Source: Chromohalobacter moromii (GTDB lineage Bacteria > Pseudomonadota > Gammaproteobacteria > Pseudomonadales > Halomonadaceae). Taken from it: a DNA stretch of 64,000 nucleotides. The position numbers and the translations under genes were made by a program. Below the pieces are notes generated by a model that worked only from the letters and a program-made list of their open reading frames with translations, searched no databases and was not told the DNA's origin. Of the stretch, positions 1 to 64,000 are shown one piece after another; position 1 is the stretch's first letter; the number at the start of each line of letters is the position of its first letter. The stretch spans positions 434,001 through 498,000 of the forward strand of contig NZ_JAHXDI010000004.1 of NCBI RefSeq assembly GCF_023091865.1, given 5' to 3'.

Positions 1-1236
1 ATGCGTATCAGCACCGTGACGATGTACGAGCAGGGCGTTTCGGCGATGAACCGCCAGCAAGCCGATTTCGCGGATGTCGGTCAGCAGATCGCTTCCGGCA
101 AGCGCGTGGTGAATCCGTCCGACGATCCGCGTGCCGCCTCGCGTGCGGTGGGGGTATCGCAGTCGCTGGCCGTCAATGCGCAACAAGAAAGTAGCCGAGT
201 GACCGCGCGTAACTCGCTTAGCCAAGAGGAAAGTGTCCTTAATAGCGTCAGCGATGCTATCGGTTCGGCCAAATCACTGGTTGTACAAGCCGGTAACGGC
301 ACCTTGAGCGACGCCGACCGCGAGTCGCTGGCCTCCGATCTCGAGGGTGCCTATGAAACGCTGATCGGGCTTGGCAACACCACCGATGGTAATGGCACCT
401 ACTTGTTTAGCGGTTATCAGGATAATGCCAAGGCCTTCTCGCGCACCGATGCCGGTGGCGGCGTCGATACCATAAGCTATGAAGGCGATCAGGGCGTCAA
501 AAAACAGAAGATCGATGCCGAGCGCTCGATGAACACTAGTGATACGGGTTCCGACGTGTTCATGAAGTTCTCGTCGGGCAGCGAATATATCGCCGAAGCC
601 GGTGAAGGCAATACGGGGAGCATGACCTTCTCGGGGCCGGATGTTCGTGATGCTGCTGCTGCGGGCTATGGTGATGCATACGAGATCTCGTTCGCTGAAG
701 ATGGCGGTGATCTTGAATATACCGTTACCAATACCAACACCGACGAATCAGTTACGGCTGAGTACACCGATGGCGAGACCATCGAATTCGGTGGTCTGGC
801 GCTGACGATGGAAGGCGAGCCGGCAGACGGTGATTCGTTGAACGTTACGCCGGGTGGCGATATGGATGAGCAGCAGGCCAGCCTGTTCAAGACCATCGGC
901 GATACCATCAATGCCTTGCGCCAGCCTGTCGAGACCGACGCCGATCAAGCCGCGCTCGACAACACGCTGTCTACCGCGAGCCGCAAGCTGGATGCCTCGC
1001 TGGATAACGTGCTGACCACACGGGCTTCGGTCGGCGCACGCATGAACGAGCTGGACGCCTTGGACGATGTCGGCGGCAACCGTGAGATTGCCTATGAGCA
1101 GACGCGCTCCGATCTAGTCGACCTGGATTACAATTCGGCGATTTCCGATTATATGCTCAGCCAGGTAGGGCTGCAGGCGTCACAGAAATCGTTCGCCGAT
1201 ATTCAGCAGATGTCCTTGTTCCAGTATCTGAACTAG
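1..1236 (+). CDS. flgL: Flagellar hook-associated protein 3 (hook-filament junction)
   Basis: FlgL forms the junction between hook-associated protein FlgK and the flagellin filament. The 411-aa product begins with the FlgL-type N terminus (MRISTVTMYEQ) and has the flagellin-like coiled-coil region with SGKRVVNPSDDP near residues 32-43. It ends with the conserved D0/D1 C-terminal helices (YNSAISDYMLSQVGLQASQ). The middle is an acidic, variable domain. The ATG is at base 1, so its ribosome-binding site and the expected upstream flgK lie outside the window. The gene converges on the fliR end of the minus-strand flagellar block and is followed by a strong terminator. Confidence 0.95.
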   Translation: MRISTVTMYEQGVSAMNRQQADFADVGQQIASGKRVVNPSDDPRAASRAVGVSQSLAVNAQQESSRVTARNSLSQEESVLNSVSDAIGSAKSLVVQAGNGTLSDADRESLASDLEGAYETLIGLGNTTDGNGTYLFSGYQDNAKAFSRTDAGGGVDTISYEGDQGVKKQKIDAERSMNTSDTGSDVFMKFSSGSEYIAEAGEGNTGSMTFSGPDVRDAAAAGYGDAYEISFAEDGGDLEYTVTNTNTDESVTAEYTDGETIEFGGLALTMEGEPADGDSLNVTPGGDMDEQQASLFKTIGDTINALRQPVETDADQAALDNTLSTASRKLDASLDNVLTTRASVGARMNELDALDDVGGNREIAYEQTRSDLVDLDYNSAISDYMLSQVGLQASQKSFADIQQMSLFQYLN

Positions 1237-1272
1237 GCTCGCTCAAGCGTCCTAAGGTTGGAGCCGGAAAGA

Positions 1273-1304
1273 AAAACGCCACGTCCGCAAGGACGTGGCG
1301 TTTT
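1273..1304. terminator. Bidirectional intrinsic terminator between flgL and fliR
   Basis: A 14-bp perfect stem (AAAACGCCACGTCC / GGACGTGGCGTTTT) with a GCAA loop lies between the convergent ends of flgL (+) and fliR (-). The U-tract is present on both strands, so it can stop transcription from either side. Confidence 0.9.
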
Positions 1305-1330
1305 GCATTCAGTGAGGTATTCAAACCTTA

Positions 1331-2116
1331 TTAACCACCCGCTAGACGCTGCACCACCTCCTGCATGGTATTCAGGCTGTCGCTGAAGACGATCTCCAAG
1401 AAGCGTAGCAGGTCCGGCATTAGCGTCATCATCAGCACGAGGCCGGTGGTCAGGGTCATGGGGAAGCCTATCGAGAAGATCGATAACTGCGGCGAGGCGC
1501 GGTTGAGTACGCCAAGCGTCAGGTTGATGATCAGTAGCGAGACGATCAAGGGCAATGCCAGGAGCACGCCGGACGTGAAAATTTCACTCCCCCAGTAGGC
1601 GATGAGCTCGCCGGCACTGCTATCCACTCTGGGACCGCCGATCGGTAGGGTCTGGAAGGAATTGGCGAGTATCTCTAGCGTCATCAAATGCCCGTTGAGC
1701 GCTAGGAACATGAGCAGAGTGATCATTTGAAAGATGCGCGACAGCACCATGCTGTTGCCCACGCCCGGCGTGAAAAAAGTGGCAAACGCCAGCCCCATCT
1801 GCAGACCGATGAATTCGCCAGCGGCCTGCACCACTGCAATGGTCACGCGCATGACCATTCCCATGGCGACGCCGATCAGTATTTCCTGAATCAGAATGCC
1901 GAGTGCTGCTACCGAGAAGATCGGCGTGTCGGGCATGGGGGGCAGCGTTGGTGCGATGACCATCGCCAGTAGCGCCCCTAGTACGATAGACACCTGGCGC
2001 GGTACGCCGTGCTGGTTCCAGATCGGGGTCGCCGAGAGGAAGGCCAGGATGCGCACGAACGGCCAAAAGAATAGCGTCAGCCATTCATGCAATTGGTCGA
2101 ACGTTACCTGAACCAT
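1331..2116 (-). CDS. fliR: Flagellar type III export gate protein FliR
   Basis: FliR is an integral membrane subunit of the flagellar type III secretion export gate, with FliP, FliQ, FlhA and FlhB. The 261-aa protein has the usual family length and about six hydrophobic segments. It carries family features such as the QMGLAFATFFTPG stretch near residue 105 and the SIGFPMTLTTGL region near residue 212. It is the last gene of the minus-strand series fliLMNOPQR and starts 6 bases after fliQ. No strong ribosome-binding site precedes its ATG, suggesting translational coupling. flhB does not follow it; flgL converges here. Confidence 0.95.
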   Translation of the reverse strand: MVQVTFDQLHEWLTLFFWPFVRILAFLSATPIWNQHGVPRQVSIVLGALLAMVIAPTLPPMPDTPIFSVAALGILIQEILIGVAMGMVMRVTIAVVQAAGEFIGLQMGLAFATFFTPGVGNSMVLSRIFQMITLLMFLALNGHLMTLEILANSFQTLPIGGPRVDSSAGELIAYWGSEIFTSGVLLALPLIVSLLIINLTLGVLNRASPQLSIFSIGFPMTLTTGLVLMMTLMPDLLRFLEIVFSDSLNTMQEVVQRLAGG

Positions 2117-2122
2117 GGGTGT

Positions 2123-2392
2123 CTAGCTGACCATCGTGGGTAGGTTCTGAAATAGCTCGCGGGTAAAGTCGACGATCGTTTGGATCAGCCACGGGCCTGC
2201 CACGACCAAGGCACCGAAAACGCCCAGTATCTTGGGGATGAAGGTCAAGGTCATCTCGTTGATCTGCGTGGCCGCTTGAAACAAGCTGACCAACAGGCCG
2301 ATCAACAGGGCCGTCATCAGTAGGGGACCGGCGAGCATCAGCGTGACTTTCATGCCCTGGTACGCCAGTCCCATGACCATTTCGGGGGTCAT
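2123..2392 (-). CDS. fliQ: Flagellar type III export gate protein FliQ
   Basis: A small 89-aa membrane protein with two transmembrane helices, starting MTPEMVMGLAYQGMKV. It matches FliQ in length and in the AATQINEMTLTFIPKI segment. FliQ assembles with FliP and FliR into the helical core of the flagellar export gate. It lies 64 bases downstream of fliP and 6 bases upstream of fliR on the minus strand, as in the standard fli operon. Confidence 0.94.
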   Translation of the reverse strand: MTPEMVMGLAYQGMKVTLMLAGPLLMTALLIGLLVSLFQAATQINEMTLTFIPKILGVFGALVVAGPWLIQTIVDFTRELFQNLPTMVS

Positions 2393-2456
2393 GGCAGCGT
2401 CTCCTTAATATCGGTGGCAAGGGCGTCCTCGGTGTACGCTCATGCCGTATATCGGC

Positions 2457-3233
2457 CTACATATAGAAGCTTTGGGCCAGCGAGCCGATGAGCAAATTCC
2501 AGCCGTCGACGAGCACGAATAGCATGAGCTTGAAGGGCAGAGAAATCGTCGCCGGTGGCACCATCATCATCCCCAGTGCCATCAATACACTGGCGACCAC
2601 CAGGTCGATGATCAGAAATGGAATGAAGATACTGAAACCGATCTGGAACGCGGTCTTGAGTTCGCTGGTCATGAAGGCAGGCACCAGCAGGCGCATCGGG
2701 ACATCTTCGGGGCCCTGCATTTCATCGGCGTCGGCCATGCGCGCGAAGAGCGCCAGGTCGGTTTCGCGCGTCTGGGCGAACATGAACTCGCGAAACGGCT
2801 GACTGCCTTGCTTCATGGCTTGCTCGAGGCTGATCTGATCCTCGGAGAAAGGCACCCACGCTTGTTCATGCACGCGGTCGATGACCGGCGACATGATGAA
2901 AAACGTCATGAACAACGCCAGGCCTAACAATACTTGGTTGGGCGGCGTCGACTGGGTGCCGATGGCCGTGCGCAGCAAGCTCAACACGATGATGATGCGG
3001 GTAAAGCAGGTCATGCCCAGAAGCAGCGCGGGCAAGAAGGCCAGCGAGCTGAGCAGGAGCAACGTCTGCAGGCTCAACGACCAGCGTTGACCGCCGTCGC
3101 CGGTGGGTTCGGTGACAATGCCCGGAATTTCCTGACCCCAGCCCAGCGCGGGCCAGACAAGCAACAGCAATGCCAGGCCACGACGCAGCATGACGGCGAC
3201 GTCTATCCGATTGAGCATGGCAGCGACGTTCAT
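2457..3233 (-). CDS. fliP: Flagellar type III export gate protein FliP
   Basis: FliP is the main pore-forming subunit of the flagellar export gate. The 258-aa protein has a cleavable signal sequence (hydrophobic stretch ending ALGWG near residue 33), which is typical of FliP. It then carries the family motifs [17 protein letters not shown] near residue 75 and [17 protein letters not shown] near residue 185, followed by C-terminal membrane helices. Its ATG overlaps the fliO stop codon by 4 bases (ATGA), indicating translational coupling. Confidence 0.96.
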
Positions 3234-3706
3234 CGATCGGATTCCTTGTCCGCAGTAGCGTCGTCCTGAGATCGCGCGGCAGGTGAGTGCGACGATTTGC
3301 GTCCGATATTCTGCGCCAGCGCTTGGCGAAAGCGTTGGGCGAAGCTGCCGCTAAGCGGAGCCGGGGACTCCGGTGTCGGTGCATCGCTCGTCTCGGCGGC
3401 GGGCATATCCTTGAGCAGATTGACCTGGTTGCCGCCGACGCCGAGTACCAGCCAGCGTCCTTGGATCTCGACGACGGTAACGCGCTCGCGCTGGCCGATG
3501 GCGGTGTTGGACACCACCTTGACGTGCTGGGACGCGCGCAGACGCCCCGGTGTCAGTCGGCGCAGCAGCCAGGCACACAGCAATATAATGGCGACGATCA
3601 GCGCCAGGGAGAGGGTGGTCTTGCCTACCCAGGCCATTCCCATTGCGGCGTCACCGCCACCGTCGAGCGAGACGGCCGCCTCGCGTGCGCTGTCGGCGAC
3701 GCTCAT
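3230..3706 (-). CDS. fliO: Flagellar biosynthetic protein FliO
   Basis: FliO is a scaffold needed for assembly of FliP in the export gate. The 158-aa product has one transmembrane helix (about residues 28-49), followed by the FliO domain with [19 protein letters not shown] and [14 protein letters not shown]. The C-terminal tail is Pro/Ala/Ser-rich and poorly conserved. It overlaps the fliN stop by 4 bases and the fliP start by 4 bases. Confidence 0.9.
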
Positions 3707-4245
3707 TTGTTCAGCTTTTTGACGCGTTCCGAGGGCGTGATGATCTCGGTGATGCGGATGCCGTACTTGTCATCCACGACCACGACTTCCCCCTGCGCTA
3801 TCAGGTAGCCGTTGATGAGAATATCCATGGGTTCGCCGGCCAGGCCATCCAGCTCGATCACCGAGCCTTGGGCGAGCTCGAGCAACTGCTTGATGGTGAT
3901 GCGCGTACGTCCTAGCTCCACGCTGAGTTTGACCGGGATGTCCATGATCAGCTCGAGATCGCGCGGCGTCGTGCCGGCTGCGCCTTCGTCGAGCTGCTTG
4001 AACACTTCATGGTCGGCGTTTTGCGCGCGTGATGCGTTTTCGTTCGACGTGATTTCGGCGCTTTCTTCTTCTTCAGTTGACTGCTGCTCGGCCATTGCCG
4101 CCGCCCACAGGTCTTCTTCCGCGTCGGCGGCGCTTTCATCCGTGCTCTTGGATGGATCGGTATCCTTGGACGCATCTTGCTCTGCCATGGCGTCGGCCCA
4201 CTCGTCCTCTGTGCCTTTCTGATCGGGGTTCTTGGAATCAGTCAT
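3703..4245 (-). CDS. fliN: Flagellar motor switch protein FliN
   Basis: FliN is a C-ring component that controls motor switching and docks the FliH-FliI ATPase. The C-terminal half has the SpoA/FliN domain (VKLSVELGRTRITIKQLLELAQGS and IDVLVN-like MDILINGYL). The roughly 100-residue N terminus is rich in Asp, Glu, Ser and Ala, making the protein 180 aa against about 137 aa in E. coli. I chose the ATG at 4245 because AGGATCC lies at ribosome-binding distance and because it overlaps the fliM stop by 8 bases, a spacing seen repeatedly in this cluster. The upstream in-frame start at 4266 has no such support. Confidence 0.94.
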   Translation of the reverse strand: MTDSKNPDQKGTEDEWADAMAEQDASKDTDPSKSTDESAADAEEDLWAAAMAEQQSTEEEESAEITSNENASRAQNADHEVFKQLDEGAAGTTPRDLELIMDIPVKLSVELGRTRITIKQLLELAQGSVIELDGLAGEPMDILINGYLIAQGEVVVVDDKYGIRITEIITPSERVKKLNK

Positions 4246-5254
4246 CTTTCGGATCCTTCGCTGCAACTTGGCTCGAGCCGTGTTCGATGAGGTGCCGAAC
4301 GCGCAAGGCGCGTTGGGATTTTTGGCTGCCGTAATCGCACGTCATCACGGGAATACCGTCGACGCTGACATTCACCGCCTCGGGTAATTCGATGGGGATG
4401 ATGTCGCCCACCGACAGCTGGGTGACATCCCGCAGGCGCAAGGGAATGTCGACGAAATCTGCAGTCAGCTCCACGTCCGAGTGGCGGATCTCATGAGCCA
4501 TGCGCGCCTCCCACTGCTGCTCCTCGTCGGGATGCGTGTCGTGCAGGGGGCTGGCAAGCGTGTCGCGGATCGGCTCGATCATCGAGTAGGGAATGCAGAT
4601 GTTGAACTCGCTGGAGAGATTGCCGACCTCAACGTGAAAGGTGCTGTTGACGACGATTTCGTTGGGCGAGTTGGTGATGTTGGCGAACTTCACCTGCAAT
4701 TCCGAGCGTGTGTATTCGATATCCAGGGGATAGACCGATTTCCACGACTCACTATAGCCATCCAGCGCCAGCTTGAGCATGCGGTGGATGATGCGCTGTT
4801 CGGTACGCGTGAACTCACGTCCCTCGGATTTGGTGAGGAAGCGTCCGTCCCCGCCGAACAAGTTGTCGACCACCATGAAGACCAGGCTAGGGGGAAATAC
4901 CACCAGCGCCGAGCCACGCAACGGCTTCATGGTGATCAAATTGAGATTGGTGGGCACCGGCAGGTTGCGCGAGAACTCGCTATAGCTTTGATAGCGAACG
5001 CTTTCGACCGTGATGTCGGCGCTACGCCGCATCAGGTTGAAAAGCGCCACGCGGAACTGGCGGGCGAAGCGTTCGTTGATGATGTCCAGCGCATGGAGCC
5101 GCTCGCGTATGATGCGATGCTGCTTGGCGGGATCGAACGGACGCACCTTTCCCTGGCGCGAAGTATCGTCTTCCTTCGCGCTATCTTCGTCACCGCTCAC
5201 GCCCTTTAGGAGCGCGTCGATCTCTTCCTGCGAGAGCAGATCGTCTTGGGACAT
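4238..5254 (-). CDS. fliM: Flagellar motor switch protein FliM
   Basis: FliM is the C-ring protein that binds phosphorylated CheY and sets the direction of rotation. The 338-aa product starts with the CheY-binding peptide (LLSQEEIDALLKG, residues 5-17). It continues with the CheC-like middle domain (PTNLNLITMKPLRGSALVVF) and ends with a SpoA-like C-terminal domain. Length is normal for the family. It lies between fliL, which ends 6 bases upstream, and fliN, which overlaps it by 8 bases. Confidence 0.96.
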   Translation of the reverse strand: MSQDDLLSQEEIDALLKGVSGDEDSAKEDDTSRQGKVRPFDPAKQHRIIRERLHALDIINERFARQFRVALFNLMRRSADITVESVRYQSYSEFSRNLPVPTNLNLITMKPLRGSALVVFPPSLVFMVVDNLFGGDGRFLTKSEGREFTRTEQRIIHRMLKLALDGYSESWKSVYPLDIEYTRSELQVKFANITNSPNEIVVNSTFHVEVGNLSSEFNICIPYSMIEPIRDTLASPLHDTHPDEEQQWEARMAHEIRHSDVELTADFVDIPLRLRDVTQLSVGDIIPIELPEAVNVSVDGIPVMTCDYGSQKSQRALRVRHLIEHGSSQVAAKDPKDD

Positions 5255-5260
5255 GTCGTC

Positions 5261-5734
5261 TTATTGCACAATGAATTCGGAAAATAGCACGCCGGTGACG
5301 TCCAGAGGCGGCTGCGGCTCGGCTAACGGTTCGTCGAACAGCGTCAGAATCTGATTGGCAAGGCGTTGCTTGCCCTCGGGCTTGACGAGAGCGCCGGCTT
5401 CTTGGCTGGAAAGCAGCATCAGCAAGCGGCTGCGAACCTCCGGCATGTATTGCTCGAGAACCTCTTTCGTCTTGTCGTCGCCCACCTTCAAGGAGAGTCC
5501 TACATAGAGTAGGCGGTCACTGTATTCATCGTCCTGCAAGTTGACCGTGAACGGTTCGATCTTGACGAAAATCGGCGCCGGCGCCTCCTCAGGCTCGATC
5601 GGCTCTTCGTTGGCCGATGCTTCCTGGCGCGAGTCCATGAGCAGGTAGACGCCAATGGAGCTACCGACCGAGAACAGGACAATCAGGAGTCCTATTAGCC
5701 ATAGAGACTTGCCGCGCTTATTGGTTTTGGCCAT
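5261..5734 (-). CDS. fliL: Flagellar basal body-associated protein FliL
   Basis: FliL surrounds the stator complex and supports torque at the flagellar base. The 157-aa product has a basic N terminus, one transmembrane helix (about residues 12-32) and a periplasmic domain with PFTVNLQDDEYSDRLLYVGLS, typical of FliL. It is the first gene of the fliLMNOPQR run. A 154-base gap separates it from fliK and holds a candidate sigma-54 promoter. Confidence 0.93.
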   Translation of the reverse strand: MAKTNKRGKSLWLIGLLIVLFSVGSSIGVYLLMDSRQEASANEEPIEPEEAPAPIFVKIEPFTVNLQDDEYSDRLLYVGLSLKVGDDKTKEVLEQYMPEVRSRLLMLLSSQEAGALVKPEGKQRLANQILTLFDEPLAEPQPPLDVTGVLFSEFIVQ

Positions 5735-5813
5735 CGTTTATGTCATTCGCTTCGGCGTAGATGAGTGGACCGAGTATGGCGATAGGAAGCGCTATCCGAT
5801 TGCTCGAATAGAA

Positions 5814-5829
5814 AGCTTCACGCACGCCA
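5814..5829 (-). promoter_or_regulatory. Candidate sigma-54 promoter for fliL operon
   Basis: On the minus strand TGGCGTGCGTGAAGCT has the GG and GC dinucleotides of -24/-12 promoters separated by exactly 10 bases. It keeps TGGC at -24 but only part of the TTGCW box. It is about 80 bases upstream of the fliL start, in the only sizeable gap of the minus-strand flagellar block. Sigma-54 control of such middle flagellar genes is known in Pseudomonas and Vibrio, so this fits, but the match is partial. Confidence 0.45.
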
Positions 5830-5888
5830 CTTCGGGCTTTGTCGAACGTCTACCGTGGACGTCTCTCACGTGTTATCGGCAGCTAGGC

Positions 5889-7271
5889 TCAGGCATAAAG
5901 GCTAATTCCCGAAGACGCGATATATTGCAATGGCGTCTCGTTTAGGCTCGGCATGTCAGCGTTCGCGTCACCGGCGGCGAACAATCCACCTTGAGCATCA
6001 CCCCGGGAGCCGGGCTCTCCCTGTTGCTCACCGGATTGCTGCTGGAACTGGTCCTGCTCACCGACGGAGGTTTCGCCCAAGGCGATGCCGCTATCGGCGA
6101 GGGCTTCACGCAATTGCGGGATCGCTGCTTCAAGGGCGTGACGCACGGCACCGTGAGCAGAGAAGAACTGCAGGTTGGCCTGCTGCTGATCGCCCATCTT
6201 GAGCGAGACGCTCAATGGACCGAGTTCAGCGGGATGCAGCCGCAATTCGACCTGTTGGTCACCGCGCTGTGCCATGCGCACGACCTGCTGACCGAGCGAC
6301 TGTCCCCATTCGGCCATGCCGACCTGGGGGGTAAGTGTTGCGGTGGCGGAGGCACCGGCGGCGCTGGCTGCAGCACTGGCATTGGCGGCGGCACCGGTGG
6401 TGGCATTACCCGTGGCGGCATTGTGGCCCAGGTTGGTGAACAGTGACGAGTCACTGCCCTGACGCTCCAGGCCCTGCTGGCCGGTCAGCGTGTCGCCACG
6501 TTGTGCATCGGCGACGGCCTGCGCCTGTTGAACCAGGGTGGCACTGAAGGCGGCCGTCGGTGAGATCTGGCCATTGCCTTGTGACGAAGCCTGGCCCGAC
6601 GCGCTTTGTGCATTCTGCATCAGTTGAGCGAGGGACTGAGTGTCTTGGCCGGTACTTGTATTCGTGGCGGCGTTGGTCAGCCGCGCCATGAGGTCCTGGC
6701 GCGAGAGGGTATCGCCGGCACCGTCCCGCATGCCGCTGGAGGATTGTTGAATGAGCAGCATGCGCTGCTGGATGTCATTGAGCGACAGATCGCCACTTTG
6801 ACTGGCCAGCATGCCGGCACCGCCCTGAGCTTGGCCGGTGCCGGTAGTCATGGCATTCGTCGGCAGCTGCGCGGCGAGTAGGGCCGCCAGCGCGTCATCG
6901 GTGAGTTTTGAATCATCGCCGCCCAACGTTTGCTGTATTTCACCCAGGCGTTGAGTGAGAGCCTCTAGTTGGCTGGCATCACCGCTTTCGAGCCAGTCGC
7001 TGAGCAGCTTGGCGTCATCGCTGTCTTGCATCATCTCGTTGAGCGCCGTGACGAGACCGCTGTCGTCTTGGCTGGCGGTGTCCTGCGAAAGTAAGTCGGT
7101 GCCGGCATCGCTTTTGGCGTCCGAGCCGCCACGGGCCTTGCCGAGGAGGCTTGCGAACGGAGAGGCACTATTGTCGGCATTCTTGCCGCCACGCGTCTCG
7201 CTCGCATTACCGAGGTTGGTCGCGGAGGCTTGATTACCGCCTTGAAGGTTGTTGAGCAGGGCAATATCCAT
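5889..7271 (-). CDS. fliK: Flagellar hook-length control protein FliK
   Basis: FliK measures hook length and switches export specificity from hook to filament proteins. The 460-aa product is Ala/Gln/Ser/Gly-rich and of low complexity over most of its length, as expected for the ruler domain. It carries the conserved FliK C-terminal core near residues 345-400 (VELRLHPAELGPLSVSLKM, LQFFSAHGAVRHALEAAIPQ, LREALADSGIAL). I chose the ATG at 7271 because GAGG sits 7 bases upstream, whereas the ATG two codons earlier is too close to it. It follows fliJ on the minus strand. Confidence 0.92.
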   Translation of the reverse strand: MDIALLNNLQGGNQASATNLGNASETRGGKNADNSASPFASLLGKARGGSDAKSDAGTDLLSQDTASQDDSGLVTALNEMMQDSDDAKLLSDWLESGDASQLEALTQRLGEIQQTLGGDDSKLTDDALAALLAAQLPTNAMTTGTGQAQGGAGMLASQSGDLSLNDIQQRMLLIQQSSSGMRDGAGDTLSRQDLMARLTNAATNTSTGQDTQSLAQLMQNAQSASGQASSQGNGQISPTAAFSATLVQQAQAVADAQRGDTLTGQQGLERQGSDSSLFTNLGHNAATGNATTGAAANASAAASAAGASATATLTPQVGMAEWGQSLGQQVVRMAQRGDQQVELRLHPAELGPLSVSLKMGDQQQANLQFFSAHGAVRHALEAAIPQLREALADSGIALGETSVGEQDQFQQQSGEQQGEPGSRGDAQGGLFAAGDANADMPSLNETPLQYIASSGISLYA

Positions 7272-7283
7272 GAGCATGCCTCG

Positions 7284-7781
7284 TCAAAAGCGGTTATTGG
7301 AATGCGTGGTGTTCGTCGACGTAACGTCGAGGCCACGATCGTTTTTCTGCCGACGCGACATGCGCGCCGACATCTCATCGAAGAGCTGCTGCTCACGCCG
7401 TGTGGCGCGTTTTTGTTCGACCTGTTCGCGGCGTGACACCAGCGTATCGTAAGTGTTGAGCTTGCGCCGCTCGCCTTGCCACGTTTCTTGCTGACGGTCG
7501 AGCTGGCGTTGCTGGTCGTTGAGCACTTTGCGCTGGCTGGCGATGGCCTGATCGAGGGAGGCCAGAAACTGTTGGTAATTGTGCCAGTTGGCGGGCTCGA
7601 TGCCCTTTTCCATGCTCTTGTCGAGGCGCTGACGGTACTCGTGCCGATAGTTCAAGAGCTGGTCCAGGCGCTGCTGGGTTTCCTGCAGACTGCGGCGGGA
7701 ATGTCCCACCGACTGTGCTGCCTGATCGCAGGTTTCCTGCGCCAGCTCCTTGAGCGTGGAGAGCGGTGAGCGTGCGTTCAT
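7284..7781 (-). CDS. fliJ: Flagellar export chaperone FliJ
   Basis: FliJ is the coiled-coil central stalk of the flagellar export ATPase and an escort for chaperones. The 165-aa product is highly charged and predicted almost entirely coiled-coil. It has the typical RRSLQETQQRLDQLLNYRHEY and NWHNYQQFLASLDQAI segments. AAGGAG lies at good distance before the ATG. It sits between fliI and fliK, the standard order. Confidence 0.9.
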   Translation of the reverse strand: MNARSPLSTLKELAQETCDQAAQSVGHSRRSLQETQQRLDQLLNYRHEYRQRLDKSMEKGIEPANWHNYQQFLASLDQAIASQRKVLNDQQRQLDRQQETWQGERRKLNTYDTLVSRREQVEQKRATRREQQLFDEMSARMSRRQKNDRGLDVTSTNTTHSNNRF

Positions 7782-7815
7782 GAGAGCTCCTTACCGCGAT
7801 GCAGAGTGAATGTCA

Positions 7816-9222
7816 TCAGCGCGTCTCCGGAAATAGCGATGCCAGGGCGTCCAGCGTCGCAGTGACATCGGCTTGTTCGTAGATTCCCTGCTGGAGGAAA
7901 CCTTCGAGACGCGGATAAAGCGCGACGGCGCGGTCGAGCTGCGGGTCGTGCCCCGCAGCGTAAGCACCGACGCTGATCAGGTCGCGATTACGTTGATAAC
8001 GCGAGAAAAGCTGCTTGAAGCGGTTCGCTCGGCGCTGGTGAGCGCCCTCGGTGATTTCGGTCATCGCGCGGCTGATCGAGGCTTCGATATCGATGGCGGG
8101 GTAGTGCCCGCTTTCTGCGAGATCCCGCGAGAGCACGACGTGGCCATCGAGAATGGCGCGTGCGGCATCGGCGATGGGATCCTGTTGATCGTCGCCTTCG
8201 GTCAGCACGGTATAGAAAGCAGTGATCGACCCGCCGCCGGGTTTGCCGTTGCCGGCACGCTCGACGAGCCCGGGTAAGCGCGCGAAGACGGACGGCGGAT
8301 AGCCTTTGGTGGCGGGCGGTTCGCCCACGGCGAGAGCGATCTCGCGCATGGCCATGGCGTAACGTGTCAGGGAGTCCATGATCAATAGGACGTTACGTCC
8401 TTCGTCGCGGAATCCTTCGGCGATTCGCGTGGCGTAGGCGGCACCTTGCAAGCGTTGCAGCGGTGAGACGTCGGCAGGCGCAGCGACGACCACGGCGCGC
8501 TCACGTCCCTCGGTGCCCAGGATGTTCTCGATGAAATCCTTGACCTCGCGGCCACGCTCGCCGATCAAGCCGACGACGATGACATCGGCCTGGGTGTAGC
8601 GCGACATCATGCCGAGCAACACACTCTTGCCGACCCCGGAGCCTGCGAAAAGCCCCATGCGCTGCCCACGGCCGACGCTCAACAAGCCGTTGATGGCGCG
8701 AATGCCGACATCGATGACGGACTCGATCGGCGCGCGGTCGAGTGGGTTGATGGGCCGCGTGTTTAGAGGCGCATGTGGGGCATTTTCCAGTGAGCCCTTG
8801 CCGTCGAGCGCGCGGCCGTTACCGTCCAGCACGCGTCCGAGGAGTGCGTCGCCAAGGGGAAAACGGCGTGCGCTGGCGGCATCGCGCTGATTACTGCCCA
8901 GCGTCAGCACGCGCGCCCCCGGCACCAAGCCCTGAGTATCGCCGAGCGGCATGAGAAACAGCCGGTCGCCGGCAAAGCCGACCACTTCGGCTTCGGCATA
9001 TTCGGTATGCCCATGCTGAGCGAGTTCGACCAGGCACGCGCTGCCCAAGGGGAGGCGCAGGCCGGTCGCTTCGAGTACCAGACCGGTGGCACGTACGATC
9101 TTGCCGTGAGGGCGGCGTGAATCCAGCCCCTCGATACGCAGCGCGACCTTACCCAGGGCGCGCTGCCAATGGGCGCCATGAGTCGTCTCGTTGTACGTGT
9201 CGGCAAGATGCGTCTCAGTCAT
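7816..9222 (-). CDS. fliI: Flagellum-specific export ATPase FliI
   Basis: FliI is the cytoplasmic F1-beta-like ATPase of the flagellar export apparatus. The 468-aa protein has a beta-barrel N-terminal domain, a Walker A loop ([11 protein letters not shown], about residues 190-200), Walker B ([13 protein letters not shown]) and the FliI/YscN signature [17 protein letters not shown] prefer the ATG at 9222 over the GTG one codon earlier because GGAGG is then at better spacing. This start overlaps the fliH stop by 8 bases. Confidence 0.97.
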
Positions 9223-9985
9223 CACCGGCCTCCGAGCCCGTTGTCGAGGCAGGCGCGACGTGGCGCTGACGACGTTGATTCAACGCGGTTTGCCAACGCG
9301 TCTCGAGCGTGGCGTCGAGACCGCCGGTGGCGCTTTCGGCACGGCAACCGCCGCGCTGCAGCGAGGCGTCTTCATGCAGCGTCCAGTGAGCGGCTTCGAG
9401 CTCGTTGCCGACATGATCGTGGACCAGCGCCAGATCGTCGGGGTGTAGCCACAACTGAGTGGGGCCGTTTAGCACGGGCTCCTCGTGGAGTAGCTGGCGA
9501 ACGAGCGTCACTACATGCTCGGGCGTGGCGACCAATGCTTCGTCGGCTAGATGCTTGCCGGTGAGCATGGCCAACTCGACGAGTTGGTCGGCAAGTTGAG
9601 TGTCCATTGTATCCAGTGCGGCGCGGAACTCGTCGGCCAGTTGGCCGAGTGGGGCGAGGGCGTCGTCGAGCTGGCGCTTGGCTTCCTGATCGCCTGCCTC
9701 ACGCCCCTCTTGGAGGCCCTTTTCGTAACCCGCCTGGCGGCCTTCTTCGAAGCCGGCGTCGTAGCCTTCGCGATAGGCACTTTCGCGCGTTTTTTGGTGC
9801 AGTGCCTCGCGTTCTTCGATGAGACGCTGACGCTGCTCTCGCCGGCGTTGCTCAAAGCGTCGCGCACGGTCGAGCCGATCGCTGCCATCGCCACCGTCAT
9901 GCGGCAGCTCATCCATACGCCAGGGGCGCCAGCGTTGGTCGTCCGGCGTATGAATGACGTCGTCGGATAGCGGCTTGTCAGACAT
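9215..9985 (-). CDS. fliH: Flagellar assembly protein FliH
   Basis: FliH is the regulator and peripheral stalk of the FliI ATPase. The 256-aa product has a charged coiled-coil N-terminal half with the FliH GxxxG-type repeats ([18 protein letters not shown], about residues 74-91) and a C-terminal FliH/V-ATPase-E-like domain. The ATG at 9985 is preferred. The GTG at 9997 lies on top of the GGAGG sequence, while the ATG is 11 bases beyond it and overlaps the fliG stop by 8 bases. Confidence 0.92.
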
Positions 9986-10973
9986 AACTGTCGTCACCTC
10001 CGCTCAGTACGATTTCGCCGTTGTCGGCCAGGCGACGCACGACTTGCAGGATCGCTTTCTGCTCGGTCTCGACCTGGGAAACGCGTACCGGGCCGCGTGC
10101 TTCGAGGTCTTCGCGCATCAGCGTAGCCGCGCGTTGCGACATGTTTTGCGTGATCTTGTCGATCAGGGCTTCTTGGGCACCCTTGAGGGCCACGACCAGC
10201 GAGTTGGTATCGACTTCCTTGAGGATGAGCTGAATGCCGCGGTCGTCGATGTCGAGGATATTCTCGAACAGGAACATCTCGTCGATGATGCGCTGTGCCA
10301 GGTCGTCGTTGTGCGCCCGTACGGCATCGATGACCAGCTCTTCCTGAGACGAGTTCATCAGGTTGAGGATCTCGGCGGCGGTTCTCACGCCACCCATCTT
10401 GCTGCGCTTGACGTTTTGGCCGTCGAGCATGCTGCCGAGTACTTCGGTGAGCTCCTGCAATGCCGCTGGCTGCACGCCGCTGAAGGTGGCGATACGTAGC
10501 ACGACGTCGTTGCGCAGTTTCTCGTCGAGCTGTTCGAGTACATCGGCGGCCAAGTTGCGATCCAGATGGATGACGATGGTGGCGATGATCTGCGGATGCT
10601 CGTCGCGGATCAGCTCCGCCACGGTCGTGCTTTCCATCAGATTCAGTGCATCGATGCCCGAGGCGGAGCCAGTCGTTTCGAGAATATCCTCGATCAGGCT
10701 GTTGGCCCGCTCGCTGCCCAGTGCCTTGGTAAGCACGGTGCGTATATGCTCGCTGCTGTGCAGGTTGACGGCGGAGAACTGCTCCACTTCATCGTGGAAC
10801 TCGTTCAGTGCCTCCTCCATGTCCTCGTGCGAGATTTGGCTCAAGGAGGCCATCTCCAGACTGATTTCCTGGACCTCTTTATTGCTGAGGTACTTGAAGA
10901 CCTCGGCGGCGCTGTCCTCATCCAACGAGAGCAGCAGAATTGCGCTTCGGCGAGCGCCACTCATCTTAGTCAT
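9978..10973 (-). CDS. fliG: Flagellar motor switch protein FliG
   Basis: FliG joins the MS ring (FliF) to the C ring and carries the charged residues that meet the stator. The 331-aa product has the FliG N domain (SGARRSAILLLSLDEDSAAEVFKYL), the middle EHPQ motif (RDEHPQIIATIVIHLD, about residues 123-138) and the C-terminal torque helix (FLFENILDIDDRGIQLILKEV). Its start overlaps the fliF stop by 8 bases. Confidence 0.97.
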   Translation of the reverse strand: MTKMSGARRSAILLLSLDEDSAAEVFKYLSNKEVQEISLEMASLSQISHEDMEEALNEFHDEVEQFSAVNLHSSEHIRTVLTKALGSERANSLIEDILETTGSASGIDALNLMESTTVAELIRDEHPQIIATIVIHLDRNLAADVLEQLDEKLRNDVVLRIATFSGVQPAALQELTEVLGSMLDGQNVKRSKMGGVRTAAEILNLMNSSQEELVIDAVRAHNDDLAQRIIDEMFLFENILDIDDRGIQLILKEVDTNSLVVALKGAQEALIDKITQNMSQRAATLMREDLEARGPVRVSQVETEQKAILQVVRRLADNGEIVLSGGDDSYV

Positions 10974-12777
10974 GGGAACCCATCCACCCTCTGACGATCA
11001 TGGCGACGAGACGCGGGTCTTCCTGAGCGATCTCACGTACGTCACGGAGGTTTTGCTCATAGCTGGCTGAGCGCCGCTCACGCCGCTTCTGTGGCGGTGC
11101 CGGTGGTTCTTCTTCGGCGCCAGCCGTCTCGGATTGCGCCGTCGCATAGGCGTCGGCACCACCGCTCGCACCAGCCCCGGCAGGGCTCGACATGGCAGGT
11201 GTAAAGGCGGGGCGCTCGGTCTGGCGTTGAACCAGCGGACGCAGCACCTTGAACCACAGGAATAGGGCGACGAGACCGATCAGCAGGTATTTGCCCAGCG
11301 TGGCGGCCAGCGACCACAGCAAGGTGGATTCCCACCACGGTGATGTGGGGCGCTGCTCGTCAGTGTCTTCGAAGGGCGAATTGACGACCTCGAGCTGGTC
11401 GCCCCGTGCTGCCGAGAAGCCCATGGCCTGCTGAACGAGGCCGCGGATATTGGCGATCTCGTCGTCACTCAGGGGCACTCGCGTCGGATTGCCATCCTCG
11501 TCCACGCCGTCACGGTAATTGACCACGATGGCGGCATTGAGGCGTTCGATGGTACCGGTCTGGTGCTGAACGTGTTCGACCTGGTGATCGACCTCGTAAT
11601 TAATGGTGTTGTTGCGGCTGGTGCGCCCCAGGGTGGCGTTTTCCTGGGTTTCGGCGTCTGCGCCATCCTCGGTCTGAGCGTTATCGTCCTGTGCGTCGTC
11701 GCCCTGTGCGTTGTCGTCTGCACCATCATTATTTGCCTGCGGCGCATTGATGGGGGACGCTGCGGTACCTGGCGGTTGGTTGCTCAGCGCGCCAGGAATC
11801 CCCATGGCTAGATCGGCATCGCCGCTGTAGGTGATGCTCGATTGCTCGCTACGCACGGCAGCTTCATTGGGTGGCTGATTGGGGGAGTAAGTCTCGCTGG
11901 TGCCTTCGCGCTTGGAGAAGTCGAGTTGGGCGGAGACTTCGGCCTTGACGTTGCGCGCCCCGAGGATGGGCGCCAGGATCGATTCGATGCGCTCGGCATA
12001 GTTGCGCTCGACGCGAGACACGTAATCCAACTGCGTGCCGCTCAGCGCGTCGTTGCCATCGCTGGCGGGAGAGAGCAGGCGGCCCGTTTGATCGATCACA
12101 GCGACGTCGCCGGTGGCTAGCTCGGAAACGCTACTCGATACCAGATGCATGATCGCCTGCACCTGTCCTTCGCCGAGGACGCGCCCGCGTTGCAGGTCGA
12201 GCATGACGGAGGCGCTGGCAGGCTCACTCTCGCGCACGAAGACTGAAGGCTTGGCCATGGCGAGGTGAACGCGGGCTTTGGCCACCGGGCCGAGATCCTC
12301 GATGGTGCGCGACAATTCGCCTTCGAGGGCGCGCTGGTAATTGACATGCTCGGTGAACTGGCTAATGCCGAACGATTGCTCGTCCATCAGCTCGTAGCCC
12401 ACACCGGAGGCTTCCGGCAGGCCTTGTTCGGCGAGCTGCATGCGTAGTTTGTTGACCCGTTCGGCCGGCACCAGCAGTGCCTGGCCGTTCTCGCTGAACT
12501 CGTAGGGCACCCCCATGCTGTCGAGTTCGGTGACGATCTTCCCGCCATCTTCCTGCGTGAGCGTCGAATAAAGCACGCGGTAGTCAGGGGAGCTGGCCCA
12601 CATTAAAAGGGCGGCGATGACCGCGACACAGGCGGCGGCGGCGATAATCAGCGGTACGCGCGGGTTACTGCGCAGTCGGTCGACAAACGATTGGGCGTTG
12701 CCCGTGGCGGCGCTGCCTTGACGTTGTCCTGACGTACCTTGGTTGGCCTCGGTCGAGGAGGATGCTGCTGTGCTCAT
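10966..12777 (-). CDS. fliF: Flagellar MS-ring protein FliF
   Basis: FliF forms the membrane MS ring, the foundation of the basal body. The 603-aa product has an N-terminal transmembrane helix (about residues 42-60). It then has the ring-building motifs (YRVLYSTLTQEDGGKIV, GYELMDEQSFGISQFTEHVNYQRALEGEL), an acidic linker of Asp/Asn/Gln/Ala repeats near residues 345-385, a second transmembrane helix near 480 and the FliG-binding tail. I chose the ATG at 12777, which has GGAGGAT 5-6 bases upstream, over the in-frame ATG 10 codons earlier. The gene heads the minus-strand block fliFGHIJK. Confidence 0.95.
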   Translation of the reverse strand: MSTAASSSTEANQGTSGQRQGSAATGNAQSFVDRLRSNPRVPLIIAAAACVAVIAALLMWASSPDYRVLYSTLTQEDGGKIVTELDSMGVPYEFSENGQALLVPAERVNKLRMQLAEQGLPEASGVGYELMDEQSFGISQFTEHVNYQRALEGELSRTIEDLGPVAKARVHLAMAKPSVFVRESEPASASVMLDLQRGRVLGEGQVQAIMHLVSSSVSELATGDVAVIDQTGRLLSPASDGNDALSGTQLDYVSRVERNYAERIESILAPILGARNVKAEVSAQLDFSKREGTSETYSPNQPPNEAAVRSEQSSITYSGDADLAMGIPGALSNQPPGTAASPINAPQANNDGADDNAQGDDAQDDNAQTEDGADAETQENATLGRTSRNNTINYEVDHQVEHVQHQTGTIERLNAAIVVNYRDGVDEDGNPTRVPLSDDEIANIRGLVQQAMGFSAARGDQLEVVNSPFEDTDEQRPTSPWWESTLLWSLAATLGKYLLIGLVALFLWFKVLRPLVQRQTERPAFTPAMSSPAGAGASGGADAYATAQSETAGAEEEPPAPPQKRRERRSASYEQNLRDVREIAQEDPRLVAMIVRGWMGSHD

Positions 12778-12825
12778 GTCATCCTCCGGCAACGCCGGGG
12801 TAGGCACTGAAAAGGTCCAGCGACA

Positions 12826-12841
12826 AGCATGGGGGTGTCCA
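12826..12841 (-). promoter_or_regulatory. Candidate sigma-54 promoter for fliF operon
   Basis: On the minus strand TGGACACCCCCATGCT has GG and GC separated by exactly 10 bases, with TGG at -24 and TGCT at -12. It is about 50 bases upstream of the chosen fliF start. Other consensus positions do not match, so this is tentative. Confidence 0.35.
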
Positions 12842-12866
12842 ACTCCAAAATTCTGCGCATCGTTTG

Positions 12867-12905
12867 ACGTCTCGTGACGGTGCGATCGATACCGTCACGA
12901 GACGT
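12867..12905. repeat. 15-bp perfect inverted repeat between fliF and fliE
   Basis: ACGTCTCGTGACGGT and its exact reverse complement ACCGTCACGAGACGT flank a 9-base spacer (GCGATCGAT). No U-run follows on either strand, and the flanking genes diverge, so it does not look like an ordinary terminator. It could be an operator or an insulating hairpin. Confidence 0.7.
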
Positions 12906-13057
12906 ATGTTTGATGACCGCCATTATGTGTAGCTAAGAAAACCCTAAAGGGTGGAAAAGCCGATGTTTTAGGTCCCAATTGCAGATATGAGGCAGGCCAG
13001 GTTGCTGATAAGGTTCAGCAACGTATTCCAGAGCTGTTCGATCGGCGGAGAAAATTC

Positions 13058-13381
13058 ATGAGTGCACCTGCCATTTCACAGGCGCTTCAGCAAATGCAGT
13101 CCATGGCCAATCAGGCGAGCCAGACGCCTGGGAGCCAGGTCAATACGTCGGTCGGCGGCGGTGGTTTTACCGGCGAATTGCATAGCGCGATTTCACGTAT
13201 CAATCATTTGCAACAAACCGCCAATGCGCAGGCAGAAGCTTTTGAGGCGGGGGCGCCGGGCGTGGAGCTCAACGATGTAATGGTCGATATGCAAAAGGGC
13301 AGCATCGCCTTCGAGATGGGCAAGCAAGTACGCGATCGCGTGGTTACTGCCTATAAGGATGTCATGAATATGCAGGTGTGA
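13058..13381 (+). CDS. fliE: Flagellar hook-basal body complex protein FliE
   Basis: FliE links the MS ring to the proximal rod. The 107-aa product has the FliE C-terminal signature (GVELNDVMVDMQKGSIAFEM and ITAYKDVMNMQV-like VVTAYKDVMNMQV) and normal family length. GGAG sits 7 bases before the ATG. It is divergent from fliF across a 280-base region that contains a large inverted repeat. In most relatives fliE leads the fliEFG operon, so the divergent arrangement is a local feature. Confidence 0.94.
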   Translation: MSAPAISQALQQMQSMANQASQTPGSQVNTSVGGGGFTGELHSAISRINHLQQTANAQAEAFEAGAPGVELNDVMVDMQKGSIAFEMGKQVRDRVVTAYKDVMNMQV

Positions 13382-13440
13382 CGCATTAGCGTGTCATTCA
13401 GGCACCGTCATCCCCGGCGGTGCGATGCGTCTTGGCTTTT
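13381..13440 (+). terminator. Possible nested terminator after fliE
   Basis: Two nested inverted repeats, ACGCAT...ATGCGT (13381-13386 with 13425-13430) and GCACCG...CGGTGC (13402-13407 with 13418-13423), are followed by CTTGGCTTTTC. The U-tract is imperfect, so this is a weak terminator candidate. Confidence 0.4.
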
Positions 13441-13484
13441 CTGCGAGTCGCTGCCTCCCTATCGATAACGCTACAACACCTTAT

Positions 13485-14585
13485 CTAGCGGTAACGCTGC
13501 AAGAAGCGCGCATCGATATAGCGCTTGAGCCGCAAGGCCAAGCGACCCCCTCGCCAGTGTTCTCCGTAAAGTGCCAATCCCTTGTCGTGCATGTCCACGA
13601 TGGCCAGTGCCGTTGCCGGTGGATGATAGTCACTCAGTGGGGTGCCATTCTGCAGGGCAATCAAATTCTTCAGTAGCACGGGGCCTTGGCGGACGCCTTC
13701 GATACCGCGCTTGGGAAGGCTGTGATCGATCAGCGAGGCGCAGTCACCGACGGCGAAGATCGTCGCGTGTTCCTCGCTTTGAAGCGTTGCCTTGATGCGT
13801 ATGCCGTTGTCGTCGAGAGCTAGTGGCAGGTCGGCGACGCAGTACGCGGGTCGCAATCCCGTGGCGAGGATGATGTCGTCGGGTGAGACATCGAGGGTAT
13901 CGAGCCATCCGGCGCCGCCATCGAGCGCGACGTCGGAATGCCAGTGGACGCCCAGTCGCGAGAGTTGACGGCTGGCCCATAGAGACGCGGTAGGTGGTGC
14001 GCCGGACAAGAGGCGTGCATGGCGCGTGACAAGGCGAATATCGTTGTTGGCCCTTAGGTGCTGGCTCAGTCCTGCCAAATTGGCGGCCATTTCCACGCCG
14101 GAAGGCCCGCCGCCGACCACGACCATATGCAAAGTTCGGTGCTGCTGGGCGGCATCGAGTACATGCTGGCGCAGTGCGTCGAGACGCTCGATGGGCTTGA
14201 CGTGCCAGTAGCGTGCTTCTCCCCAAGCCGGCACGGTCGCGCCGGTCGGCGTCGGCGGGACGACGTCGCTGCCCACATTGAGAGAGAGGACGTCGAAGGC
14301 GATGTGATGACCGTCGGCCAGGAAGACATGTTTGGTGTGCACGTCGAGTGCCACGAAAGGCGCTGTGACATGCTCGATGCCATGGCGTGCGGAGAGGGCG
14401 GCGATGTCGAGGCTGCAGGCATCGCGCGGCGCGCCGCCAAGCAATCGTGCGGCCATACCCGAATACCAGAAGCGCGTGGGCGCCACGAGCGTGATGCGAT
14501 AGCCGGCGCGACGTAATGCGGTAGCGTGTTTCAGCAGGTGGAGATGCGCGTGACCGGCGCCCACCAGCACTAGGTGCGTCGTCAT
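13485..14585 (-). CDS. FAD-dependent pyridine nucleotide-disulfide oxidoreductase, SelD-N-terminal type
   Basis: This 366-aa flavoprotein starts with a Rossmann FAD-binding motif (VLVGAGHAHLHLL, residues 6-18). It has a second NAD(P)H-binding motif (VVVGGGPSGVEMAA, near residues 155-168) and a C-terminal FAD contact (IFAVGDCASL). The GHAHLH start is characteristic of the family found either alone or fused in front of selenophosphate synthetase SelD, and related to NADH dehydrogenase-like proteins. Here it stands alone and no selD is seen. The substrate is not known from sequence. It lies downstream of rarD on the same strand with a 94-base gap, and converges on fliE. Confidence 0.8.
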   Translation of the reverse strand: MTTHLVLVGAGHAHLHLLKHATALRRAGYRITLVAPTRFWYSGMAARLLGGAPRDACSLDIAALSARHGIEHVTAPFVALDVHTKHVFLADGHHIAFDVLSLNVGSDVVPPTPTGATVPAWGEARYWHVKPIERLDALRQHVLDAAQQHRTLHMVVVGGGPSGVEMAANLAGLSQHLRANNDIRLVTRHARLLSGAPPTASLWASRQLSRLGVHWHSDVALDGGAGWLDTLDVSPDDIILATGLRPAYCVADLPLALDDNGIRIKATLQSEEHATIFAVGDCASLIDHSLPKRGIEGVRQGPVLLKNLIALQNGTPLSDYHPPATALAIVDMHDKGLALYGEHWRGGRLALRLKRYIDARFLQRYR

Positions 14586-14679
14586 GAAGGCGTGTTTCCT
14601 CGGGCCAGTCGGCCGCCGCGCGACACGTCGTGGCGGTCATGCACTCACTCTAGACGATGTCGGTGCCGTGACGCTTGTC

Positions 14680-15651
14680 TTACTTGGCGCCAGCATACCT
14701 GCCTTGCCAAGCGGAAAGCGAATACAGTGCTAGCCCGAACCAGATGAGCACGAAAGTAATGAGTTGCAGGGTGCCTAAAGGCTCGCGAAAGATCAGCAGT
14801 GCGATCAAAAATTGCAGAGTGGGGTTGATGTACATCAAGAATCCGACTGTCGACAGACGCAGTCGGCGTGCGGCCCCGGCGAAGGCCAGCAACGGCAAGG
14901 CCGTCAGGGCACCACTCGCGATCAGCAGCGTGGTGTTGTGGACGGTGCCACCAAAATGGGATAGACCGGCCATCTCGAACCAGGCCACGGCAAGTAAGCC
15001 GAGGGGCAACAGTATCAGTGTCTCGACAAACAGCCCCGAAAGGCCATCCAGGCTGATCTGCTTGCGCAACAGGCCATAAGTGCCGAAGCTGAGAGCAAGA
15101 AAAATGCTGATCCACGGCAGGCCGCCGAGCCCCACCAGTTGAACGCCGATGGCGACGATGGCGATGGCCACTGCGGCGCCTTGGAGGCGTGACATGCGTT
15201 CCCGCAATACCAGCATGCCCAGCGCCACGTTGATCAGTGGTGTCATGAAATAACCGAGGCTGGCCTGGAGGACGTGGTGGGTTTCCACCGCGTAGATGTA
15301 GAGCCCCCAGTTGAAACCGATGAGCAAGGCGCAACCGAGTACTCGCACTAGCAGGCGCGGTGCGCGCAAGGCGGTCCTGACGGGTTGCCAACGCCCCAGG
15401 AGGGTGACCACGAGGGCTAGAAAGAGACATGCCCAAAGGATGCGGTGAGTAAGAATCTCCCAGGCGGGTACGCCCTCGAAAAGTGAGAAAAAAAGCGGAA
15501 AGCATCCCCATAGCGTATAGGCGATCAAGCCGAACATTACGCCCTTGGCGGCGTCTTTATCGGCGGCGGCCGTCGATGGGGAAGACGTGTCCTGCGGGGC
15601 ACTTTGTTTAGTACTTTCTTTAGCGCTCTCTTGGGCACTCTCTCGAGCCAT
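14680..15651 (-). CDS. rarD: EamA-family transporter RarD
   Basis: A 323-aa integral membrane protein of the DMT/EamA superfamily with about ten hydrophobic segments. The RarD-type start GVMFGLIAYTLWGCFPLFF is near residue 37. The N-terminal 35 residues are Ser/Ala/Lys/Glu-rich and soluble. I chose the ATG at 15651, which has GAGG upstream; the longer reading frame runs into the divergent amidase gene. RarD is named from a chloramphenicol-sensitivity phenotype in Pseudomonas, but its substrate is unsettled. Confidence 0.85.
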   Translation of the reverse strand: MARESAQESAKESTKQSAPQDTSSPSTAAADKDAAKGVMFGLIAYTLWGCFPLFFSLFEGVPAWEILTHRILWACLFLALVVTLLGRWQPVRTALRAPRLLVRVLGCALLIGFNWGLYIYAVETHHVLQASLGYFMTPLINVALGMLVLRERMSRLQGAAVAIAIVAIGVQLVGLGGLPWISIFLALSFGTYGLLRKQISLDGLSGLFVETLILLPLGLLAVAWFEMAGLSHFGGTVHNTTLLIASGALTALPLLAFAGAARRLRLSTVGFLMYINPTLQFLIALLIFREPLGTLQLITFVLIWFGLALYSLSAWQGRYAGAK

Positions 15652-15772
15652 GGGGACCTCAGCATGGGGCGACAAAACCGAACAGGCGAGCGCTAATCTA
15701 ACATGGACGAAAGGGACTTGCCGCCGCCCTGAGCTGACCTTCAGACTGAATCCCCAAACTGGGAGGTGTGTG

Positions 15773-16576
15773 ATGAGCGAATTACGTACGACCCTGGTGC
15801 AGGCCGACCTGCGCTGGGAAGACCCCCAAGCCAATTGCCGCTTGCTCGAGGAACGCCTGGGTACGCTCTCAGCGGACGATACGGACTTGATCGTACTGCC
15901 AGAAATGTTCGCCACGGGGTTCACCATGAACTCCCGCGAAATGGCCGAGCCCATGGCGCAAAGCGCTACCGTCGGTTGGATGGTCGAACAAGCCCGCCAG
16001 CGTGGCTGCGTGGTGACTGGTAGCGTGGCCGTGGTCGAAGACGGCGAGTACTTCAATCGTCTCGTCTGGGCGCGCCCGGATGGCCATATCACGCATTACG
16101 ACAAGCGCCACCTGTTCCGCATGGCCGGCGAACATGAGCGCTATGGCATGGGCAGTGAGCGCGTCATCGTAGAGCTCAAGGGATTTAGAATCCTGTTGAG
16201 TGTCTGCTATGACTTGCGATTCCCCGTATGGCTGCGTCAGCAGCCCGCATCGGGCGAGCATTTCGAGTATGATGCGCTGCTGTGCGTTGCCAACTGGCCC
16301 GCGCCTCGTCGTCAGCCTTGGCGGACCCTGCTACAGGCACGTGCCGTCGAAAATCTCTGTTATGTGATCGGCGTCAACCGTGTAGGAGAAGACGCCAAGG
16401 GGCTGGCATACGCGGGCGACTCGATGCTCGTCGACTTCAAGGGTGAGCCCGTGATCGACGAGCCGCGCGACGTACCCTTCATGCGTACCGGCCACCTGGA
16501 TCGCCAGGCGCTGAGTGCGTTCCGTGACAAATTTCCGGCCTGGATGGATGCCGATCGTTTCCAGGTCGAGGAGTGA
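15773..16576 (+). CDS. Carbon-nitrogen hydrolase, YafV/Nit2-like omega-amidase
   Basis: A 267-aa nitrilase-superfamily amidohydrolase with the Glu-Lys-Cys triad: Glu in VLPEMFATGF (about residue 43), Lys in YDKRHLF (about 108) and Cys in LSVCYDLRFPVW (about 144). Bacterial YafV and eukaryotic Nit2 hydrolyse omega-amides such as 2-oxoglutaramate and 2-oxosuccinamate. The close spacing to the YafV motif order supports that role by inference. GGGAGG precedes the ATG at 15773; the frame is open upstream but lacks a ribosome-binding site. rsuA starts 9 bases downstream, so the two are probably co-transcribed. Confidence 0.85.
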   Translation: MSELRTTLVQADLRWEDPQANCRLLEERLGTLSADDTDLIVLPEMFATGFTMNSREMAEPMAQSATVGWMVEQARQRGCVVTGSVAVVEDGEYFNRLVWARPDGHITHYDKRHLFRMAGEHERYGMGSERVIVELKGFRILLSVCYDLRFPVWLRQQPASGEHFEYDALLCVANWPAPRRQPWRTLLQARAVENLCYVIGVNRVGEDAKGLAYAGDSMLVDFKGEPVIDEPRDVPFMRTGHLDRQALSAFRDKFPAWMDADRFQVEE

Positions 16577-16585
16577 ATTGCCTGC

Positions 16586-17293
16586 ATGCGTCTCGACCGT
16601 TTTTTAAGTGAAAGTACCGAGCTGACGCGCTCGCTAGCCAAGAAAGCCCTGCACCGCGGCGAGGTTGAGGTGGACGGTGACGTGATCAAAAATGCCGCCT
16701 TCAAACTCGGTGAAGAGCAGGACGTGCGCTGGATGGGGGCGCCCTTGGCCCTGGTCGGCGTGCGGTATCTGATGCTCAACAAGCCCACGGGCTATGAGTG
16801 TACGACACGGCCGGGGCGCTATCCTTCGGCGGTCGAACTGCTGGATGTCACCAAGCGCGAGCGCCTGCACATCGCAGGGCGTTTGGACGTGGACACCACC
16901 GGGCTCGTGCTGATCACCGAGGATGGCCAATGGTCGCATCGACTGACATCCCCCAAACGGCGCTGCGACAAGCATTACCTCGTGACGCTGGCCCAGCCAC
17001 TGATGGAGGATGCGGAAGATCGTCTGGCAGCCGGGTTGATGCTGGAAAAGGAAGACAAACCGACATTGCCCGCGCGCCTCGAGCGTCTACCGACGCGGGA
17101 CGAAGACGAATTCGTTCAGGCGCGTCTGGTCATCCAGGAGGGGCGCTACCATCAGATAAAGCGCATGTTCGCGGCGCTGGGTAACGAGGTCGTGGCACTG
17201 CACCGCGAACGGATCGGCGATATCGTCCTCGACTCAGCACTAGCGCCGGGAGAGTGGCGAGAACTGACCGAGGCGGAAATCGCTTCCATCTAG
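16586..17293 (+). CDS. rsuA: 16S rRNA pseudouridine(516) synthase RsuA
   Basis: RsuA isomerises U516 of 16S rRNA. The 235-aa product has an S4-like RNA-binding domain (residues 1-60) and then the RsuA/RluB catalytic domain with the GRLDVDTTGLVLITEDG motif (about residues 98-114, catalytic Asp in RLD). It also has the KHYLVTL and GRYHQIKRMF motifs. Length matches E. coli RsuA (231 aa). It follows the amidase gene closely and converges on yejF. Confidence 0.92.
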   Translation: MRLDRFLSESTELTRSLAKKALHRGEVEVDGDVIKNAAFKLGEEQDVRWMGAPLALVGVRYLMLNKPTGYECTTRPGRYPSAVELLDVTKRERLHIAGRLDVDTTGLVLITEDGQWSHRLTSPKRRCDKHYLVTLAQPLMEDAEDRLAAGLMLEKEDKPTLPARLERLPTRDEDEFVQARLVIQEGRYHQIKRMFAALGNEVVALHRERIGDIVLDSALAPGEWRELTEAEIASI

Positions 17294-17370
17294 TTTATAC
17301 CGTTATCTTTTCTGCACGCTTATCGCTCATTAACCTGACGCCGCCGTCATAAAGCACCATAGAAAGTTCG

Positions 17371-18966
17371 TCAGGTGCCGAAATGCAATCCAGAGGCCTC
17401 GAGAAGGCGCTTGGTATACGCTTCTCGAGGTTGGTTGAGTAGCGTTTCGCAGTCGCCTTGCTCGACGATCTCGCCGTCTTTAAGCACCACGATGCGGTGC
17501 GCCATGGCGCGTACGACGGCGAGATCATGGCTGATGAATAGGTAACTCAGTCCGCGTCGTGCTTGCAGGCCGCGCAGCAAAGCGATGAGCTGCTTCTGCA
17601 CGCTGCGGTCGAGCGCGGAGGTTGGTTCGTCGAGCACGATGAGATCGGGTTCGAGAATGACGGCGCGCGCCACGGCGATACGCTGGCGCTGGCCACCCGA
17701 GAATTCATGCGGATAGCGCGCTGCGCAATTCGCCGGCAGGCCGACTTCTTCGAGGGTGGTGGCGACCCGCTGCTCGATCTCCTCGTCGCTGAGAGCTGGG
17801 TGATGGAAGCGTAGCCCTTCGCTGACGATATCCATGACCGGCATGCGTGGCGAGAGCGAGCCGTATGGGTCCTGGAAGACGACTTGGAAGCGTCGCCGCC
17901 GACGACGGAGCGCGTTGCCTCGCAACGCATCCAGGCGTTCGCCATCGAAGAGGATCTCACCATCGGCGGCGGTCAGGCGTAGAAGCGCTAACGCCAGGGT
18001 GGTCTTGCCGGAGCCGGATTCCCCGACCAAGCCTAGTGTCTCGCCACGCGCCAGGGTGATATCCAGCGACTGGACGGCCACGAACGGGGCGGGACGGCGC
18101 CCGAACCAGGATTTGCTCCGCGCGAAGGAGACGCCGAGTCGACGTGCCTCGAGCAGCATCGTGCGGGTCGCCGGCAGCGGCGCGGCGTGGCCTTCCGGGT
18201 TGGCGGCGAGCAGGTGTTGAGTATAGGGCGCGCGAGGGGCATCGAAGACGCGTGTGACGCTGCCACTTTCGACGAGCCGTCCATGCTGCATGACATGCAC
18301 GCTGTCGGCATGCCGGCGCACCAGGTTGAGGTCGTGGGTGATGAACAGCATGGCCATACCATTGGCGTCGCGCAGCCGCGCCAGCAAGGCCAGGATTTCC
18401 TGCTGTACGGTGACGTCCAACGCTGTGGTGGGCTCGTCGGCGATGAGAAGTCGTGGCGCGTTGGCGATGGCCATGGCGATCACCACGCGCTGGCGTTGAC
18501 CGCCCGAAAGCTGATGGGGATGCGCCTCGAGCATTTCATCGGGGCGCGGCAACTGTACTTCCACCAGCAATTCCCGAGCGCGCTGGCGGGCGGCGCGACC
18601 ACGCAATCCTTGATGAAGGCGCAGCGTTTCACCGAGCTGCTTGCCGACCGTGTGCAAGGGGTTGAGCGAGGTCGTGGGCTCTTGGAACACGAAACCGACT
18701 TGACCGCCGCGTAGCGTATTCCAGCGCTTCGGTGATAGGCCTTCGAGGGACTGTCCGCAGAGCCAGCGTCCGCCCTCGACGCGCGCGCCAGGCGGCAGCA
18801 GGTCGAGGGCGCCAAGGGCGGATACCGACTTGCCGGAGCCCGATTCACCGACCAGTGCGGCGGTTTCACCACGGCGTATGGTGAGTGACAGGTCCTCGAC
18901 GACGCGCATGTCGCCGAAGGCGATGCGCAGGGCATTGAGTTCGAATACGACGTCGTCAGTGGCCAT
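17371..18966 (-). CDS. yejF: Peptide ABC transporter ATP-binding protein YejF
   Basis: A double ATPase of the peptide/microcin C importer YejABEF. The 531-aa product has two ABC domains, with Walker A motifs GESGSGKS near residue 43 and GESGSGKTT near 325, and ABC signatures LSGGQRQRV and FSGGQRQRI. The fused two-domain form and length match E. coli YejF (529 aa). The ATG at 18966 overlaps the yejE stop by 11 bases. It is the last gene of the minus-strand yej operon and converges on rsuA, with no clear terminator in the 77-base gap. Confidence 0.93.
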   Translation of the reverse strand: MATDDVVFELNALRIAFGDMRVVEDLSLTIRRGETAALVGESGSGKSVSALGALDLLPPGARVEGGRWLCGQSLEGLSPKRWNTLRGGQVGFVFQEPTTSLNPLHTVGKQLGETLRLHQGLRGRAARQRARELLVEVQLPRPDEMLEAHPHQLSGGQRQRVVIAMAIANAPRLLIADEPTTALDVTVQQEILALLARLRDANGMAMLFITHDLNLVRRHADSVHVMQHGRLVESGSVTRVFDAPRAPYTQHLLAANPEGHAAPLPATRTMLLEARRLGVSFARSKSWFGRRPAPFVAVQSLDITLARGETLGLVGESGSGKTTLALALLRLTAADGEILFDGERLDALRGNALRRRRRRFQVVFQDPYGSLSPRMPVMDIVSEGLRFHHPALSDEEIEQRVATTLEEVGLPANCAARYPHEFSGGQRQRIAVARAVILEPDLIVLDEPTSALDRSVQKQLIALLRGLQARRGLSYLFISHDLAVVRAMAHRIVVLKDGEIVEQGDCETLLNQPREAYTKRLLEASGLHFGT

Positions 18967-20062
18967 GCGCGGTTCTCCCGGGTAGAGCGTCGTTATCGGC
19001 GGAGGTCGACGTGGTGGTGCTGGGCACGTGGCGCGGATCGAAGGCATCACGTAGCCCTTCGCCGATGAAGACCAATAGCGAAAGCATGATCCCGAGGCTC
19101 AGGAAGGCTGTGATGCCAAGCCAGGGCGCCTGCAGGTTGTTCTTGCCCTGGGCGACGAGTTCACCCAAGGAGGGCGAGCCTGGCGGCAGGCCGAAGCCCA
19201 GGAAATCCAGCGCGGTGAGCGTGGTGATTGCGCCGGTGAATAGAAACGGGATGAAGGTCAGGGTGGCGACCATGGCGTTGGGCAGCACATGGCGCCACAT
19301 GATCAGGCGCGAGGGCAATCCCATGGCGCGTGCCGCGCGCACGTACTCGAGATTGCGTGCGCGCAGGAATTCGGCGCGCACGATGTCGACCAGGCCCAGC
19401 CATGAAAACAGCAGCATGATGCCCAGCAGCCACCACAGGTTGGGCTGCACTAGGCTGGCGAGGATGATCAGCAGGAATAGCACTGGCATGCCCGACCAAA
19501 TCTCGATGATGCGCTGGCCGATCAAGTCGACCTTGCCACCGAAGTAGCCTTGCACGCCGCCGAACAGGACCCCCAGTGCCATGGAGCCCAGCGTCAGTAC
19601 CACGGCGAAGACCACCGACAAACGAAAGCCGTAGATTACGCGGGCGAAGACGTCGCGGCCGTGGTCGTCGGTTCCCAGCCAGTGGCGTGCCGAGGGCGGT
19701 GAGGGTGCAGGCCCCGTCAGCTCGCGATCCAGCGTGTCGTAGGAGAAGGGCACGGCCGGCCATAGCATCCAGCCCTGTGCGGCGATGTTTTCGCGCACGG
19801 CGGGGTCGCGGTAGTCGGCTGTCGTGGGGAGAAAACCGCCGAACTCGGTTTCGGGGTAATCGAAGATCACCGGGGCGTACCACTGGCCCTGGTAGTGCAT
19901 GACGATGGGCTTGTCGTTGGCGACCAATTCCGCGCCCAGGCTGACGATCAACAGCAGGGCGAAGGCCCACAGCGACCACCAAGCGCGCCGATTGCTGCGA
20001 AAGATTTGCCAGCGGCGACGGGCGATGGGAGACGGTTGCGCGCGCTTGCGAAGTGTCATCAT
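18956..20062 (-). CDS. yejE: Peptide ABC transporter permease YejE
   Basis: Inner-membrane permease of the Yej peptide importer. The 368-aa product has an N-terminal helix, a periplasmic segment with the YejE-type [20 protein letters not shown] motif near residue 140, and the binding-protein-dependent permease loop with EAA-like residues ([20 protein letters not shown]). The ATG at 20062 forms an ATGA overlap with the yejB stop and is preferred to the upstream in-frame start. Confidence 0.93.
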
Positions 20063-21126
20063 GCCTCCCGCGTCGCGAAGTCGATGCGAGGGTCGACCCA
20101 CACGTAGGTGAGATCCGAGATCAGCTTGAGCACCAAGCCGATCAATGTGTAGAGATACAGGGTGCCGAAAATGACCGGATAATCGCGCTGCATGACGGCC
20201 TCGAAGCCGAGAAGTCCGAGGCCGTCGAGCGAGAAGATCACCTCGATCAGCAGCGACCCAGTGAAGAAGATGCCCACCAGTGCCGAAGGCAGTCCTGCGA
20301 TGATGATCAGCATGGCATTGCGGAACACGTGTCCATAGAGCACGAGACCCTCACTAGCGCCCTTGGCACGCGCGGTGAGCACGTATTGTTTGTGGATCTC
20401 GTCGAGGAAGCTGTTCTTGGTCAGCATGGTGAGCGTGGCGAAACTGCCGATGGCCGAGGCTAGCACCGGCAGCGCGATGTGCCAGAAGTAATCCTGGATC
20501 TTGCCCCACCAGGAAAGATCGGCGAAGTCGGGCGAGGTCAGCCCGCGCAGCGGGAACCAGTCCAGGTAGCTGCCGCCGGCGAACACCACGATCAGGAAGA
20601 TGGCGAACAAGAATCCTGGCACGGCATATCCCACGATGATCAGGCCCGAGGTCCAGACATCGAAGCGCGAGCCGTGGCGCAGGGCCTTACGAATGCCGAG
20701 TGGTATCGAGATCGAATATACCAGCAGCGTCGTCCAGAGTCCCAGCGAGATCGACACCGGTAGGCGTTCGACGATCAGATCGATCACCGGCCGCCCGCGA
20801 AAGAAGCTATCGCCGAGATCGAAGGTAGCGTAATCGGCCAGCATGCCGAAAAACCGTTCCACAGGCGGCTTATCGAAGCCGAATTGCTTTTCCAGCTCCG
20901 CTTCGAGGCGCGGGTCGATGCCGCGCGCGTTGCGGGTGTCGCCGCTGGAGGTCTCGCCACCGCTTTCCAGGCGCGTGCTGGCGTTGCTGTCCATGCCTTC
21001 GAAGCGGGCCAGCATCTGATCGATAGGACCGCCCGGCGCCACCTGCACGATCATGAAGTTGAGCAGCAAGATGCCCAGCAGTGTAGGGATCATCAGTAAC
21101 AGGCGACGTAGGATGTAATGAGCCAC
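20059..21126 (-). CDS. yejB: Peptide ABC transporter permease YejB
   Basis: Second permease of the Yej importer. The 355-aa product begins [19 protein letters not shown] like DppB-type permeases. It has an extended periplasmic region between helices 1 and 2 (residues 40-110) and an EAA-like loop ([23 protein letters not shown]). It starts 10 bases after yejA and overlaps yejE by 4 bases. Confidence 0.93.
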
Positions 21127-21136
21127 GATGCTGTCC

Positions 21137-22975
21137 TTAGCGTTCGCCGCGTTGACGTTGTTCTATACGGGACGCGCGCTGTGGATCGACCCACCAGCTC
21201 GATAGATCGAAGGTGTATTCGGGGAATGGTTGGGGATAGCCGAACTTATCCCATAGCGCTACGCGAGTGCCATCGAGGTGCCACTGAGGAATGACGTAGA
21301 AACCCCAGCGCAGTACCCGATCGAGGGCGCGCGCGGCGGTGTCCAGTGCCTGCCGACTGTCGGCACGAATCAGGCTGTCGACCAGGCCGTCGATGGCGGG
21401 ATTCTGCAAGCCGATCAAGTTGCGGCTGCGCGGTGCGTCGGCGTAGTCGCTGGTCCAGAATTCGCGCTGTTCGTTACCTGGGTTGGCGGACTGCGGGAAA
21501 CTGCCGAGGATCAAGTCGAAATCGAAGTTGCGCTGACGCGTCAGGAACTGATTGACGTCGACCACGCGCAGGCTGGCTTCGATGCCGAGGCGCTCGAGGT
21601 TTTGAATCAGCGGCAGGGTGACGCGTTCGAACTGGGTATCGTAGAGCAGGAATTCGAGGCGCAGCGGCTGCTGGGTCTCGTTGTTGATTAGGGTGCCGTC
21701 ATGGACCTCATAGCCGGCATCGCGCAGCAGCCCCAGCGCTTTTTTCAGGCGTGCTCGCAAGCCCTCGGGCCGGGGTGCGGGCAAGGGCGTGTCGAAGACC
21801 TCCTGCGGCAGGCGATCGCGATAAGGCGTGAGTAACACGCGTTCGGCGTCGCTGGGCAGGCCATTGGCTTCCATCTCGGAACTCTCGAAGTAGCTATCGG
21901 TTTCCTCGTACGCGCCGTAGAAGAGGTGCGTGTTGAGCCAGTCGAAGTCGGTGGCCAGCGTCAACGCTTCGCGAACGCGGCGGTCCTGGAATTTCTCGCG
22001 CCGCAGGTTCATGACGAAGGCTTGCATCCCGGCGGGCTGTGCGTCAGGGACGACCATGCGCTTGATGAAGCCTTCCTTGCGAGCGGGGGTATCGTAAGCG
22101 GTGGCCCAGTTCTTGGCGCTACTTTCGCGGCGCAGATCGAGGTTGCCGGCCTTGAAGGCCTCCAGCGCCACGGTTTGATCCCGATAGTAATCGTAGACCA
22201 GACGGTCGATATTGTGCCGCCCGCGGTTGATGGGCAGGTCGCGCCCCCAGTAATCCTCGACACGATGATAGACGATGCGACGCCCCGGCGAGAGGCTCTC
22301 GACCGCATAGGGGCCGGACCCCAGCGGCTTGTCTAGCGTCGGTGCAGTGAAGTCGCGCGAGGCCCAATAGTGTTTGGGCAACACCGGAAGCTGGCCGAGG
22401 ATCAATGGCAACTCACGCGAATTGTTATCGCTGAATTCTAAACGCACGGTGTCGTCATCCAGTGCTTCGATCTTGTCGACATCGGCGTAGTAGGCGCGAT
22501 AGAAAGGCTGCCCTTCGTCGCGCAGCAGACGAAAGCTGAACACGACGTCTTCTGCCGTCACGGGATGACCGTCGTGGAAACGTGCTTCCGGGCGTAGATC
22601 GATTTCCATCCAGTGGCGGTCGGGATCGAGGCGGATGCCGCCCGCCAGTAGCCCATACATGGTGAAGGGCTCATCGGCGCTGGCCTCCATCAAGGTGTCG
22701 TAGACGTGATTCAGGCCGTCGGCTGGGTTGCCTTGGATGATGAAAGGGTTGGTCGAATCGAAGCTACCCTGTGCGGCACGCCGCATTTCGCCACCCTTGG
22801 GCGCATCTGGATTGGTATAGGGCAGGTGCGAGAAGTCATCGGGCAGCGAGGGGGCATCGTAGAGCGAAATTCCCGCGACGGTTGGAACGTCGGCGGTCGG
22901 CACGGCCAGCGCTGCAAGGCTGATCGCCCATAGGCAGAACCCCAACAGCAAGGTGAGAACGAACGAGGGCATCAA
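21137..22975 (-). CDS. yejA: Extracellular peptide-binding protein YejA
   Basis: Family 5 solute-binding protein that delivers peptides to YejBEF. The 612-aa product has a signal peptide (hydrophobic residues 5-23, likely cleaved after ALA). It then has the SBP_bac_5 features [32 protein letters not shown] and [14 protein letters not shown]. Length matches E. coli YejA (604 aa). It heads the yejABEF operon. A 9-bp hairpin lies between it and mltD upstream. Confidence 0.92.
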
Positions 22976-23001
22976 CCGATTCCTTGAAGCAAGATGCGCA
23001 A

Positions 23002-23022
23002 GGGCCGGTGAAGCACCGGCCC
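23002..23022 (-). terminator. Hairpin between mltD and yejA
   Basis: A perfect 9-bp stem (GGGCCGGTG / CACCGGCCC) with a 3-base loop lies after the mltD stop. On the minus strand it is followed only by TTGCGC, so it is either a weak intrinsic terminator or an RNA-stabilising hairpin. Confidence 0.5.
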
Positions 23023-23077
23023 GCTCGCTAGCCTACCCCAGTGATGCCGCGCTGAGTAGAGGTATCGCTCAATGCGG

Positions 23078-24409
23078 TCAGCGAGAAGCCTGGCGCAAGG
23101 TCAGGCGTTGCCCAGGTTGCAGATAATCGCTTTTATCGAGCTGGTTCCAGCGTGCCAGATCGCCGACGCTGACGTCATGGCGCGCTGCGATACGCGACAG
23201 GCTGTCACCCGGCTTGACCTTGACTTCGCGCGTGGTGCCGTGACTGGCCAGGCTGGGGGAATGGCCAGTTGATGGGACCACCAGCGACTGGCCTATGCGC
23301 AACGTATCGCCGCTGAGCGCGTTCTGTTGGCGTAGCACGCTGAGCGGAATGTCATGACGAGCGGCGATGCCTGAGAGGGTGTCGCCACGTTTGACCACGT
23401 AATGCGCCTTGGTCTGACGTTTCTCGGCAGGCAGCGTGTCGAGCTTGGCGAGAAAGCGTTTGCGGCTATCGGCGGGAATCACCAGCTTGGCGTTTTGACT
23501 GGGGCGTGTCGCCTCGCGTCGAAAGGCTGGATTGAGTTTGCGCAGTCGCGCTTCGCTAACGCCGGCGAGCTGCGCGGCATCGGTCAGTGCGAGTTGGCCC
23601 TTGGTTTTGACCTGGGTAATGGCGGGGCGATCGGGAATGTCGGGCAGGGTGACCGCGTAGCGCTGCGGGTCGGACACCACGGCGGCCAATGCCAGCAGCT
23701 TGGGCACATAGTCCATGGTTTGATTGGGCAGCGAGAGGTGCCAGTAATCGATGGGTTTGCCTTGGGCGGCGGCCCTCTCACGCGCCCGATTGACCGTGCC
23801 CGCGCCAGCATTGTAAGCCGCCAAGGCGAGTTCGAGATTACCCTCATACCATTGGTCGGCGAGTGTCTGCAGATAGTCGAGAGCGGCGGCTGTCGAGGCG
23901 ACGACATCGCGACGGCCGTCATACCACCATGTATCGGTCAGGCCCATGGCCTCGCCAGTGCCCGGCATGAACTGCCATAGTCCTGAAGCGCCGCCGGGAT
24001 GGGCGGCAGTGGGGTCGTAAGCGCTTTCGATGAACGGCAGCAATGCCAGTTCGGTGGGCATGTCGCGTGCTTCGAGCTGACGGGTGACCCAGCGCAGCCA
24101 AGGACGCGCATTTTGGGCCATGGCCGAGACATATTCGGGATGCGCGGAAAAGTAGTCGAGCCACTCTTTGACGCGCGGATTCTCGATGTCGTGGGGCAAT
24201 CCGAAACCGCTTTTAAGGCGTGTCCAGGCATCGGCTTGCGCGGCGCTTTGAAGCTCCAGCGCTTGCCAGAAGGTCCCGTGGTGCGCTGATGCAACCGTGT
24301 CGTCGCCGGTCGGTGAGCCGGTGGTCGCTAGCGCGGGCAGCGACAAAGGGATCAGAAAAAGACCTCCCGCCAAGCTCAGCGCTTGGCGGCGGATCGATCG
24401 AACGTGCAT
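23078..24409 (-). CDS. mltD: Membrane-bound lytic murein transglycosylase D
   Basis: MltD cleaves peptidoglycan glycan strands to give 1,6-anhydroMurNAc ends. The 443-aa product has a signal sequence (about residues 1-28, hydrophobic GGLFLIPLSLPALA), then an SLT domain with the catalytic-Glu motif PFIESAYDPTAAHPGGASGLWQFMPGT (shown here only as PFIESAYDP and GASGLWQFMP). It ends with two LysM repeats (YVVKRGDTLSGIAARHD and VKPGDSLSRIAARHD). I chose the ATG at 24409 because it directly precedes the signal peptide and has GAGAGG upstream. No lipobox cysteine is evident. It follows gloB as in E. coli. Confidence 0.9.
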   Translation of the reverse strand: MHVRSIRRQALSLAGGLFLIPLSLPALATTGSPTGDDTVASAHHGTFWQALELQSAAQADAWTRLKSGFGLPHDIENPRVKEWLDYFSAHPEYVSAMAQNARPWLRWVTRQLEARDMPTELALLPFIESAYDPTAAHPGGASGLWQFMPGTGEAMGLTDTWWYDGRRDVVASTAAALDYLQTLADQWYEGNLELALAAYNAGAGTVNRARERAAAQGKPIDYWHLSLPNQTMDYVPKLLALAAVVSDPQRYAVTLPDIPDRPAITQVKTKGQLALTDAAQLAGVSEARLRKLNPAFRREATRPSQNAKLVIPADSRKRFLAKLDTLPAEKRQTKAHYVVKRGDTLSGIAARHDIPLSVLRQQNALSGDTLRIGQSLVVPSTGHSPSLASHGTTREVKVKPGDSLSRIAARHDVSVGDLARWNQLDKSDYLQPGQRLTLRQASR

Positions 24410-24456
24410 GGGAAGCGAGCCTCTCGAGGGCATGACGTCAGTTGGGCATGGTATTG

Positions 24457-25224
24457 CTAGAAACGGTCTTTCCATTCGCGCAGTGTGGCGAAGGCGCTAC
24501 TGGCGTCGTCGGCATTACCCTGTTCGGCCACTGCGCTGAGCAGGCCGGGTTGGTCGATGCGCAAGAAAGGATTGATCTGGCGCTCGGAGCCGATGTTAGT
24601 AGGCAGCGTGGGTCGCTCCAGCCGGCGTGCTTTTTCGCATTCTTCGAGGTAGGCGTCCCGCGTTGGGTTGTCGGGCTCGGCCGCCTGAGAGAAGCGTAGG
24701 TTGGCCAGTGTATATTCGTGACCCGCGAACACCATGGTGTCGTCGGGCAATGCCGCGAGGCGTTCGAGTGAGCGCTGCATTTGCGCGGGCGAGCCTTCGA
24801 ACAAGCGTCCGCAACCGGCCGAGAACATCACGTCGCCGCAAAACAGCAGCCCCGGCGTTCCGGGAGCGTAGAAGGCGATATGATCGAGCGTGTGGCCGGG
24901 GACCGCGAAGACTTCGAAGCGCCGGCCCTGCACGCGGCATTCGTCGTCATCGCCCACGACTTCATCAACGGAGGGGATGGCCGAGTTGTCGGGGCCGATC
25001 ACGCGCGGTCCGTAGCGTTTGACCAGCGTTTCGATACCGCCCGTGTGATCGTGATGATGGTGGGTGACCAAAATTGCCACCAAGTTCAAGTTTTCGCGTT
25101 CCAAGTATTCGATGACGGGTTGCGCGTCGCCGGGATCGACGATCGCCACCTTATCGCTGGCATCCTGGCGGAGCAGCCAGATATAGTTGTCCTGGAACGC
25201 GGGAATTGGAATCACGGTCAACAT
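24457..25224 (-). CDS. gloB: Hydroxyacylglutathione hydrolase (glyoxalase II)
   Basis: Glyoxalase II hydrolyses S-D-lactoylglutathione to D-lactate and glutathione. The 255-aa product has the metallo-beta-lactamase metal motif THHHHDHTGG (about residues 54-63), further ligands in PGHTLDHIAFY and LFCGDVMFSAGCGR, and the C-terminal glutathione-binding region (GHEYTLANLRFS, RKxNPFLR-like RQINPFLRID). It forms a minus-strand pair with mltD. A 105-base divergent region separates it from the methyltransferase gene. Confidence 0.95.
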   Translation of the reverse strand: MLTVIPIPAFQDNYIWLLRQDASDKVAIVDPGDAQPVIEYLERENLNLVAILVTHHHHDHTGGIETLVKRYGPRVIGPDNSAIPSVDEVVGDDDECRVQGRRFEVFAVPGHTLDHIAFYAPGTPGLLFCGDVMFSAGCGRLFEGSPAQMQRSLERLAALPDDTMVFAGHEYTLANLRFSQAAEPDNPTRDAYLEECEKARRLERPTLPTNIGSERQINPFLRIDQPGLLSAVAEQGNADDASSAFATLREWKDRF

Positions 25225-25329
25225 AATACGCTAGACCTCGGCAAACGTCGGAAACACGCCTGTCGTCATGCCATGCACGATGGCGGACGGCAGCGTAAAA
25301 TGCGACAACCTTGGGGGGAATGGGCCGTC

Positions 25330-26133
25330 GTGTCAAATTCACATATGACGATGACGCTGGCGCAGGCCGTCCGCGAGGGGCGCCGCTTCTGGGGCTCCGA
25401 GGATGGCGTTGCGTTATGGCAGGCGCAGCGTGCGTGCTTGGGGCCGCTTTGCGAGTCGCGCTTCGGATCTCACAGCCTGCAACTCGGTATGGCGTCGCGG
25501 CTGACCGATATGTGCCCCATTCGCCATGCGATGAGTTGGTCGCCGACGCGCGCCTTGGCTCAGGATGATGCCTCCCTGGTATGCGATCCCAGCGCCTTGC
25601 CGCTTCCCGATGAAAGCCTCGATCTTGTGTTGGTGCATCATCTGTTGGAGGTAATGCCCAACGCGCATCATCTGGTGCGTGAAGCGGCACGGGTCACGCG
25701 CGATGATGGATTGCTGGTCATGATGGGGTGGAATCCCTTCGGCGCCGATGCTCTGGGACACTTGTCCCCTGCCAGTCGGCGTCGCTGGCCCTGCAAGGGG
25801 CGTTGGCGGCGCAGTGGCCGGTTACGGGAATGGCTGGCATTTGTCGATTTCGAGATCGACCGCGTAGACTACTGCGGCTTTCGCCTGCCTGGCGGGCATA
25901 TTCATAACTTGGGACTCGAAACCTTGGGACGACGCTATAACCTCCCCTTCGGGGGATGTTATTTGATCGTCGCCCGGCGTAAGCAGATCCCTGTACAGCC
26001 GGTGCGCACCTTGCTGCGCCGAGATTCAATGGCGGGCAACTGGCTCGGCCCCGCCGCGCTTCATCGCGATCATGGCGGGCGCTCGGGCCGCGCCACGCAC
26101 GCCCACGACGATAGGATGGCCGAGGTTGACTGA
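25330..26133 (+). CDS. SAM-dependent methyltransferase-like protein (YafS-like)
   Basis: A 267-aa class I methyltransferase-like protein. The usual glycine-rich SAM motif is weak, but [20 protein letters not shown] (about residues 93-112) matches motif II of Methyltransf_11 proteins, followed by [21 protein letters not shown]. Its position between gloB (divergent) and rnhA is the same as E. coli yafS. The start is uncertain. GTG at 25330 has GGGGGGA ten bases upstream; ATG at 25345 has no good ribosome-binding site. The substrate is unknown. Confidence 0.75.
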
Positions 26134-26152
26134 TACTCCCACCGTGGGCGAT

Positions 26153-26620
26153 ATGCCTCACGTGACCATTTATACCGACGGCGCCTGTCGCGGTAATCCC
26201 GGCCCCGGCGGTTGGGGTGCGGTGCTGCGTTACGGCCAGCATGAGAAGACACTTAATGGCGGCGAGGCCGAGACCACCAACAATCGCATGGAGCTGACGG
26301 CCGCGATTCGGGCGCTGCGGATATTGACGCGTCCCTGCGAAGTGGCGCTATGGACCGACTCCGAATATCTGCGAAAGGGCATTACCCAGTGGGTCCATGG
26401 CTGGATCAAACGTGGCTGGAAGACCGCTGCCAAGAAGCCGGTAAAAAACGCCGAACTGTGGCGTGAACTACTTGAGGAAGTCCAGCGCCATCGCATCGAA
26501 TGGCATTGGGTAAAAGGACACAGTGGCCACGAAGGTAACGAACTGGCCGATACGCTCGCCAACGCCGCCACCGACGACGTCCAGGCGACTCAGCGGCGGG
26601 CCATGGCAGGAGAAAAGTAA
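26153..26620 (+). CDS. rnhA: Ribonuclease HI
   Basis: RNase HI degrades the RNA strand of RNA-DNA hybrids. From the ATG at 26153 the product is 155 aa, the same length as E. coli RNase HI. It has the catalytic carboxylates in [37 protein letters not shown] and [12 protein letters not shown]. The frame is open further upstream into the methyltransferase gene, but the family start is clearly [10 protein letters not shown]. dnaQ follows 3 bases later. Confidence 0.97.
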
Positions 26621-26623
26621 GCA

Positions 26624-27385
26624 ATGCGTCAGATCGTACTGGACACCGAAACGACCGGCATCGATCCCAAGGATGGGCACCGCCTGATTGAGATTGGTGC
26701 GGTGGAGGTGGTCAACCGCCGGTTGACCGGCAATAACTTTCACCAATACATCAACCCCGAGCGCGATATCGATCCCGAGGCCGTGGAAATACACGGTATC
26801 ACCAATGAACGCGTTGCCGACGAACCCGTGTTCGCAGATGTTGCCGATGCCTTCTGGGAGTACATTCGCGGCGGCGAGTTGGTGATTCATAACGCGGCGT
26901 TCGACGTCGGCTTTATCGATCATGAATTCGGTCTGTTGCAGAACAAGCGCGGTGGGCCGCGGCTGGGGCCGGTCGCGGAGTACTGCGGCGTGCTCGATAC
27001 GCTGGCCATGGCGCGTAAGATGCATCCAGGACAGCGCAATAGCCTGGACGCGTTGTGCAAGCGTTACGCCATCGATAACGGCCGCCGAGTGCTCCACGGC
27101 GCCTTGCTCGATGCGGAAATCTTGTCCGATGTCTATCTAGCGATGACCGGGGGGCAGACGGCGCTGTCGTTAGCCGGCGTCGAAGGGGGCGCTGGCGGTG
27201 ATACGGAAGGAGCGAATAGTGTCAGCGGTATTCGCCGCGTGGCGCGGGAAGGCGTGACTCTGGCGGTGACGCGGCCCAGCGATACGGAATTGAATGCGCA
27301 TCGAGCCAAGCTCGATCGTATTCGCCAGGCGGCGGGCGAGTGTCATTGGGACGCGTTGGACAAGGCGTCGCAGGGGTCGTCATGA
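26624..27385 (+). CDS. dnaQ: DNA polymerase III epsilon subunit (3'-5' proofreading exonuclease)
   Basis: DnaQ is the proofreading subunit of the DNA polymerase III core. The 253-aa product has Exo I (VLDTETTGIDP, residues 5-15), Exo II (VIHNAAFDVGF, near residue 87) and Exo III (HGALLDAEILSDVY, near 157). A C-terminal tail presumably binds the alpha subunit. It is co-directional with rnhA, whereas in E. coli the two genes diverge. Its stop overlaps the nudC start by 4 bases. Confidence 0.96.
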   Translation: MRQIVLDTETTGIDPKDGHRLIEIGAVEVVNRRLTGNNFHQYINPERDIDPEAVEIHGITNERVADEPVFADVADAFWEYIRGGELVIHNAAFDVGFIDHEFGLLQNKRGGPRLGPVAEYCGVLDTLAMARKMHPGQRNSLDALCKRYAIDNGRRVLHGALLDAEILSDVYLAMTGGQTALSLAGVEGGAGGDTEGANSVSGIRRVAREGVTLAVTRPSDTELNAHRAKLDRIRQAAGECHWDALDKASQGSS

Positions 27386-28176
27386 CGATCACTTCGACAC
27401 CGGCATTCGTGAGAGAGTTGCCCGGCGCAGACACGCCGCGCTGGGGGTATTGGCTTCGTTTCGGCGAATCGGGTATTGCCCCAGGTGAAGAGGGGGGCAT
27501 TCTACAGTCGCCCGGCGCTTGGCCGGAGCACGCCATGCCGCTAGGGATGTGGCAGGGCTTGCCAGTCGCGATGGCGCACGAGAGCGGTGAGAAAAGCTGG
27601 CCGCCGGCGCGTGATTGGCTGGCGCGCTTGCCCGCCGCAGAGGGCGATCTGCTGGCCACGGCGCTGCAAGTCTCCGCTTGGGCACGCGATCATCGTTTTT
27701 GTGGGCGCTGCGGGACGCCGATGCAGCGTCTACCGCATGAGTTTGCCATGCAGTGCAAGGCGTGCGGTCATCGCAGCTATCCGCGCATCTCGCCGTGCAT
27801 CATCACGCTGGTGACCCATGGGCGAGATCTATTGCTGGCGCGCAACGCGCGTTTTCCGGCACGGCGTTATTCCACCTTGGCGGGATTCATCGAACCGGGA
27901 GAAACCGCCGAGAGCGCGGTGCGGCGTGAAGTCCACGAGGAAGTTGGCGTCGAGACGGGGCGGGTCAGTTTCTTTCGCAGCCAATCATGGCCGTTTCCGC
28001 ATTCACTGATGCTCGGATTCTTCGCCGAGGCGGCCAGTCGGCGCATCCGCATTGATGGCGTAGAGATAGCCGATGCCGCTTGGTTCACGCCGCGCCATTT
28101 GCCGGAGCTGCCCCCTAGCCATTCGATTTCGCGTCAGTTGATCGAGACGCACCTCAGCGCGGTGGCGATGCGCTGA
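27382..28176 (+). CDS. nudC: NAD-capped RNA / NADH pyrophosphatase NudC
   Basis: NudC hydrolyses NADH and removes NAD caps from RNA. The 264-aa product has the zinc-ribbon (FCGRCGTPM and CKACGHRSYPR, about residues 108-138), the Nudix box (GFIEPGETAESAVRREVHEE) and the downstream NudC signature SQSWPFPHSLM, one residue different from the usual SQPWPFPxS. The ATG at 27382 overlaps the dnaQ stop as ATGA. Confidence 0.93.
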   Translation: MTITSTPAFVRELPGADTPRWGYWLRFGESGIAPGEEGGILQSPGAWPEHAMPLGMWQGLPVAMAHESGEKSWPPARDWLARLPAAEGDLLATALQVSAWARDHRFCGRCGTPMQRLPHEFAMQCKACGHRSYPRISPCIITLVTHGRDLLLARNARFPARRYSTLAGFIEPGETAESAVRREVHEEVGVETGRVSFFRSQSWPFPHSLMLGFFAEAASRRIRIDGVEIADAAWFTPRHLPELPPSHSISRQLIETHLSAVAMR

Positions 28177-28203
28177 GGTGTCACAACGAAATAAAAGAGC
28201 GGG

Positions 28204-28521
28204 TCAGCCGCTGGGGAACAGGCTGGTGAGCTTGCTGGCCAGCATGACATTGCCGGCGGCCTTGAGCTTGCCGCTCATGAAGGCTTGCATGCCATTGATT
28301 TCACCGCTCATCACGCCTTTCAGAGTCTCGGTGTCGGTGGTCAGGCTGACGGAAGGGTCGTCGTGTTCGCCTTGCTGAACGTCCAAGGTGCCGTCCTGAA
28401 CATGCAGGTAATAGTCATCGGCATCGCTGATGTGGAACTGGAAGATATCATTCATGCCCCGGGCGGCGGCAGGATCGAAGCGCGACTGAAGTTTTTCGAT
28501 GACGGTGCTGGCGTCGGCCAT
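28204..28521 (-). CDS. SCP2 sterol-binding domain protein
   Basis: A 105-aa single-domain SCP2-fold protein. It has IEKLQSRFDPAAARGMNDIFQF at the start (visible as MNDIFQFHISD), then YYLHVQDGTLDVQQGEH and VSLTTDTETLKGVMSGEINGM in its second half, all typical of small SCP2 proteins that bind lipid-like ligands. No signal peptide is present, so it should be cytoplasmic. It converges on nudC and is divergent from sohB. The ligand and role are unknown. Confidence 0.82.
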   Translation of the reverse strand: MADASTVIEKLQSRFDPAAARGMNDIFQFHISDADDYYLHVQDGTLDVQQGEHDDPSVSLTTDTETLKGVMSGEINGMQAFMSGKLKAAGNVMLASKLTSLFPSG

Positions 28522-28621
28522 GATCGGTCACTCTATGGTATTGGTGGATGTTCCAGCCTATTTCAAACAAATGTTTCATACAAGAGCTGCATTGATTGTC
28601 AGCCACGGATGAGGTAGCGAC

Positions 28622-29671
28622 GTGATTGAATGGATAGCGGAATACGCCTTGTTCGCCGCCAAGTTGGCGACACTGGTAATCGCCTTGGGCGTACTGATCG
28701 TGCTGGCTGTATCCCTCAAGCAGCGGGCCAGTGGACAAGGCGATGATAACCGTCTGCGCGTGGTGACATTGAACGATCGCCAACGGCGACGTCGTGAGTC
28801 GTTGCGCCTGGCTGGGATGTCGCCTGCACGGCGGCGGCACGCACAAAAGACGTTACGCAAGCAGGAAAAGGCACGCCGCAAGGGAAAGGATGACGCATCT
28901 GGCGAAGTGTCGTCGCGCGTGTGGGTGCTCGATTTCGATGGCGATCTCAAGGCATCGCGCACTCCGCAGCTGGCGGAACAGGTCTCGTTGTTGTTGGGTG
29001 AACTGCAGGCCGAGGATGAAGTGGTCGTGCGTCTCAGCTCAGGGGGTGGTCTGGTGCATGCCTATGGGCTTGCCGCTGCGCAACTCGACCGGCTGCGCGA
29101 TGCCGGCGCGCATCTGACCGTATGTGTCGATAAAGTCGCCGCCAGTGGTGGGTACATGATGGCGTGCTGCGCGCATCGTTTGATTGCGGCGCCGTTCGCT
29201 GTCATTGGATCGATCGGGGTAGTCGCGCAGGTGCCCAATGTGCATCGCCTGCTCAAGAAACACGATATCGATGTCGAGCTGCTCACGGCGGGGCGTTACA
29301 AGCGGACCTTGACTGTGCTTGGGGAAAATACCGACGAAGGGCGCGCCAAGTTCCTCGACGATTTGCAGGAAACGCACGATCTCTTCAAGCGCTACGTTGG
29401 CGAGCGGCGTCCGGCGCTGGACGTCGACAAGGTGGCGACTGGCGAAATCTGGTATGGCCGTCAGGCCCTCGAGGATGGCTTGATCGATGAGATCGCCACC
29501 AGCGACGGTTATCTTGCGGCGCGCATGAAAGAGGCTCGGGTTCTACATGTGAAACTGGAACCGCACCATTCGCTGTTGCAGCGTGTCGGCGTGGGGGCCT
29601 CGATGGGGATCGAGCGTCTGGGAGATCGCGTCATGGAGCGCTTGGAAGCGAGCGGCTGGCAGCGGCGCTGA
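28622..29671 (+). CDS. sohB: Inner-membrane S49 family protease SohB
   Basis: SohB is a signal-peptide-peptidase-like inner-membrane serine protease. The 349-aa product has an N-terminal transmembrane helix (about residues 10-31) and a basic linker rich in Arg/Lys (55-90). Its S49 domain has the Ser-Lys dyad: Ser in DKVAASGGYMMACCA near residue 175 and Lys in TAGRYKRTLTVLGENT near 226. GAGG sits 7 bases upstream of the GTG start. Length matches E. coli SohB (349 aa). Confidence 0.92.
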   Translation: MIEWIAEYALFAAKLATLVIALGVLIVLAVSLKQRASGQGDDNRLRVVTLNDRQRRRRESLRLAGMSPARRRHAQKTLRKQEKARRKGKDDASGEVSSRVWVLDFDGDLKASRTPQLAEQVSLLLGELQAEDEVVVRLSSGGGLVHAYGLAAAQLDRLRDAGAHLTVCVDKVAASGGYMMACCAHRLIAAPFAVIGSIGVVAQVPNVHRLLKKHDIDVELLTAGRYKRTLTVLGENTDEGRAKFLDDLQETHDLFKRYVGERRPALDVDKVATGEIWYGRQALEDGLIDEIATSDGYLAARMKEARVLHVKLEPHHSLLQRVGVGASMGIERLGDRVMERLEASGWQRR

Positions 29672-29680
29672 GCCGCTGCC
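29658..29680. terminator. Hairpin at sohB stop codon
   Basis: A perfect 9-bp stem (GGCAGCGGC / GCCGCTGCC) with a 5-base loop overlaps the sohB stop and lies between the convergent sohB and ArsR-family genes. There is no U-tract, so termination is uncertain. Confidence 0.4.
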
Positions 29681-29688
29681 AGGGCCGA

Positions 29689-30012
29689 TTAGCGGGATTT
29701 GCCGTACAGCGCGACCAGCGAGTCGATCACGGTGCGGGCCTCATCGCCCGCCAGTGAATAGTAGATGGTCTGTGAGGCACGTCGTGTGACCACCAGGTTC
29801 TCACGGCGGAGGATGGCCAGGTGCTGCGACAGCGCCGACTGGCTGAGGTTGAGCTTGCGATTCAGCTCGGTGACCGAAAGCTCGGCGTTGTCGAGCAGGC
29901 ACAGGATGCGCAGGCGGTTTTCGTTGGCCATGGCCTTGAGTAGCGTCGTGCCTTTGTCGATGGCACCGTAACCGGCGTCGATCAGGGCGGAGGCAGGCTG
30001 GAGCGGGCGCAT
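29689..30012 (-). CDS. ArsR/HlyU-like transcriptional regulator
   Basis: A 107-aa winged-helix repressor-type protein. The LLKAMANENRLRILCLLDN and LSQSALSQHLAILRRE segments (recognition helix about residues 57-72) closely follow Vibrio HlyU and related ArsR proteins. Cys38 of the HlyU family is present, but the position of the second family Cys (104) is Gly here (ALYGKSR). None of the classic ArsR metal-binding CxC motifs is present. The ATG at 30012 has AGGAGA at 6 bases; the frame upstream is open but unsupported. No clear target gene is adjacent. Confidence 0.85.
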   Translation of the reverse strand: MRPLQPASALIDAGYGAIDKGTTLLKAMANENRLRILCLLDNAELSVTELNRKLNLSQSALSQHLAILRRENLVVTRRASQTIYYSLAGDEARTVIDSLVALYGKSR

Positions 30013-30410
30013 ATTGTCTCTCCTACGTTGGGATTGGCGATTGATTGCCGAAGGGCGAGGGATAGGCGCCCCGCGGCAAAGGGATGCTCGCGTGTCGAAT
30101 GACCGTCTATGTCCGGTGCGTCCTTCACCTATTGGACAAGCAGTCATTCCCTGTTACTCATTTTTGATTTAGTGAATCATCAATAACTTCGCCAGCCCTG
30201 TCCAAGGTAGTCTTCAACGATATTTCATCGGTTAGAGCGCGGTGTTATCGGCAGGCCGTGGGACGGGGCATTGCGATGGCGATTACTGTCTCGTAAGGCA
30301 CTGAAGTAACGACGATAGTTCCTTTTCGTCTGCGGTGATCGACGATGGACGCGTTACCCCAGGGGGAGAGCAAGCGAAACGTCTTGCTGGTCGGCATCGG
30401 TGAAATCCTT
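30013..30410. other. Long intergenic region upstream of the ArsR-family gene
   Basis: About 400 bases with no supported gene. An inverted repeat TGATT-TAGTG-AATCA at 30165-30179 sits in an AT-rich patch about 155 bases upstream of the ArsR-family start and could be a regulator site. Otherwise I see nothing definite. Confidence 0.35.
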
Positions 30411-30416
30411 TACAAT
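30411..30416 (+). promoter_or_regulatory. Possible -10 element for the yhhQ leader
   Basis: TACAAT is a good -10 box about 90 bases before the yhhQ start codon and about 40 bases upstream of the riboswitch-like hairpin. The corresponding -35 region is poor, so this is tentative. Confidence 0.35.
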
Positions 30417-30455
30417 CCCGCCGCTTTCGCTCGGCGTCTTTCACGCCGTCCCGCC

Positions 30456-30500
30456 TTGAGGGTTCCCTTACCCCTCGGCCTTTTTCGGCAACTAAAAAGG
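30456..30500 (+). promoter_or_regulatory. Probable preQ1-I riboswitch upstream of yhhQ
   Basis: The leader has a short P1 stem GAGGG/CCCTC (30458-30462 with 30472-30476) enclosing TTCCCTTAC, whose last C directly precedes the 3' strand, as in preQ1-I aptamers. The A-rich tail AACTAAAAAGG contains the ribosome-binding site. Loop CCTT (30466-30469) can pair with AAGG (30497-30500) to make the P2 pseudoknot and hide the site. A small GCC/GGC hairpin is inserted between P1 and the tail. An alternative hairpin CCTTTTT/AAAAAGG (30479-30485 with 30494-30500) also masks the site. YhhQ family genes (COG1738) are known preQ1 riboswitch targets. Confidence 0.6.
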
Positions 30501-30506
30501 TGCTAC

Positions 30507-31181
30507 ATGTTTGTGCTCGATTCTCGCCAAGCGCGCCGCTTGATGGGGTGGCTCGTAAGCTTCCACATCCTTGTCATCGCGGCCAGCAATTACCTAGTAC
30601 AGTTGCCGTTTTCAATGTTCGGCGTACACACTACTTGGGGAGCCTTCAGTTTTCCATTCATCTTCCTCGCCACCGACCTGACCGTGCGACTGTTTGGAAA
30701 ACGCCGGGCGCGTAAGACCATCGCGCGCGTCATGCTACCTGCCTTGCTGATTTCCTATGTGGTGTCGGTGCTGTTTCAGGATGGCGCCTTTCAGGGAGCC
30801 TCGGCGCTGGGTGATTGGAACCTGTTCGTGGGGCGTATCGCGCTGGCGAGTTTCATGGCCTATGTACTCGGACAGTTGCTGGACATTCACGTCTTCGATC
30901 GGATGCGGCGGCTGCGTGCTTGGTGGGTGGCGCCGGCGTTTTCGACGCTATTGGGTAACCTGGCCGATACCTTCGCGTTCTTTGCCATCGCTTTCTGGAA
31001 TGGGCCCAATGCGTTCATGAGCGCCCACTGGGTCGAAATCGCCTGGGTAGATTATGCCATTAAGCTGAGCGTTAGCCTGGCTTTTTTCCTGCCGTTGTAT
31101 GGTGTACTGCTGGGGGCGTTGACGCGCCGCCTGGCGCATGTCGCCGATGCTTCCGAGCGAATGTCGGAGCGCAATGCCTGA
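30507..31181 (+). CDS. yhhQ: Queuosine precursor transporter YhhQ
   Basis: YhhQ imports the queuosine precursors preQ0 and preQ1. The 224-aa product has about six transmembrane helices and the family motifs TWGAFSFPFIFLATDLTVRLFG (about residues 44-65, visible as PFIFLATDLTVRLFGK), SFMAYVLGQLLDIHVFD and STLLGNLADTFAFFAIAF. The ATG at 30507 has AAAAGG 7 bases upstream, within the riboswitch-like structure. An in-frame open region upstream of it is the leader and should not be coding. Confidence 0.92.
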   Translation: MFVLDSRQARRLMGWLVSFHILVIAASNYLVQLPFSMFGVHTTWGAFSFPFIFLATDLTVRLFGKRRARKTIARVMLPALLISYVVSVLFQDGAFQGASALGDWNLFVGRIALASFMAYVLGQLLDIHVFDRMRRLRAWWVAPAFSTLLGNLADTFAFFAIAFWNGPNAFMSAHWVEIAWVDYAIKLSVSLAFFLPLYGVLLGALTRRLAHVADASERMSERNA

Positions 31182-31232
31182 AACGCCTCTGGTATTATGC
31201 CGGCATGACTTGAATGGCTGACGAGGCAAATT

Positions 31233-32000
31233 GTGGAATTACATCATGTCGATACCGGCGGCGCCGGGCGCCCGCTGGTGGTGTTGCACGGCTTGTTCGG
31301 AAGTGCCGACAACTGGCGCTCGCATATCAAGCGCTGGCAGGAAAGCCGCCGCGTGATCGCCGTCGATCTGCGCAACCACGGAAAGTCTCCTCACCAGACA
31401 GGCATGGACTATGCAGCCCAGGCAGCGGACGTCGATGCTTTGCTGGATCGCCTGGCGGTCGAAAGTTGTGATTTGCTAGGTCACTCGATGGGGGGCAAGG
31501 TCGCCATCACCTTGGCGCGTCAAGCGCCTGAGCGTGTCGCGCGCTTGATCGTCGCCGACATCGCGCCGATTGCTTATGAGCACGGGCACGAAGCGATCTT
31601 CAAGGCCATGCGTGCGGTCGAGCGGCAACCGCCTGCGGACCGCAAGGAAGCCGACCGGATCATGTCTGGATTCGTCGAGACGCCGGCGATACGGCAGTTC
31701 CTGGCGACCAATCTGATTCGTGGTGAGAATGCCACGCTGATATGGCGCGTGGGACTCGACGAGATTGAAGACGATTACGCCCATATCGTCGCGGTGCCGG
31801 ACGGGAGCGGCGCCTACATGGGGCCGACGCTCGTGTTGCGTGGCGGGCGTTCCGACTACGTTGGCGATGATGTGTTGCCGGCGGTCGAGTCGGTGTTGCC
31901 CGAGGCGCGTATCGAGACCATTTCCGATGCTGGGCATTGGTTGCATGCCGAGCAGCCGGAGGCGTTTCAGGAAGCCTTGGCACGCTTTTTAACGGCATGA
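31233..32000 (+). CDS. Alpha/beta hydrolase, YbfF-like esterase
   Basis: A 255-aa alpha/beta hydrolase. The HGLFGSADNW oxyanion region is near residues 19-28, the nucleophile elbow GHSMGGKVA near residue 84, a catalytic Asp in the GGRSDYV region and His in DAGHWLHAEQPE. These match E. coli YbfF, an esterase active on acyl-CoA and short esters. The start is GTG with GAGG upstream. It follows yhhQ by 51 bases and converges on the thiamine-transport operon. Confidence 0.88.
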   Translation: MELHHVDTGGAGRPLVVLHGLFGSADNWRSHIKRWQESRRVIAVDLRNHGKSPHQTGMDYAAQAADVDALLDRLAVESCDLLGHSMGGKVAITLARQAPERVARLIVADIAPIAYEHGHEAIFKAMRAVERQPPADRKEADRIMSGFVETPAIRQFLATNLIRGENATLIWRVGLDEIEDDYAHIVAVPDGSGAYMGPTLVLRGGRSDYVGDDVLPAVESVLPEARIETISDAGHWLHAEQPEAFQEALARFLTA

Positions 32001-32003
32001 GAT

Positions 32004-32058
32004 GCCGCGCCGGCCATGCAAGAAAGCGAGAGAAGCCTTCTCGCATGGCCGGCGCGGC
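32004..32058. terminator. 16-bp perfect inverted repeat between convergent genes
   Basis: GCCGCGCCGGCCATGC (32004-32019) and its exact complement (32043-32058) enclose a 23-base loop that contains a second pairing option (GCGAGA/TCTCGC). It lies between the esterase gene (+) and the thiY end (-). Neither side has a clear U-tract, so it may terminate both transcripts by structure or protect their 3' ends. Confidence 0.55.
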
Positions 32059-32064
32059 TCGGGG

Positions 32065-33051
32065 TCAAGGCTGGCTTAGATCGACGGCGAGACGTGACAG
32101 CGGGCTCTTGGCCTTGATCTGACCACGCTCGAGCAGAAACGACTCGAAGGCCTCGTAGCGGCGCCCATCAAGCGCTGCGGGCCGCAAAGCGAAGCGTGGA
32201 ATGGTGTTGTACCAGGCTTTCTTGTTGACGGGGGTGTCCAGTGCCGGATCGGAGGCCTTGAAGGCTTTCCAGCCTTCGTCGGGGTGGTTGATGATCCATG
32301 CCGTGGCTTCTTCGATGGCGGCCATGAAGCGGGTATAGGCCTCACGATGCGCATCCAGGGTATCGCGATTGGCGATGAAGATCAGTTCATCGTAGGTGGG
32401 CACGCCTTCTTCCTCGATATAGAAGGCGCGGCCCTTGACCCCTTCCTGCGCCATCTGTGCCAGTTCGAAGTTGCGAAATGCACCGGTGACGGCATCGACC
32501 TTCTCGCCGATCAGTGCCGGTGTCAGCGCGAAATTGACGTTGACCATCTCGACGTCATCCGGCGCCACGCCATTGTGCTCGAGCATGGTATTGAGCAGTA
32601 CTTCCTCGACGCCGCCCACCGAATAGCCGATGCTTTTGCCGGCCAGGTCTTGCATGCTCTCGATATCGCTGTCGGCGCGTACCAGCGTGATGTTGAGCGG
32701 CGTTGCGATCAGAGTGCCCACACGCACCAACGGCAAGCCTTGGTCGACTTGCAGGTGTAACTGGGGTTGATAGCTGATGGCCATGTCGATCTTGCCAGCG
32801 GCGACCAGCTTGGGAGGGACGCTGGGATCGGCGGGCGAAATCAGTTCCACGTCGAGCCCGTGTTGCTCGAAGAAGCCGCGTTGTTGGGCGATGACCAGTG
32901 GAGCGTGCGACGGGTTGGTGTACCAATCGAGCATGACCTTCAGGGATGTCGTCTCAGTGGTATCGTCGTCATCTGCGGCCCATGCCGGGCCGGAAGCGAT
33001 CAGTACCAACGCAAGGCAAGCTCCCATGAGGCGTCGAGTCAAACGTAGCAT
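32065..33051 (-). CDS. thiY: Thiamine precursor ABC transporter, substrate-binding protein ThiY
   Basis: A 328-aa periplasmic binding protein of the NMT1/THI5-like family. A signal peptide ends at AWAAD (about residue 25), followed by the ThiY/THI5 features VMLDWYTNPSHAPLVIAQQRG and the GEKVDAVTGAFRNFE motif. Family members bind the pyrimidine precursor N-formyl-4-amino-5-aminomethyl-2-methylpyrimidine. The TPP riboswitch at the head of this operon supports the thiamine link. It is the last gene of thiZXY, with a 121-base gap after thiX that contains a CCCGCC/GGCGGG hairpin. Confidence 0.88.
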   Translation of the reverse strand: MLRLTRRLMGACLALVLIASGPAWAADDDDTTETTSLKVMLDWYTNPSHAPLVIAQQRGFFEQHGLDVELISPADPSVPPKLVAAGKIDMAISYQPQLHLQVDQGLPLVRVGTLIATPLNITLVRADSDIESMQDLAGKSIGYSVGGVEEVLLNTMLEHNGVAPDDVEMVNVNFALTPALIGEKVDAVTGAFRNFELAQMAQEGVKGRAFYIEEEGVPTYDELIFIANRDTLDAHREAYTRFMAAIEEATAWIINHPDEGWKAFKASDPALDTPVNKKAWYNTIPRFALRPAALDGRRYEAFESFLLERGQIKAKSPLSRLAVDLSQP

Positions 33052-33172
33052 GTGATGTTCTCCTGCGGATCATCTCCCGCCCATTGAAGCGTGGCGGGCA
33101 TTATCGTTATCGCCGTGAAAGGCGGCGTATGGGGCGTTGCCACGCGATGGCGGACGCTGCCCCGGACGGTTG

Positions 33173-33940
33173 TCAGCTAGTAGCGCCGGTGCGGTCTTCG
33201 TGCCATGGCATGAGGCGTCGCATGACGGCGTCGGTAGTGAAGTAGAGTGCGACCCCGAAGGTGACGAGAATCAGCAGGGCGGCAAACATCAGGTCGACCT
33301 GCATACGCGCGTTAGCATTGAGCATCAAATACCCCAGGCCCTGGCTGGAGCCAACCCATTCGCCGATCACCGCACCGATGGGGGCGGCGCTGGCGGCCAT
33401 GCGCATGCCCGATGCCAGCGCCGGTAAGGCGGCGGGCAGTTGGATGCGTAATAGCCGGCGTCGACGGTCGGCCCCCAGTGTCTGGGCTAGATCCAGCCAT
33501 CCTTGTGGCGTCTGACGCAGGCCGTCATAGCATGTCGAGGCGACCGGGAAATAAATGATCAATGTGGCCATGACGATTTTCGCGGTCATCCCATAGCCCA
33601 GCCATAGCATGAGAATAGGCGCGAGCGCGAACAAGGGCACGGCTTGGCTGATCAGCAGTATCGGCAGCAGAGTGCGCCGCAGGCCATGAAAGCGCGCTAG
33701 GGCCAGTGCGGTGCCTAGCCCGCTGATGCATCCGATGAGCAGTCCCGCGACGATCTCGATCACCGTGATACCGGCATGATGCCACAACAGTTGCTGGTGC
33801 GACGCGAACGCATGTAGGACGGACAGCGGCGAGGGCAGAACATAGCCGGGTACACCCGTGACGACGACCAGTACCTGCCAAAGCCCGAGGATGGAGAAAA
33901 TACCCACCAGGGCGGGCCAGAGACGCTTGAGTACGCTCAT
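33173..33940 (-). CDS. thiX: Thiamine precursor ABC transporter, permease ThiX
   Basis: A 255-aa permease of the SsuC/TauC type with about six membrane segments and the EAA-like loop (LAQTLGADRRRRLLRIQLPAALP). It pairs with the SBP downstream and the ATPase upstream. The overlap of 4 bases with thiZ indicates coupling. The assignment to thiamine precursors comes from the TPP riboswitch and the THI5-like SBP. Confidence 0.86.
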   Translation of the reverse strand: MSVLKRLWPALVGIFSILGLWQVLVVVTGVPGYVLPSPLSVLHAFASHQQLLWHHAGITVIEIVAGLLIGCISGLGTALALARFHGLRRTLLPILLISQAVPLFALAPILMLWLGYGMTAKIVMATLIIYFPVASTCYDGLRQTPQGWLDLAQTLGADRRRRLLRIQLPAALPALASGMRMAASAAPIGAVIGEWVGSSQGLGYLMLNANARMQVDLMFAALLILVTFGVALYFTTDAVMRRLMPWHEDRTGATS

Positions 33941-34701
33941 GGGGTGCTCCCCTCGATGTTGGCATGAGGGGCAGAGTGAAGGCGCGCCACCAGTTGCGAT
34001 TGCATGCGCTGTACATCGGGTGCGTCGAGGGCGCGGGGGCGTTGTCCGTGCGGAACCTCGAAGTCGCTTAACAATGCCGGTTGACCGCCGAGTATAAGGA
34101 TGCGATCGCTCAGTCGCAGGGCTTCGAGCGGGTCGTGCGTCACCAGGAGCACCGTGCGCCCAGCCAGCAGGCGTGCGGCGAGTTCATGCAATTCCAGGCG
34201 CGTGATGGCGTCGACGGCGGAAAAGGGCTCGTCCATCAAGACCACCGGCGCGTCCTCGAAGAGTGTGCGTGCCAGCGCGACTCGCTGGCGTTGCCCGCCG
34301 GATAGCGTCTTGGGCCATTGCTCGGCCTTGTCCCTTAGGCCAACGTCGTCGAGCAGGGTCATCGCGTGCTGACGTTGTGCTGCCGAGGGATGTCCACGCA
34401 GCGCAGGGCCGAGTAAGACGTTGTCGATGACCTTGCGCCAGGGAAGTAGTTGATCTTGCTGGGCCATCCACGCTAACCGGCCGGCCAACGGACGCTGATC
34501 GTCGGTAGTTAGAGTGAGGGCATGGGTATCGGGAATGGGAAGGTCGGCGATCATGCGCAGCAAAGAGCTTTTGCCGCTGCCGCTGCGGCCGAGAAGCCCC
34601 GTCCAGCTACCGGGAGCGAAGGTGGCCGAAAGACCATCGAATAGCCATTGCCCTGAAAAAGCGAGTCGTGCCTGGGACAGGGAAAAACCGAGGGACGTCA
34701 T
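33937..34701 (-). CDS. thiZ: Thiamine precursor ABC transporter, ATP-binding protein ThiZ
   Basis: A 254-aa ABC ATPase with Walker A LGRSGSGKSSLLRM (about residue 36), the ABC signature LSGGQRQRVALART and Walker B VVLMDEPFSAVD. It energises ThiX. The ATG at 34701 is chosen over the TTG one codon earlier because GGAG lies 5 bases upstream. It is the first gene after the TPP riboswitch on the minus strand. Confidence 0.88.
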   Translation of the reverse strand: MTSLGFSLSQARLAFSGQWLFDGLSATFAPGSWTGLLGRSGSGKSSLLRMIADLPIPDTHALTLTTDDQRPLAGRLAWMAQQDQLLPWRKVIDNVLLGPALRGHPSAAQRQHAMTLLDDVGLRDKAEQWPKTLSGGQRQRVALARTLFEDAPVVLMDEPFSAVDAITRLELHELAARLLAGRTVLLVTHDPLEALRLSDRILILGGQPALLSDFEVPHGQRPRALDAPDVQRMQSQLVARLHSAPHANIEGSTP

Positions 34702-34752
34702 CAAGGCTCCATGAATGGGGCGAAGGACGTGCCGACGGCACGCTCTGGTATT

Positions 34753-34834
34753 TCCTCCGCCGGTGCTAACCGGATCAGGTTCCAGGGTTGCGCGTGGCGC
34801 TCTCAGCCCATTGCGTTGATGGGCACCCCTATCC
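34753..34834 (-). promoter_or_regulatory. TPP (THI-element) riboswitch
   Basis: Read on the minus strand the segment has the conserved THI-box pieces in order: GGGGTGCCC, GGGCTGAGAG, ACCCTGGAACCTGATC, then GGTTAGCACCGGCGGAGG. These form the thiamine pyrophosphate aptamer. It lies about 50 bases before the thiZ start. A 6-bp hairpin CGTGCC/GGCACG at 34728-34742 between aptamer and gene may be part of the expression platform; no U-tract follows it, so control is more likely at translation. Confidence 0.95.
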
Positions 34835-34844
34835 AGAGATGGTT

Positions 34845-34850
34845 ATTGTA
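34845..34850 (-). promoter_or_regulatory. Probable -10 element for the thiZXY transcript
   Basis: TACAAT on the minus strand lies about 11 bases upstream of the aptamer's first paired bases, placing the start of transcription just ahead of the riboswitch. The -35 region is not obvious. Confidence 0.4.
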
Positions 34851-34924
34851 TCCTGATACGGCGGCGACTGCCCAGACATGCCAGAGTCGCCGTCTCGCTA
34901 TCGCTTGGGCTGGCAGGAGTGTGC

Positions 34925-35767
34925 ATGTATCCCGATCCCGCATTGACGCATCGCGTCGAGGTCTTCACCGGTCATGCGCTGGCCCCATTGCCCCTGGCTT
35001 GGGATGACAGTGCCAATTGGTTGTGGCGAACGCGTGATGAGGCACCGCGGTTGCTCAAGCTGGCACGAACGCACTCGGCCCAGGACCCATTCTGGCAGGG
35101 GATGGATCGGCTCTTCGGCTTCGACCGTTGGCGCTGTCCCGAGGCGCTGACACGCTTGGCCGGTGCCTTACCGACACATTTGCCACTTCCACCATTACCT
35201 TTGACGTATTTGGGCGCGCTGCATCAGACGCCGCTCTGGAGCCTGCCGTGGAGCGATGGGGCGCCGGCCCGGATGGGAGAGGTATTTGCTGAACTTTTGG
35301 GAAGTCAGTTGGGGCATCTGCATCGCGAAACGGTGTCGGGCTGGGGGCACCCTCTGGAAACAGTTTGGACGCTATCGCAGTGGCCGCGACGGGCGCGCGA
35401 TTTTTTGAGACACCACCCACGTTGCTCCGATTGGGGGGCACTTCCCGATTTTCCTGTCCCCTCGCGCGCGGTGTGGTGCCTGCCCGATTTGCGTGCCGAT
35501 CAGTTCCTGAGCGGTGCCACCGGCTGGCTATGGAGTGACTGGGAAGCACTGGTATGGGCGCCGCTCGAGTTCGATCTATGCGTGGCTGAACTGCTCATGA
35601 CGGAAGGCGCCGAGCGAGATGCTTTTGTCACCGCCTACCGGCGACAGTCACCGAATGTTGCGCTTGGCGAATATCGTCAGGGTATGCGCGCTCTTATCTG
35701 GGCCATGCGATTACAGGGCGATATCGACTGGCATATCTTGGAATCGCATCCTGCCTGGTTGATGTAG
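34925..35767 (+). CDS. Degenerate aminoglycoside phosphotransferase/thiamine kinase-like protein
   Basis: A 280-aa soluble, Trp- and Pro-rich protein with no clear full-length family assignment. Its C-terminal part (about residues 182-222) resembles the catalytic and metal segments of APH/ThiK-type kinases: WCLPDLRADQFL aligns with HxDxxxxN (His to Leu186, Asp188 kept, Asn to Gln193), and GWLWSDWEALVW aligns with IDWE (Asp205 kept). No glycine loop is recognisable. The ATG at 34925 has AGGAG 5 bases upstream. It is divergent from the TPP-regulated thiZXY operon and followed by nhaP2. The kinase-fold call is inference; it may be inactive. Confidence 0.5.
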   Translation: MYPDPALTHRVEVFTGHALAPLPLAWDDSANWLWRTRDEAPRLLKLARTHSAQDPFWQGMDRLFGFDRWRCPEALTRLAGALPTHLPLPPLPLTYLGALHQTPLWSLPWSDGAPARMGEVFAELLGSQLGHLHRETVSGWGHPLETVWTLSQWPRRARDFLRHHPRCSDWGALPDFPVPSRAVWCLPDLRADQFLSGATGWLWSDWEALVWAPLEFDLCVAELLMTEGAERDAFVTAYRRQSPNVALGEYRQGMRALIWAMRLQGDIDWHILESHPAWLM

Positions 35768-35833
35768 ATAACAGCATGGCGTGTCGGGACATGGCATACT
35801 AGGCCCTTGAATTTAGGGAGATAGTCGTTAGTC

Positions 35834-37543
35834 GTGGATACCATCAACAGCCTTTTTTTGTTTTCGGGATTTCTAATTGCGCTCAGTATCGTCGCGAGCC
35901 GCGTCTCGTCGCGCATCGGTGTGCCGCTGTTGGTGCTGTTCCTGGGGTTGGGCATGATGGCTGGCGAGGAAGGCGTGCTGGGCATCGAGTTCGACGACTA
36001 TTCGCTGGCTTATTTGATTGGGCACCTGGCGCTGGCGATGATCCTCCTCGATGGCGGCTTGCGTACGCGCCTCAAGACGTTTCGCGTGGGTCTCAAGCCG
36101 GCGCTGTGCCTAGCGACATTCGGGGTCTTCGTGACCAGTGGGCTCGTGGGTCTGTTGGCGACTTGGATATTCAACCTTTCCTTAGTGGAAGGTCTTCTGG
36201 TGGGGGCAATTGTTGGTTCCACGGATGCTGCCGCGGTCTTTTCGATGCTCAGCGGCCAGGGTGTGACCCTCAACGAGCGGGTGGGGGCAACGCTCGAGAT
36301 CGAGTCGGGCACCAACGATCCGATGGCGATCTTCTTGACGATCACTCTGGCCGAAGTGCTGGTAAACGGTGCGAGTGGTGTCGGGCACACGCTGATGACG
36401 TTCGCCTCACAGTTCGGGTTGGGCTTGTTGTTCGGGGTGGGGGGCGGCTGGCTAGCTGCCAAGCTGCTGCGTTGGCTCGATCTGGCATCAGGGCTTTATT
36501 CGCTACTGGCGCTGGCGTCGGGCTTTTTCATCTTCGGCTTGACCAGCGCGGCGGGCGGTAGCGGTTTCCTGGCGATTTATCTGGCGGGCTTGATGATCGG
36601 TAATCAGCCCGGACGGCATCTCACGCATATTCTGCCGGTCCACGATGGCTTGGCGTGGCTGAGTCAGATCGGACTTTTCCTAGTGCTGGGTTTGTTGGTG
36701 ACGCCCAGCGAAATGATCGATTACGCCATACCGGGTGCTGTCTTGGCGCTGGGTCTGATTTTCGTGGCGCGTCCGTTGGCCGTATTGGTCTCGCTCAAGC
36801 CGTTCTTCAATTTCCGCTGGCGGGAGCTCGGCTTCATTTCCTGGGTCGGCTTGCGTGGGGCGGTGCCCATCGTGCTGGCCATTTTCCCGGTGATCGCCGG
36901 GGTCGAGAATGCGACGCTGTATTTCAACGTCGCCTTCTTCGTGGTGCTGATGTCGTTGTTGATGCAGGGCGCCTCCCTGGCACGGGTGGCGCGTTGGATG
37001 CGCGTCGAAGTGCCGGCCGGCACAACGCCCAATCGCCGCGGTCCGCTAGGGGTGCTGCCGGAAAACGATTATGAAATGTTCGTCTACAAGGTCGAGAACG
37101 AAGCGCTCGAGGACGTGCCCATTCGCTTGCTGCGCTTCCCGTCGGGCGCCTTGATTTCCGGCCTGTTTCGCAAGCACACCATGCTGCATGCCAAAGGCAG
37201 TACGCGGCTCAAACTTGGCGATGTCATTTGCGTCATCGGGCGCAGCGAGGATCTACCGGCGCTCAATCGCTTGTTCAACGGAGACGCCACGCTCAAGCGT
37301 GAGCGTGCCTTCTTCGGCACCTTCACGCTGGATGGAGAAGCCGTCATGAGCGACGTGGCGGATGCCTATGGGCTGACCTTGAGCGCCGGTGAGCAGAACA
37401 TGACCCTGGGCGAATTCGTATCGCTGCGTGTCGGCGGTCATCCCGTGGTAGGGGACGATGTCGATTGGCATGGCTTTCACTGGGTCGTCAATGCGGTGGA
37501 AGGTAACCGGGTGACTCGGGTGGGGCTGAGGCTTTATCACTGA
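35834..37543 (+). CDS. nhaP2: K+/H+ antiporter NhaP2 (CvrA)
   Basis: A 569-aa CPA1-type cation/proton antiporter. About 12-13 membrane helices span residues 1-400, with the conserved GSTDAAAVFSML and SGTNDPMAIFLTI motifs (about residues 132-170). A TrkA-C-like regulatory domain follows (about 400-480), then a C-terminal CorC-like associated domain. E. coli CvrA/NhaP2 is 578 aa and exports K+ in exchange for H+. It starts with GTG and has a weak ribosome-binding site. In a halophile it would help regulate cytoplasmic K+ under osmotic change, by inference. Confidence 0.9.
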   Translation: MDTINSLFLFSGFLIALSIVASRVSSRIGVPLLVLFLGLGMMAGEEGVLGIEFDDYSLAYLIGHLALAMILLDGGLRTRLKTFRVGLKPALCLATFGVFVTSGLVGLLATWIFNLSLVEGLLVGAIVGSTDAAAVFSMLSGQGVTLNERVGATLEIESGTNDPMAIFLTITLAEVLVNGASGVGHTLMTFASQFGLGLLFGVGGGWLAAKLLRWLDLASGLYSLLALASGFFIFGLTSAAGGSGFLAIYLAGLMIGNQPGRHLTHILPVHDGLAWLSQIGLFLVLGLLVTPSEMIDYAIPGAVLALGLIFVARPLAVLVSLKPFFNFRWRELGFISWVGLRGAVPIVLAIFPVIAGVENATLYFNVAFFVVLMSLLMQGASLARVARWMRVEVPAGTTPNRRGPLGVLPENDYEMFVYKVENEALEDVPIRLLRFPSGALISGLFRKHTMLHAKGSTRLKLGDVICVIGRSEDLPALNRLFNGDATLKRERAFFGTFTLDGEAVMSDVADAYGLTLSAGEQNMTLGEFVSLRVGGHPVVGDDVDWHGFHWVVNAVEGNRVTRVGLRLYH

Positions 37544-37625
37544 GCCAGGTACTTGAATACAATAGCGCACAGCGCGTTATCTTGTTCTACTCTGAGTAGA
37601 TTGTTTTTACCCTGCGGAGTTTGTC

Positions 37626-37877
37626 ATGTCCATGCCCCATCGGCGCCTCTATCGTTGTCGCGCTTGTCAGGTTGAGCTATTCATCAAGGCAACCCGGCGG
37701 CCGCTGGAAGCAAGGTGTCCGGAATGCAAGGCGAGTGACTTCGAGAGCGTCGAGATGGCCGGGGCGCATCCACGTGCCAGTGTCGATGAGATGCTGGCGA
37801 GGGCGCTGGAACTGGAAGGCGGGGAATCGCGTGACTTCGCTCGGCGTTCTGAAAAGCAGGCCTTTCGTGATCTTTAA
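37626..37877 (+). CDS. Small zinc-ribbon protein of unknown function
   Basis: An 83-aa protein with two CxxC pairs (Cys11/Cys14 and Cys31/Cys34) in YRCRACQVE and RCPECKASD, forming a zinc ribbon. A charged helical C-terminal half follows. GGAG lies 6 bases before the ATG. Its TAA stop overlaps an ATG and precedes the phosphatase gene by 44 bases, so the two are probably co-transcribed. No enzymatic domain is visible. Confidence 0.7.
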   Translation: MSMPHRRLYRCRACQVELFIKATRRPLEARCPECKASDFESVEMAGAHPRASVDEMLARALELEGGESRDFARRSEKQAFRDL

Positions 37878-37921
37878 TGGGCTCGTGCGATGCTTTCAGT
37901 AGCGGGAAAGGAGCAAGTGGT

Positions 37922-38587
37922 GTGATTCAACGGCACGGTCCCAATGAGCGCGGCCGCGATTTCATCGTCGGTGATATACACGGTCAATGGGGCTTGCTGC
38001 ATGACAGATTGAATGCAGTCGGTTTCGATCGACAACGAGATAGACTGTTCAGTGTTGGGGATCTTATCGATCGTGGCGCCGATAGCCTCCAGTGCTTGTC
38101 TCTCGCCCTCGAGTCTTGGTTTTACGCCGTGCGTGGCAATCATGAAATGCTGGCGTATGACGCGTTGTTGGGCGAGGAAAGAGGCAGTCTAAAAGCCCGC
38201 GATGCGTGGATGATCAACGGCGGCACCTGGGCCCTTGAAGCGGGCTTGGCCGAGGCGCAGACGATGCTTCAGCAGGCTTTGCCACATATGCCCTATGCGC
38301 GCGAAATAGCCGTCGCCGGCAAGCGTCTCGGAATCGTCCACGCCGAACCGCCGGCGGACTGGCGGGACATCGTAACGCCTTCGCAGGACCAGCTTTGGGG
38401 AAGAACGCGCATCCGGCGTGGCGACGAGACCTCGGTCAGCGGCATCGATGCCGTGGTGGTAGGGCACACCATTGTGGAACGCCCCTTGTGGCTGGGGAAC
38501 GTCCACTACATCGACACCGGCGCCTTCACGACGGGAAGGCTAACGCTCATTGAAGCGCGCACGCTGATGAGTGGTGTCGGATCGTAG
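37922..38587 (+). CDS. Serine/threonine protein phosphatase, PrpA/PrpB-like
   Basis: A 221-aa calcineurin-like metallophosphatase with the PPP motifs FIVGDIHGQW (about residues 15-24), SVGDLIDRGAD (44-54), RGNHEML (71-77) and VVVGHTI near 180. Its N terminus (VIQRHGPNERGRDF) matches PrpA/PrpB-type enzymes that dephosphorylate Ser, Thr or Tyr and signal misfolded-protein stress in E. coli. I chose the GTG at 37922 with GGAG 8 bases upstream. An ATG at 37877 overlaps the previous stop and cannot be fully excluded. Confidence 0.85.
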   Translation: MIQRHGPNERGRDFIVGDIHGQWGLLHDRLNAVGFDRQRDRLFSVGDLIDRGADSLQCLSLALESWFYAVRGNHEMLAYDALLGEERGSLKARDAWMINGGTWALEAGLAEAQTMLQQALPHMPYAREIAVAGKRLGIVHAEPPADWRDIVTPSQDQLWGRTRIRRGDETSVSGIDAVVVGHTIVERPLWLGNVHYIDTGAFTTGRLTLIEARTLMSGVGS

Positions 38588-38635
38588 CTAATGTAACAGT
38601 GCAACGTAACGACAGTGGGATGTAACATCCCAAAC

Positions 38636-38680
38636 GAAAACGCCCCGAGACCAGTAAGTTACTGAAATTTCAGGGCGCTT
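38636..38680 (-). terminator. Terminator downstream of tRNA-Ser
   Basis: On the minus strand CGCCC pairs with GGGCG around a loop that includes the perfect palindrome CTGAAATTTCAG, and TTTTCGTTT follows. This ends the tRNA-Ser transcript. Confidence 0.6.
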
Positions 38681-38688
38681 TGATGTAG

Positions 38689-38778
38689 TGGCGGAGGGAC
38701 AGGGATTCGAACCCTGGGAAGGCGCAAACCTTCGCCGGTTTTCAAGACCGGTGCATTCAACCGCTCTGCCATCCCTCC
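38689..38778 (-). tRNA. tRNA-Ser (anticodon UGA)
   Basis: A 90-nt class II tRNA with a 7-bp acceptor stem (GGAGGGA/TCCCTCC), D arm, anticodon stem CCGGT/ACCGG around CTTGAAA (anticodon TGA), a long variable arm, GGTTCGAATCC T arm, and an encoded CCA. It reads UCA codons and possibly other UCN serine codons. It sits between the phosphatase gene and yccA on the opposite strand from both. Confidence 0.97.
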
Positions 38779-38793
38779 GGCTTACGGCGGTGT

Positions 38794-38821
38794 ATACTAC
38801 CAGCATTCATCGAGTCGTCAA
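38794..38821 (-). promoter_or_regulatory. Promoter of tRNA-Ser
   Basis: On the minus strand TTGACG (38816-38821), a 16-base spacer and TAGTAT (38794-38799) form a good sigma-70 promoter, with the mature tRNA beginning 16 bases downstream. Confidence 0.7.
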
Positions 38822-38948
38822 GACTTTTTGTGCTTTCAATGAGTTAAAACAACGCTGGGGCGTTGAATATCCATCTTGCAGTGGGAACTCAAGCGGGGCA
38901 TCCTAGGTCTTACCTTATGTTTTCAGCGCCACCGAGGAGAGAAATCCC

Positions 38949-39620
38949 ATGGCACACCGTACTTCTCAGATTGCTGGTCAGCAGACGCGATCGGAAATCA
39001 GTACTAACAAGGTGTTGCGTAACACCTATATGCTCTTGGCCATGACGCTGTTGTTCTCCGCCGTGACGGCGGGAACCGCGATGGCCATGGGCATCGGGCA
39101 GATGAATATTTTCATCTTCATGATTGGCGCCTACGGCTTGATGTTCCTGGTCCACAAGACCGCGAATTCGGCGGCGGGCATCTTGTCGATCTTTGCCTTC
39201 ACAGGCTTCATGGGGTTCACGCTGGGGCCGATGTTGAGCCTCTACCTGTCATTGCCCAATGGGGCGCAACTGGTGATGACTGCGCTGGGGATGACGGGCG
39301 CGACGTTCATCGGGCTGTCGGCCGTGGCCTTGATTACTCGCAAGGATTTCAGCTTCCTGGGTAACTTCATGATCGCCGGGGCGATCGTGCTGGTGCTAGC
39401 GATGGTCGCGGCGATGATCTTCAATATCACCGCCTTGGCGCTGGCTGTCTCCGCAGGTTTCGTGCTGTTCTCGTCGGCTGCGATTTTGTATCAGACCAGC
39501 GAGATCATCCATCGCGCAGGGGAAACCAACTACATCTTGGCGACCATCACCCTGTTCGTGTCGATCTACAACCTGTTCGTTAGCCTTTTGTCTCTGCTGG
39601 GCTTCATGTCCAACGACTGA
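38949..39620 (+). CDS. yccA: Bax inhibitor-1/YccA family membrane protein
   Basis: A 223-aa seven-helix membrane protein of the BI-1/YccA family, with STNKVLRNTYMLLAMTLLFSA at the N terminus and the family SAAILYQTSEIIHRAGETNYI motif near residue 175. E. coli YccA binds and inhibits the FtsH protease. GAGGAG lies 9 bases upstream of the ATG. A strong terminator follows. Confidence 0.9.
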   Translation: MAHRTSQIAGQQTRSEISTNKVLRNTYMLLAMTLLFSAVTAGTAMAMGIGQMNIFIFMIGAYGLMFLVHKTANSAAGILSIFAFTGFMGFTLGPMLSLYLSLPNGAQLVMTALGMTGATFIGLSAVALITRKDFSFLGNFMIAGAIVLVLAMVAAMIFNITALALAVSAGFVLFSSAAILYQTSEIIHRAGETNYILATITLFVSIYNLFVSLLSLLGFMSND

Positions 39621-39655
39621 TGCAGCAAGTGGCGCTGTTGCGCCTTTCTGTCGAA

Positions 39656-39684
39656 GGCCCGCATCTCTTAGGTGCGGGCCTTTT
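39656..39684 (+). terminator. Intrinsic terminator of yccA
   Basis: GGCCCGCA/TGCGGGCC, an 8-bp stem with a 9-base loop, is followed directly by TTTT, 36 bases after the yccA stop. Confidence 0.85.
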
Positions 39685-39697
39685 GCGTGAGGAGCGT

Positions 39698-39982
39698 TTA
39701 TCCTCGCCAGAGTTGCAGTAGGGGGGCGGAAAGTCCGTGCCAGCGAGTATAGAAAATCGCGCGGCGGCGGGCATTGGCGATATCCTCGGTATCATATATG
39801 TCATGACGAAGGTGGAGATCATGACGAAGGAGCGCCAGACGGCCTATCTCGCATTTGGGTCTCGTCCCCATAAGAGTTGCTTTATCGCTATGAGTGACCG
39901 ACAACGTGGTCGGAACAGCCGTGTCTGCCGGCTTTATCGTCGCTGGCGGGCGTTTGGTCGGGACAAGCAGGGCAACGGTCAT
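39698..39982 (-). CDS. Possible small protein of unknown function
   Basis: A 94-aa reading frame with a well-placed GGAGG 8 bases before its ATG. The first 45 residues look unconstrained. The second half (RHDLHLRHDIYDTEDIANARRRAIFYTRWHG, about residues 53-83, of which only parts such as YDTEDIANARRRA are quoted as motif) looks protein-like and would fold as amphipathic helix. The opposite strand has an overlapping frame with no ribosome-binding site, which I rejected. It lies between yccA and a minus-strand small-RNA candidate 144 bases upstream. I recognise no family. Confidence 0.4.
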   Translation of the reverse strand: MTVALLVPTKRPPATIKPADTAVPTTLSVTHSDKATLMGTRPKCEIGRLALLRHDLHLRHDIYDTEDIANARRRAIFYTRWHGLSAPLLQLWRG

Positions 39983-40125
39983 GATCGTAACCTCCACGAA
40001 TCAGCAGGTGTGCCGGTACATTACGACACAGACACTTTCAATTTAGCCGGATTTCGTAACGGCAAAAGAGGATTCGTACAAACCGTGACGGCGCTCATAT
40101 GAGTTGCTTCTGTTGCGGGTCGCAT
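39983..40125. other. Gap between small ORF and small-RNA terminator
   Basis: No gene is supported here. Minus-strand elements TTGTAC and TACGAA 17 bases apart could be a weak promoter for the small ORF. Nothing else stands out. Confidence 0.3.
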
Positions 40126-40209
40126 AAAAAAGGCCGCCTAGAAAGGCGGCCAAGGTTGGGGATATCAACAGATCGTATCGCTAGCTAAAGACACACTATA
40201 TGTTAGCTT
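40126..40209 (-). ncRNA. Candidate small regulatory RNA (or attenuated leader)
   Basis: A near-consensus promoter on the minus strand predicts a start near 40209, and an intrinsic terminator ends at 40126, giving an RNA of about 84 nt. The terminator stem GGCCGCCT/AGGCGGCC (40132-40139 with 40144-40151) has a 4-base loop, followed on the minus strand by six U. The upstream part contains a C-rich unpaired segment (ATCCCCAACC) that could pair with G-rich ribosome-binding sites. There is no meaningful ORF inside. It could alternatively be an attenuated leader of the small ORF at 39698-39982. No known sRNA family was recognised. Confidence 0.6.
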
Positions 40210-40215
40210 GTTAAA

Positions 40216-40244
40216 AATATACCCGCTAACGTGGTTGGCGTCAA
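40216..40244 (-). promoter_or_regulatory. Strong sigma-70 promoter of the small-RNA candidate
   Basis: On the minus strand TTGACG (40239-40244) and TATATT (40216-40221) are separated by exactly 17 bases. It points away from tusD and has only the candidate RNA downstream. Confidence 0.75.
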
Positions 40245-40349
40245 TGATCCTTTGATGTCATGGGAGCGGTGCACATCCATGATTTGCCTGACCTCGCTAC
40301 GTCGAGGACAATAGCGTCATTCACCGCGTCAGTGACGGGAGATTCTTCG

Positions 40350-40742
40350 ATGCGTTACGCCCTACTCGTGCTAGGAGGCCCGTATAGCCATCAGGCAGCG
40401 CATTCCGCCTTGCGTTTCGCGCATGCCGCCATCTCACGAGGGCATCGTGTCGATACGGTGTTCTTCTACCACGATGGGGTTTACAACGCTTCACACTTCG
40501 CGGCGCCGCCGCAAGATGAACCGCACCTCGTCGATGCCTGGTGCGACTTGCAGCGTACGCATGGAACCGCCTTGCAGGTCTGTGTGGCGGCGGCACTGCG
40601 CCGTGGCTTGCTGGACGCCCGTGAGGCCGAGCGTCATGGCAAGAGCGGGGCGAGTCTCGAGCCTCCCTTCGAGTTGACGGGGCTGGGGCAGTTGCTCGAC
40701 ATCGGCCAGACGCACGAGCGGCTGATTACCTTTGCGCCCTGA
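40350..40742 (+). CDS. tusD: Sulfurtransferase TusD
   Basis: TusD accepts persulfide sulfur from TusA in the relay for 2-thiolation of tRNA wobble uridine (mnm5s2U). The 130-aa product has the DsrE fold with GGPYSHQAAHSALRFAHAA and the catalytic cysteine at position 78 (LQVCVAAALRRGL), the same position as in E. coli. It is the first gene of tusDCBE. The ATG at 40350 begins the family sequence; upstream open frame is leader. Confidence 0.93.
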   Translation: MRYALLVLGGPYSHQAAHSALRFAHAAISRGHRVDTVFFYHDGVYNASHFAAPPQDEPHLVDAWCDLQRTHGTALQVCVAAALRRGLLDAREAERHGKSGASLEPPFELTGLGQLLDIGQTHERLITFAP

Positions 40743-40778
40743 ATTTGGCGTCGCGCATTCATGCCATGAGGAGCTGTC

Positions 40779-41159
40779 ATGTCCGAGATAAGCGAGGTGC
40801 CGCACGGCGATCTTCTGGTGATGTTACGTCATGCGCCGCACGGCGGCTTATGGCTACGCGAGGCTCTCGATCTAGCATTGGTGGGCGCGGCCTTCGGTCA
40901 GTCCGTCTCGTTGTTGCTGATGGGAGATGGCGTCTGGGCATTGCTTCGGGAACAAGGCCCAGGTCCATTGGGGCAGAAGGGGTCCCAAAGCACCTTCGAG
41001 ATGCTGGAGATGTACGATATCGAGCGCTTGTATATCGATGCCGACTCGCTCGAAGCGCGCGGATTAACCTCCGACGATCTGCTCTTGCCGGTGATTGAAG
41101 TGTCGACGCCGGAACTGTCGACGGTGCTTGCTGGCCACCGTCAAATCTTCAATTTCTGA
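40779..41159 (+). CDS. tusC: Sulfur relay protein TusC
   Basis: TusC is a subunit of the TusBCD hexamer of the tRNA thiolation relay. The 126-aa product has a DsrF-like fold with GLWLREALDLALVGAAFGQSVSLLLMGDGVW (visible as ALDLALVGAAFGQ and LLLMGDGVW). It lies between tusD and tusB, with 36- and 59-base gaps. Confidence 0.9.
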   Translation: MSEISEVPHGDLLVMLRHAPHGGLWLREALDLALVGAAFGQSVSLLLMGDGVWALLREQGPGPLGQKGSQSTFEMLEMYDIERLYIDADSLEARGLTSDDLLLPVIEVSTPELSTVLAGHRQIFNF

Positions 41160-41218
41160 ACGCTGCCCGTGCTCGTGTTTAACCTTAGCTGGGCGGCGCT
41201 ATTAGGAGACACCTGCGA

Positions 41219-41509
41219 ATGTTGTTGCACTTGCTCAATCGTGCCCCGAGTTCGAGCTCCGTTCATCAGGACGTATTGCGCGCGATGGGGGAGGAAGATG
41301 GGTTGATGCTGATAGAAGATGGCGTGTTTGGCGCGATGAGTGCACAGGTACAACATTTTCCCGGACTCGAAGGGCGCTTGTTCGCCCTGCGCGAGGATCT
41401 GGAATCGCGCGGTCTGGCAGGGCGGTGCGATGCCAGCGTGACGATCGTGGACATGGACGGTTTCGTGGCGCTGACCGAGGAAGCGCAACGCACGGTGAGC
41501 TGGTTCTGA
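41219..41509 (+). CDS. tusB: Sulfur relay protein TusB
   Basis: A 96-aa DsrH-like protein starting MLLHLLNRAPSSSS, with LMLIEDGVFGAM and LFALREDLESRGL typical of TusB. It completes the TusBCD heterohexamer. AGGAG precedes the ATG. Its stop overlaps the tusE start (TGATG). Confidence 0.9.
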   Translation: MLLHLLNRAPSSSSVHQDVLRAMGEEDGLMLIEDGVFGAMSAQVQHFPGLEGRLFALREDLESRGLAGRCDASVTIVDMDGFVALTEEAQRTVSWF

Positions 41510-41862
41510 TGGCGACCACGCAAGCAACACGCTATATCATCGTGGAAGGCCGCGACATCGGGCTCGACCCCGAAGGGTTCGTAGTCGACTTGACGGCCTG
41601 GACACCGGCCGTAGCCGAGGCGCTAGCTGCCGAGGAAGGTAGGGAACTGACGTCCGAACACTGGGAGGCCATCGAGGTACTGCGAGCCTTCTATGCGCGT
41701 TACGAAAGCGCGCCGGCGATGCGTCCCCTGGTCAAGGCCGTCAGCCAGACGCTGGGACCCGATAAAGGGCGCTCCCTGCATTTGATGCGATTGTTTCCCG
41801 ACAGCCCCGCAAAGGTGGGGGCGCGCCTGGCGGGATTGCCCAAACCAACCAACTGTCTTTAA
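41509..41862 (+). CDS. tusE: Sulfurtransferase TusE (DsrC-like)
   Basis: TusE takes sulfur from TusBCD and delivers it to MnmA. The 117-aa product has the DsrC fold (WTPAVAEALAAEEG, LTSEHWEAIEVLRAFY, KAVSQTLGPDKGRSLHLMRLFP) and the functional penultimate cysteine (Cys116, PKPTNCL). It does not have the second DsrC cysteine used in dissimilatory sulfur metabolism, so a tRNA role is favoured. Confidence 0.92.
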   Translation: MATTQATRYIIVEGRDIGLDPEGFVVDLTAWTPAVAEALAAEEGRELTSEHWEAIEVLRAFYARYESAPAMRPLVKAVSQTLGPDKGRSLHLMRLFPDSPAKVGARLAGLPKPTNCL

Positions 41863-41906
41863 AGACTGGCTTTAAAAGCTGTCTTTACGAACTGTCTAGG
41901 CCTTCG

Positions 41907-42461
41907 ATGAATTTTCTTGCACATGCCTGGCTGGCACGTGGTGGCAACGACGCTTTTCTGTACGGTAACTTGATCGCCGATGGCGTCAAGGGCGATCCCG
42001 ATGGCGATTGGGCGGCAGAGATCGCGCGCGGTATTCGCCATCATCGTCGCGTGGATGCCTGGGTCGATGACCATGCCGTGATCCGAGGCGTCCGTGAGCG
42101 CGCACCGCGCCCCCAGCGGCGTGTAGTGGGGATTGCGCTGGATCTGGTGTGGGATCATTTCGTGGCGCGCGATCATGCCGATGTCGCCTTGGTGGCGCGT
42201 TGTTACCGGGTGCTTCAAGCCCAGGGGCGAGCCCCTAACCGCTTGGCACCCATGATTCCCGCCTTGATCGAAGACGACTGGTTGAGTCGTTACGCCGATT
42301 TCGACTTTACCTGCCAGGCGATCGCGGGGCTCGGGCGTCGTTTGAGTGGCCCCAATCGCCTGGCCGAATTGGTTCCCTGGTTGCGCACCGACTACCCCAC
42401 ACTAGAGCACGATTTCCATGTCCTCTGGCCGGCGCTCAATAAAGCGTTGAGCGCTGATTAG
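41907..42461 (+). CDS. acpH: Acyl carrier protein phosphodiesterase AcpH
   Basis: AcpH removes 4'-phosphopantetheine from holo-ACP. The 184-aa HD-like metalloenzyme starts MNFLAHAWLA and has YGNLIADGVKG, IRHHRRVDAWVDDH and LDLVWDHFVARDH motifs typical of the family. It follows tusE after 44 bases and converges on moeA, with no obvious terminator in the 18-base gap. Confidence 0.88.
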   Translation: MNFLAHAWLARGGNDAFLYGNLIADGVKGDPDGDWAAEIARGIRHHRRVDAWVDDHAVIRGVRERAPRPQRRVVGIALDLVWDHFVARDHADVALVARCYRVLQAQGRAPNRLAPMIPALIEDDWLSRYADFDFTCQAIAGLGRRLSGPNRLAELVPWLRTDYPTLEHDFHVLWPALNKALSAD

Positions 42462-42479
42462 GCCTCGTTTTCAGTGGTA

Positions 42480-43670
42480 TTAGTCCGTTAGCCATAGGCA
42501 TTCCACACGCTCGCCCTCGTTGAGGGTAGTGTGTTCGGGGACGATCGCCAGGGCATCTGCTTCGAGGCAGGAGGACAGCACGGCCGAGTTCTGATCGGCG
42601 AAGGCGTGGGCGACGGTGCCATCGTCGGTGAACTCCATCCTTACGCGCATGTAGTGACGACGTGCTTGCGTATGCGTGGTGAACGCTGCACGCGCCCACA
42701 AGCGGGGTAGCGTGGCCATGCGTGGGCAACCTAGAAGGACGCCCATGAGGGGGCGCAGATACACCCAGGCGCCGACGAAGCATGAAACAGGATTGCCAGG
42801 CAGGCCCACCAGTCGTGCTTGTCCTATGCGCCCCAGCGCCAGTGGCTTGCCAGGGCGCATGGCCAACTGCCAGAGATCTAGCTGACCCAATGTTTCCAGG
42901 GCGTGCTTGACGTGGTCTTCTTCGCCGACGCTGACGCCGCCCGTGGTCACGATGACATCGGCGCACTCGGCGGCCTCGCGCAGGAGGCGCTGGGTGGTCG
43001 CGAAGTCATCGGGGACGTGTTCGCGCATGATAAGCTCGGCGCCGAAGCGTTCGAGCAGGCGCGAGAGCATGGGCCGATTGGAGTTATGGATCTGCCCCGC
43101 GGCGAGTGGCTGGCTGGGGTCAACGATCTCGTCGCCGGTGGAGAGCAGCGCCACGCGCGGGCGACGATAAACGCTGACCTGCGTGATGCCCTGACCGGCC
43201 AGATGCCCCAGGGCGGCCGCCTCCAGCCGAGTGCCTGCTTCCAGAAGCGGAGTGCCGGCCTCCACGTCGCGTCCACGGCGACGCACGTTATCGCCCCGTG
43301 TGATGTCGCCGGGAATATGCGCCTGGGCATCTTGCGAGTCCACTCGTTCTTGCATCACTACCGTGTCGGCGCCCGGCGGTATTTCACCGCCGGTGAAGAT
43401 GCGTACGCAGGTGCCGGGTGCGAGCGGCTCAGGTGCGTGGCCGGCCGCGATACGCTGGCTGATGGGTAACCACTGACCGGCATCGGCATGGCGCAGGGCA
43501 TAGCCATCCATGGCGCTGTTGTCGGCCGGCGGCACGTCGAGACGCGCGGTAACCGATTCGGCCAGCACGCGGCCAGCCGCTGCCTCGCAATCGATACGTT
43601 CTACATCTCCCGCCTTCACGCCCTTCAACAGCGCTTCCAGCGCCCGTTCGACGCTTTGCAGCTCAGCCAT
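42480..43670 (-). CDS. moeA: Molybdopterin molybdenumtransferase MoeA
   Basis: MoeA inserts molybdate into adenylylated molybdopterin. The 396-aa product has the N-terminal DNSAMDGYAL motif near residue 48, the TGGVSVGEEDHVKHAL motif near 242 and GLPGNPVSCFVGAWV near 296. The 8-base overlap with moaB and the closeness to the formate dehydrogenase operon fit a role in supplying cofactor to FdhA. Confidence 0.94.
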   Translation of the reverse strand: MAELQSVERALEALLKGVKAGDVERIDCEAAAGRVLAESVTARLDVPPADNSAMDGYALRHADAGQWLPISQRIAAGHAPEPLAPGTCVRIFTGGEIPPGADTVVMQERVDSQDAQAHIPGDITRGDNVRRRGRDVEAGTPLLEAGTRLEAAALGHLAGQGITQVSVYRRPRVALLSTGDEIVDPSQPLAAGQIHNSNRPMLSRLLERFGAELIMREHVPDDFATTQRLLREAAECADVIVTTGGVSVGEEDHVKHALETLGQLDLWQLAMRPGKPLALGRIGQARLVGLPGNPVSCFVGAWVYLRPLMGVLLGCPRMATLPRLWARAAFTTHTQARRHYMRVRMEFTDDGTVAHAFADQNSAVLSSCLEADALAIVPEHTTLNEGERVECLWLTD

Positions 43671-44187
43671 GCTGACCTCTCCCGGGGATCACGAGGTTGG
43701 CGAAGTTGCACGGTTGATGGCGGCTATCGAGCTGTTCGTGAAGAATGCCGTCCCAGGCGGTGCGGCAGGCGCCGGTGGAGCCAGGCAAGCAGAACACCAC
43801 GGTAGCGTTGGCCAGGCCGCCGAGGCAGCGACTTTGCACGGTGGAGCTGCCGATTTCCTGCCACGACAAGTGGCGAAACAACTCGCCGAAGCCTTCGATG
43901 TGTTTGTCGAGCAGCACTTCGACCGCCTCGGGGGTGGAGTCACGCCCGGTGAAACCCGTGCCACCGGTGGTGAGGATGACCTGCACGCCTTCGTCGGCGA
44001 TCCACTGAGCGACGAGCGCGCGGATACGATAGACGTCATCGACGACGATGCGTTTATCGGCGAGTTCGTGCCCATCGCGCTTCAGGCGTTCCACTAGCGC
44101 GTTGCCCGAGCGGTCGGTTTCCTCTGTGCGGGTATCGGAGACGGTCAGCACAGCGACCTTGAGAGGAACGAAAGCGGCATCGCTCAT
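43663..44187 (-). CDS. moaB: Molybdenum cofactor biosynthesis protein MoaB
   Basis: A 174-aa MoaB/Mog-type protein that adenylylates molybdopterin. It has [21 protein letters not shown] near the start and [20 protein letters not shown] (about residues 73-92), the cofactor-binding signature. The ATG at 44187 overlaps the DUF1244 stop as ATGA. It overlaps moeA by 8 bases. Confidence 0.92.
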
Positions 44188-44504
44188 GCGTGCGTGTCCT
44201 TCTTGCGCTGTTGGCGAGCGTCCAGCGCCTCGAGTTGTTCGGGCGTGGCAGGGGCCTGATAGAGCTCTTTCCATTCGCTGTAGGGCATGCCGTAGACGTA
44301 TTCGCGGGCCGTTTCGTAGTCGAGCTCGATACCGCGCTCGCTGGCAGCGGCCACCAGCCATTTGGAGAGGCAGTTGCGGCAGAAGTCGGCCAGGATCATC
44401 AGATCAATGTTCTGCACGTCCTTGTTGGCATCGAGGTGATCGAGCAACTGACGAAAGGCGGCCGCTTCGAGTTCGGTGCGCGTGCCGGCGTCGATGTGTT
44501 GCAT
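44184..44504 (-). CDS. DUF1244 family protein
   Basis: A 106-aa protein with the DUF1244 signature (AFRQLLDHLDANKDVQNIDLM and ADFCRNCLSKWL, with conserved FCRNC cysteines at about residues 41-45). Its function is not established. It sits between fdhC and moaB, overlaps moaB by 4 bases, and is separated from fdhC by a terminator. It probably starts its own short operon with moaB and moeA. Confidence 0.82.
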   Translation of the reverse strand: MQHIDAGTRTELEAAAFRQLLDHLDANKDVQNIDLMILADFCRNCLSKWLVAAASERGIELDYETAREYVYGMPYSEWKELYQAPATPEQLEALDARQQRKKDTHA

Positions 44505-44566
44505 GGGAAAGCCTCCTCGCGGGATCTTTGGGGTGGTAGGACATCTGCCTGCATCATAACAAAGAG

Positions 44567-44590
44567 CGACACCGCCCGGGGGCGGTGTCG
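44567..44590 (-). terminator. Terminator after fdhC
   Basis: A 10-bp perfect stem CGACACCGCC/GGCGGTGTCG with a 4-base loop lies between the fdhC stop and the DUF1244 gene. Minus-strand readthrough reaches CTCTTTGTTAT. The plus-strand side has TTTCGTTT. It most likely ends the fdh operon. Confidence 0.7.
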
Positions 44591-44625
44591 TTTCGTTTGC
44601 GGTGTTTCAGCGCTCGTTATGGCGT

Positions 44626-45669
44626 TCAGTTGGGTCGGTGTGCCGTCGCCGTGTCGTCGCCGACGGGCGGATCGCTTTGCTGGGGTTGGCCGGCGCTGTC
44701 CTTGACCTCCTCGTACCACAGGTTGTGGTGCTGTTTGGCCCAGGTTTCGTCGACATAGCCGGTCGCCATGCCTTCGAACGCGCCCTCGGTGCCCAAGGTG
44801 CCGATATAAATATGCCCGAGCGCCACGGTCATCAAGATCAATGACGTCACGCCGTGGAACATGTTGGCCCACTGCATGTTGTCTCGGGTCTGGCCGAAGA
44901 TTGGAAAGTCGAGCACGAAGCCACTGACGATGACCAGCAGACCGACACTGGCCAGCAGCCAGAACCAGACCTTCTCGCCGGCATTAGCGAAACCGGCATC
45001 GGGATGCTTGTCGCCCACCATGCCGCCACCTTGCTTGAACCATTCCCAGTCGTGCTTCTTGGGTAGATTCATCTTGAGCCATTTGGCGAGGATGACGATG
45101 AGCAGGATGCCGAAGACAGGGCCCGCGTAGTTGTGGATCAGCTTGGAGCCCATGATCATGTTGGCCCAGAAGGCATCGCCGAAGATGTGACGGAACACGA
45201 ACTTGCCGTACAGCAGGTTCAGGCCGGTCAGCGAGAGAGCGATGAACAGCGTGGCCACGGTCCAGTGCAACGAGCGCTCGAGAGCAGTCCAGCGCAGGAT
45301 CTTACGACCCGTGCGTTCGTGATCGAGGTCGTTGCGTCCGACGACAAGATAGAAGATCACCAGGATCGCCAGCATGCCGCCGATGGCGATCAGGCCGGCG
45401 GGCGAAATCCACTCGTTACGAATCTGGCGCCAGGTCTCGCCGCTGGGGTTGATCAGGTTGTAGGTCGAGTCATGGCGGGAATCGATGAAGTCCTCGCCAC
45501 TCTTGACCTGTCGCCAGGTATCGGCATCCACCGTGCCCACCGCTTGACCGATTTCCTCGTCGGGCTCAGCCGCCGATGAAGGTGGGGCCAAGCTGGCGGC
45601 CAACACCGCCAGCAATAGCACCGCACCGATCATACGCAGCCGCCACAGGCATTGCATGAGAGTGTGCAT
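44626..45669 (-). CDS. Formate dehydrogenase gamma subunit (cytochrome b)
   Basis: Membrane cytochrome b of a respiratory-type formate dehydrogenase that passes electrons to quinone. The 347-aa product has a signal-like N terminus (hydrophobic 11-30, cleavage near SSAAE), then four transmembrane helices with the haem-binding FdnI-type motifs (RSLHWTVATLFIALSLTGL and MFHGVTSLILMTVALGHIYIG). The ATG at 45669 has AGGAG 8 bases upstream; an earlier in-frame start is not supported. It is the last gene of the fdhABC run. Confidence 0.9.
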   Translation of the reverse strand: MHTLMQCLWRLRMIGAVLLLAVLAASLAPPSSAAEPDEEIGQAVGTVDADTWRQVKSGEDFIDSRHDSTYNLINPSGETWRQIRNEWISPAGLIAIGGMLAILVIFYLVVGRNDLDHERTGRKILRWTALERSLHWTVATLFIALSLTGLNLLYGKFVFRHIFGDAFWANMIMGSKLIHNYAGPVFGILLIVILAKWLKMNLPKKHDWEWFKQGGGMVGDKHPDAGFANAGEKVWFWLLASVGLLVIVSGFVLDFPIFGQTRDNMQWANMFHGVTSLILMTVALGHIYIGTLGTEGAFEGMATGYVDETWAKQHHNLWYEEVKDSAGQPQQSDPPVGDDTATAHRPN

Positions 45670-45680
45670 GAGCGTTCTCC

Positions 45681-46331
45681 TCACCCTTCACGTGTGGCGC
45701 GGGTGGCGTCGTAGGCCATCTCGTCGAGATTGGCCGAGACGTCCGGGCCCGACATTTGCGCCTTCTCGACGGACGACCAACCGCCGTCTTCATGGCCGCG
45801 ATAGACCACACGCTGGCGGAAGATGTCGGAAATGGTCTGGGCGTCCCCGGCCAACAGCGCCTTGGTGGAGCACATCTCGGCGCACAAGGGCAACTTGCCT
45901 TCGGCGATGCGGTTGGCGCCGTATTTCTCGTATTCTTCTTCCTTGGTCTCGGCGGGACCACCGGCGCAGAAGGTGCACTTGTCCATCTTGCCGCGTTCGC
46001 CGAAAGCTTCTTCCTTGGGAAACTGTGGCGCGCCGAAGGGGCAGGCGTATAGGCAGTAACCGCAGCCGATACAGATGTCCTTGTCATGCAGGACGATGCC
46101 GTCATCGGTCTTGTAGAAACAGTCGGTGGGGCAAACCGCCATGCACGGGGCGTCGTCGCAGTGCATGCAGGCCACCGAGATCGAGACCTCGGAGGGCTTG
46201 CCATCGTCCAGGGTGACCACGCGACGACGCTGGATGCCCCAGTCGGTCTCGTTGGCGTTCTTGCAGGCCGTGACGCAGCCGTTGCATTCGATGCAGCGTT
46301 CGGCGTCGCACAGGAATTTCATTTGAGCCAT
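45681..46331 (-). CDS. Formate dehydrogenase beta subunit (4Fe-4S protein)
   Basis: A 216-aa electron-transfer subunit with four Cys clusters for four [4Fe-4S] centres: CIECNGCVTAC (about residue 13), CMHCDDAPCMAVCP (about 55), CIGCGYCLYACP (about 88) and the CTFCAGG / CAEMC pair. It carries electrons from FdhA to the cytochrome b subunit. AGGAG precedes the ATG at 46331. Adjacent genes fix its role. Confidence 0.93.
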   Translation of the reverse strand: MAQMKFLCDAERCIECNGCVTACKNANETDWGIQRRRVVTLDDGKPSEVSISVACMHCDDAPCMAVCPTDCFYKTDDGIVLHDKDICIGCGYCLYACPFGAPQFPKEEAFGERGKMDKCTFCAGGPAETKEEEYEKYGANRIAEGKLPLCAEMCSTKALLAGDAQTISDIFRQRVVYRGHEDGGWSSVEKAQMSGPDVSANLDEMAYDATRATREG

Positions 46332-46389
46332 GGTGTTCTCCTCTTGCCGATGAGGCGCGAGGCCTCATCGGTGTTTCAAGCATCGTCGG

Positions 46390-49251
46390 TCAGGCGGAGG
46401 CTTTCTCGATCCGGCATAGCGTGCACTTGGTTTCCTGCATTTGCGTCACTATGTCGTAACCGTAAGTGGTCGCGGTGTTGGCGGCCTCGCCGAGTACATA
46501 GGGCCGTGCCCCTTCGGGGTACTTGTCCGCCAAGCTCTCGCCCTGGAAGATGCCGCCGAAATGGAAGGGCATGAACGCCACGTCGCGCGCCACGCGCGGC
46601 GTCACCATGGCCTTGACTTTGACCTTGCCGCCCTCGGGGCCGTGGACCCAGACCATGTCGTCGTTCTTGATGCCCAGGTCGTTGGCCTGCGCCGGATTGA
46701 TCTCGACGAACATTTCCTGCTGAAGCTCGGCGAGCCATGACATGGAACGAGTTTCCTCGCCGCCGCCCTCGTACTCGACCAAGCGCCCCGAGGTCAGGAT
46801 GATCGGGAAATCTTTGCTGAAGTCTTGCTCCTGAATCGAACGATAGAGAGTCGGCAGACGATAAAATGACGCCACGTCGTCCCAGGTCGGATATTCCTCC
46901 ACCAGGTCGCGCCGGCTGGTATAGAGCGGTTCGCGATGCTTGGGTACCTCGTCGGGGAAGGTCCAGACCCGGCAACGTGCCTTGGCGTTGCCGAAGGGCG
47001 CGCAACCATGCTCGATAGCCACGCGCTGAATCCCGCCGGAAAGATCGGTTTTCCAGTTCTTGCCTTCCGCCGCGGTTTTCTCTTCGGCGGTGAGATCATC
47101 CCACCAGCCCAAGTCCTTGAGCATGTCGGCGGTGAACTCGGGGTAACCGTCGTTGAGCTCGGAGCCCTCGCTTGCGACGCCGTCGGCGAGTAGATCCTCG
47201 CCATCGTGTTCGACGCCGAAGCGGGCCCGAAACGTCAGGCCACCTTCTTTAACGGACTTGCTCATATCGTAGAGCAGGGGCGTGCCGGGGTGATTGAACT
47301 CGGGCGTTCCCCAGCAGGGCCAGGGCAAGCCGTAGAAATCACCGTCGGCGGGGCCGCCTTCCGCTTTCAACGTGTCGAAGTTGAAGGTGTGCCAATTCTT
47401 CTGGTGTTCTTTGAGGCGCTCGGGACTTTGCCCGGTATAGCCCACGGTCCACATGCCGGCGTTGATCTCGCGTAGGACATCTTCAATGACCGGGCGTCCG
47501 TCTTCGATGGCGAAGTTGCGTGTGAACTCGTCGCCGAAGCCCAGCTTTTTGGCCATGAGATACATGATTTCATGATCGGGCTTGGAGTCGAACATCGGTT
47601 CGACGACCTTGTCGCGCCATTGCAGCGAGCGGTTGGTGGCAGTCACGCTACCGGTGGTTTCGAACTGCGTGGCCGCGGGTAGCAGGTACACGCCATCCGT
47701 GCGGTCGTGCATGACGGCGGCGACGGTGGGGTAGGGATCGACCACGACCATCAACTCGAGCTGACTCATGGCCTTTTTCATTTCCGGACCACGGGTCTGC
47801 GAGTTCACCGCATGCCCCCAGTAGAACATCGCCTTGAGGCTGGTACGCTGGGCGATATCCTCGTCGTTTTCCAGAACCCCATCTATCCACCGCGAGACGG
47901 TGATGCCATTGGAGTTCATGGGCAGGCTACCGTTGTATTCGGTCTGGTCGAAACGGCCCTTGATCCACTCGTAATCGACATTCCATATCTTGGCCCAGTG
48001 CTTCCATGCGCCTTCGGTGAGACCGTAATATCCAGGGAGTGAATGCGACATCAATCCTAGATCGGTCGCGCCCTGCACGTTGTCGTGGCCACGGAAGATA
48101 TTGGCCCCACCGCCGGAAACGCCGATATTGCCCAGCGCCAGCTCGAGGATGCAGTACGCGCGGGTGTTGTTATTGCCGGTGGTGTGCTGGGTACCGCCCA
48201 TGCACCACACCACGCAGCCAGGACGGTTCTCGCTGATGCGCTTGGCGACATCGTACATGTCGGCCTCGCCGACGCCAGTGATGCGCTCGACCACGTCCGG
48301 CGGGAACTCGGCGACTTCGCGGCGTACTTCTTCCATGCCGAACACACGCTGATCGATGAACTGCTGGTCTTCCCAGCCATTCTCGAAGATATGCCAGAGC
48401 AGCCCCCAGATATAGGCCACGTCGGATCCCGGCCGCAGGCGCACGTATTTGTTGGCCTTGGCAGCGGTCCGTGTGAATCGCGGGTCGACGACGATGATTT
48501 GTGCGTGGCTACGTTCCTTGGCATGCAGAATGTGCTGCATGGCGACGGGGTGCGCTTCGCTGGGGTTGGAGCCGATGAACAGAATCGACTTGCTGAAGTG
48601 CATGTCGTTGAGCGAGTTGGTCATCGCCCCGTAACCCCAGGTATTGGCCACACCGGCGACGGTGGTGGAGTGGCAGATGCGTGCCTGGTGATCGGTGTTA
48701 TTGGTGCCCCACAAGGCTGCCAGCTTACGCATCAAGTAGGCTTGTTCGTTATTGAACTTGGCCGACCCTAGCCAATAAATGCTGTCGGGGCCGTGTTGTT
48801 CGCTCAATTCCAGCACCTTGTCACCGATCTCCTCGATGGCCTGATCCCATTCGAGGCGCTGCCACTTGCCGTCGACCAGCTTCATCGGGTACTTCAGGCG
48901 CCGCGTGGAATGGCCGTGCTCACGTAGCGACGCGCCTTTGGCGCAATGCGCGCCGCGGTTGATCGGGTGGTCGAACGCGGGCTCCTGCTTGGTCCAGACG
49001 CCTTCTTGCACCTCGGCGTAGACGCCACACCCCACCGAGCAGTGAGAGCAGATGGTGCGCTTGGTTTCGACAGGAGCATCGGAATACGCCGTTTTTTCCT
49101 TGGCGTTGGCGGCCTGCATCATGCCATGGCCCATGAAACCGGCAGCGGCGAGGCCTCCCGTCGCCACACCACTGCGTTGCAGGAATTGCCGGCGGCTGAT
49201 GCCCAGCCCACCCTGGCCGGCGGGTTGGGAGGATTTTCGAGTCAATCGCAT
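46390..49251 (-). CDS. Formate dehydrogenase alpha subunit, cysteine-type molybdoenzyme
   Basis: The 953-aa catalytic subunit binds a Mo/W-bis-pyranopterin and an N-terminal [4Fe-4S] cluster. The Tat signal SRRQFLQRSG is at residues 19-28. The cluster Cys are 68, 71, 75 and 103. The active-site residue in ARICHSTTVAG is Cys193 (TGC at 48673-48675), at the position occupied by selenocysteine in E. coli FdnG, so no SECIS or Sec machinery is needed. Later blocks include GSNPSEAHPVAMQH and GGANIFRGHDNVQGATDLG. It is an exported, membrane-attached Fdh by inference from the Tat signal and gamma subunit. Confidence 0.95.
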   Translation of the reverse strand: MRLTRKSSQPAGQGGLGISRRQFLQRSGVATGGLAAAGFMGHGMMQAANAKEKTAYSDAPVETKRTICSHCSVGCGVYAEVQEGVWTKQEPAFDHPINRGAHCAKGASLREHGHSTRRLKYPMKLVDGKWQRLEWDQAIEEIGDKVLELSEQHGPDSIYWLGSAKFNNEQAYLMRKLAALWGTNNTDHQARICHSTTVAGVANTWGYGAMTNSLNDMHFSKSILFIGSNPSEAHPVAMQHILHAKERSHAQIIVVDPRFTRTAAKANKYVRLRPGSDVAYIWGLLWHIFENGWEDQQFIDQRVFGMEEVRREVAEFPPDVVERITGVGEADMYDVAKRISENRPGCVVWCMGGTQHTTGNNNTRAYCILELALGNIGVSGGGANIFRGHDNVQGATDLGLMSHSLPGYYGLTEGAWKHWAKIWNVDYEWIKGRFDQTEYNGSLPMNSNGITVSRWIDGVLENDEDIAQRTSLKAMFYWGHAVNSQTRGPEMKKAMSQLELMVVVDPYPTVAAVMHDRTDGVYLLPAATQFETTGSVTATNRSLQWRDKVVEPMFDSKPDHEIMYLMAKKLGFGDEFTRNFAIEDGRPVIEDVLREINAGMWTVGYTGQSPERLKEHQKNWHTFNFDTLKAEGGPADGDFYGLPWPCWGTPEFNHPGTPLLYDMSKSVKEGGLTFRARFGVEHDGEDLLADGVASEGSELNDGYPEFTADMLKDLGWWDDLTAEEKTAAEGKNWKTDLSGGIQRVAIEHGCAPFGNAKARCRVWTFPDEVPKHREPLYTSRRDLVEEYPTWDDVASFYRLPTLYRSIQEQDFSKDFPIILTSGRLVEYEGGGEETRSMSWLAELQQEMFVEINPAQANDLGIKNDDMVWVHGPEGGKVKVKAMVTPRVARDVAFMPFHFGGIFQGESLADKYPEGARPYVLGEAANTATTYGYDIVTQMQETKCTLCRIEKASA

Positions 49252-49284
49252 GGTTATGTCCTCAGTTCCGGTTCTCTCGACCGT

Positions 49285-49506
49285 TTAGTCGCGCAAGGTG
49301 GCGTAGAAGGCCTTGACGTGATCGGTTTCGCGATACGTCGTTTCGCCGGCATCGGTGGCGTCTTTTTCTTCATCCGACTGTGCTTGTGCCAAGGTGACAT
49401 GGCCGACGGCTACGGCTGCACCCGCAGCGACCGTGCCCAGTCCGATGTTGCGCAAGAAGCGGCGCCGGGCGGGATTGTTCGACGTTTTATTGTTCGACTC
49501 TTTCAT
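49285..49506 (-). CDS. Small Tat-signal protein of the formate dehydrogenase operon
   Basis: A 73-aa protein that is little more than a Tat signal (ARRRFLRNIGLGTVAAGAAVAVG, residues 13-35, quoted here as RRRFLRNIG) followed by about 35 charged residues. Such small proteins are common just upstream of FdhA in proteobacterial operons and are probably assembly or docking factors. The ATG at 49506 has AGGAG 8 bases upstream; an earlier in-frame start is unlikely. It carries no cysteine. Confidence 0.78.
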   Translation of the reverse strand: MKESNNKTSNNPARRRFLRNIGLGTVAAGAAVAVGHVTLAQAQSDEEKDATDAGETTYRETDHVKAFYATLRD

Positions 49507-49569
49507 GGGGCGACTCCTGTGGTCACTGGGCACCTTGATGTCGCCGTCAGGCAGCGTCATGGGTGCAGG

Positions 49570-50265
49570 TCATGAGTGGGTGTCCCCTTCACTGAGCTTA
49601 GTGGGGGTTGGCGAAAATGTGACGACTTGCGCGTCGGGATCGTTCTGCAACTGGTTATCTTCGCGCGATAGAAAGACCTCGCCCAGTGCGCCGACGCTGG
49701 CATAGAAAGGGTCTTCGACCTGGGCCAGATCATGCATGAAACGTAGCGCCCAAGGGTTCAGGTGGCGTTTGAAAAAGGCCGCCTGTGCTTCGGCGTGGGA
49801 TTCGATGAGCATGGCCATGACTTCGCACATCGCAGAGAAATGATCCTCGGGCTCCTTGACGTGTGCGGCGCGTTCGAAGCCCAGGTGCTTGAGATCATGG
49901 CGCAGGGCCACCAGGGGCATCTCCATCAGCGATCCGGTCAGGTACCAGGAGGCATACGGCACGAGCTGACCCTGAATGACCCCGACCAGCAGGCCGAAAT
50001 GCACATCGTGCAGTGTGCCCGGGTGCGCGTGCCGGGCCGCCAGCGACAATGAGGCCCAGTGCCGCTTGAGTGCCGAGCTCTCATCGTCGGGTTCGAGCGC
50101 GGAGAGAAAGTCGAGGAGCTCGGCATTGGGCGCCTCACGCACCAGGCGGGCCAGCAATAGATAAACATCGGCGCGCAAGGCGTTGCGCTCTTCAAGAGCC
50201 GCGGAAAGCGACGCGGGCGTATCGGTTGAGTGCGTGTCGGTATGCTCGGATGTCGTCATGGTCAT
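49570..50265 (-). CDS. TorD/DmsD-type molybdoenzyme chaperone
   Basis: A 231-aa all-helical protein of the TorD family, which binds the Tat signal of a molybdoenzyme and protects it during cofactor insertion. The family features are seen in NALRADVYLLLARLVREAP, DVHFGLLVGVIQGQLVPYASWYLTG (about residues 87-111) and HFSAMCEVMAMLI. The start overlaps the ferredoxin gene stop as ATGA. The likely client is FdhA and perhaps the small Tat protein. Confidence 0.88.
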   Translation of the reverse strand: MTMTTSEHTDTHSTDTPASLSAALEERNALRADVYLLLARLVREAPNAELLDFLSALEPDDESSALKRHWASLSLAARHAHPGTLHDVHFGLLVGVIQGQLVPYASWYLTGSLMEMPLVALRHDLKHLGFERAAHVKEPEDHFSAMCEVMAMLIESHAEAQAAFFKRHLNPWALRFMHDLAQVEDPFYASVGALGEVFLSREDNQLQNDPDAQVVTFSPTPTKLSEGDTHS

Positions 50266-51920
50266 ACCTTGAGCTGAGCGTTGGGGTCACGCGCCATGTC
50301 GTGCCAGATATCCTTGACGCGACAGTCTTCACACATTTCCAGTCGCTTGATGGCGTCGCCGGCGAAATAGGGGTGATCGGCGAGTTTCTGCTTGATCGAG
50401 GCGATGGTGCTGGCGGTGGCAAAGGCCTTGCCGCAGCTGATGCATTCGAATGGCGCCTCTTCCTTGACCGTCGCGACGTGGTTGCGGGTCTCTGGAGCGG
50501 CCATGAAACCGGGGTGCAGCGCTATGACCTGTTCGGGGCATGCGGTTTCGCAAAGCCCGCACTGCACACAGGCACTTTCTTGAAAGTTGAGAGCCGGTGA
50601 TTGACCGGGGCTGCTGAGTGCTTGGGTGGGGCAGACCGCCACGCAAGCCATGCACAGCGTGCAGTTGTCGGTATCGATGTCGAGGGTGCCGAAAGGTGCA
50701 CCCGCCGGCATGGCGACACGCGTCTCACGGGGCGTGCCGTGCGTGGCAAGGAAATCGAGAATGGCGTTGAGTGCCTCGCGCTTAGCGTGTGGGCGTTTCG
50801 CCTCCAGCCGTTCGCCGAGGGGTAGCAAGATCGGCAGTGCGTCGCGTATGGCGATATCGCCTGCATCGATCAGGCTCAGGCGCCGAGGGTCGTGGCCCAG
50901 CGACTCGAGCATGGTAATGGCCTGTGCATGCTGATCGCGCACCAAATGCGCCAAGGAAGGCGGCAGGGCATCATGCATGACGATGCGCACCTCGGCGGCG
51001 CCCCGCGCAATGGCGCCGAGCCAGTGGTCGAGCCCCGCCGCGCCGAGTTCCTCCAGCGGAACATCCAGCACATGGCCCGCTGGTTCGGTGGTTTCGCCGG
51101 CTTGGGTTTCTTGATCGACAAAGCGCACCACCGCCGTATCGCCGCCTTCGGCTTGGTAGCTAGCAAGAAGACGCGCGATGTAATCGTCGAGGCTTTCAGG
51201 CGTGGGCAATGCATAACGAATGGCCCCGGTGGGGCAGACGCTGGTGCAACTACCCGCGCCGTGACAACGGAATGGGTCGATGACGATTTCTTGCTTGACG
51301 CTCGAGATAGCGTCAGCGGGGCAGATATCCAGGCAGCGGGTGCAGCCGCTTTGGCCGCGCCCGGCATGGGCGCACAAATCGCTTTCGATCTGAAAATAGC
51401 GCGGCTTTTCGAACTCGCCGATGCACGCTTGAAGATCCTGAATGGCTTGGTCGAGGGGCGTGGCGTGTGTGACGCGGTGATACCCTGGGGGCGGCAATTC
51501 GTACTGCAGCAGTGGCGGTGTGCCGAGGTCGAGAATGGCATCGAAGTGATCGCGCCCGAGGCTGGCCTGGGAAAGAGACTCACCGCCGTCACGGGAGGTC
51601 AGATGAAATGCGCCCAGGTAACCTTCCAGGTGAGGGTGGGTGCAGGCGATATAGTGCGCATTGGCGATATCGGACGCCTCGTCAACGTCATCCTGCGTCG
51701 CGATCAATGTCACGCTGGCGAGCTCGCTGTCCACGAGCTGGCGGGCCGCCCGGTGGATCGCGTCCGCCGGCCCCACGATGGCGACATGGCCGTGGCTAAC
51801 GTAGCTCACGGTGGGCGGGGCGAGGTTCTGCGGCCATGATACCTGCTGCAGGGCAGCCTCACGGGCGGCTACATTACGTGCGTCGTCATTCAACGCGCGC
51901 GTATCGATGAACTGGGGCAT
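50262..51920 (-). CDS. Multi-cluster 4Fe-4S protein of the formate dehydrogenase operon
   Basis: A 552-aa cytoplasmic ferredoxin-type protein. Four CxxC-type cluster regions are visible: CAHAGRGQSGCTRCLDICP (about residue 188), CHGAGSCTSVCP (about 224), CTLCMACVAVCP (about 430) and CVQCGLCETACP (about 461). It also has two separate CxxC pairs near the C terminus (CISCG and CEDCR) that look like a zinc ribbon. No flavin or Mo motif is evident. It likely passes electrons during formate dehydrogenase maturation or activity. It overlaps torD by 4 bases. Confidence 0.85.
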   Translation of the reverse strand: MPQFIDTRALNDDARNVAAREAALQQVSWPQNLAPPTVSYVSHGHVAIVGPADAIHRAARQLVDSELASVTLIATQDDVDEASDIANAHYIACTHPHLEGYLGAFHLTSRDGGESLSQASLGRDHFDAILDLGTPPLLQYELPPPGYHRVTHATPLDQAIQDLQACIGEFEKPRYFQIESDLCAHAGRGQSGCTRCLDICPADAISSVKQEIVIDPFRCHGAGSCTSVCPTGAIRYALPTPESLDDYIARLLASYQAEGGDTAVVRFVDQETQAGETTEPAGHVLDVPLEELGAAGLDHWLGAIARGAAEVRIVMHDALPPSLAHLVRDQHAQAITMLESLGHDPRRLSLIDAGDIAIRDALPILLPLGERLEAKRPHAKREALNAILDFLATHGTPRETRVAMPAGAPFGTLDIDTDNCTLCMACVAVCPTQALSSPGQSPALNFQESACVQCGLCETACPEQVIALHPGFMAAPETRNHVATVKEEAPFECISCGKAFATASTIASIKQKLADHPYFAGDAIKRLEMCEDCRVKDIWHDMARDPNAQLKV

Positions 51921-52115
51921 GTCACCTCATCAACTTGTCGGTCTTGCCACGGGTCTTTGAATCTTGTCGTGCCAATCGTGTGGCATCGCGTCTCGGTCTT
52001 TGCCGAGCTTTATATAATGTTATGACTGCAGGTTAGATACCCGTTCTCGTCGCAAACGAAGGGCTTGCCGGGCAAGATACGGGAGTACTCGTGCAGCATT
52101 GAGCTCCCCAGTGGG
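51921..52115. other. Gap between ferredoxin gene and DUF3306 gene
   Basis: A 195-base gap on the minus-strand operon. A short inverted repeat CTTGCC/GGCAAG lies near 52065. No convincing promoter or ORF is seen, so the two genes may be separate units or have an internal promoter that I cannot identify. Confidence 0.3.
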
Positions 52116-52733
52116 TCAACTTGACGCACCCGAGCGCCCAGATGGGTCATTTAGTGGCTTTTCTTCTGGTGGTGCTACTTCTTCTGACAGGCCTACCTCT
52201 TCTGGACGGATGGCCTGCGCTGGTTCAGAAGCGTCGTCCTTATTCTCTTCAGTAGGGATATCGGATTGCAGCATCTCCGCGTCGTCACGCTGTTCCGCGT
52301 CTGGGGATTCAGTCTCTTGGTCCTTGTGCAGCCATTGGCGCATGCGTGCACTGACCTCGGGCATCATGCGCATCAGTTGCGAATAATCCTCGTCGTAATC
52401 GTCGAGACCGTCGCGCACGTTGTAGTTGCCGACCTTGAACATGCGGCGCAGAGCGCGGCGTTTGAGGAATTCACCGACCCCCGGCAGCATGAAGGCTCGG
52501 AAGTCGTCCCCGGCGCCGAGTTGTTCCGGTTCGGGTAGTTGCTCATCGAGAGGGCGCTGCGGGTCGTAACCGGGGATCAACGCTGCGGCGCGTGATGACG
52601 TTTCGTGCTCTTCGCTCGGGGCAGGCGCGTGTGCTTGTTCCGCTAGGGTGGCCGGTGTTTCTGCGCTCGCTTTATCGGACGACGCGTCGCCATGATCGCG
52701 TTTGCGCTGTGACCAGCGTTGCATGAAGCTCAT
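52116..52733 (-). CDS. DUF3306 family protein
   Basis: A 205-aa hydrophilic, very acidic protein. MSFMQRWSQRKR at the start, DDFRAFMLPGVGEFLKRRALRRMFKVGNYNVRDGLDDYDEDY in the centre (visible as FLKRRALRRMF and YNVRDGLDDYDEDY) match DUF3306. The C-terminal 70 residues are Glu/Asp/Pro-rich and probably disordered. It lies 4 bases after the DUF3305 gene. Both families accompany formate dehydrogenase operons, but their biochemical role is unknown. Confidence 0.8.
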   Translation of the reverse strand: MSFMQRWSQRKRDHGDASSDKASAETPATLAEQAHAPAPSEEHETSSRAAALIPGYDPQRPLDEQLPEPEQLGAGDDFRAFMLPGVGEFLKRRALRRMFKVGNYNVRDGLDDYDEDYSQLMRMMPEVSARMRQWLHKDQETESPDAEQRDDAEMLQSDIPTEENKDDASEPAQAIRPEEVGLSEEVAPPEEKPLNDPSGRSGASS

Positions 52734-52737
52734 GACA

Positions 52738-53163
52738 TCACTCCTGACTGGCGCGCCCGGCGCCTGCGCGTTTCTTCTTGCGGCCACCTTCGACACGTTC
52801 GCCGTGACGCGCCAGGTAGGCCTCGATCCAAGCCTGTATGGCCAAGGGCATGGGAGTGTCGAGTACCTGGGTGTCACCATCCATCCAGTTGGCCGCGACT
52901 TCTTGGCTCGCGGTCAGCTCGCGCGCTACAGGACCGTTATCGGTCGACTCGCAGCGCACGAATAGACGGGGGTGGTGAGAGTTCAGGTTGAAACGGTAGG
53001 CAGTACGCTCGGTGAGAAAGAGTGTCAGTGGCAGGACATGAGGACCGCGATCATGGCACCCCATGTCTGCGATGTACCAGGCCAGGGACGTGAAGCCCTT
53101 GACCTCCTGGCGTTGGAACGCCAGCTCGAAGCTTAAGTGTCTCAGATTATCGTCGGCCGCCAT
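52738..53163 (-). CDS. DUF3305 family protein
   Basis: A 141-aa soluble protein with LSFELAFQRQEVKGFTSLAW near the start and LFLTERTAYRFNLNSHHPRLFVRC in the middle, matching DUF3305. The C terminus is Arg/Lys-rich. GGGAGG precedes the ATG at 53163. It is divergent from fdhD across 159 bases and leads the minus-strand DUF3305-DUF3306 pair. Its function is unknown; the operon context suggests Fdh maturation. Confidence 0.8.
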   Translation of the reverse strand: MAADDNLRHLSFELAFQRQEVKGFTSLAWYIADMGCHDRGPHVLPLTLFLTERTAYRFNLNSHHPRLFVRCESTDNGPVARELTASQEVAANWMDGDTQVLDTPMPLAIQAWIEAYLARHGERVEGGRKKKRAGAGRASQE

Positions 53164-53322
53164 GATGGTTGCCTCCCTGTGAGATGAAACATGGCACGCT
53201 ATGTCTGAATCATATAGCAAGCCGCATGCCTGATAGTCTGGAAAATGCGTCATCGCCGTATATTTCCCTTGGTCATGCGTATCGCGCTTTGGGTATCCTG
53301 TCGCTACAAGAAGGAGGTGAGC

Positions 53323-54210
53323 ATGTCCAATGTAGTGCTGAGTCGGGCGCGAATGCCGACGACACTCGAGATTGCGGTGATCGACGAGTATGGCCAGCGT
53401 CGTCAGCAGGCGATCGCCGCCGAACGTGCCTTGACGGTGTACTTGAATCGTCATGAGATCGTCACGTTGATGACGCTGGGCGCCGAGCCGGAAGCGCTAG
53501 TGCTCGGTTACTTGCGCAATCAGGGACTGTTGATGCGTGTCGAGGATGTCGAAGCACTGCAGGTCGACTGGGACGTGGAAGCCGCCGCGGTCGTGACGCG
53601 TGCCATGCCGGAAGATCTCGACGCGCGCCTGGCTCAGCGAACCGTGACTACTGGCTGCGGACAGGGGACGGTCTTCGGGCGTTTGCTCGATGCCACCGAT
53701 CTGCGCCCCTTACCCTGCGAGCCGTTATCCCAGGCGGTGCTGTATCGCATGCTCGACAATCTGGGGCAGTTCAACGAAACCTATCGCAATGCCGGGGCTG
53801 TGCATGGCTGCGCGCTATGCCGTCAGGATCGCGTGCTGGGGTTCGTGGAAGACGTGGGGCGCCATAATGCGGTGGATACGCTGGCCGGTCGCCAATGGTT
53901 GGCGGCACTGGGCGAAGGCGCGCCGGAAGACGCCGAGCTGGCCACGGCAGACATCTTCTACACCACAGGGCGGCTGACGTCTGAAATGGTGCTCAAGGTC
54001 GCGCAGATGGGAATCAGCGTACTGGTCTCACGTTCTGGCATGACGCAGAAAGGCGTGGAGTTGGCGCGGCGGTTCGGTGTATTGCTGGTGGCCCGTGCCA
54101 AGGGACGTCATTTCCAGGTCGTCGACGAACAGGCACGCCTGGTGTTGGACGCCATGCCGGCGCTACGCCCAGGAGACAAAGCGGCGTCTCGGCACAAGGG
54201 CACCTCATGA
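53323..54210 (+). CDS. fdhD: Formate dehydrogenase accessory sulfurtransferase FdhD (variant)
   Basis: FdhD moves sulfur from IscS to the molybdenum cofactor before it enters formate dehydrogenase. The 295-aa product has the family EDVGRHNAVDTLAG motif (about residues 176-189) and DIFYTTGRLTSEMVLKVAQMG. At the canonical CxxC site it reads TTGCGQGTVFG: Cys112 is kept but the second Cys is Gly115. A second CxxC pair, HGCALCRQ (Cys163/Cys166), lies just ahead of the EDVGRHN motif. AAGGAGG is ideally placed before the ATG. It overlaps the next gene by 4 bases. Confidence 0.9.
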   Translation: MSNVVLSRARMPTTLEIAVIDEYGQRRQQAIAAERALTVYLNRHEIVTLMTLGAEPEALVLGYLRNQGLLMRVEDVEALQVDWDVEAAAVVTRAMPEDLDARLAQRTVTTGCGQGTVFGRLLDATDLRPLPCEPLSQAVLYRMLDNLGQFNETYRNAGAVHGCALCRQDRVLGFVEDVGRHNAVDTLAGRQWLAALGEGAPEDAELATADIFYTTGRLTSEMVLKVAQMGISVLVSRSGMTQKGVELARRFGVLLVARAKGRHFQVVDEQARLVLDAMPALRPGDKAASRHKGTS

Positions 54211-55130
54211 GTGATACATCTTCAACCTCGCCATTTCTCAACGTGCATCAAGTCGCTGAACTGTTGCATCTCAACGAAAAGAAGATTTACCAGCTGGCCA
54301 GCGATGGCGCCATTCCCTCTACCAAGGTGACCGGCAAATGGCTCTTCCCCCGACGCCTGGTTGAGCAGTGGATCCTGGAGTCTTGTCACCATGGGGTGCT
54401 GGCCGATCGGTTGATGGTGACCGGCAGTGACGACCCGTTGCTCTCGGCGCTGATCATGCGACTCAATCAGCAGCAACAAGGGCATGCCTTCTATGGTTAT
54501 AGCGTCACCGGGACGCAACTGGGTTTATCGCTGCTCTCGCAAGGTCGCGCCGATGTGTGCGCCATTCACTGGGGGCGCGCCGAGGAGAGTGAGTTGCGCC
54601 ATCCCGCTCTGGTGAGAAGTCATAGCGGCTATCGTCATTGGGTGCTGGTACGTCTTTTCCGCCGCAGTCAGGGGTTGATCATTCGTGCGGAGGACCGACA
54701 CCAGCCGCACGACCCTTCCGGACTCTTTGGCGGCAATCGGCGCTGGGCGATCCGCCAGGAAGGGGCCGGGTCGCAGCGTTTTCTCAAGGAATGGTTGGCA
54801 GGGCATCAATTGCGACTCGAGCAGCTCAACACTCAGGTCGTCGCCTATAGCGAGCGTGAAATCGCCTCGCTCATCGCGCGTCACGAAGCCGATATCGGCC
54901 CGGGGACGCTGTCGGCGGCCAATGAATTCGGCTTAGGCTTCATTCCCATCACCGAGGAGGCGTTCGATCTGGTGACGCCGCGCAACGTGTATTTCCGGTC
55001 GCTGCTGCAGCAGATGTTCGATTATCTACACAGTGCCGCCGGTTTGACTCTGGCCCAATCATTGGGCGGTTACACGCTCGACGAATGCGGCAAGCTGTTA
55101 TGGCGGGGCGACGACGTTCAGCATACCTAG
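54207..55130 (+). CDS. HTH transcriptional regulator with PBP-like sensor domain
   Basis: A 307-aa protein with an excisionase/MerR-type HTH (LNVHQVAELLHLNEKKIYQLASDGAIPSTKV, residues 11-41; visible as VAELLHLNEKKIYQLASDG). It then has a periplasmic-binding-protein-like domain (about 65-290) with VTGTQLGLSLLSQGRADVCAIHWG and GAGSQRFLKEWL, the PBP_like pattern also found fused to MoeA. The 4-base overlap with fdhD ties it to formate dehydrogenase maturation. It may sense molybdate, tungstate or formate and control fdh genes; the ligand is inference. Confidence 0.75.
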   Translation: MSDTSSTSPFLNVHQVAELLHLNEKKIYQLASDGAIPSTKVTGKWLFPRRLVEQWILESCHHGVLADRLMVTGSDDPLLSALIMRLNQQQQGHAFYGYSVTGTQLGLSLLSQGRADVCAIHWGRAEESELRHPALVRSHSGYRHWVLVRLFRRSQGLIIRAEDRHQPHDPSGLFGGNRRWAIRQEGAGSQRFLKEWLAGHQLRLEQLNTQVVAYSEREIASLIARHEADIGPGTLSAANEFGLGFIPITEEAFDLVTPRNVYFRSLLQQMFDYLHSAAGLTLAQSLGGYTLDECGKLLWRGDDVQHT

Positions 55131-55313
55131 CGCCTTGATTGTTCTTATCGCCATGGCGTGGAAAAAGCGGACATGGCCTCGTGCCCCGGGTTGTCTCGAT
55201 TCACCTGGTCCATTATCTTTCCTGGCGGGCGTGCATTATATGAAACGAATGCCGCTGTCTGGACGCAAGATAAGTACACTCAACAACACCGCTTTCCATA
55301 AACGAGTATCGCG

Positions 55314-56762
55314 ATGAATCGAACAACGACTTCCCATGGGGCCAGTGAACTGACGCGGGTGCTGGCGCGCAAGGATGTGCTCGCATTGGCGTTCGGCGCC
55401 ATGGTCGGGTGGGGCTGGATCGTCATGACCGGTAACTGGATCCAGTCGGCAGGGAGCATGGGCGCCATTCTGGCGTTTCTCATTGGCGGGGTCGCCATCG
55501 TATTGGTGGGATTGACGTATGCCGAGCTCGCCTCGGCCATGCCTCAGGTCGGTGGCGAGCACGTATATAGTTATCACGCCCTGGGGCATTTCGCCTCGTT
55601 TCTCTGTACCTGGACCATCGTGCTGGGTTACATGAGCGTGGTGTCCTTCGAGGCCGTGGCCCTGCCCACGGTATTCGAGAACTTGTTCCCCGGCTATGCC
55701 GTCGGCCATCTGTGGACGATCGCCGGTTGGGACGTCAAGGCCACCTGGGTGGCCGTCGGTGTCGTCGGCTCGCTGATCATGATGGCGATCAACTACATCG
55801 GCATTCGCACGGCGGCTCTGGTGCAGAAACTGGTGACGATTCTGATTCTGGTGGTGGGCGTGATGTTCATCACCGGAGCGTTGTTTACCGGAGACGCGGC
55901 TCATATGGAGCCCCTGTTCAACGTCGAAAACGGTCTTGTGGGCGGTATCATGACGGTCATGATCATGGTGCCGTTCATGTTCGTGGGCTTCGACGTGATT
56001 CCCCAGGCGGCGGAGGAAATCAACCTGCCGTTTCGCGATATCGGTAAGGTGCTGATGATCTCGGTCATCCTGGCGGTGTTCTGGTATGCGTTGATCATCC
56101 TGGGCACATCGCTGATGCTCAATCCGCAGGCACTGGACGCTTCCACGCTGGCGGTGCCGGATGCCATGCAGGCCGTTTTCTCGGCGCCCTGGGCTGGCAA
56201 GTTGATGGTGCTGGCGGGGATCGCGGGTATCATCACGAGCTGGAACGCTTTTTACATCGGCGGCTCCCGTGCCGTTTACGCCCTCGCGCATGCAGGCATG
56301 CTGCCAGCGTTTTTGGGCAAGCTTCACCCGCGCTACAAGACACCCAGCAACGCGGTCATCATGATCGGCGCGGTATCCTGCCTGGCACCGTTTTTCGGCC
56401 GTCCGATGCTGGTGTGGTTGGTGGACGCCGGCGGGCTGGGTATCGTCATCGCGTATTTGTTCGTGGCGCTGTCGTTTGTGGTGATGCGTTACAAGAACGC
56501 CGATATGCCGCGTCCCTTCAAGGTGCCCTATGGCAAGTTGGTCGGCATCGTCGCGGTGGCGTTGTCGCTGGGCATGGTGAGTCTTTACCTGCCGGGCAGT
56601 CCGTCTGCATTGTTGCCGATCGAATGGGTGGTCTTCGGGGCGTGGATGTTGCTCGGGCTGGTGATGTACCTATGGGCGCGCAAGCGCTATGGCGTGGCGT
56701 ACAGTGATCGCATGATGGCCCGCGAGCTTTCCGGCGATAGCGCCGTCAAGGATATCGACTGA
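55314..56762 (+). CDS. APC-family amino acid/polyamine permease
   Basis: A 482-aa membrane protein with about 12 transmembrane segments of the APC family. ALAFGAMVGWGWIVMTGNWIQSAGSM lies near residue 23 (visible as AFGAMVGWGWIVMTG), GGEHVYSYHALG near 78, and FVGFDVIPQAAEEINLPFRDIG near 222 is typical of the family. The substrate cannot be set from sequence. The nearby PuuR-like regulator suggests amino acids or polyamines. A bidirectional terminator lies just after it. Confidence 0.85.
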   Translation: MNRTTTSHGASELTRVLARKDVLALAFGAMVGWGWIVMTGNWIQSAGSMGAILAFLIGGVAIVLVGLTYAELASAMPQVGGEHVYSYHALGHFASFLCTWTIVLGYMSVVSFEAVALPTVFENLFPGYAVGHLWTIAGWDVKATWVAVGVVGSLIMMAINYIGIRTAALVQKLVTILILVVGVMFITGALFTGDAAHMEPLFNVENGLVGGIMTVMIMVPFMFVGFDVIPQAAEEINLPFRDIGKVLMISVILAVFWYALIILGTSLMLNPQALDASTLAVPDAMQAVFSAPWAGKLMVLAGIAGIITSWNAFYIGGSRAVYALAHAGMLPAFLGKLHPRYKTPSNAVIMIGAVSCLAPFFGRPMLVWLVDAGGLGIVIAYLFVALSFVVMRYKNADMPRPFKVPYGKLVGIVAVALSLGMVSLYLPGSPSALLPIEWVVFGAWMLLGLVMYLWARKRYGVAYSDRMMARELSGDSAVKDID

Positions 56763-56791
56763 AGGCGTCAGTCTCCGAGTGAAGAAGTAGT

Positions 56792-56818
56792 AAGCGCCCG
56801 GCCTTGAGCCGGGCGCTT
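56792..56818. terminator. Bidirectional terminator between permease and XRE-cupin gene
   Basis: An 11-bp stem AAGCGCCCGGC/GCCGGGCGCTT with a 5-base loop lies between convergent genes. It has a short U-tract on both sides. Confidence 0.8.
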
Positions 56819-56832
56819 TCGTTGATGGCGTA

Positions 56833-57465
56833 TCACGCGTTCTCGCCGCGCGTGCATACGGAGAGTACGACGGCGTCCGACTCGCTGATGGACACTAAGG
56901 CGTGCCCCATGTCGCTGTCGAAATAGATGCTGTCGCCGTGGGTCAGGTGTAGTGGTTCGTAGAACTCGGTATACAGCAGGATATCGCCGTCGAGGACCAT
57001 TAGGAATTCCTCGCCGTCATGGCGGACCCACTCCTGGAATTCGTCGAAGCTGCGAGCGCGGACGATGGTCTTGAAGGGGATCATCCTTTTTTGGGCCAGC
57101 TGCCACGAGAGGAGCTCATGCTCGTAGGTGGGGGTGGGATGCTGTTGGCCTTCGCCGACACGCGTTAGATCGCGGCGACCGAGTGTGCGTGACTGCGGTT
57201 TGGGTGGCGTCAGCAATTGTGGTAGATCGATTCCGAGGCCGCCGATGAGCTTCTGCACGGCGCTGAAGGTCGGTGAGATCTGGTCGTTCTCGATCTTGGA
57301 AAGCGTCGAACGCGCCAAACCGGTACGTTGGCTGACATCTTCCAAGGTCCAGTGGTTGGACAGGCGAATTTCCTTGAGGCGATCACCCAGACGTAGCGGC
57401 TCGACGAACGCTTTGCGTCCGGAGGCGATGCGCAGGGCGGCGTCGCTATCGGTTTGGGTAGCCAT
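56833..57465 (-). CDS. XRE-family regulator with C-terminal cupin domain (PuuR-like)
   Basis: A 210-aa repressor-type protein with an N-terminal HTH_3 domain (RLKEIRLSNHWTLEDVSQRT and LARSTLSKIENDQISPTFSAV, about residues 28-72) and a C-terminal cupin (GEEFLMVLDGDILLYTEFYEPLHLTHGDSIYF, about 145-190). PuuR and similar XRE-cupins sense polyamines or amino acids. It has an imperfect SD before the ATG; a TTG four codons upstream is a less likely start. A perfect GGAAA/TTTCC inverted repeat lies just upstream. It converges on the permease and follows the HDAC-family gene. Confidence 0.85.
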   Translation of the reverse strand: MATQTDSDAALRIASGRKAFVEPLRLGDRLKEIRLSNHWTLEDVSQRTGLARSTLSKIENDQISPTFSAVQKLIGGLGIDLPQLLTPPKPQSRTLGRRDLTRVGEGQQHPTPTYEHELLSWQLAQKRMIPFKTIVRARSFDEFQEWVRHDGEEFLMVLDGDILLYTEFYEPLHLTHGDSIYFDSDMGHALVSISESDAVVLSVCTRGENA

Positions 57466-57479
57466 GGGGTTCCACAATA

Positions 57480-57494
57480 GGAAATAAAGTTTCC
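57480..57494. promoter_or_regulatory. Candidate operator upstream of XRE-cupin gene
   Basis: GGAAATAAAGTTTCC is a 15-base inverted repeat (GGAAA/TTTCC) starting 15 bases before the ATG and overlapping the likely promoter region on the minus strand. Another TTCC/GGAA half-site pair lies adjacent (57472-57484). An autoregulatory site is likely. Confidence 0.5.
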
Positions 57495-57549
57495 GTTAGG
57501 ATACCACAGCCCGATGGGCGCGGGGCGAGCCAGGGTCGTTTGGACGCGC

Positions 57550-58488
57550 TTATGGGTCGCCTAGAGGAAAGCCCAGCAGTGCTTTGAGATGTGCCTCGAC
57601 ACTGGTACCCAAGGCATCCAGATGATAGCCCCCTTCGAGTACCGAGACTAAGCGCCCGTCGGCGTATACACGGGCGATATCCAGGGCGAGTTGCGTCACC
57701 CAGAAATAATCGGACTCGACGAGATTAAGATCCGCCATGGGATCGTCGCGGTGAGCATCGAACCCCGCCGAGAGCATGATCAATTGGGGCTTGAAGGTTT
57801 GCAGGGCGGGAAGCCATTGCATTTCCACGCGACGGCGAAACTCATTGCCATCGGCGCCTGCTGACAAGGGCGTGTTGACGATGTTGTCCCAGGTGCCGTC
57901 CTGATAGCGCCAAGGGTAGTAGTGCGACTGGAAGCTCGAGCAGACCAGAACGCCTGGGTCGTCCTTGAAGATATCGACCGTACCGTTGCCTTGGTGGACG
58001 TCGAAGTCCAGCACGGCGATACGTTGGACGCCATAGCGCTCGCGGGCGTGGGCCACCCCGATGGCGACGTTGTTATAGAAGCAAAAGCCCATCGCTGAGC
58101 CGCGTTCGGCGTGATGGCCCGGGGGACGCACGGCACAGAAGACATTGTCTGCCTGGTGCCGAAAGACCTGATCGACGCCACGTACGACCGCGCCGGCGGC
58201 GACGCGCGCGGCGGCTAGCGTGTCCGGGTTCATGTGGGTCTCGCCGTCGAGTTCGCTCAAGCCTTCCTGTGGGGCATGCGCCTCGAGCATCTTGAGATAC
58301 TGTGGACAATGTGCAAGGGCGAGCGTCTGCGCTTTTACCGGCTGCGCTTCGGATTGCATGGTATGCGTCAATACACCACTCAAGGCCAAGCGCGCGCGTA
58401 TGGCTTCAAGACGTTTGGGGCTCTCGGGATGATTCGGCCCCATGAAATGCTGCATGCAATCGGGGTGGGTGATATATGCAGTGATCAT
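57550..58488 (-). CDS. Histone deacetylase family protein (acetylpolyamine/lysine deacetylase-like)
   Basis: A 312-aa zinc-dependent deacetylase of the HDAC/arginase fold. The catalytic His pair is in RPPGHHAERGSAMGFCFYNNVA (about residues 128-149), the metal ligands in VLDFDVHQGNGTVD and SAGFDAHRDDP, and the transition-state Tyr in LEGGYHLDALG. Bacterial members deacetylate acetylpolyamines or lysine side chains. GGAG lies 7 bases before the ATG at 58488. It lies upstream of the XRE-cupin gene on the same strand and is divergent from the acetyltransferase gene. Confidence 0.88.
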   Translation of the reverse strand: MITAYITHPDCMQHFMGPNHPESPKRLEAIRARLALSGVLTHTMQSEAQPVKAQTLALAHCPQYLKMLEAHAPQEGLSELDGETHMNPDTLAAARVAAGAVVRGVDQVFRHQADNVFCAVRPPGHHAERGSAMGFCFYNNVAIGVAHARERYGVQRIAVLDFDVHQGNGTVDIFKDDPGVLVCSSFQSHYYPWRYQDGTWDNIVNTPLSAGADGNEFRRRVEMQWLPALQTFKPQLIMLSAGFDAHRDDPMADLNLVESDYFWVTQLALDIARVYADGRLVSVLEGGYHLDALGTSVEAHLKALLGFPLGDP

Positions 58489-58696
58489 GGGAACTCCATC
58501 CAGAGGGCGTCTATTGGTTGAGACGATGGGCGCATGCTGTCCGCGTGGGACCTTAAGGCCTGATAGGATGTAAAAACAGTGCCCATAGGTCGAACGATGA
58601 CATGTCACCGCGGCCGTGACGAGAGGCCTACGCTGAGTTTAGGCCGTTCGCGCGCGATGGTGAGCGGCAAGGTCGGATCAAGCGGGAGAGATTGCT

Positions 58697-61444
58697 GTGG
58701 GAACGCGTTTTCTGCGTCACTTCTTCGAACCACATAGCGTGGCAGTGATCGGCGCTTCGGAAAAGCCGCACTCGATGGGCGGCATGGTGCTTGGCAATCT
58801 GCTCGAAGCCGGTTTTTCCGGCACGCTGTGGGCGGTGAACCCGCGGGGGTATGACACGGTCTATGGCGTCACCTGCGTGAAGCGTATCGCGAGTTTGCCC
58901 GCCGTGCCGGATCTGGCGATTCTCTGCAATCCGGTAGAAGGCGTGCCGTCGACCATCGAAGCACTGGGTAAGATGGGCGCGCGCGCGGCCTTGGTACTTT
59001 CGGGAGGCTCCTACCTCGACGATCGCACGCAGGATGGTGGCTCGCTGCGAGAGCGTATGCTCAAGGCAGCGCTGCGCTCGGGGATCCGCGTGTTGGGGCC
59101 AGAATGCCTAGGGATCGTGGTGCCCGGTAGCAAGCTCAATGCCACGTATGCCAGCCAGCCGATCAAGGCGGGTCGCGTCGCCTACCTGGGGCAGTCGGGA
59201 ATGCTCGGCAATGCCATGATCGACTGGGCCGCGGGGCGCGACATCGGCTTTTCACATCTGGTGACATTGGGCGATAGCGTCGATGTGATGCTGTCCGATC
59301 TAATGGATTACATCAACCAGTACTCGCCGACACGCGCCTTGCTGCTACATCTGGAGCGGGTGCACGACGCGCAGCATTTCATGACCGCACTGCGCGATGC
59401 CTCACGACACCGGCTGGTGCTGGCAATAAAGAGCGGACGTTCGGTGCAGTCGACACTGACGCATGAACCGCAGACGCCGGGGATCGATAATCGCGACGTA
59501 GTGTTCGACGCAGCGTTGGCACGCGCAGGCGTCGTGCGCGTGGATGATTCCGATGAGTTGTTCGATGCCCTGGAAACGCTGACGCGGATGCGACCGTTGC
59601 GCGGTGATCGCTTGGCCATCGTGGCGAATGGTTTGGGACCGGCGCTCTTGGCGATCGACAAGCTGGTGATCGCTGGCGGCAAGCTGGCGGAGCTGACCGA
59701 TGTGACTCGCGATGCGCTGGTGCAAGGGGAGTTCGATGTCAGCTTGCCAGGACGCAATCCGATCGATTTGGGCGGTAACGCCTCGCCCGAGCGGTTCGTC
59801 GATGCGCTGGAAATCGTGGCGGCCGATGCCAACGTGGATGCGGTACTAGTGGTGCACGCACCGACTCGCCTGGCGCCTTCCAAGATCACGGCCGAGGCGC
59901 TGATCGCTAATCGTAAACGCTTCAAGCGCAACCTGCTGACCAGTTGGATGGGGCTCGAGGAAGCGCTCAAGGCACGCCATGAGTGCAATTTGGCAGGAAT
60001 TCCTACCTATATTTCACCAGAGAAAGCGGTCAAGGCTTTCATGCACATGGTCGATTATCAGCGTGTGCAGACGCTCCTACAGGAAACGCCGCCGAGCCTG
60101 CCCTTCACGACGCAACCCGATATTCGCGCCCGCTGCCATCGTTTGATTGCCTCGGCCAAGCAGCGTGAGCGTGATCGCCTGACGCATCAGGAGACGGCCG
60201 AGGTCCTGGCCGCTTATGGCATACCGTCGGCGCCGAGCCAGTATGTCTTCGACCCTGAAGAGGCGCTTCAAGCGGCGCGGGGCATCGATGGCCCCATGGC
60301 ACTGAAAATCGTGCATGCGCATAATTGCGTGCCATTTCGCTACCGTAAGCATCCGCATAAGCTCTCCGCGGGCTTGCTGCAAGATCTCGAGACGCCGGAG
60401 CAGGTGGCCGATGGCGTGCGGCGTCTAGGTGATAAGGTTCGCGAGAAATTTCCCGAAAGCTCGATTTTTAGCTATTGCCTGCAACGTATGCAGCGTGGCA
60501 AGGCGTCGATGCAACTCTGCGCGGGAATCACACGTGACCCGGTGTTCGGGCCTGTCATTGTCTTCGGCATCGGTGGTTACAAGATCAATGTGCTGGCGGA
60601 TCGACAGGTGGCCTTGCCGCCTCTGAACATGACGCTGGCCAACGAGCTGGTATCGCGTACGCATGCGTACCGTCTGATCCGCGAGCACGCCTCCGACCCC
60701 GAACAGGACGTCGAGCGCCTCTGCGAATTGCTGGTCAAGCTCTCGCAAATGGCCTCGGATTTGCCCGAACTCCAGGGATTGGAGCTCAATCCGCTATTGC
60801 TCAACCGCGATGGTGTCGTGGCGGTAGACTTTGCCATGGACCTTGGGCAGCCCGCGCGTCATGCGATCATGCCGTATCCCGAGGAGCTGCGTGAATGGCA
60901 GGCGTTGGGCAATGGCATGGATGTCGAAGTGCGGCCGATCCGGGGAGAGGACGCGCCGCTGATCACGCTGTTCCACGAACAGCTCTCCGAGGAAAGCATT
61001 CGCTTTCGTTATTTCCACCACAAAGCGGACCTGACGCAGCGCGATCTGGCCGTGCTGTCGCAGATCAATTACGACCGCCAAATGGCCTTCATCGCCGAGC
61101 ATGCGCGCCCCGATGGGAGTAAGGAAATGCTCGGTGTCGTGCGTGTATGGAACGATCCGGACAATATCCGCACTGAATTTTCCGTGATCATTCGCGATGA
61201 TCTCCACGGGCATGGCCTCGGTAGCCTACTCATGGGGAAGATGATCCGCTACTGCAAGGGCCTTGGCATCCTCGAGATGGTCGGCACGGTGATGCTCGAC
61301 AATCAGCCCATGCGCGCGTTGCTGAAACACCTGGGCTTTAGTTTCCGCTATAACATGGAAGAGCAGGTGGTCGAGGCCTCCTTGCGGCTCAATGAGCCGA
61401 GCAACGATTGGCAACGCCACCGGCTGGAGAGTCCGACGGACTAA
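58697..61444 (+). CDS. pat: Protein lysine acetyltransferase Pat (NDP-forming acyl-CoA synthetase-like fused to GNAT)
   Basis: A 915-aa fusion. The N-terminal part is NDP-forming acyl-CoA synthetase-like, with a CoA-binding domain (residues 1-130, PHSVAVIGASEKPHSMG), a succinyl-CoA ligase-like segment (150-290) and an ATP-grasp region (490-710). The last 165 residues are a GNAT domain (HGHGLGSLLMGKMIRYCKGLGI, visible as GHGLGSLLMGKM). This is the Pat/YfiQ architecture that acetylates acetyl-CoA synthetase and other proteins. GGGAGAG lies 6 bases before the GTG start. Its neighbour in divergent orientation is a deacetylase. Confidence 0.9.
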   Translation: MGTRFLRHFFEPHSVAVIGASEKPHSMGGMVLGNLLEAGFSGTLWAVNPRGYDTVYGVTCVKRIASLPAVPDLAILCNPVEGVPSTIEALGKMGARAALVLSGGSYLDDRTQDGGSLRERMLKAALRSGIRVLGPECLGIVVPGSKLNATYASQPIKAGRVAYLGQSGMLGNAMIDWAAGRDIGFSHLVTLGDSVDVMLSDLMDYINQYSPTRALLLHLERVHDAQHFMTALRDASRHRLVLAIKSGRSVQSTLTHEPQTPGIDNRDVVFDAALARAGVVRVDDSDELFDALETLTRMRPLRGDRLAIVANGLGPALLAIDKLVIAGGKLAELTDVTRDALVQGEFDVSLPGRNPIDLGGNASPERFVDALEIVAADANVDAVLVVHAPTRLAPSKITAEALIANRKRFKRNLLTSWMGLEEALKARHECNLAGIPTYISPEKAVKAFMHMVDYQRVQTLLQETPPSLPFTTQPDIRARCHRLIASAKQRERDRLTHQETAEVLAAYGIPSAPSQYVFDPEEALQAARGIDGPMALKIVHAHNCVPFRYRKHPHKLSAGLLQDLETPEQVADGVRRLGDKVREKFPESSIFSYCLQRMQRGKASMQLCAGITRDPVFGPVIVFGIGGYKINVLADRQVALPPLNMTLANELVSRTHAYRLIREHASDPEQDVERLCELLVKLSQMASDLPELQGLELNPLLLNRDGVVAVDFAMDLGQPARHAIMPYPEELREWQALGNGMDVEVRPIRGEDAPLITLFHEQLSEESIRFRYFHHKADLTQRDLAVLSQINYDRQMAFIAEHARPDGSKEMLGVVRVWNDPDNIRTEFSVIIRDDLHGHGLGSLLMGKMIRYCKGLGILEMVGTVMLDNQPMRALLKHLGFSFRYNMEEQVVEASLRLNEPSNDWQRHRLESPTD

Positions 61445-61592
61445 GGCGCCTTGGCCTATTCCCCCGATGTCGCGGTGAAGCCGTGGAAGGTCGGCTTCGT
61501 CGCTTGCCGAGTTCGGTGATTGAGTATGATCGAGGCGCCTGGCGGCGCGCGCCGGGTTATTGAACCATGGATCAATCATCAGTTGTTTTTAT
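61445..61592. other. Intergenic region upstream of the proV promoter
   Basis: No gene is supported. A GC-rich imperfect hairpin (CCTGGCG/CGCCGGG near 61538-61556) followed by TTATTG could end the pat transcript. The rest is AT-rich toward the proV promoter. Confidence 0.35.
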
Positions 61593-61621
61593 TTGAAGCA
61601 ATATCAATAAGTAGGTATGAT
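61593..61621 (+). promoter_or_regulatory. Promoter of proVWX
   Basis: TTGAAG (61593-61598) and TATGAT (61616-61621) are separated by exactly 17 bases. They sit in an AT-rich stretch and point to proV, 175 bases upstream of its ATG. The leader contains an 8-bp hairpin GCCCTTGC/GCAAGGGC at 61745-61763. Confidence 0.7.
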
Positions 61622-61795
61622 TCGATACGAAACATAACGAAATTTTATCTTCATGATCATCTCTTATCATCTCCATGACCATAATAAGAGCCAGGAGACT
61701 GACCCGCCAGATACTCGCAACGTGACAACGTGACATTGCTGAGCGCCCTTGCTTCGCAAGGGCATGGCGACGACTTGACCAAAGCAGGCAAGCCT

Positions 61796-63004
61796 ATGAC
61801 TGAAACAGACGAAACCAATATCAAGATTCAGGTGCGCGGCCTGAGCAAGGTGTTTGGCTCCCAGCCTAAGAAAGCACTCGAGCTGCGCAACCAAGGGAAA
61901 AAGCGTCCCGAGATTCTTGAGAAAACCGGCCAGACCCTGGGTCTTTCCAATATCGACTTCGATGTACGTGAAGGCGAGCTTCTCGTCATCATGGGTCTGT
62001 CAGGTTCCGGGAAATCGACGCTGATTCGCTGTCTCAATCGCCTCATCGAGCCCACCGAAGGCGATATCGTGATCGATGGTCAGAACATTCCCAAGCTTAG
62101 TGAGAAAGAGCTGCTGGAATGCCGGCGCCGTCACTTTTCGATGGTTTTCCAGAATTTTGCCCTCTTTCCGCATAAAACCGTGCAGGAGAATGCTGAATAC
62201 GGCCTTGAGGTGCGCGGTGTCGAGAAAAAATCTCGTGTGGAAAGCGCTCGCAACTCCCTCAAGCAGGTAGGCCTGGACGGCTGGGAAGATGCTTACCCAA
62301 GTCAACTCTCCGGGGGCATGCAGCAGCGTGTCGGTCTTGCCCGCGCATTGGCTAACGACTCTACCGTGATGCTGATGGATGAGGCGTTTTCGGCGCTCGA
62401 TCCGCTGATCCGCAAAGATATGCAGCAAGAATTGATTGAGCTGCAGCATCGTATGAAGAAGACCACTATCTTCATCACCCACGACCTCGATGAGGCGATC
62501 AGCATCGGCGACCGCATCATCCTGCTCAAGGATGGTGAAGTCGTGCAGATGGGCACGCCCGAGGATATCCTGACGCGGCCCGCTGACGATTACGTGGCGC
62601 GCTTCGTCGAGGGCGTGGATATGTCGCGCATCTTCACGGCCAACAGTGCCATGCGTTCTGTGCGTGCTACGGCGCGCGATAGCGACGGCCCGCGTACCGT
62701 ATTGCGCAAGATGAGCGAGCATGGACTCGACTCCATCTACGTCATCGATCGGGATCGCACCTTGCTGGGCATCGTGAGTGTCGATGACGTAGATGCCGCT
62801 GCCAAGGCTGGTAAGGACACGATCAACGAGTTGATCCAGAACGACTTCCCGAAGGCCGGTCCGGATGAACCGATGAACAACCTCTTTGCCATGTTCAATG
62901 ATAAAAGCTATCCGATTGCCATCGTCGACGATAATCAACGCCTATTGGGTGTGGTCGTGAAGGGCGCGGTACTTGAAAAACTGGCTGAAGCGGGAGAGCA
63001 CTGA
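61796..63004 (+). CDS. proV: Glycine betaine/proline ABC transporter ATP-binding protein ProV
   Basis: ProV powers osmoprotectant uptake. The 402-aa product has the ProV-specific N-terminal extension, Walker A MGLSGSGKSTLIR (about residues 65-77), ABC signature LSGGMQQRVGLARA and Walker B VMLMDEAFSALDP, then two CBS domains in the last 130 residues that sense ionic strength in relatives. The stop overlaps the proW start by 1 base (TGATG). It leads an osmoregulated operon. Confidence 0.95.
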   Translation: MTETDETNIKIQVRGLSKVFGSQPKKALELRNQGKKRPEILEKTGQTLGLSNIDFDVREGELLVIMGLSGSGKSTLIRCLNRLIEPTEGDIVIDGQNIPKLSEKELLECRRRHFSMVFQNFALFPHKTVQENAEYGLEVRGVEKKSRVESARNSLKQVGLDGWEDAYPSQLSGGMQQRVGLARALANDSTVMLMDEAFSALDPLIRKDMQQELIELQHRMKKTTIFITHDLDEAISIGDRIILLKDGEVVQMGTPEDILTRPADDYVARFVEGVDMSRIFTANSAMRSVRATARDSDGPRTVLRKMSEHGLDSIYVIDRDRTLLGIVSVDDVDAAAKAGKDTINELIQNDFPKAGPDEPMNNLFAMFNDKSYPIAIVDDNQRLLGVVVKGAVLEKLAEAGEH

Positions 63005-63849
63005 TGGCGATTGATATTCCACGCATTCCCCTCGGCGACGGCATCGAGGGTGGTCTCGATTTTCTGACATCGCACTATTCCAATGTGACACGGGGCATTT
63101 CCAGTGTTACCCAAACGGGTATATCAGCGCTTAACGATGGGTTGATGTGGTTGCCTGAGTGGGCGTTGATGGCGATCATCGCATTGATCTGCTGGCGGGT
63201 TGCCAACTTGCGCCTAGGGATCGGTGCGGTGCTGGGGCTGGCCTTGATCTGGAATCTCGAACTTTGGAACCCGATGATCGAAACCTTGACGCTGGTGGTG
63301 ATCGCCACTGTGGTTGCGGTGGTCATTGCCATGCCATTCGGGGTGCTCGCGGCCATTTCGGATCGCTTCTATGGTGTCATCATGCCGGTGTTGGACTTCA
63401 TGCAGACCATGCCGGCGTTCGTCTATCTGATTCCGGCCATTCCGTTTTTCGGTATTGGGTCGGTGTCGGCTATTTTCGCTACGGTGATCTTTTCGATGCC
63501 CCCGGCGATACGCTTTACAACGTTGGGCATTCGTCAGGTACCTAACGATTTGATAGAGGCGGCGGATGCATTCGGTGCCACGCGTACTCAGAAGTTGATC
63601 AAGATACAGTTTCCGCTGTCCTTGCCGACGATCATGGCGGGCATCAATCAGACGATCATGCTAGCGCTGTCGATGGTCGTGATCGCAGCGATGATCGGGG
63701 CCGACGGCCTGGGTAGCGAAGTATGGCGCGCCATCCAGCGTCTGCGTCCTGGCGATGGTTTCGAAGCGGGTATCGCTGTCGTCATCCTTGCCATGTTGCT
63801 GGATCGCATCACGCAGGCGCTTCGCAAGCCGAAAAAGAAAGCTAGCTAA
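63004..63849 (+). CDS. proW: Glycine betaine/proline ABC transporter permease ProW
   Basis: A 281-aa membrane permease with about six helices in the last 220 residues. The N-terminal tail is shorter than that of E. coli ProW (354 aa). The EAA-like loop DAFGATRTQKLIKIQFPLSLPTIMAG lies near residue 190 (visible as FGATRTQKLIKIQFPL), and PAFVYLIPAIPFFGIGSVSAIFATV matches ProW. It overlaps proV and precedes proX. Confidence 0.93.
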   Translation: MAIDIPRIPLGDGIEGGLDFLTSHYSNVTRGISSVTQTGISALNDGLMWLPEWALMAIIALICWRVANLRLGIGAVLGLALIWNLELWNPMIETLTLVVIATVVAVVIAMPFGVLAAISDRFYGVIMPVLDFMQTMPAFVYLIPAIPFFGIGSVSAIFATVIFSMPPAIRFTTLGIRQVPNDLIEAADAFGATRTQKLIKIQFPLSLPTIMAGINQTIMLALSMVVIAAMIGADGLGSEVWRAIQRLRPGDGFEAGIAVVILAMLLDRITQALRKPKKKAS

Positions 63850-63856
63850 GAAGCAA

Positions 63857-63917
63857 GGCGTCACAAGACGCCATGTATCGAGCATGTGCTCGACAAGGAA
63901 CGGCCGTTGGCCGTTCC
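63857..63917 (+). repeat. Three tandem hairpins between proW and proX
   Basis: Three perfect inverted repeats follow each other in 61 bases: GGCGTC-ACAA-GACGCC (63857-63872), CGAGCA-TG-TGCTCG (63879-63892) and GGAACGGCC-GTT-GGCCGTTCC (63897-63917). None has a U-tract. They could protect the 3' end of proVW mRNA or stop part of the transcription, raising proX relative to proVW. Confidence 0.7.
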
Positions 63918-63954
63918 GGCAGGATCTCCCATCAATAAGAGAAGGGGAAAAACG

Positions 63955-64000
63955 ATGACACGCACTCCATTGACGAAAGCCGTACGTTATGGCGCCATCA
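63955..64000 (+). CDS. proX: Glycine betaine/proline-binding protein ProX (partial, cut by window end)
   Basis: Only the first 15 codons are visible, translating to MTRTPLTKAVRYGAI, a basic start of a signal peptide. GGGG lies at ribosome-binding distance upstream of the ATG. The position after proVW makes ProX the likely identity; the sequence alone does not prove it. Confidence 0.7.
   Translation, partial: MTRTPLTKAVRYGAI

Follow-up and report, generated by a model that had tools for sequence, protein, structure and literature searches.

A probable free-standing small RNA gene between yccA and tusD in the genus Chromohalobacter

The window analysed here is a stretch of 64,000 nucleotides from Chromohalobacter moromii. 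Its yccA and tusD genes lie about 730 bp apart, and the minus strand of the gap carries a promoter, a predicted RNA ending in a terminator, and a small open reading frame. The features are as follows.

40216–40244, minus strand: sigma-70-type promoter TTGACG-N17-TATATT (-35 TTGACG at 40244–40239, -10 TATATT at 40221–40216)
40202–40230, minus strand: inverted repeat GTTAGC-N17-GCTAAC over the -10 hexamer, read from the sequence
40126–40209, minus strand: predicted small RNA of about 84 nt, its start estimated from the -10 hexamer
40183–40208, minus strand: predicted 5' hairpin with base AGCUAA/UUAGCU and a variable upper stem (RNAalifold and pair counts, modest support)
40152–40179, minus strand: middle stretch with AUCCCCAACC, the most conserved part by substitution counts and a candidate seed
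40126–40151, minus strand: intrinsic terminator (stem-loop at 40151–40132, then TTTTTT at 40131–40126)
39983–40089, minus strand: leader block ahead of the small ORF and past the terminator, conserved by mean pairwise identity
39698–39982, minus strand: small protein gene of 94 aa, with GGAGG at 39995–39991 before the ATG; a neighbour, not part of the RNA

The original prediction placed two elements on the minus strand, a TTGACG-N17-TATATT promoter and a terminator made of an 8-bp stem, a 4-base loop, and six U; both are present as described. The terminator stem GGCCGCCT/AGGCGGCC (40151–40132, minus strand) consists of eight pairs, seven of them G-C, around a loop of four bases. By itself the promoter is at chance level: two sites matching at least 9 of 12 positions occur in 4 kb against 1.6 expected, and the 64-kb window contains one site matching at least 10 of 12, where shuffles have 2.1 on average. 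A terminator satisfying the strict rule is unusual, with one in the window versus an average of 0.03 in shuffles. The combination of a promoter and, 40–300 nt further on, a terminator of this kind is found once in the window and in 0/60 dinucleotide shuffles. Judged from sequence, the locus is a short non-coding stretch bounded by its own promoter and intrinsic terminator. The accompanying claim that nothing protein-coding fits between the two elements needs a qualification, as a 41-codon ORF with a TTG start (40168–40043) overlaps the RNA; this frame was judged by eye to be a chance occurrence because it has no Shine-Dalgarno sequence and is not kept between species.

A lack of conservation in close relatives had been set beforehand as an observation that could overturn the prediction, and the comparison did not overturn it. 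The 146-bp segment comprising promoter, RNA, and terminator is present in 10/10 Chromohalobacter genomes, a sample of ten species of one genus with eight distinct RNA sequences, and the promoter elements CATTGACG ... TATATTTTTAACAAGCTAA are found in all ten. Using blastn, 20/275 genomes of the family give a match: the ten genus members and ten others with partial matches only, so that no full-length match is obtained among the 265 family genomes outside the genus. Nine of the partial matches cover only part of the segment, at its terminator end, and the tenth (G064) covers just 19 bases close to the promoter. The ten genus sequences also served to build a covariance model, which was run against the family with strict filters, scoring 16 candidates per genome. 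Although 201/275 genomes yield a hit at E ≤ 1, only the ten Chromohalobacter genomes score at least 59 bits (59.1–114), and the next best genome reaches 31.1 bits; a family-wide search of this kind had been suggested in the original prediction. Thirteen weaker model matches and two blastn matches were read by eye, share little beyond a terminator, and were taken as chance. None of the seven weak matches for which the place of tusD is known (G118, G056, G213, G016, G274, G128, and G194, out of the 13) adjoins that gene.

The genus was identified as Chromohalobacter with a pattern of 19 conserved bases covering the -10 hexamer and the start of the RNA. Among named genomes, taken one per species, it occurs in 13 stretches, and the eight from Chromohalobacter all continue with the RNA and its terminator. 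The other five come from unrelated bacteria, are without the RNA, and were taken as chance; in the Bacillus stretch there is a terminator-like hairpin that differs from the terminator of the RNA. The RNA segment has no match in plasmid and phage records. The record of Chromohalobacter sp. 296-RDG and genus genome G008 share 600 identical nt and probably represent one genome.

Thirty genomes representing 20 other genera of the family were compared, and in 27 of them yccA lies at most 1.5 kb upstream of tusD, with a gap of 7–158 bp. Because the gap is wider in the window than in these relatives, we regard the RNA and the small gene as an insert. By this comparison of gene order, the insert measures roughly 600 bp and is genus-specific among the sampled genomes.

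Comparison of promoter and terminator with the intervening sequence, proposed at the outset, also favors an RNA gene. Mean pairwise identity across seven species is 0.928 for the promoter and 0.905, 0.987, and 0.939 for three successive parts of the RNA, and drops to 0.723 just before the -35 hexamer and 0.842 just after the terminator. For these values L006 and L008 were excluded as near-copies of L005 and L007, L004 was excluded from the segments labeled ORF, and C. israelensis (L010), which is partly misaligned in the full-region alignment, was counted apart. In seven relatives the RNA differs from that of the window at 4–9 of 84–86 aligned sites (divergence 0.047–0.105), while synonymous divergence of the adjacent small ORF in the same genomes is 0.16–0.51. 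Within this one genus, the RNA evolves more slowly than the synonymous sites of its neighbor. The 28-nt middle with AUCCCCAACC has a few gap columns and shows no substitutions in 6/9 relatives (5/7 distinct sequences) and two in each of two others. The most distant relative, C. israelensis, differs at 24/85 aligned sites of the RNA; its middle carries 10 substitutions and a 15-nt insertion, yet retains CAUCCCCAACCUUG. The C-run of C. marismortui is one C shorter.

The same identities bear on the idea that the locus is a conserved DNA control region, an operator either for tusD or for a silent promoter, and not an RNA gene. The inverted repeat over the -10 hexamer and the start of the divergent tusD about 100 bp away are what such a region might look like, but conservation extends through the RNA to the terminator (0.905–0.987 by segment) and falls off in the segments outside, and we consider this explanation very improbable. 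The repeat itself may be an operator. Its TTAGC arm is kept in 10/10 genus genomes while other bases of the spacer vary, and its right arm doubles as the base of the 5' hairpin. A shuffle control for GTTAGC-N17-GCTAAC is uninformative on function because the pattern was derived from the same site.

The 84-nt RNA is predicted to fold at -25.2 kcal/mol (z = -2.98), a stability equaled by 2/200 shuffles. The RNAalifold structure for the ten sequences, whose covariation term is only 0.03, has three elements: the 5' hairpin, the terminator, and between them a weak hairpin. The terminator helix has a probability of 0.98–1.0 in all ten. C-rich bases of the middle stretch have unpaired probabilities of about 0.5–1.0, varying by sequence. 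When the 5' hairpin and terminator are scored together against 500 shuffles, the percentage of paired cells is reached by nine shuffles, and the cells with two-sided changes and the covariation score by 18; the number of pairs with two-sided changes is reached by 101 and the number of further pair types by 461. Sliding the partners by 1–3 columns lowers the paired cells from 94% to 27–40%. Two-sided changes occur at two pairs in the upper part of the 5' stem. For L002 and L003, ensemble folding of the single sequence favors a different structure, and the 5' hairpin has a probability of about 0.1. From these alignments and folding models, the 5' hairpin is likely, though not proven, to be real.

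Downstream, the original prediction described the yccA–tusD gap as gene-poor, which does not hold for the ORF at 39982–39698. This is a real gene because GGAGG precedes its ATG and its dN/dS is 0.14–0.27 in seven within-genus comparisons (eight sequences; G004 and G008, with an ORF of other length or truncated, were excluded). The product matches nothing in NCBIfam or PHROG, and no Pfam family over the cut-off. Outside Chromohalobacter, 22/265 genomes of the family contain homologues at E ≤ 0.001, of which several are weak or partial. Together they define a Halomonadaceae family of small proteins whose C-terminus is conserved and of the type NARRRxxFYxRWHGLxEPLLQIWKA (39698–39982, minus strand; L038–L051). 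At 11 of 13 homologue loci elsewhere a promoter-like block is visible by eye before the ORF, partial in two of the 11; the upstream regions of L038 and L053 differ from this common block. In other genera the block often contains, by eye, tandem repeats of the AACAGYGTTT type that resemble a repressor operator. In Chromohalobacter the leader block at 39983–40089 has an identity of 0.926 versus 0.842 for the segment between the block and the terminator (computed without L004 pairs), and this block may hold the small ORF's own promoter.

This arrangement raises the question of whether the mRNA of the small ORF starts with the 84 nt, a regulated terminator acting as an attenuator. The RNA and the ORF have the same strand and order, the terminator ends 143 bp before the ATG, the ORF is a genuine gene, and the block between the two is conserved as well; moreover, RNA and ORF occur together in 10/10 genus genomes, counting the broken ORF of G008. 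Folding speaks against this explanation, as the terminator helix forms with near certainty in every sequence, no upstream segment complementary to the 5' arm of the terminator is visible by eye, and ensemble folding of the ten sequences reveals no mutually exclusive antiterminator ahead of it. Nor is the leader seen to travel with the ORF. Homologues of the ORF lie away from tusD in 6/6 genomes compared (G174, G076, G047, G040, G056, and G133), and a simple scan of the 13 homologue loci finds no such terminator shortly before the ORF; the terminators at L038 and L051 are some 800 nt upstream. In G008, a single case, the ORF is cut to 32 codons and has lost its conserved C-terminus, while promoter, RNA, and terminator are intact. 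Terminator folding, the placement of the ORF homologues, and the truncated G008 ORF therefore favor a free RNA gene over an attenuator, and the leader alternative offered in the original prediction becomes rather unlikely. A variant with protein-dependent antitermination is conceivable.

An intermediate solution would be a free small RNA with a leaky terminator, whose read-through also expresses the small ORF. The tandem arrangement on one strand fits this scheme, and the sigma-70 scan (at least 9/12) lists no promoter for the ORF itself. On the other hand, the terminator is strong on paper and the ORF may be controlled from the conserved block in front of it, which leaves mixed output improbable. 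We conclude that the genus Chromohalobacter probably has a free-standing small RNA gene on the minus strand, here from 40209 to 40126: its promoter, RNA, and terminator are conserved as a unit and the leader alternative is weakened, so that the central proposal of the original prediction is supported.

The RNA matches no catalogued family. No Rfam family reaches its gathering threshold on it, even in a permissive search, in agreement with the original prediction; at these thresholds the window contains only a tRNA and, at 34735–34840 on the minus strand, a TPP riboswitch (RF00059, 58.4 bits). The lowest E-value below threshold belongs to SorY (RF02651), an sRNA of Rhodobacter, which has a similar length and a model that aligns end to end at 40204–40124; with 22.2 bits against a gathering threshold of 111 and E = 0.041, this match was taken as chance. 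The Phe and Trp leaders of Rfam share the order of promoter, terminator, and ORF on the same strand, but score only below threshold (20.8 and 14.6 bits), and by eye the RNA contains no leader peptide or antiterminator.

In gammaproteobacteria, Hfq-dependent trans-acting sRNAs are intergenic, have their own promoter, and are about 80–100 nt long, with a 5' hairpin, an unpaired seed, and a terminal stem with a U-run. The candidate resembles them in promoter, length, 5' hairpin, seed, and U-run, and the host genome encodes Hfq (PF17209, 100.8 bits); it differs in matching no described family. Its 5' hairpin, largely unpaired C-rich stretch, and U-tailed terminator suggest the anatomy of a base-pairing small RNA. 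The candidate probably represents a new family of an ordinary kind of bacterial small RNA, confined on present evidence to one genus; as such, it would act in trans at the genus level through a C-rich seed, perhaps with the help of Hfq. RNA polymerase would start near 40209 and stop at the U-run, and the U-tailed terminator would recruit Hfq. The conserved, largely unpaired AUCCCCAACC would then pair with G-rich sites in mRNAs, and pairing would alter their translation or stability.

The original prediction suggested that the C-rich stretch could bind G-rich ribosome-binding sites, a role that exact-seed searches left unsupported. GGTTGGGGAT occurs 89 times in the ten genus genomes versus 47 for the reversed pattern, a count that includes the RNA gene's own sites, and none of its eight sites inspected in the window's own genome was read as the leader of a likely gene. 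Shorter seeds before an ATG in this genome number 93 versus 51 in the control and 22 versus 3; with codon bias uncontrolled, the excess carries no conclusion. Fifty-two loci were screened (30 of the 93 sites and all 22 of the second set); five passed, and three of these were followed across the genus, leaving L190 and L194 outside. The candidate site of L176 is confined to the genome of the window, and that of L192 is kept in 4/8 aligned genomes, the own genome included (two genomes were dropped, their match starting beyond the site). The L206 site is kept in 7/10 genomes but lies, by reading, inside coding sequence. Over the part of the sites screened, the exact-seed search thus gave no genus-wide site upstream of a start codon.

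In principle, a candidate RNA gene at such a locus is no surprise. Among the titles and abstract openings listed by a literature search there is no report of a small RNA of Chromohalobacter, and the related genus Halomonas is promoted as an industrial chassis (PMC12164125). A conserved, uncatalogued candidate gene with a nearly invariant C-rich segment offers a concrete test case, and if it is transcribed, it illustrates how an insertion separating two genes that are neighbors in related bacteria can bring a genus a regulatory RNA.

It is doubtful, though worth stating, that the insert is a genus-specific two-gene cassette, in which an RNA with a C-rich seed and a small protein form one regulatory circuit, possibly under common control. 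Such control of the RNA and the small protein would be possible because the GCTAA of the RNA promoter repeat recurs in the invariant GCTAAATTGAAAG of the leader block. A second hairpin, UGUGUCG...CGGCACA (40009–40030, minus strand), lies shortly before the Shine-Dalgarno sequence of the small ORF and, in the alignment by eye, shows apparent compensatory changes between species.
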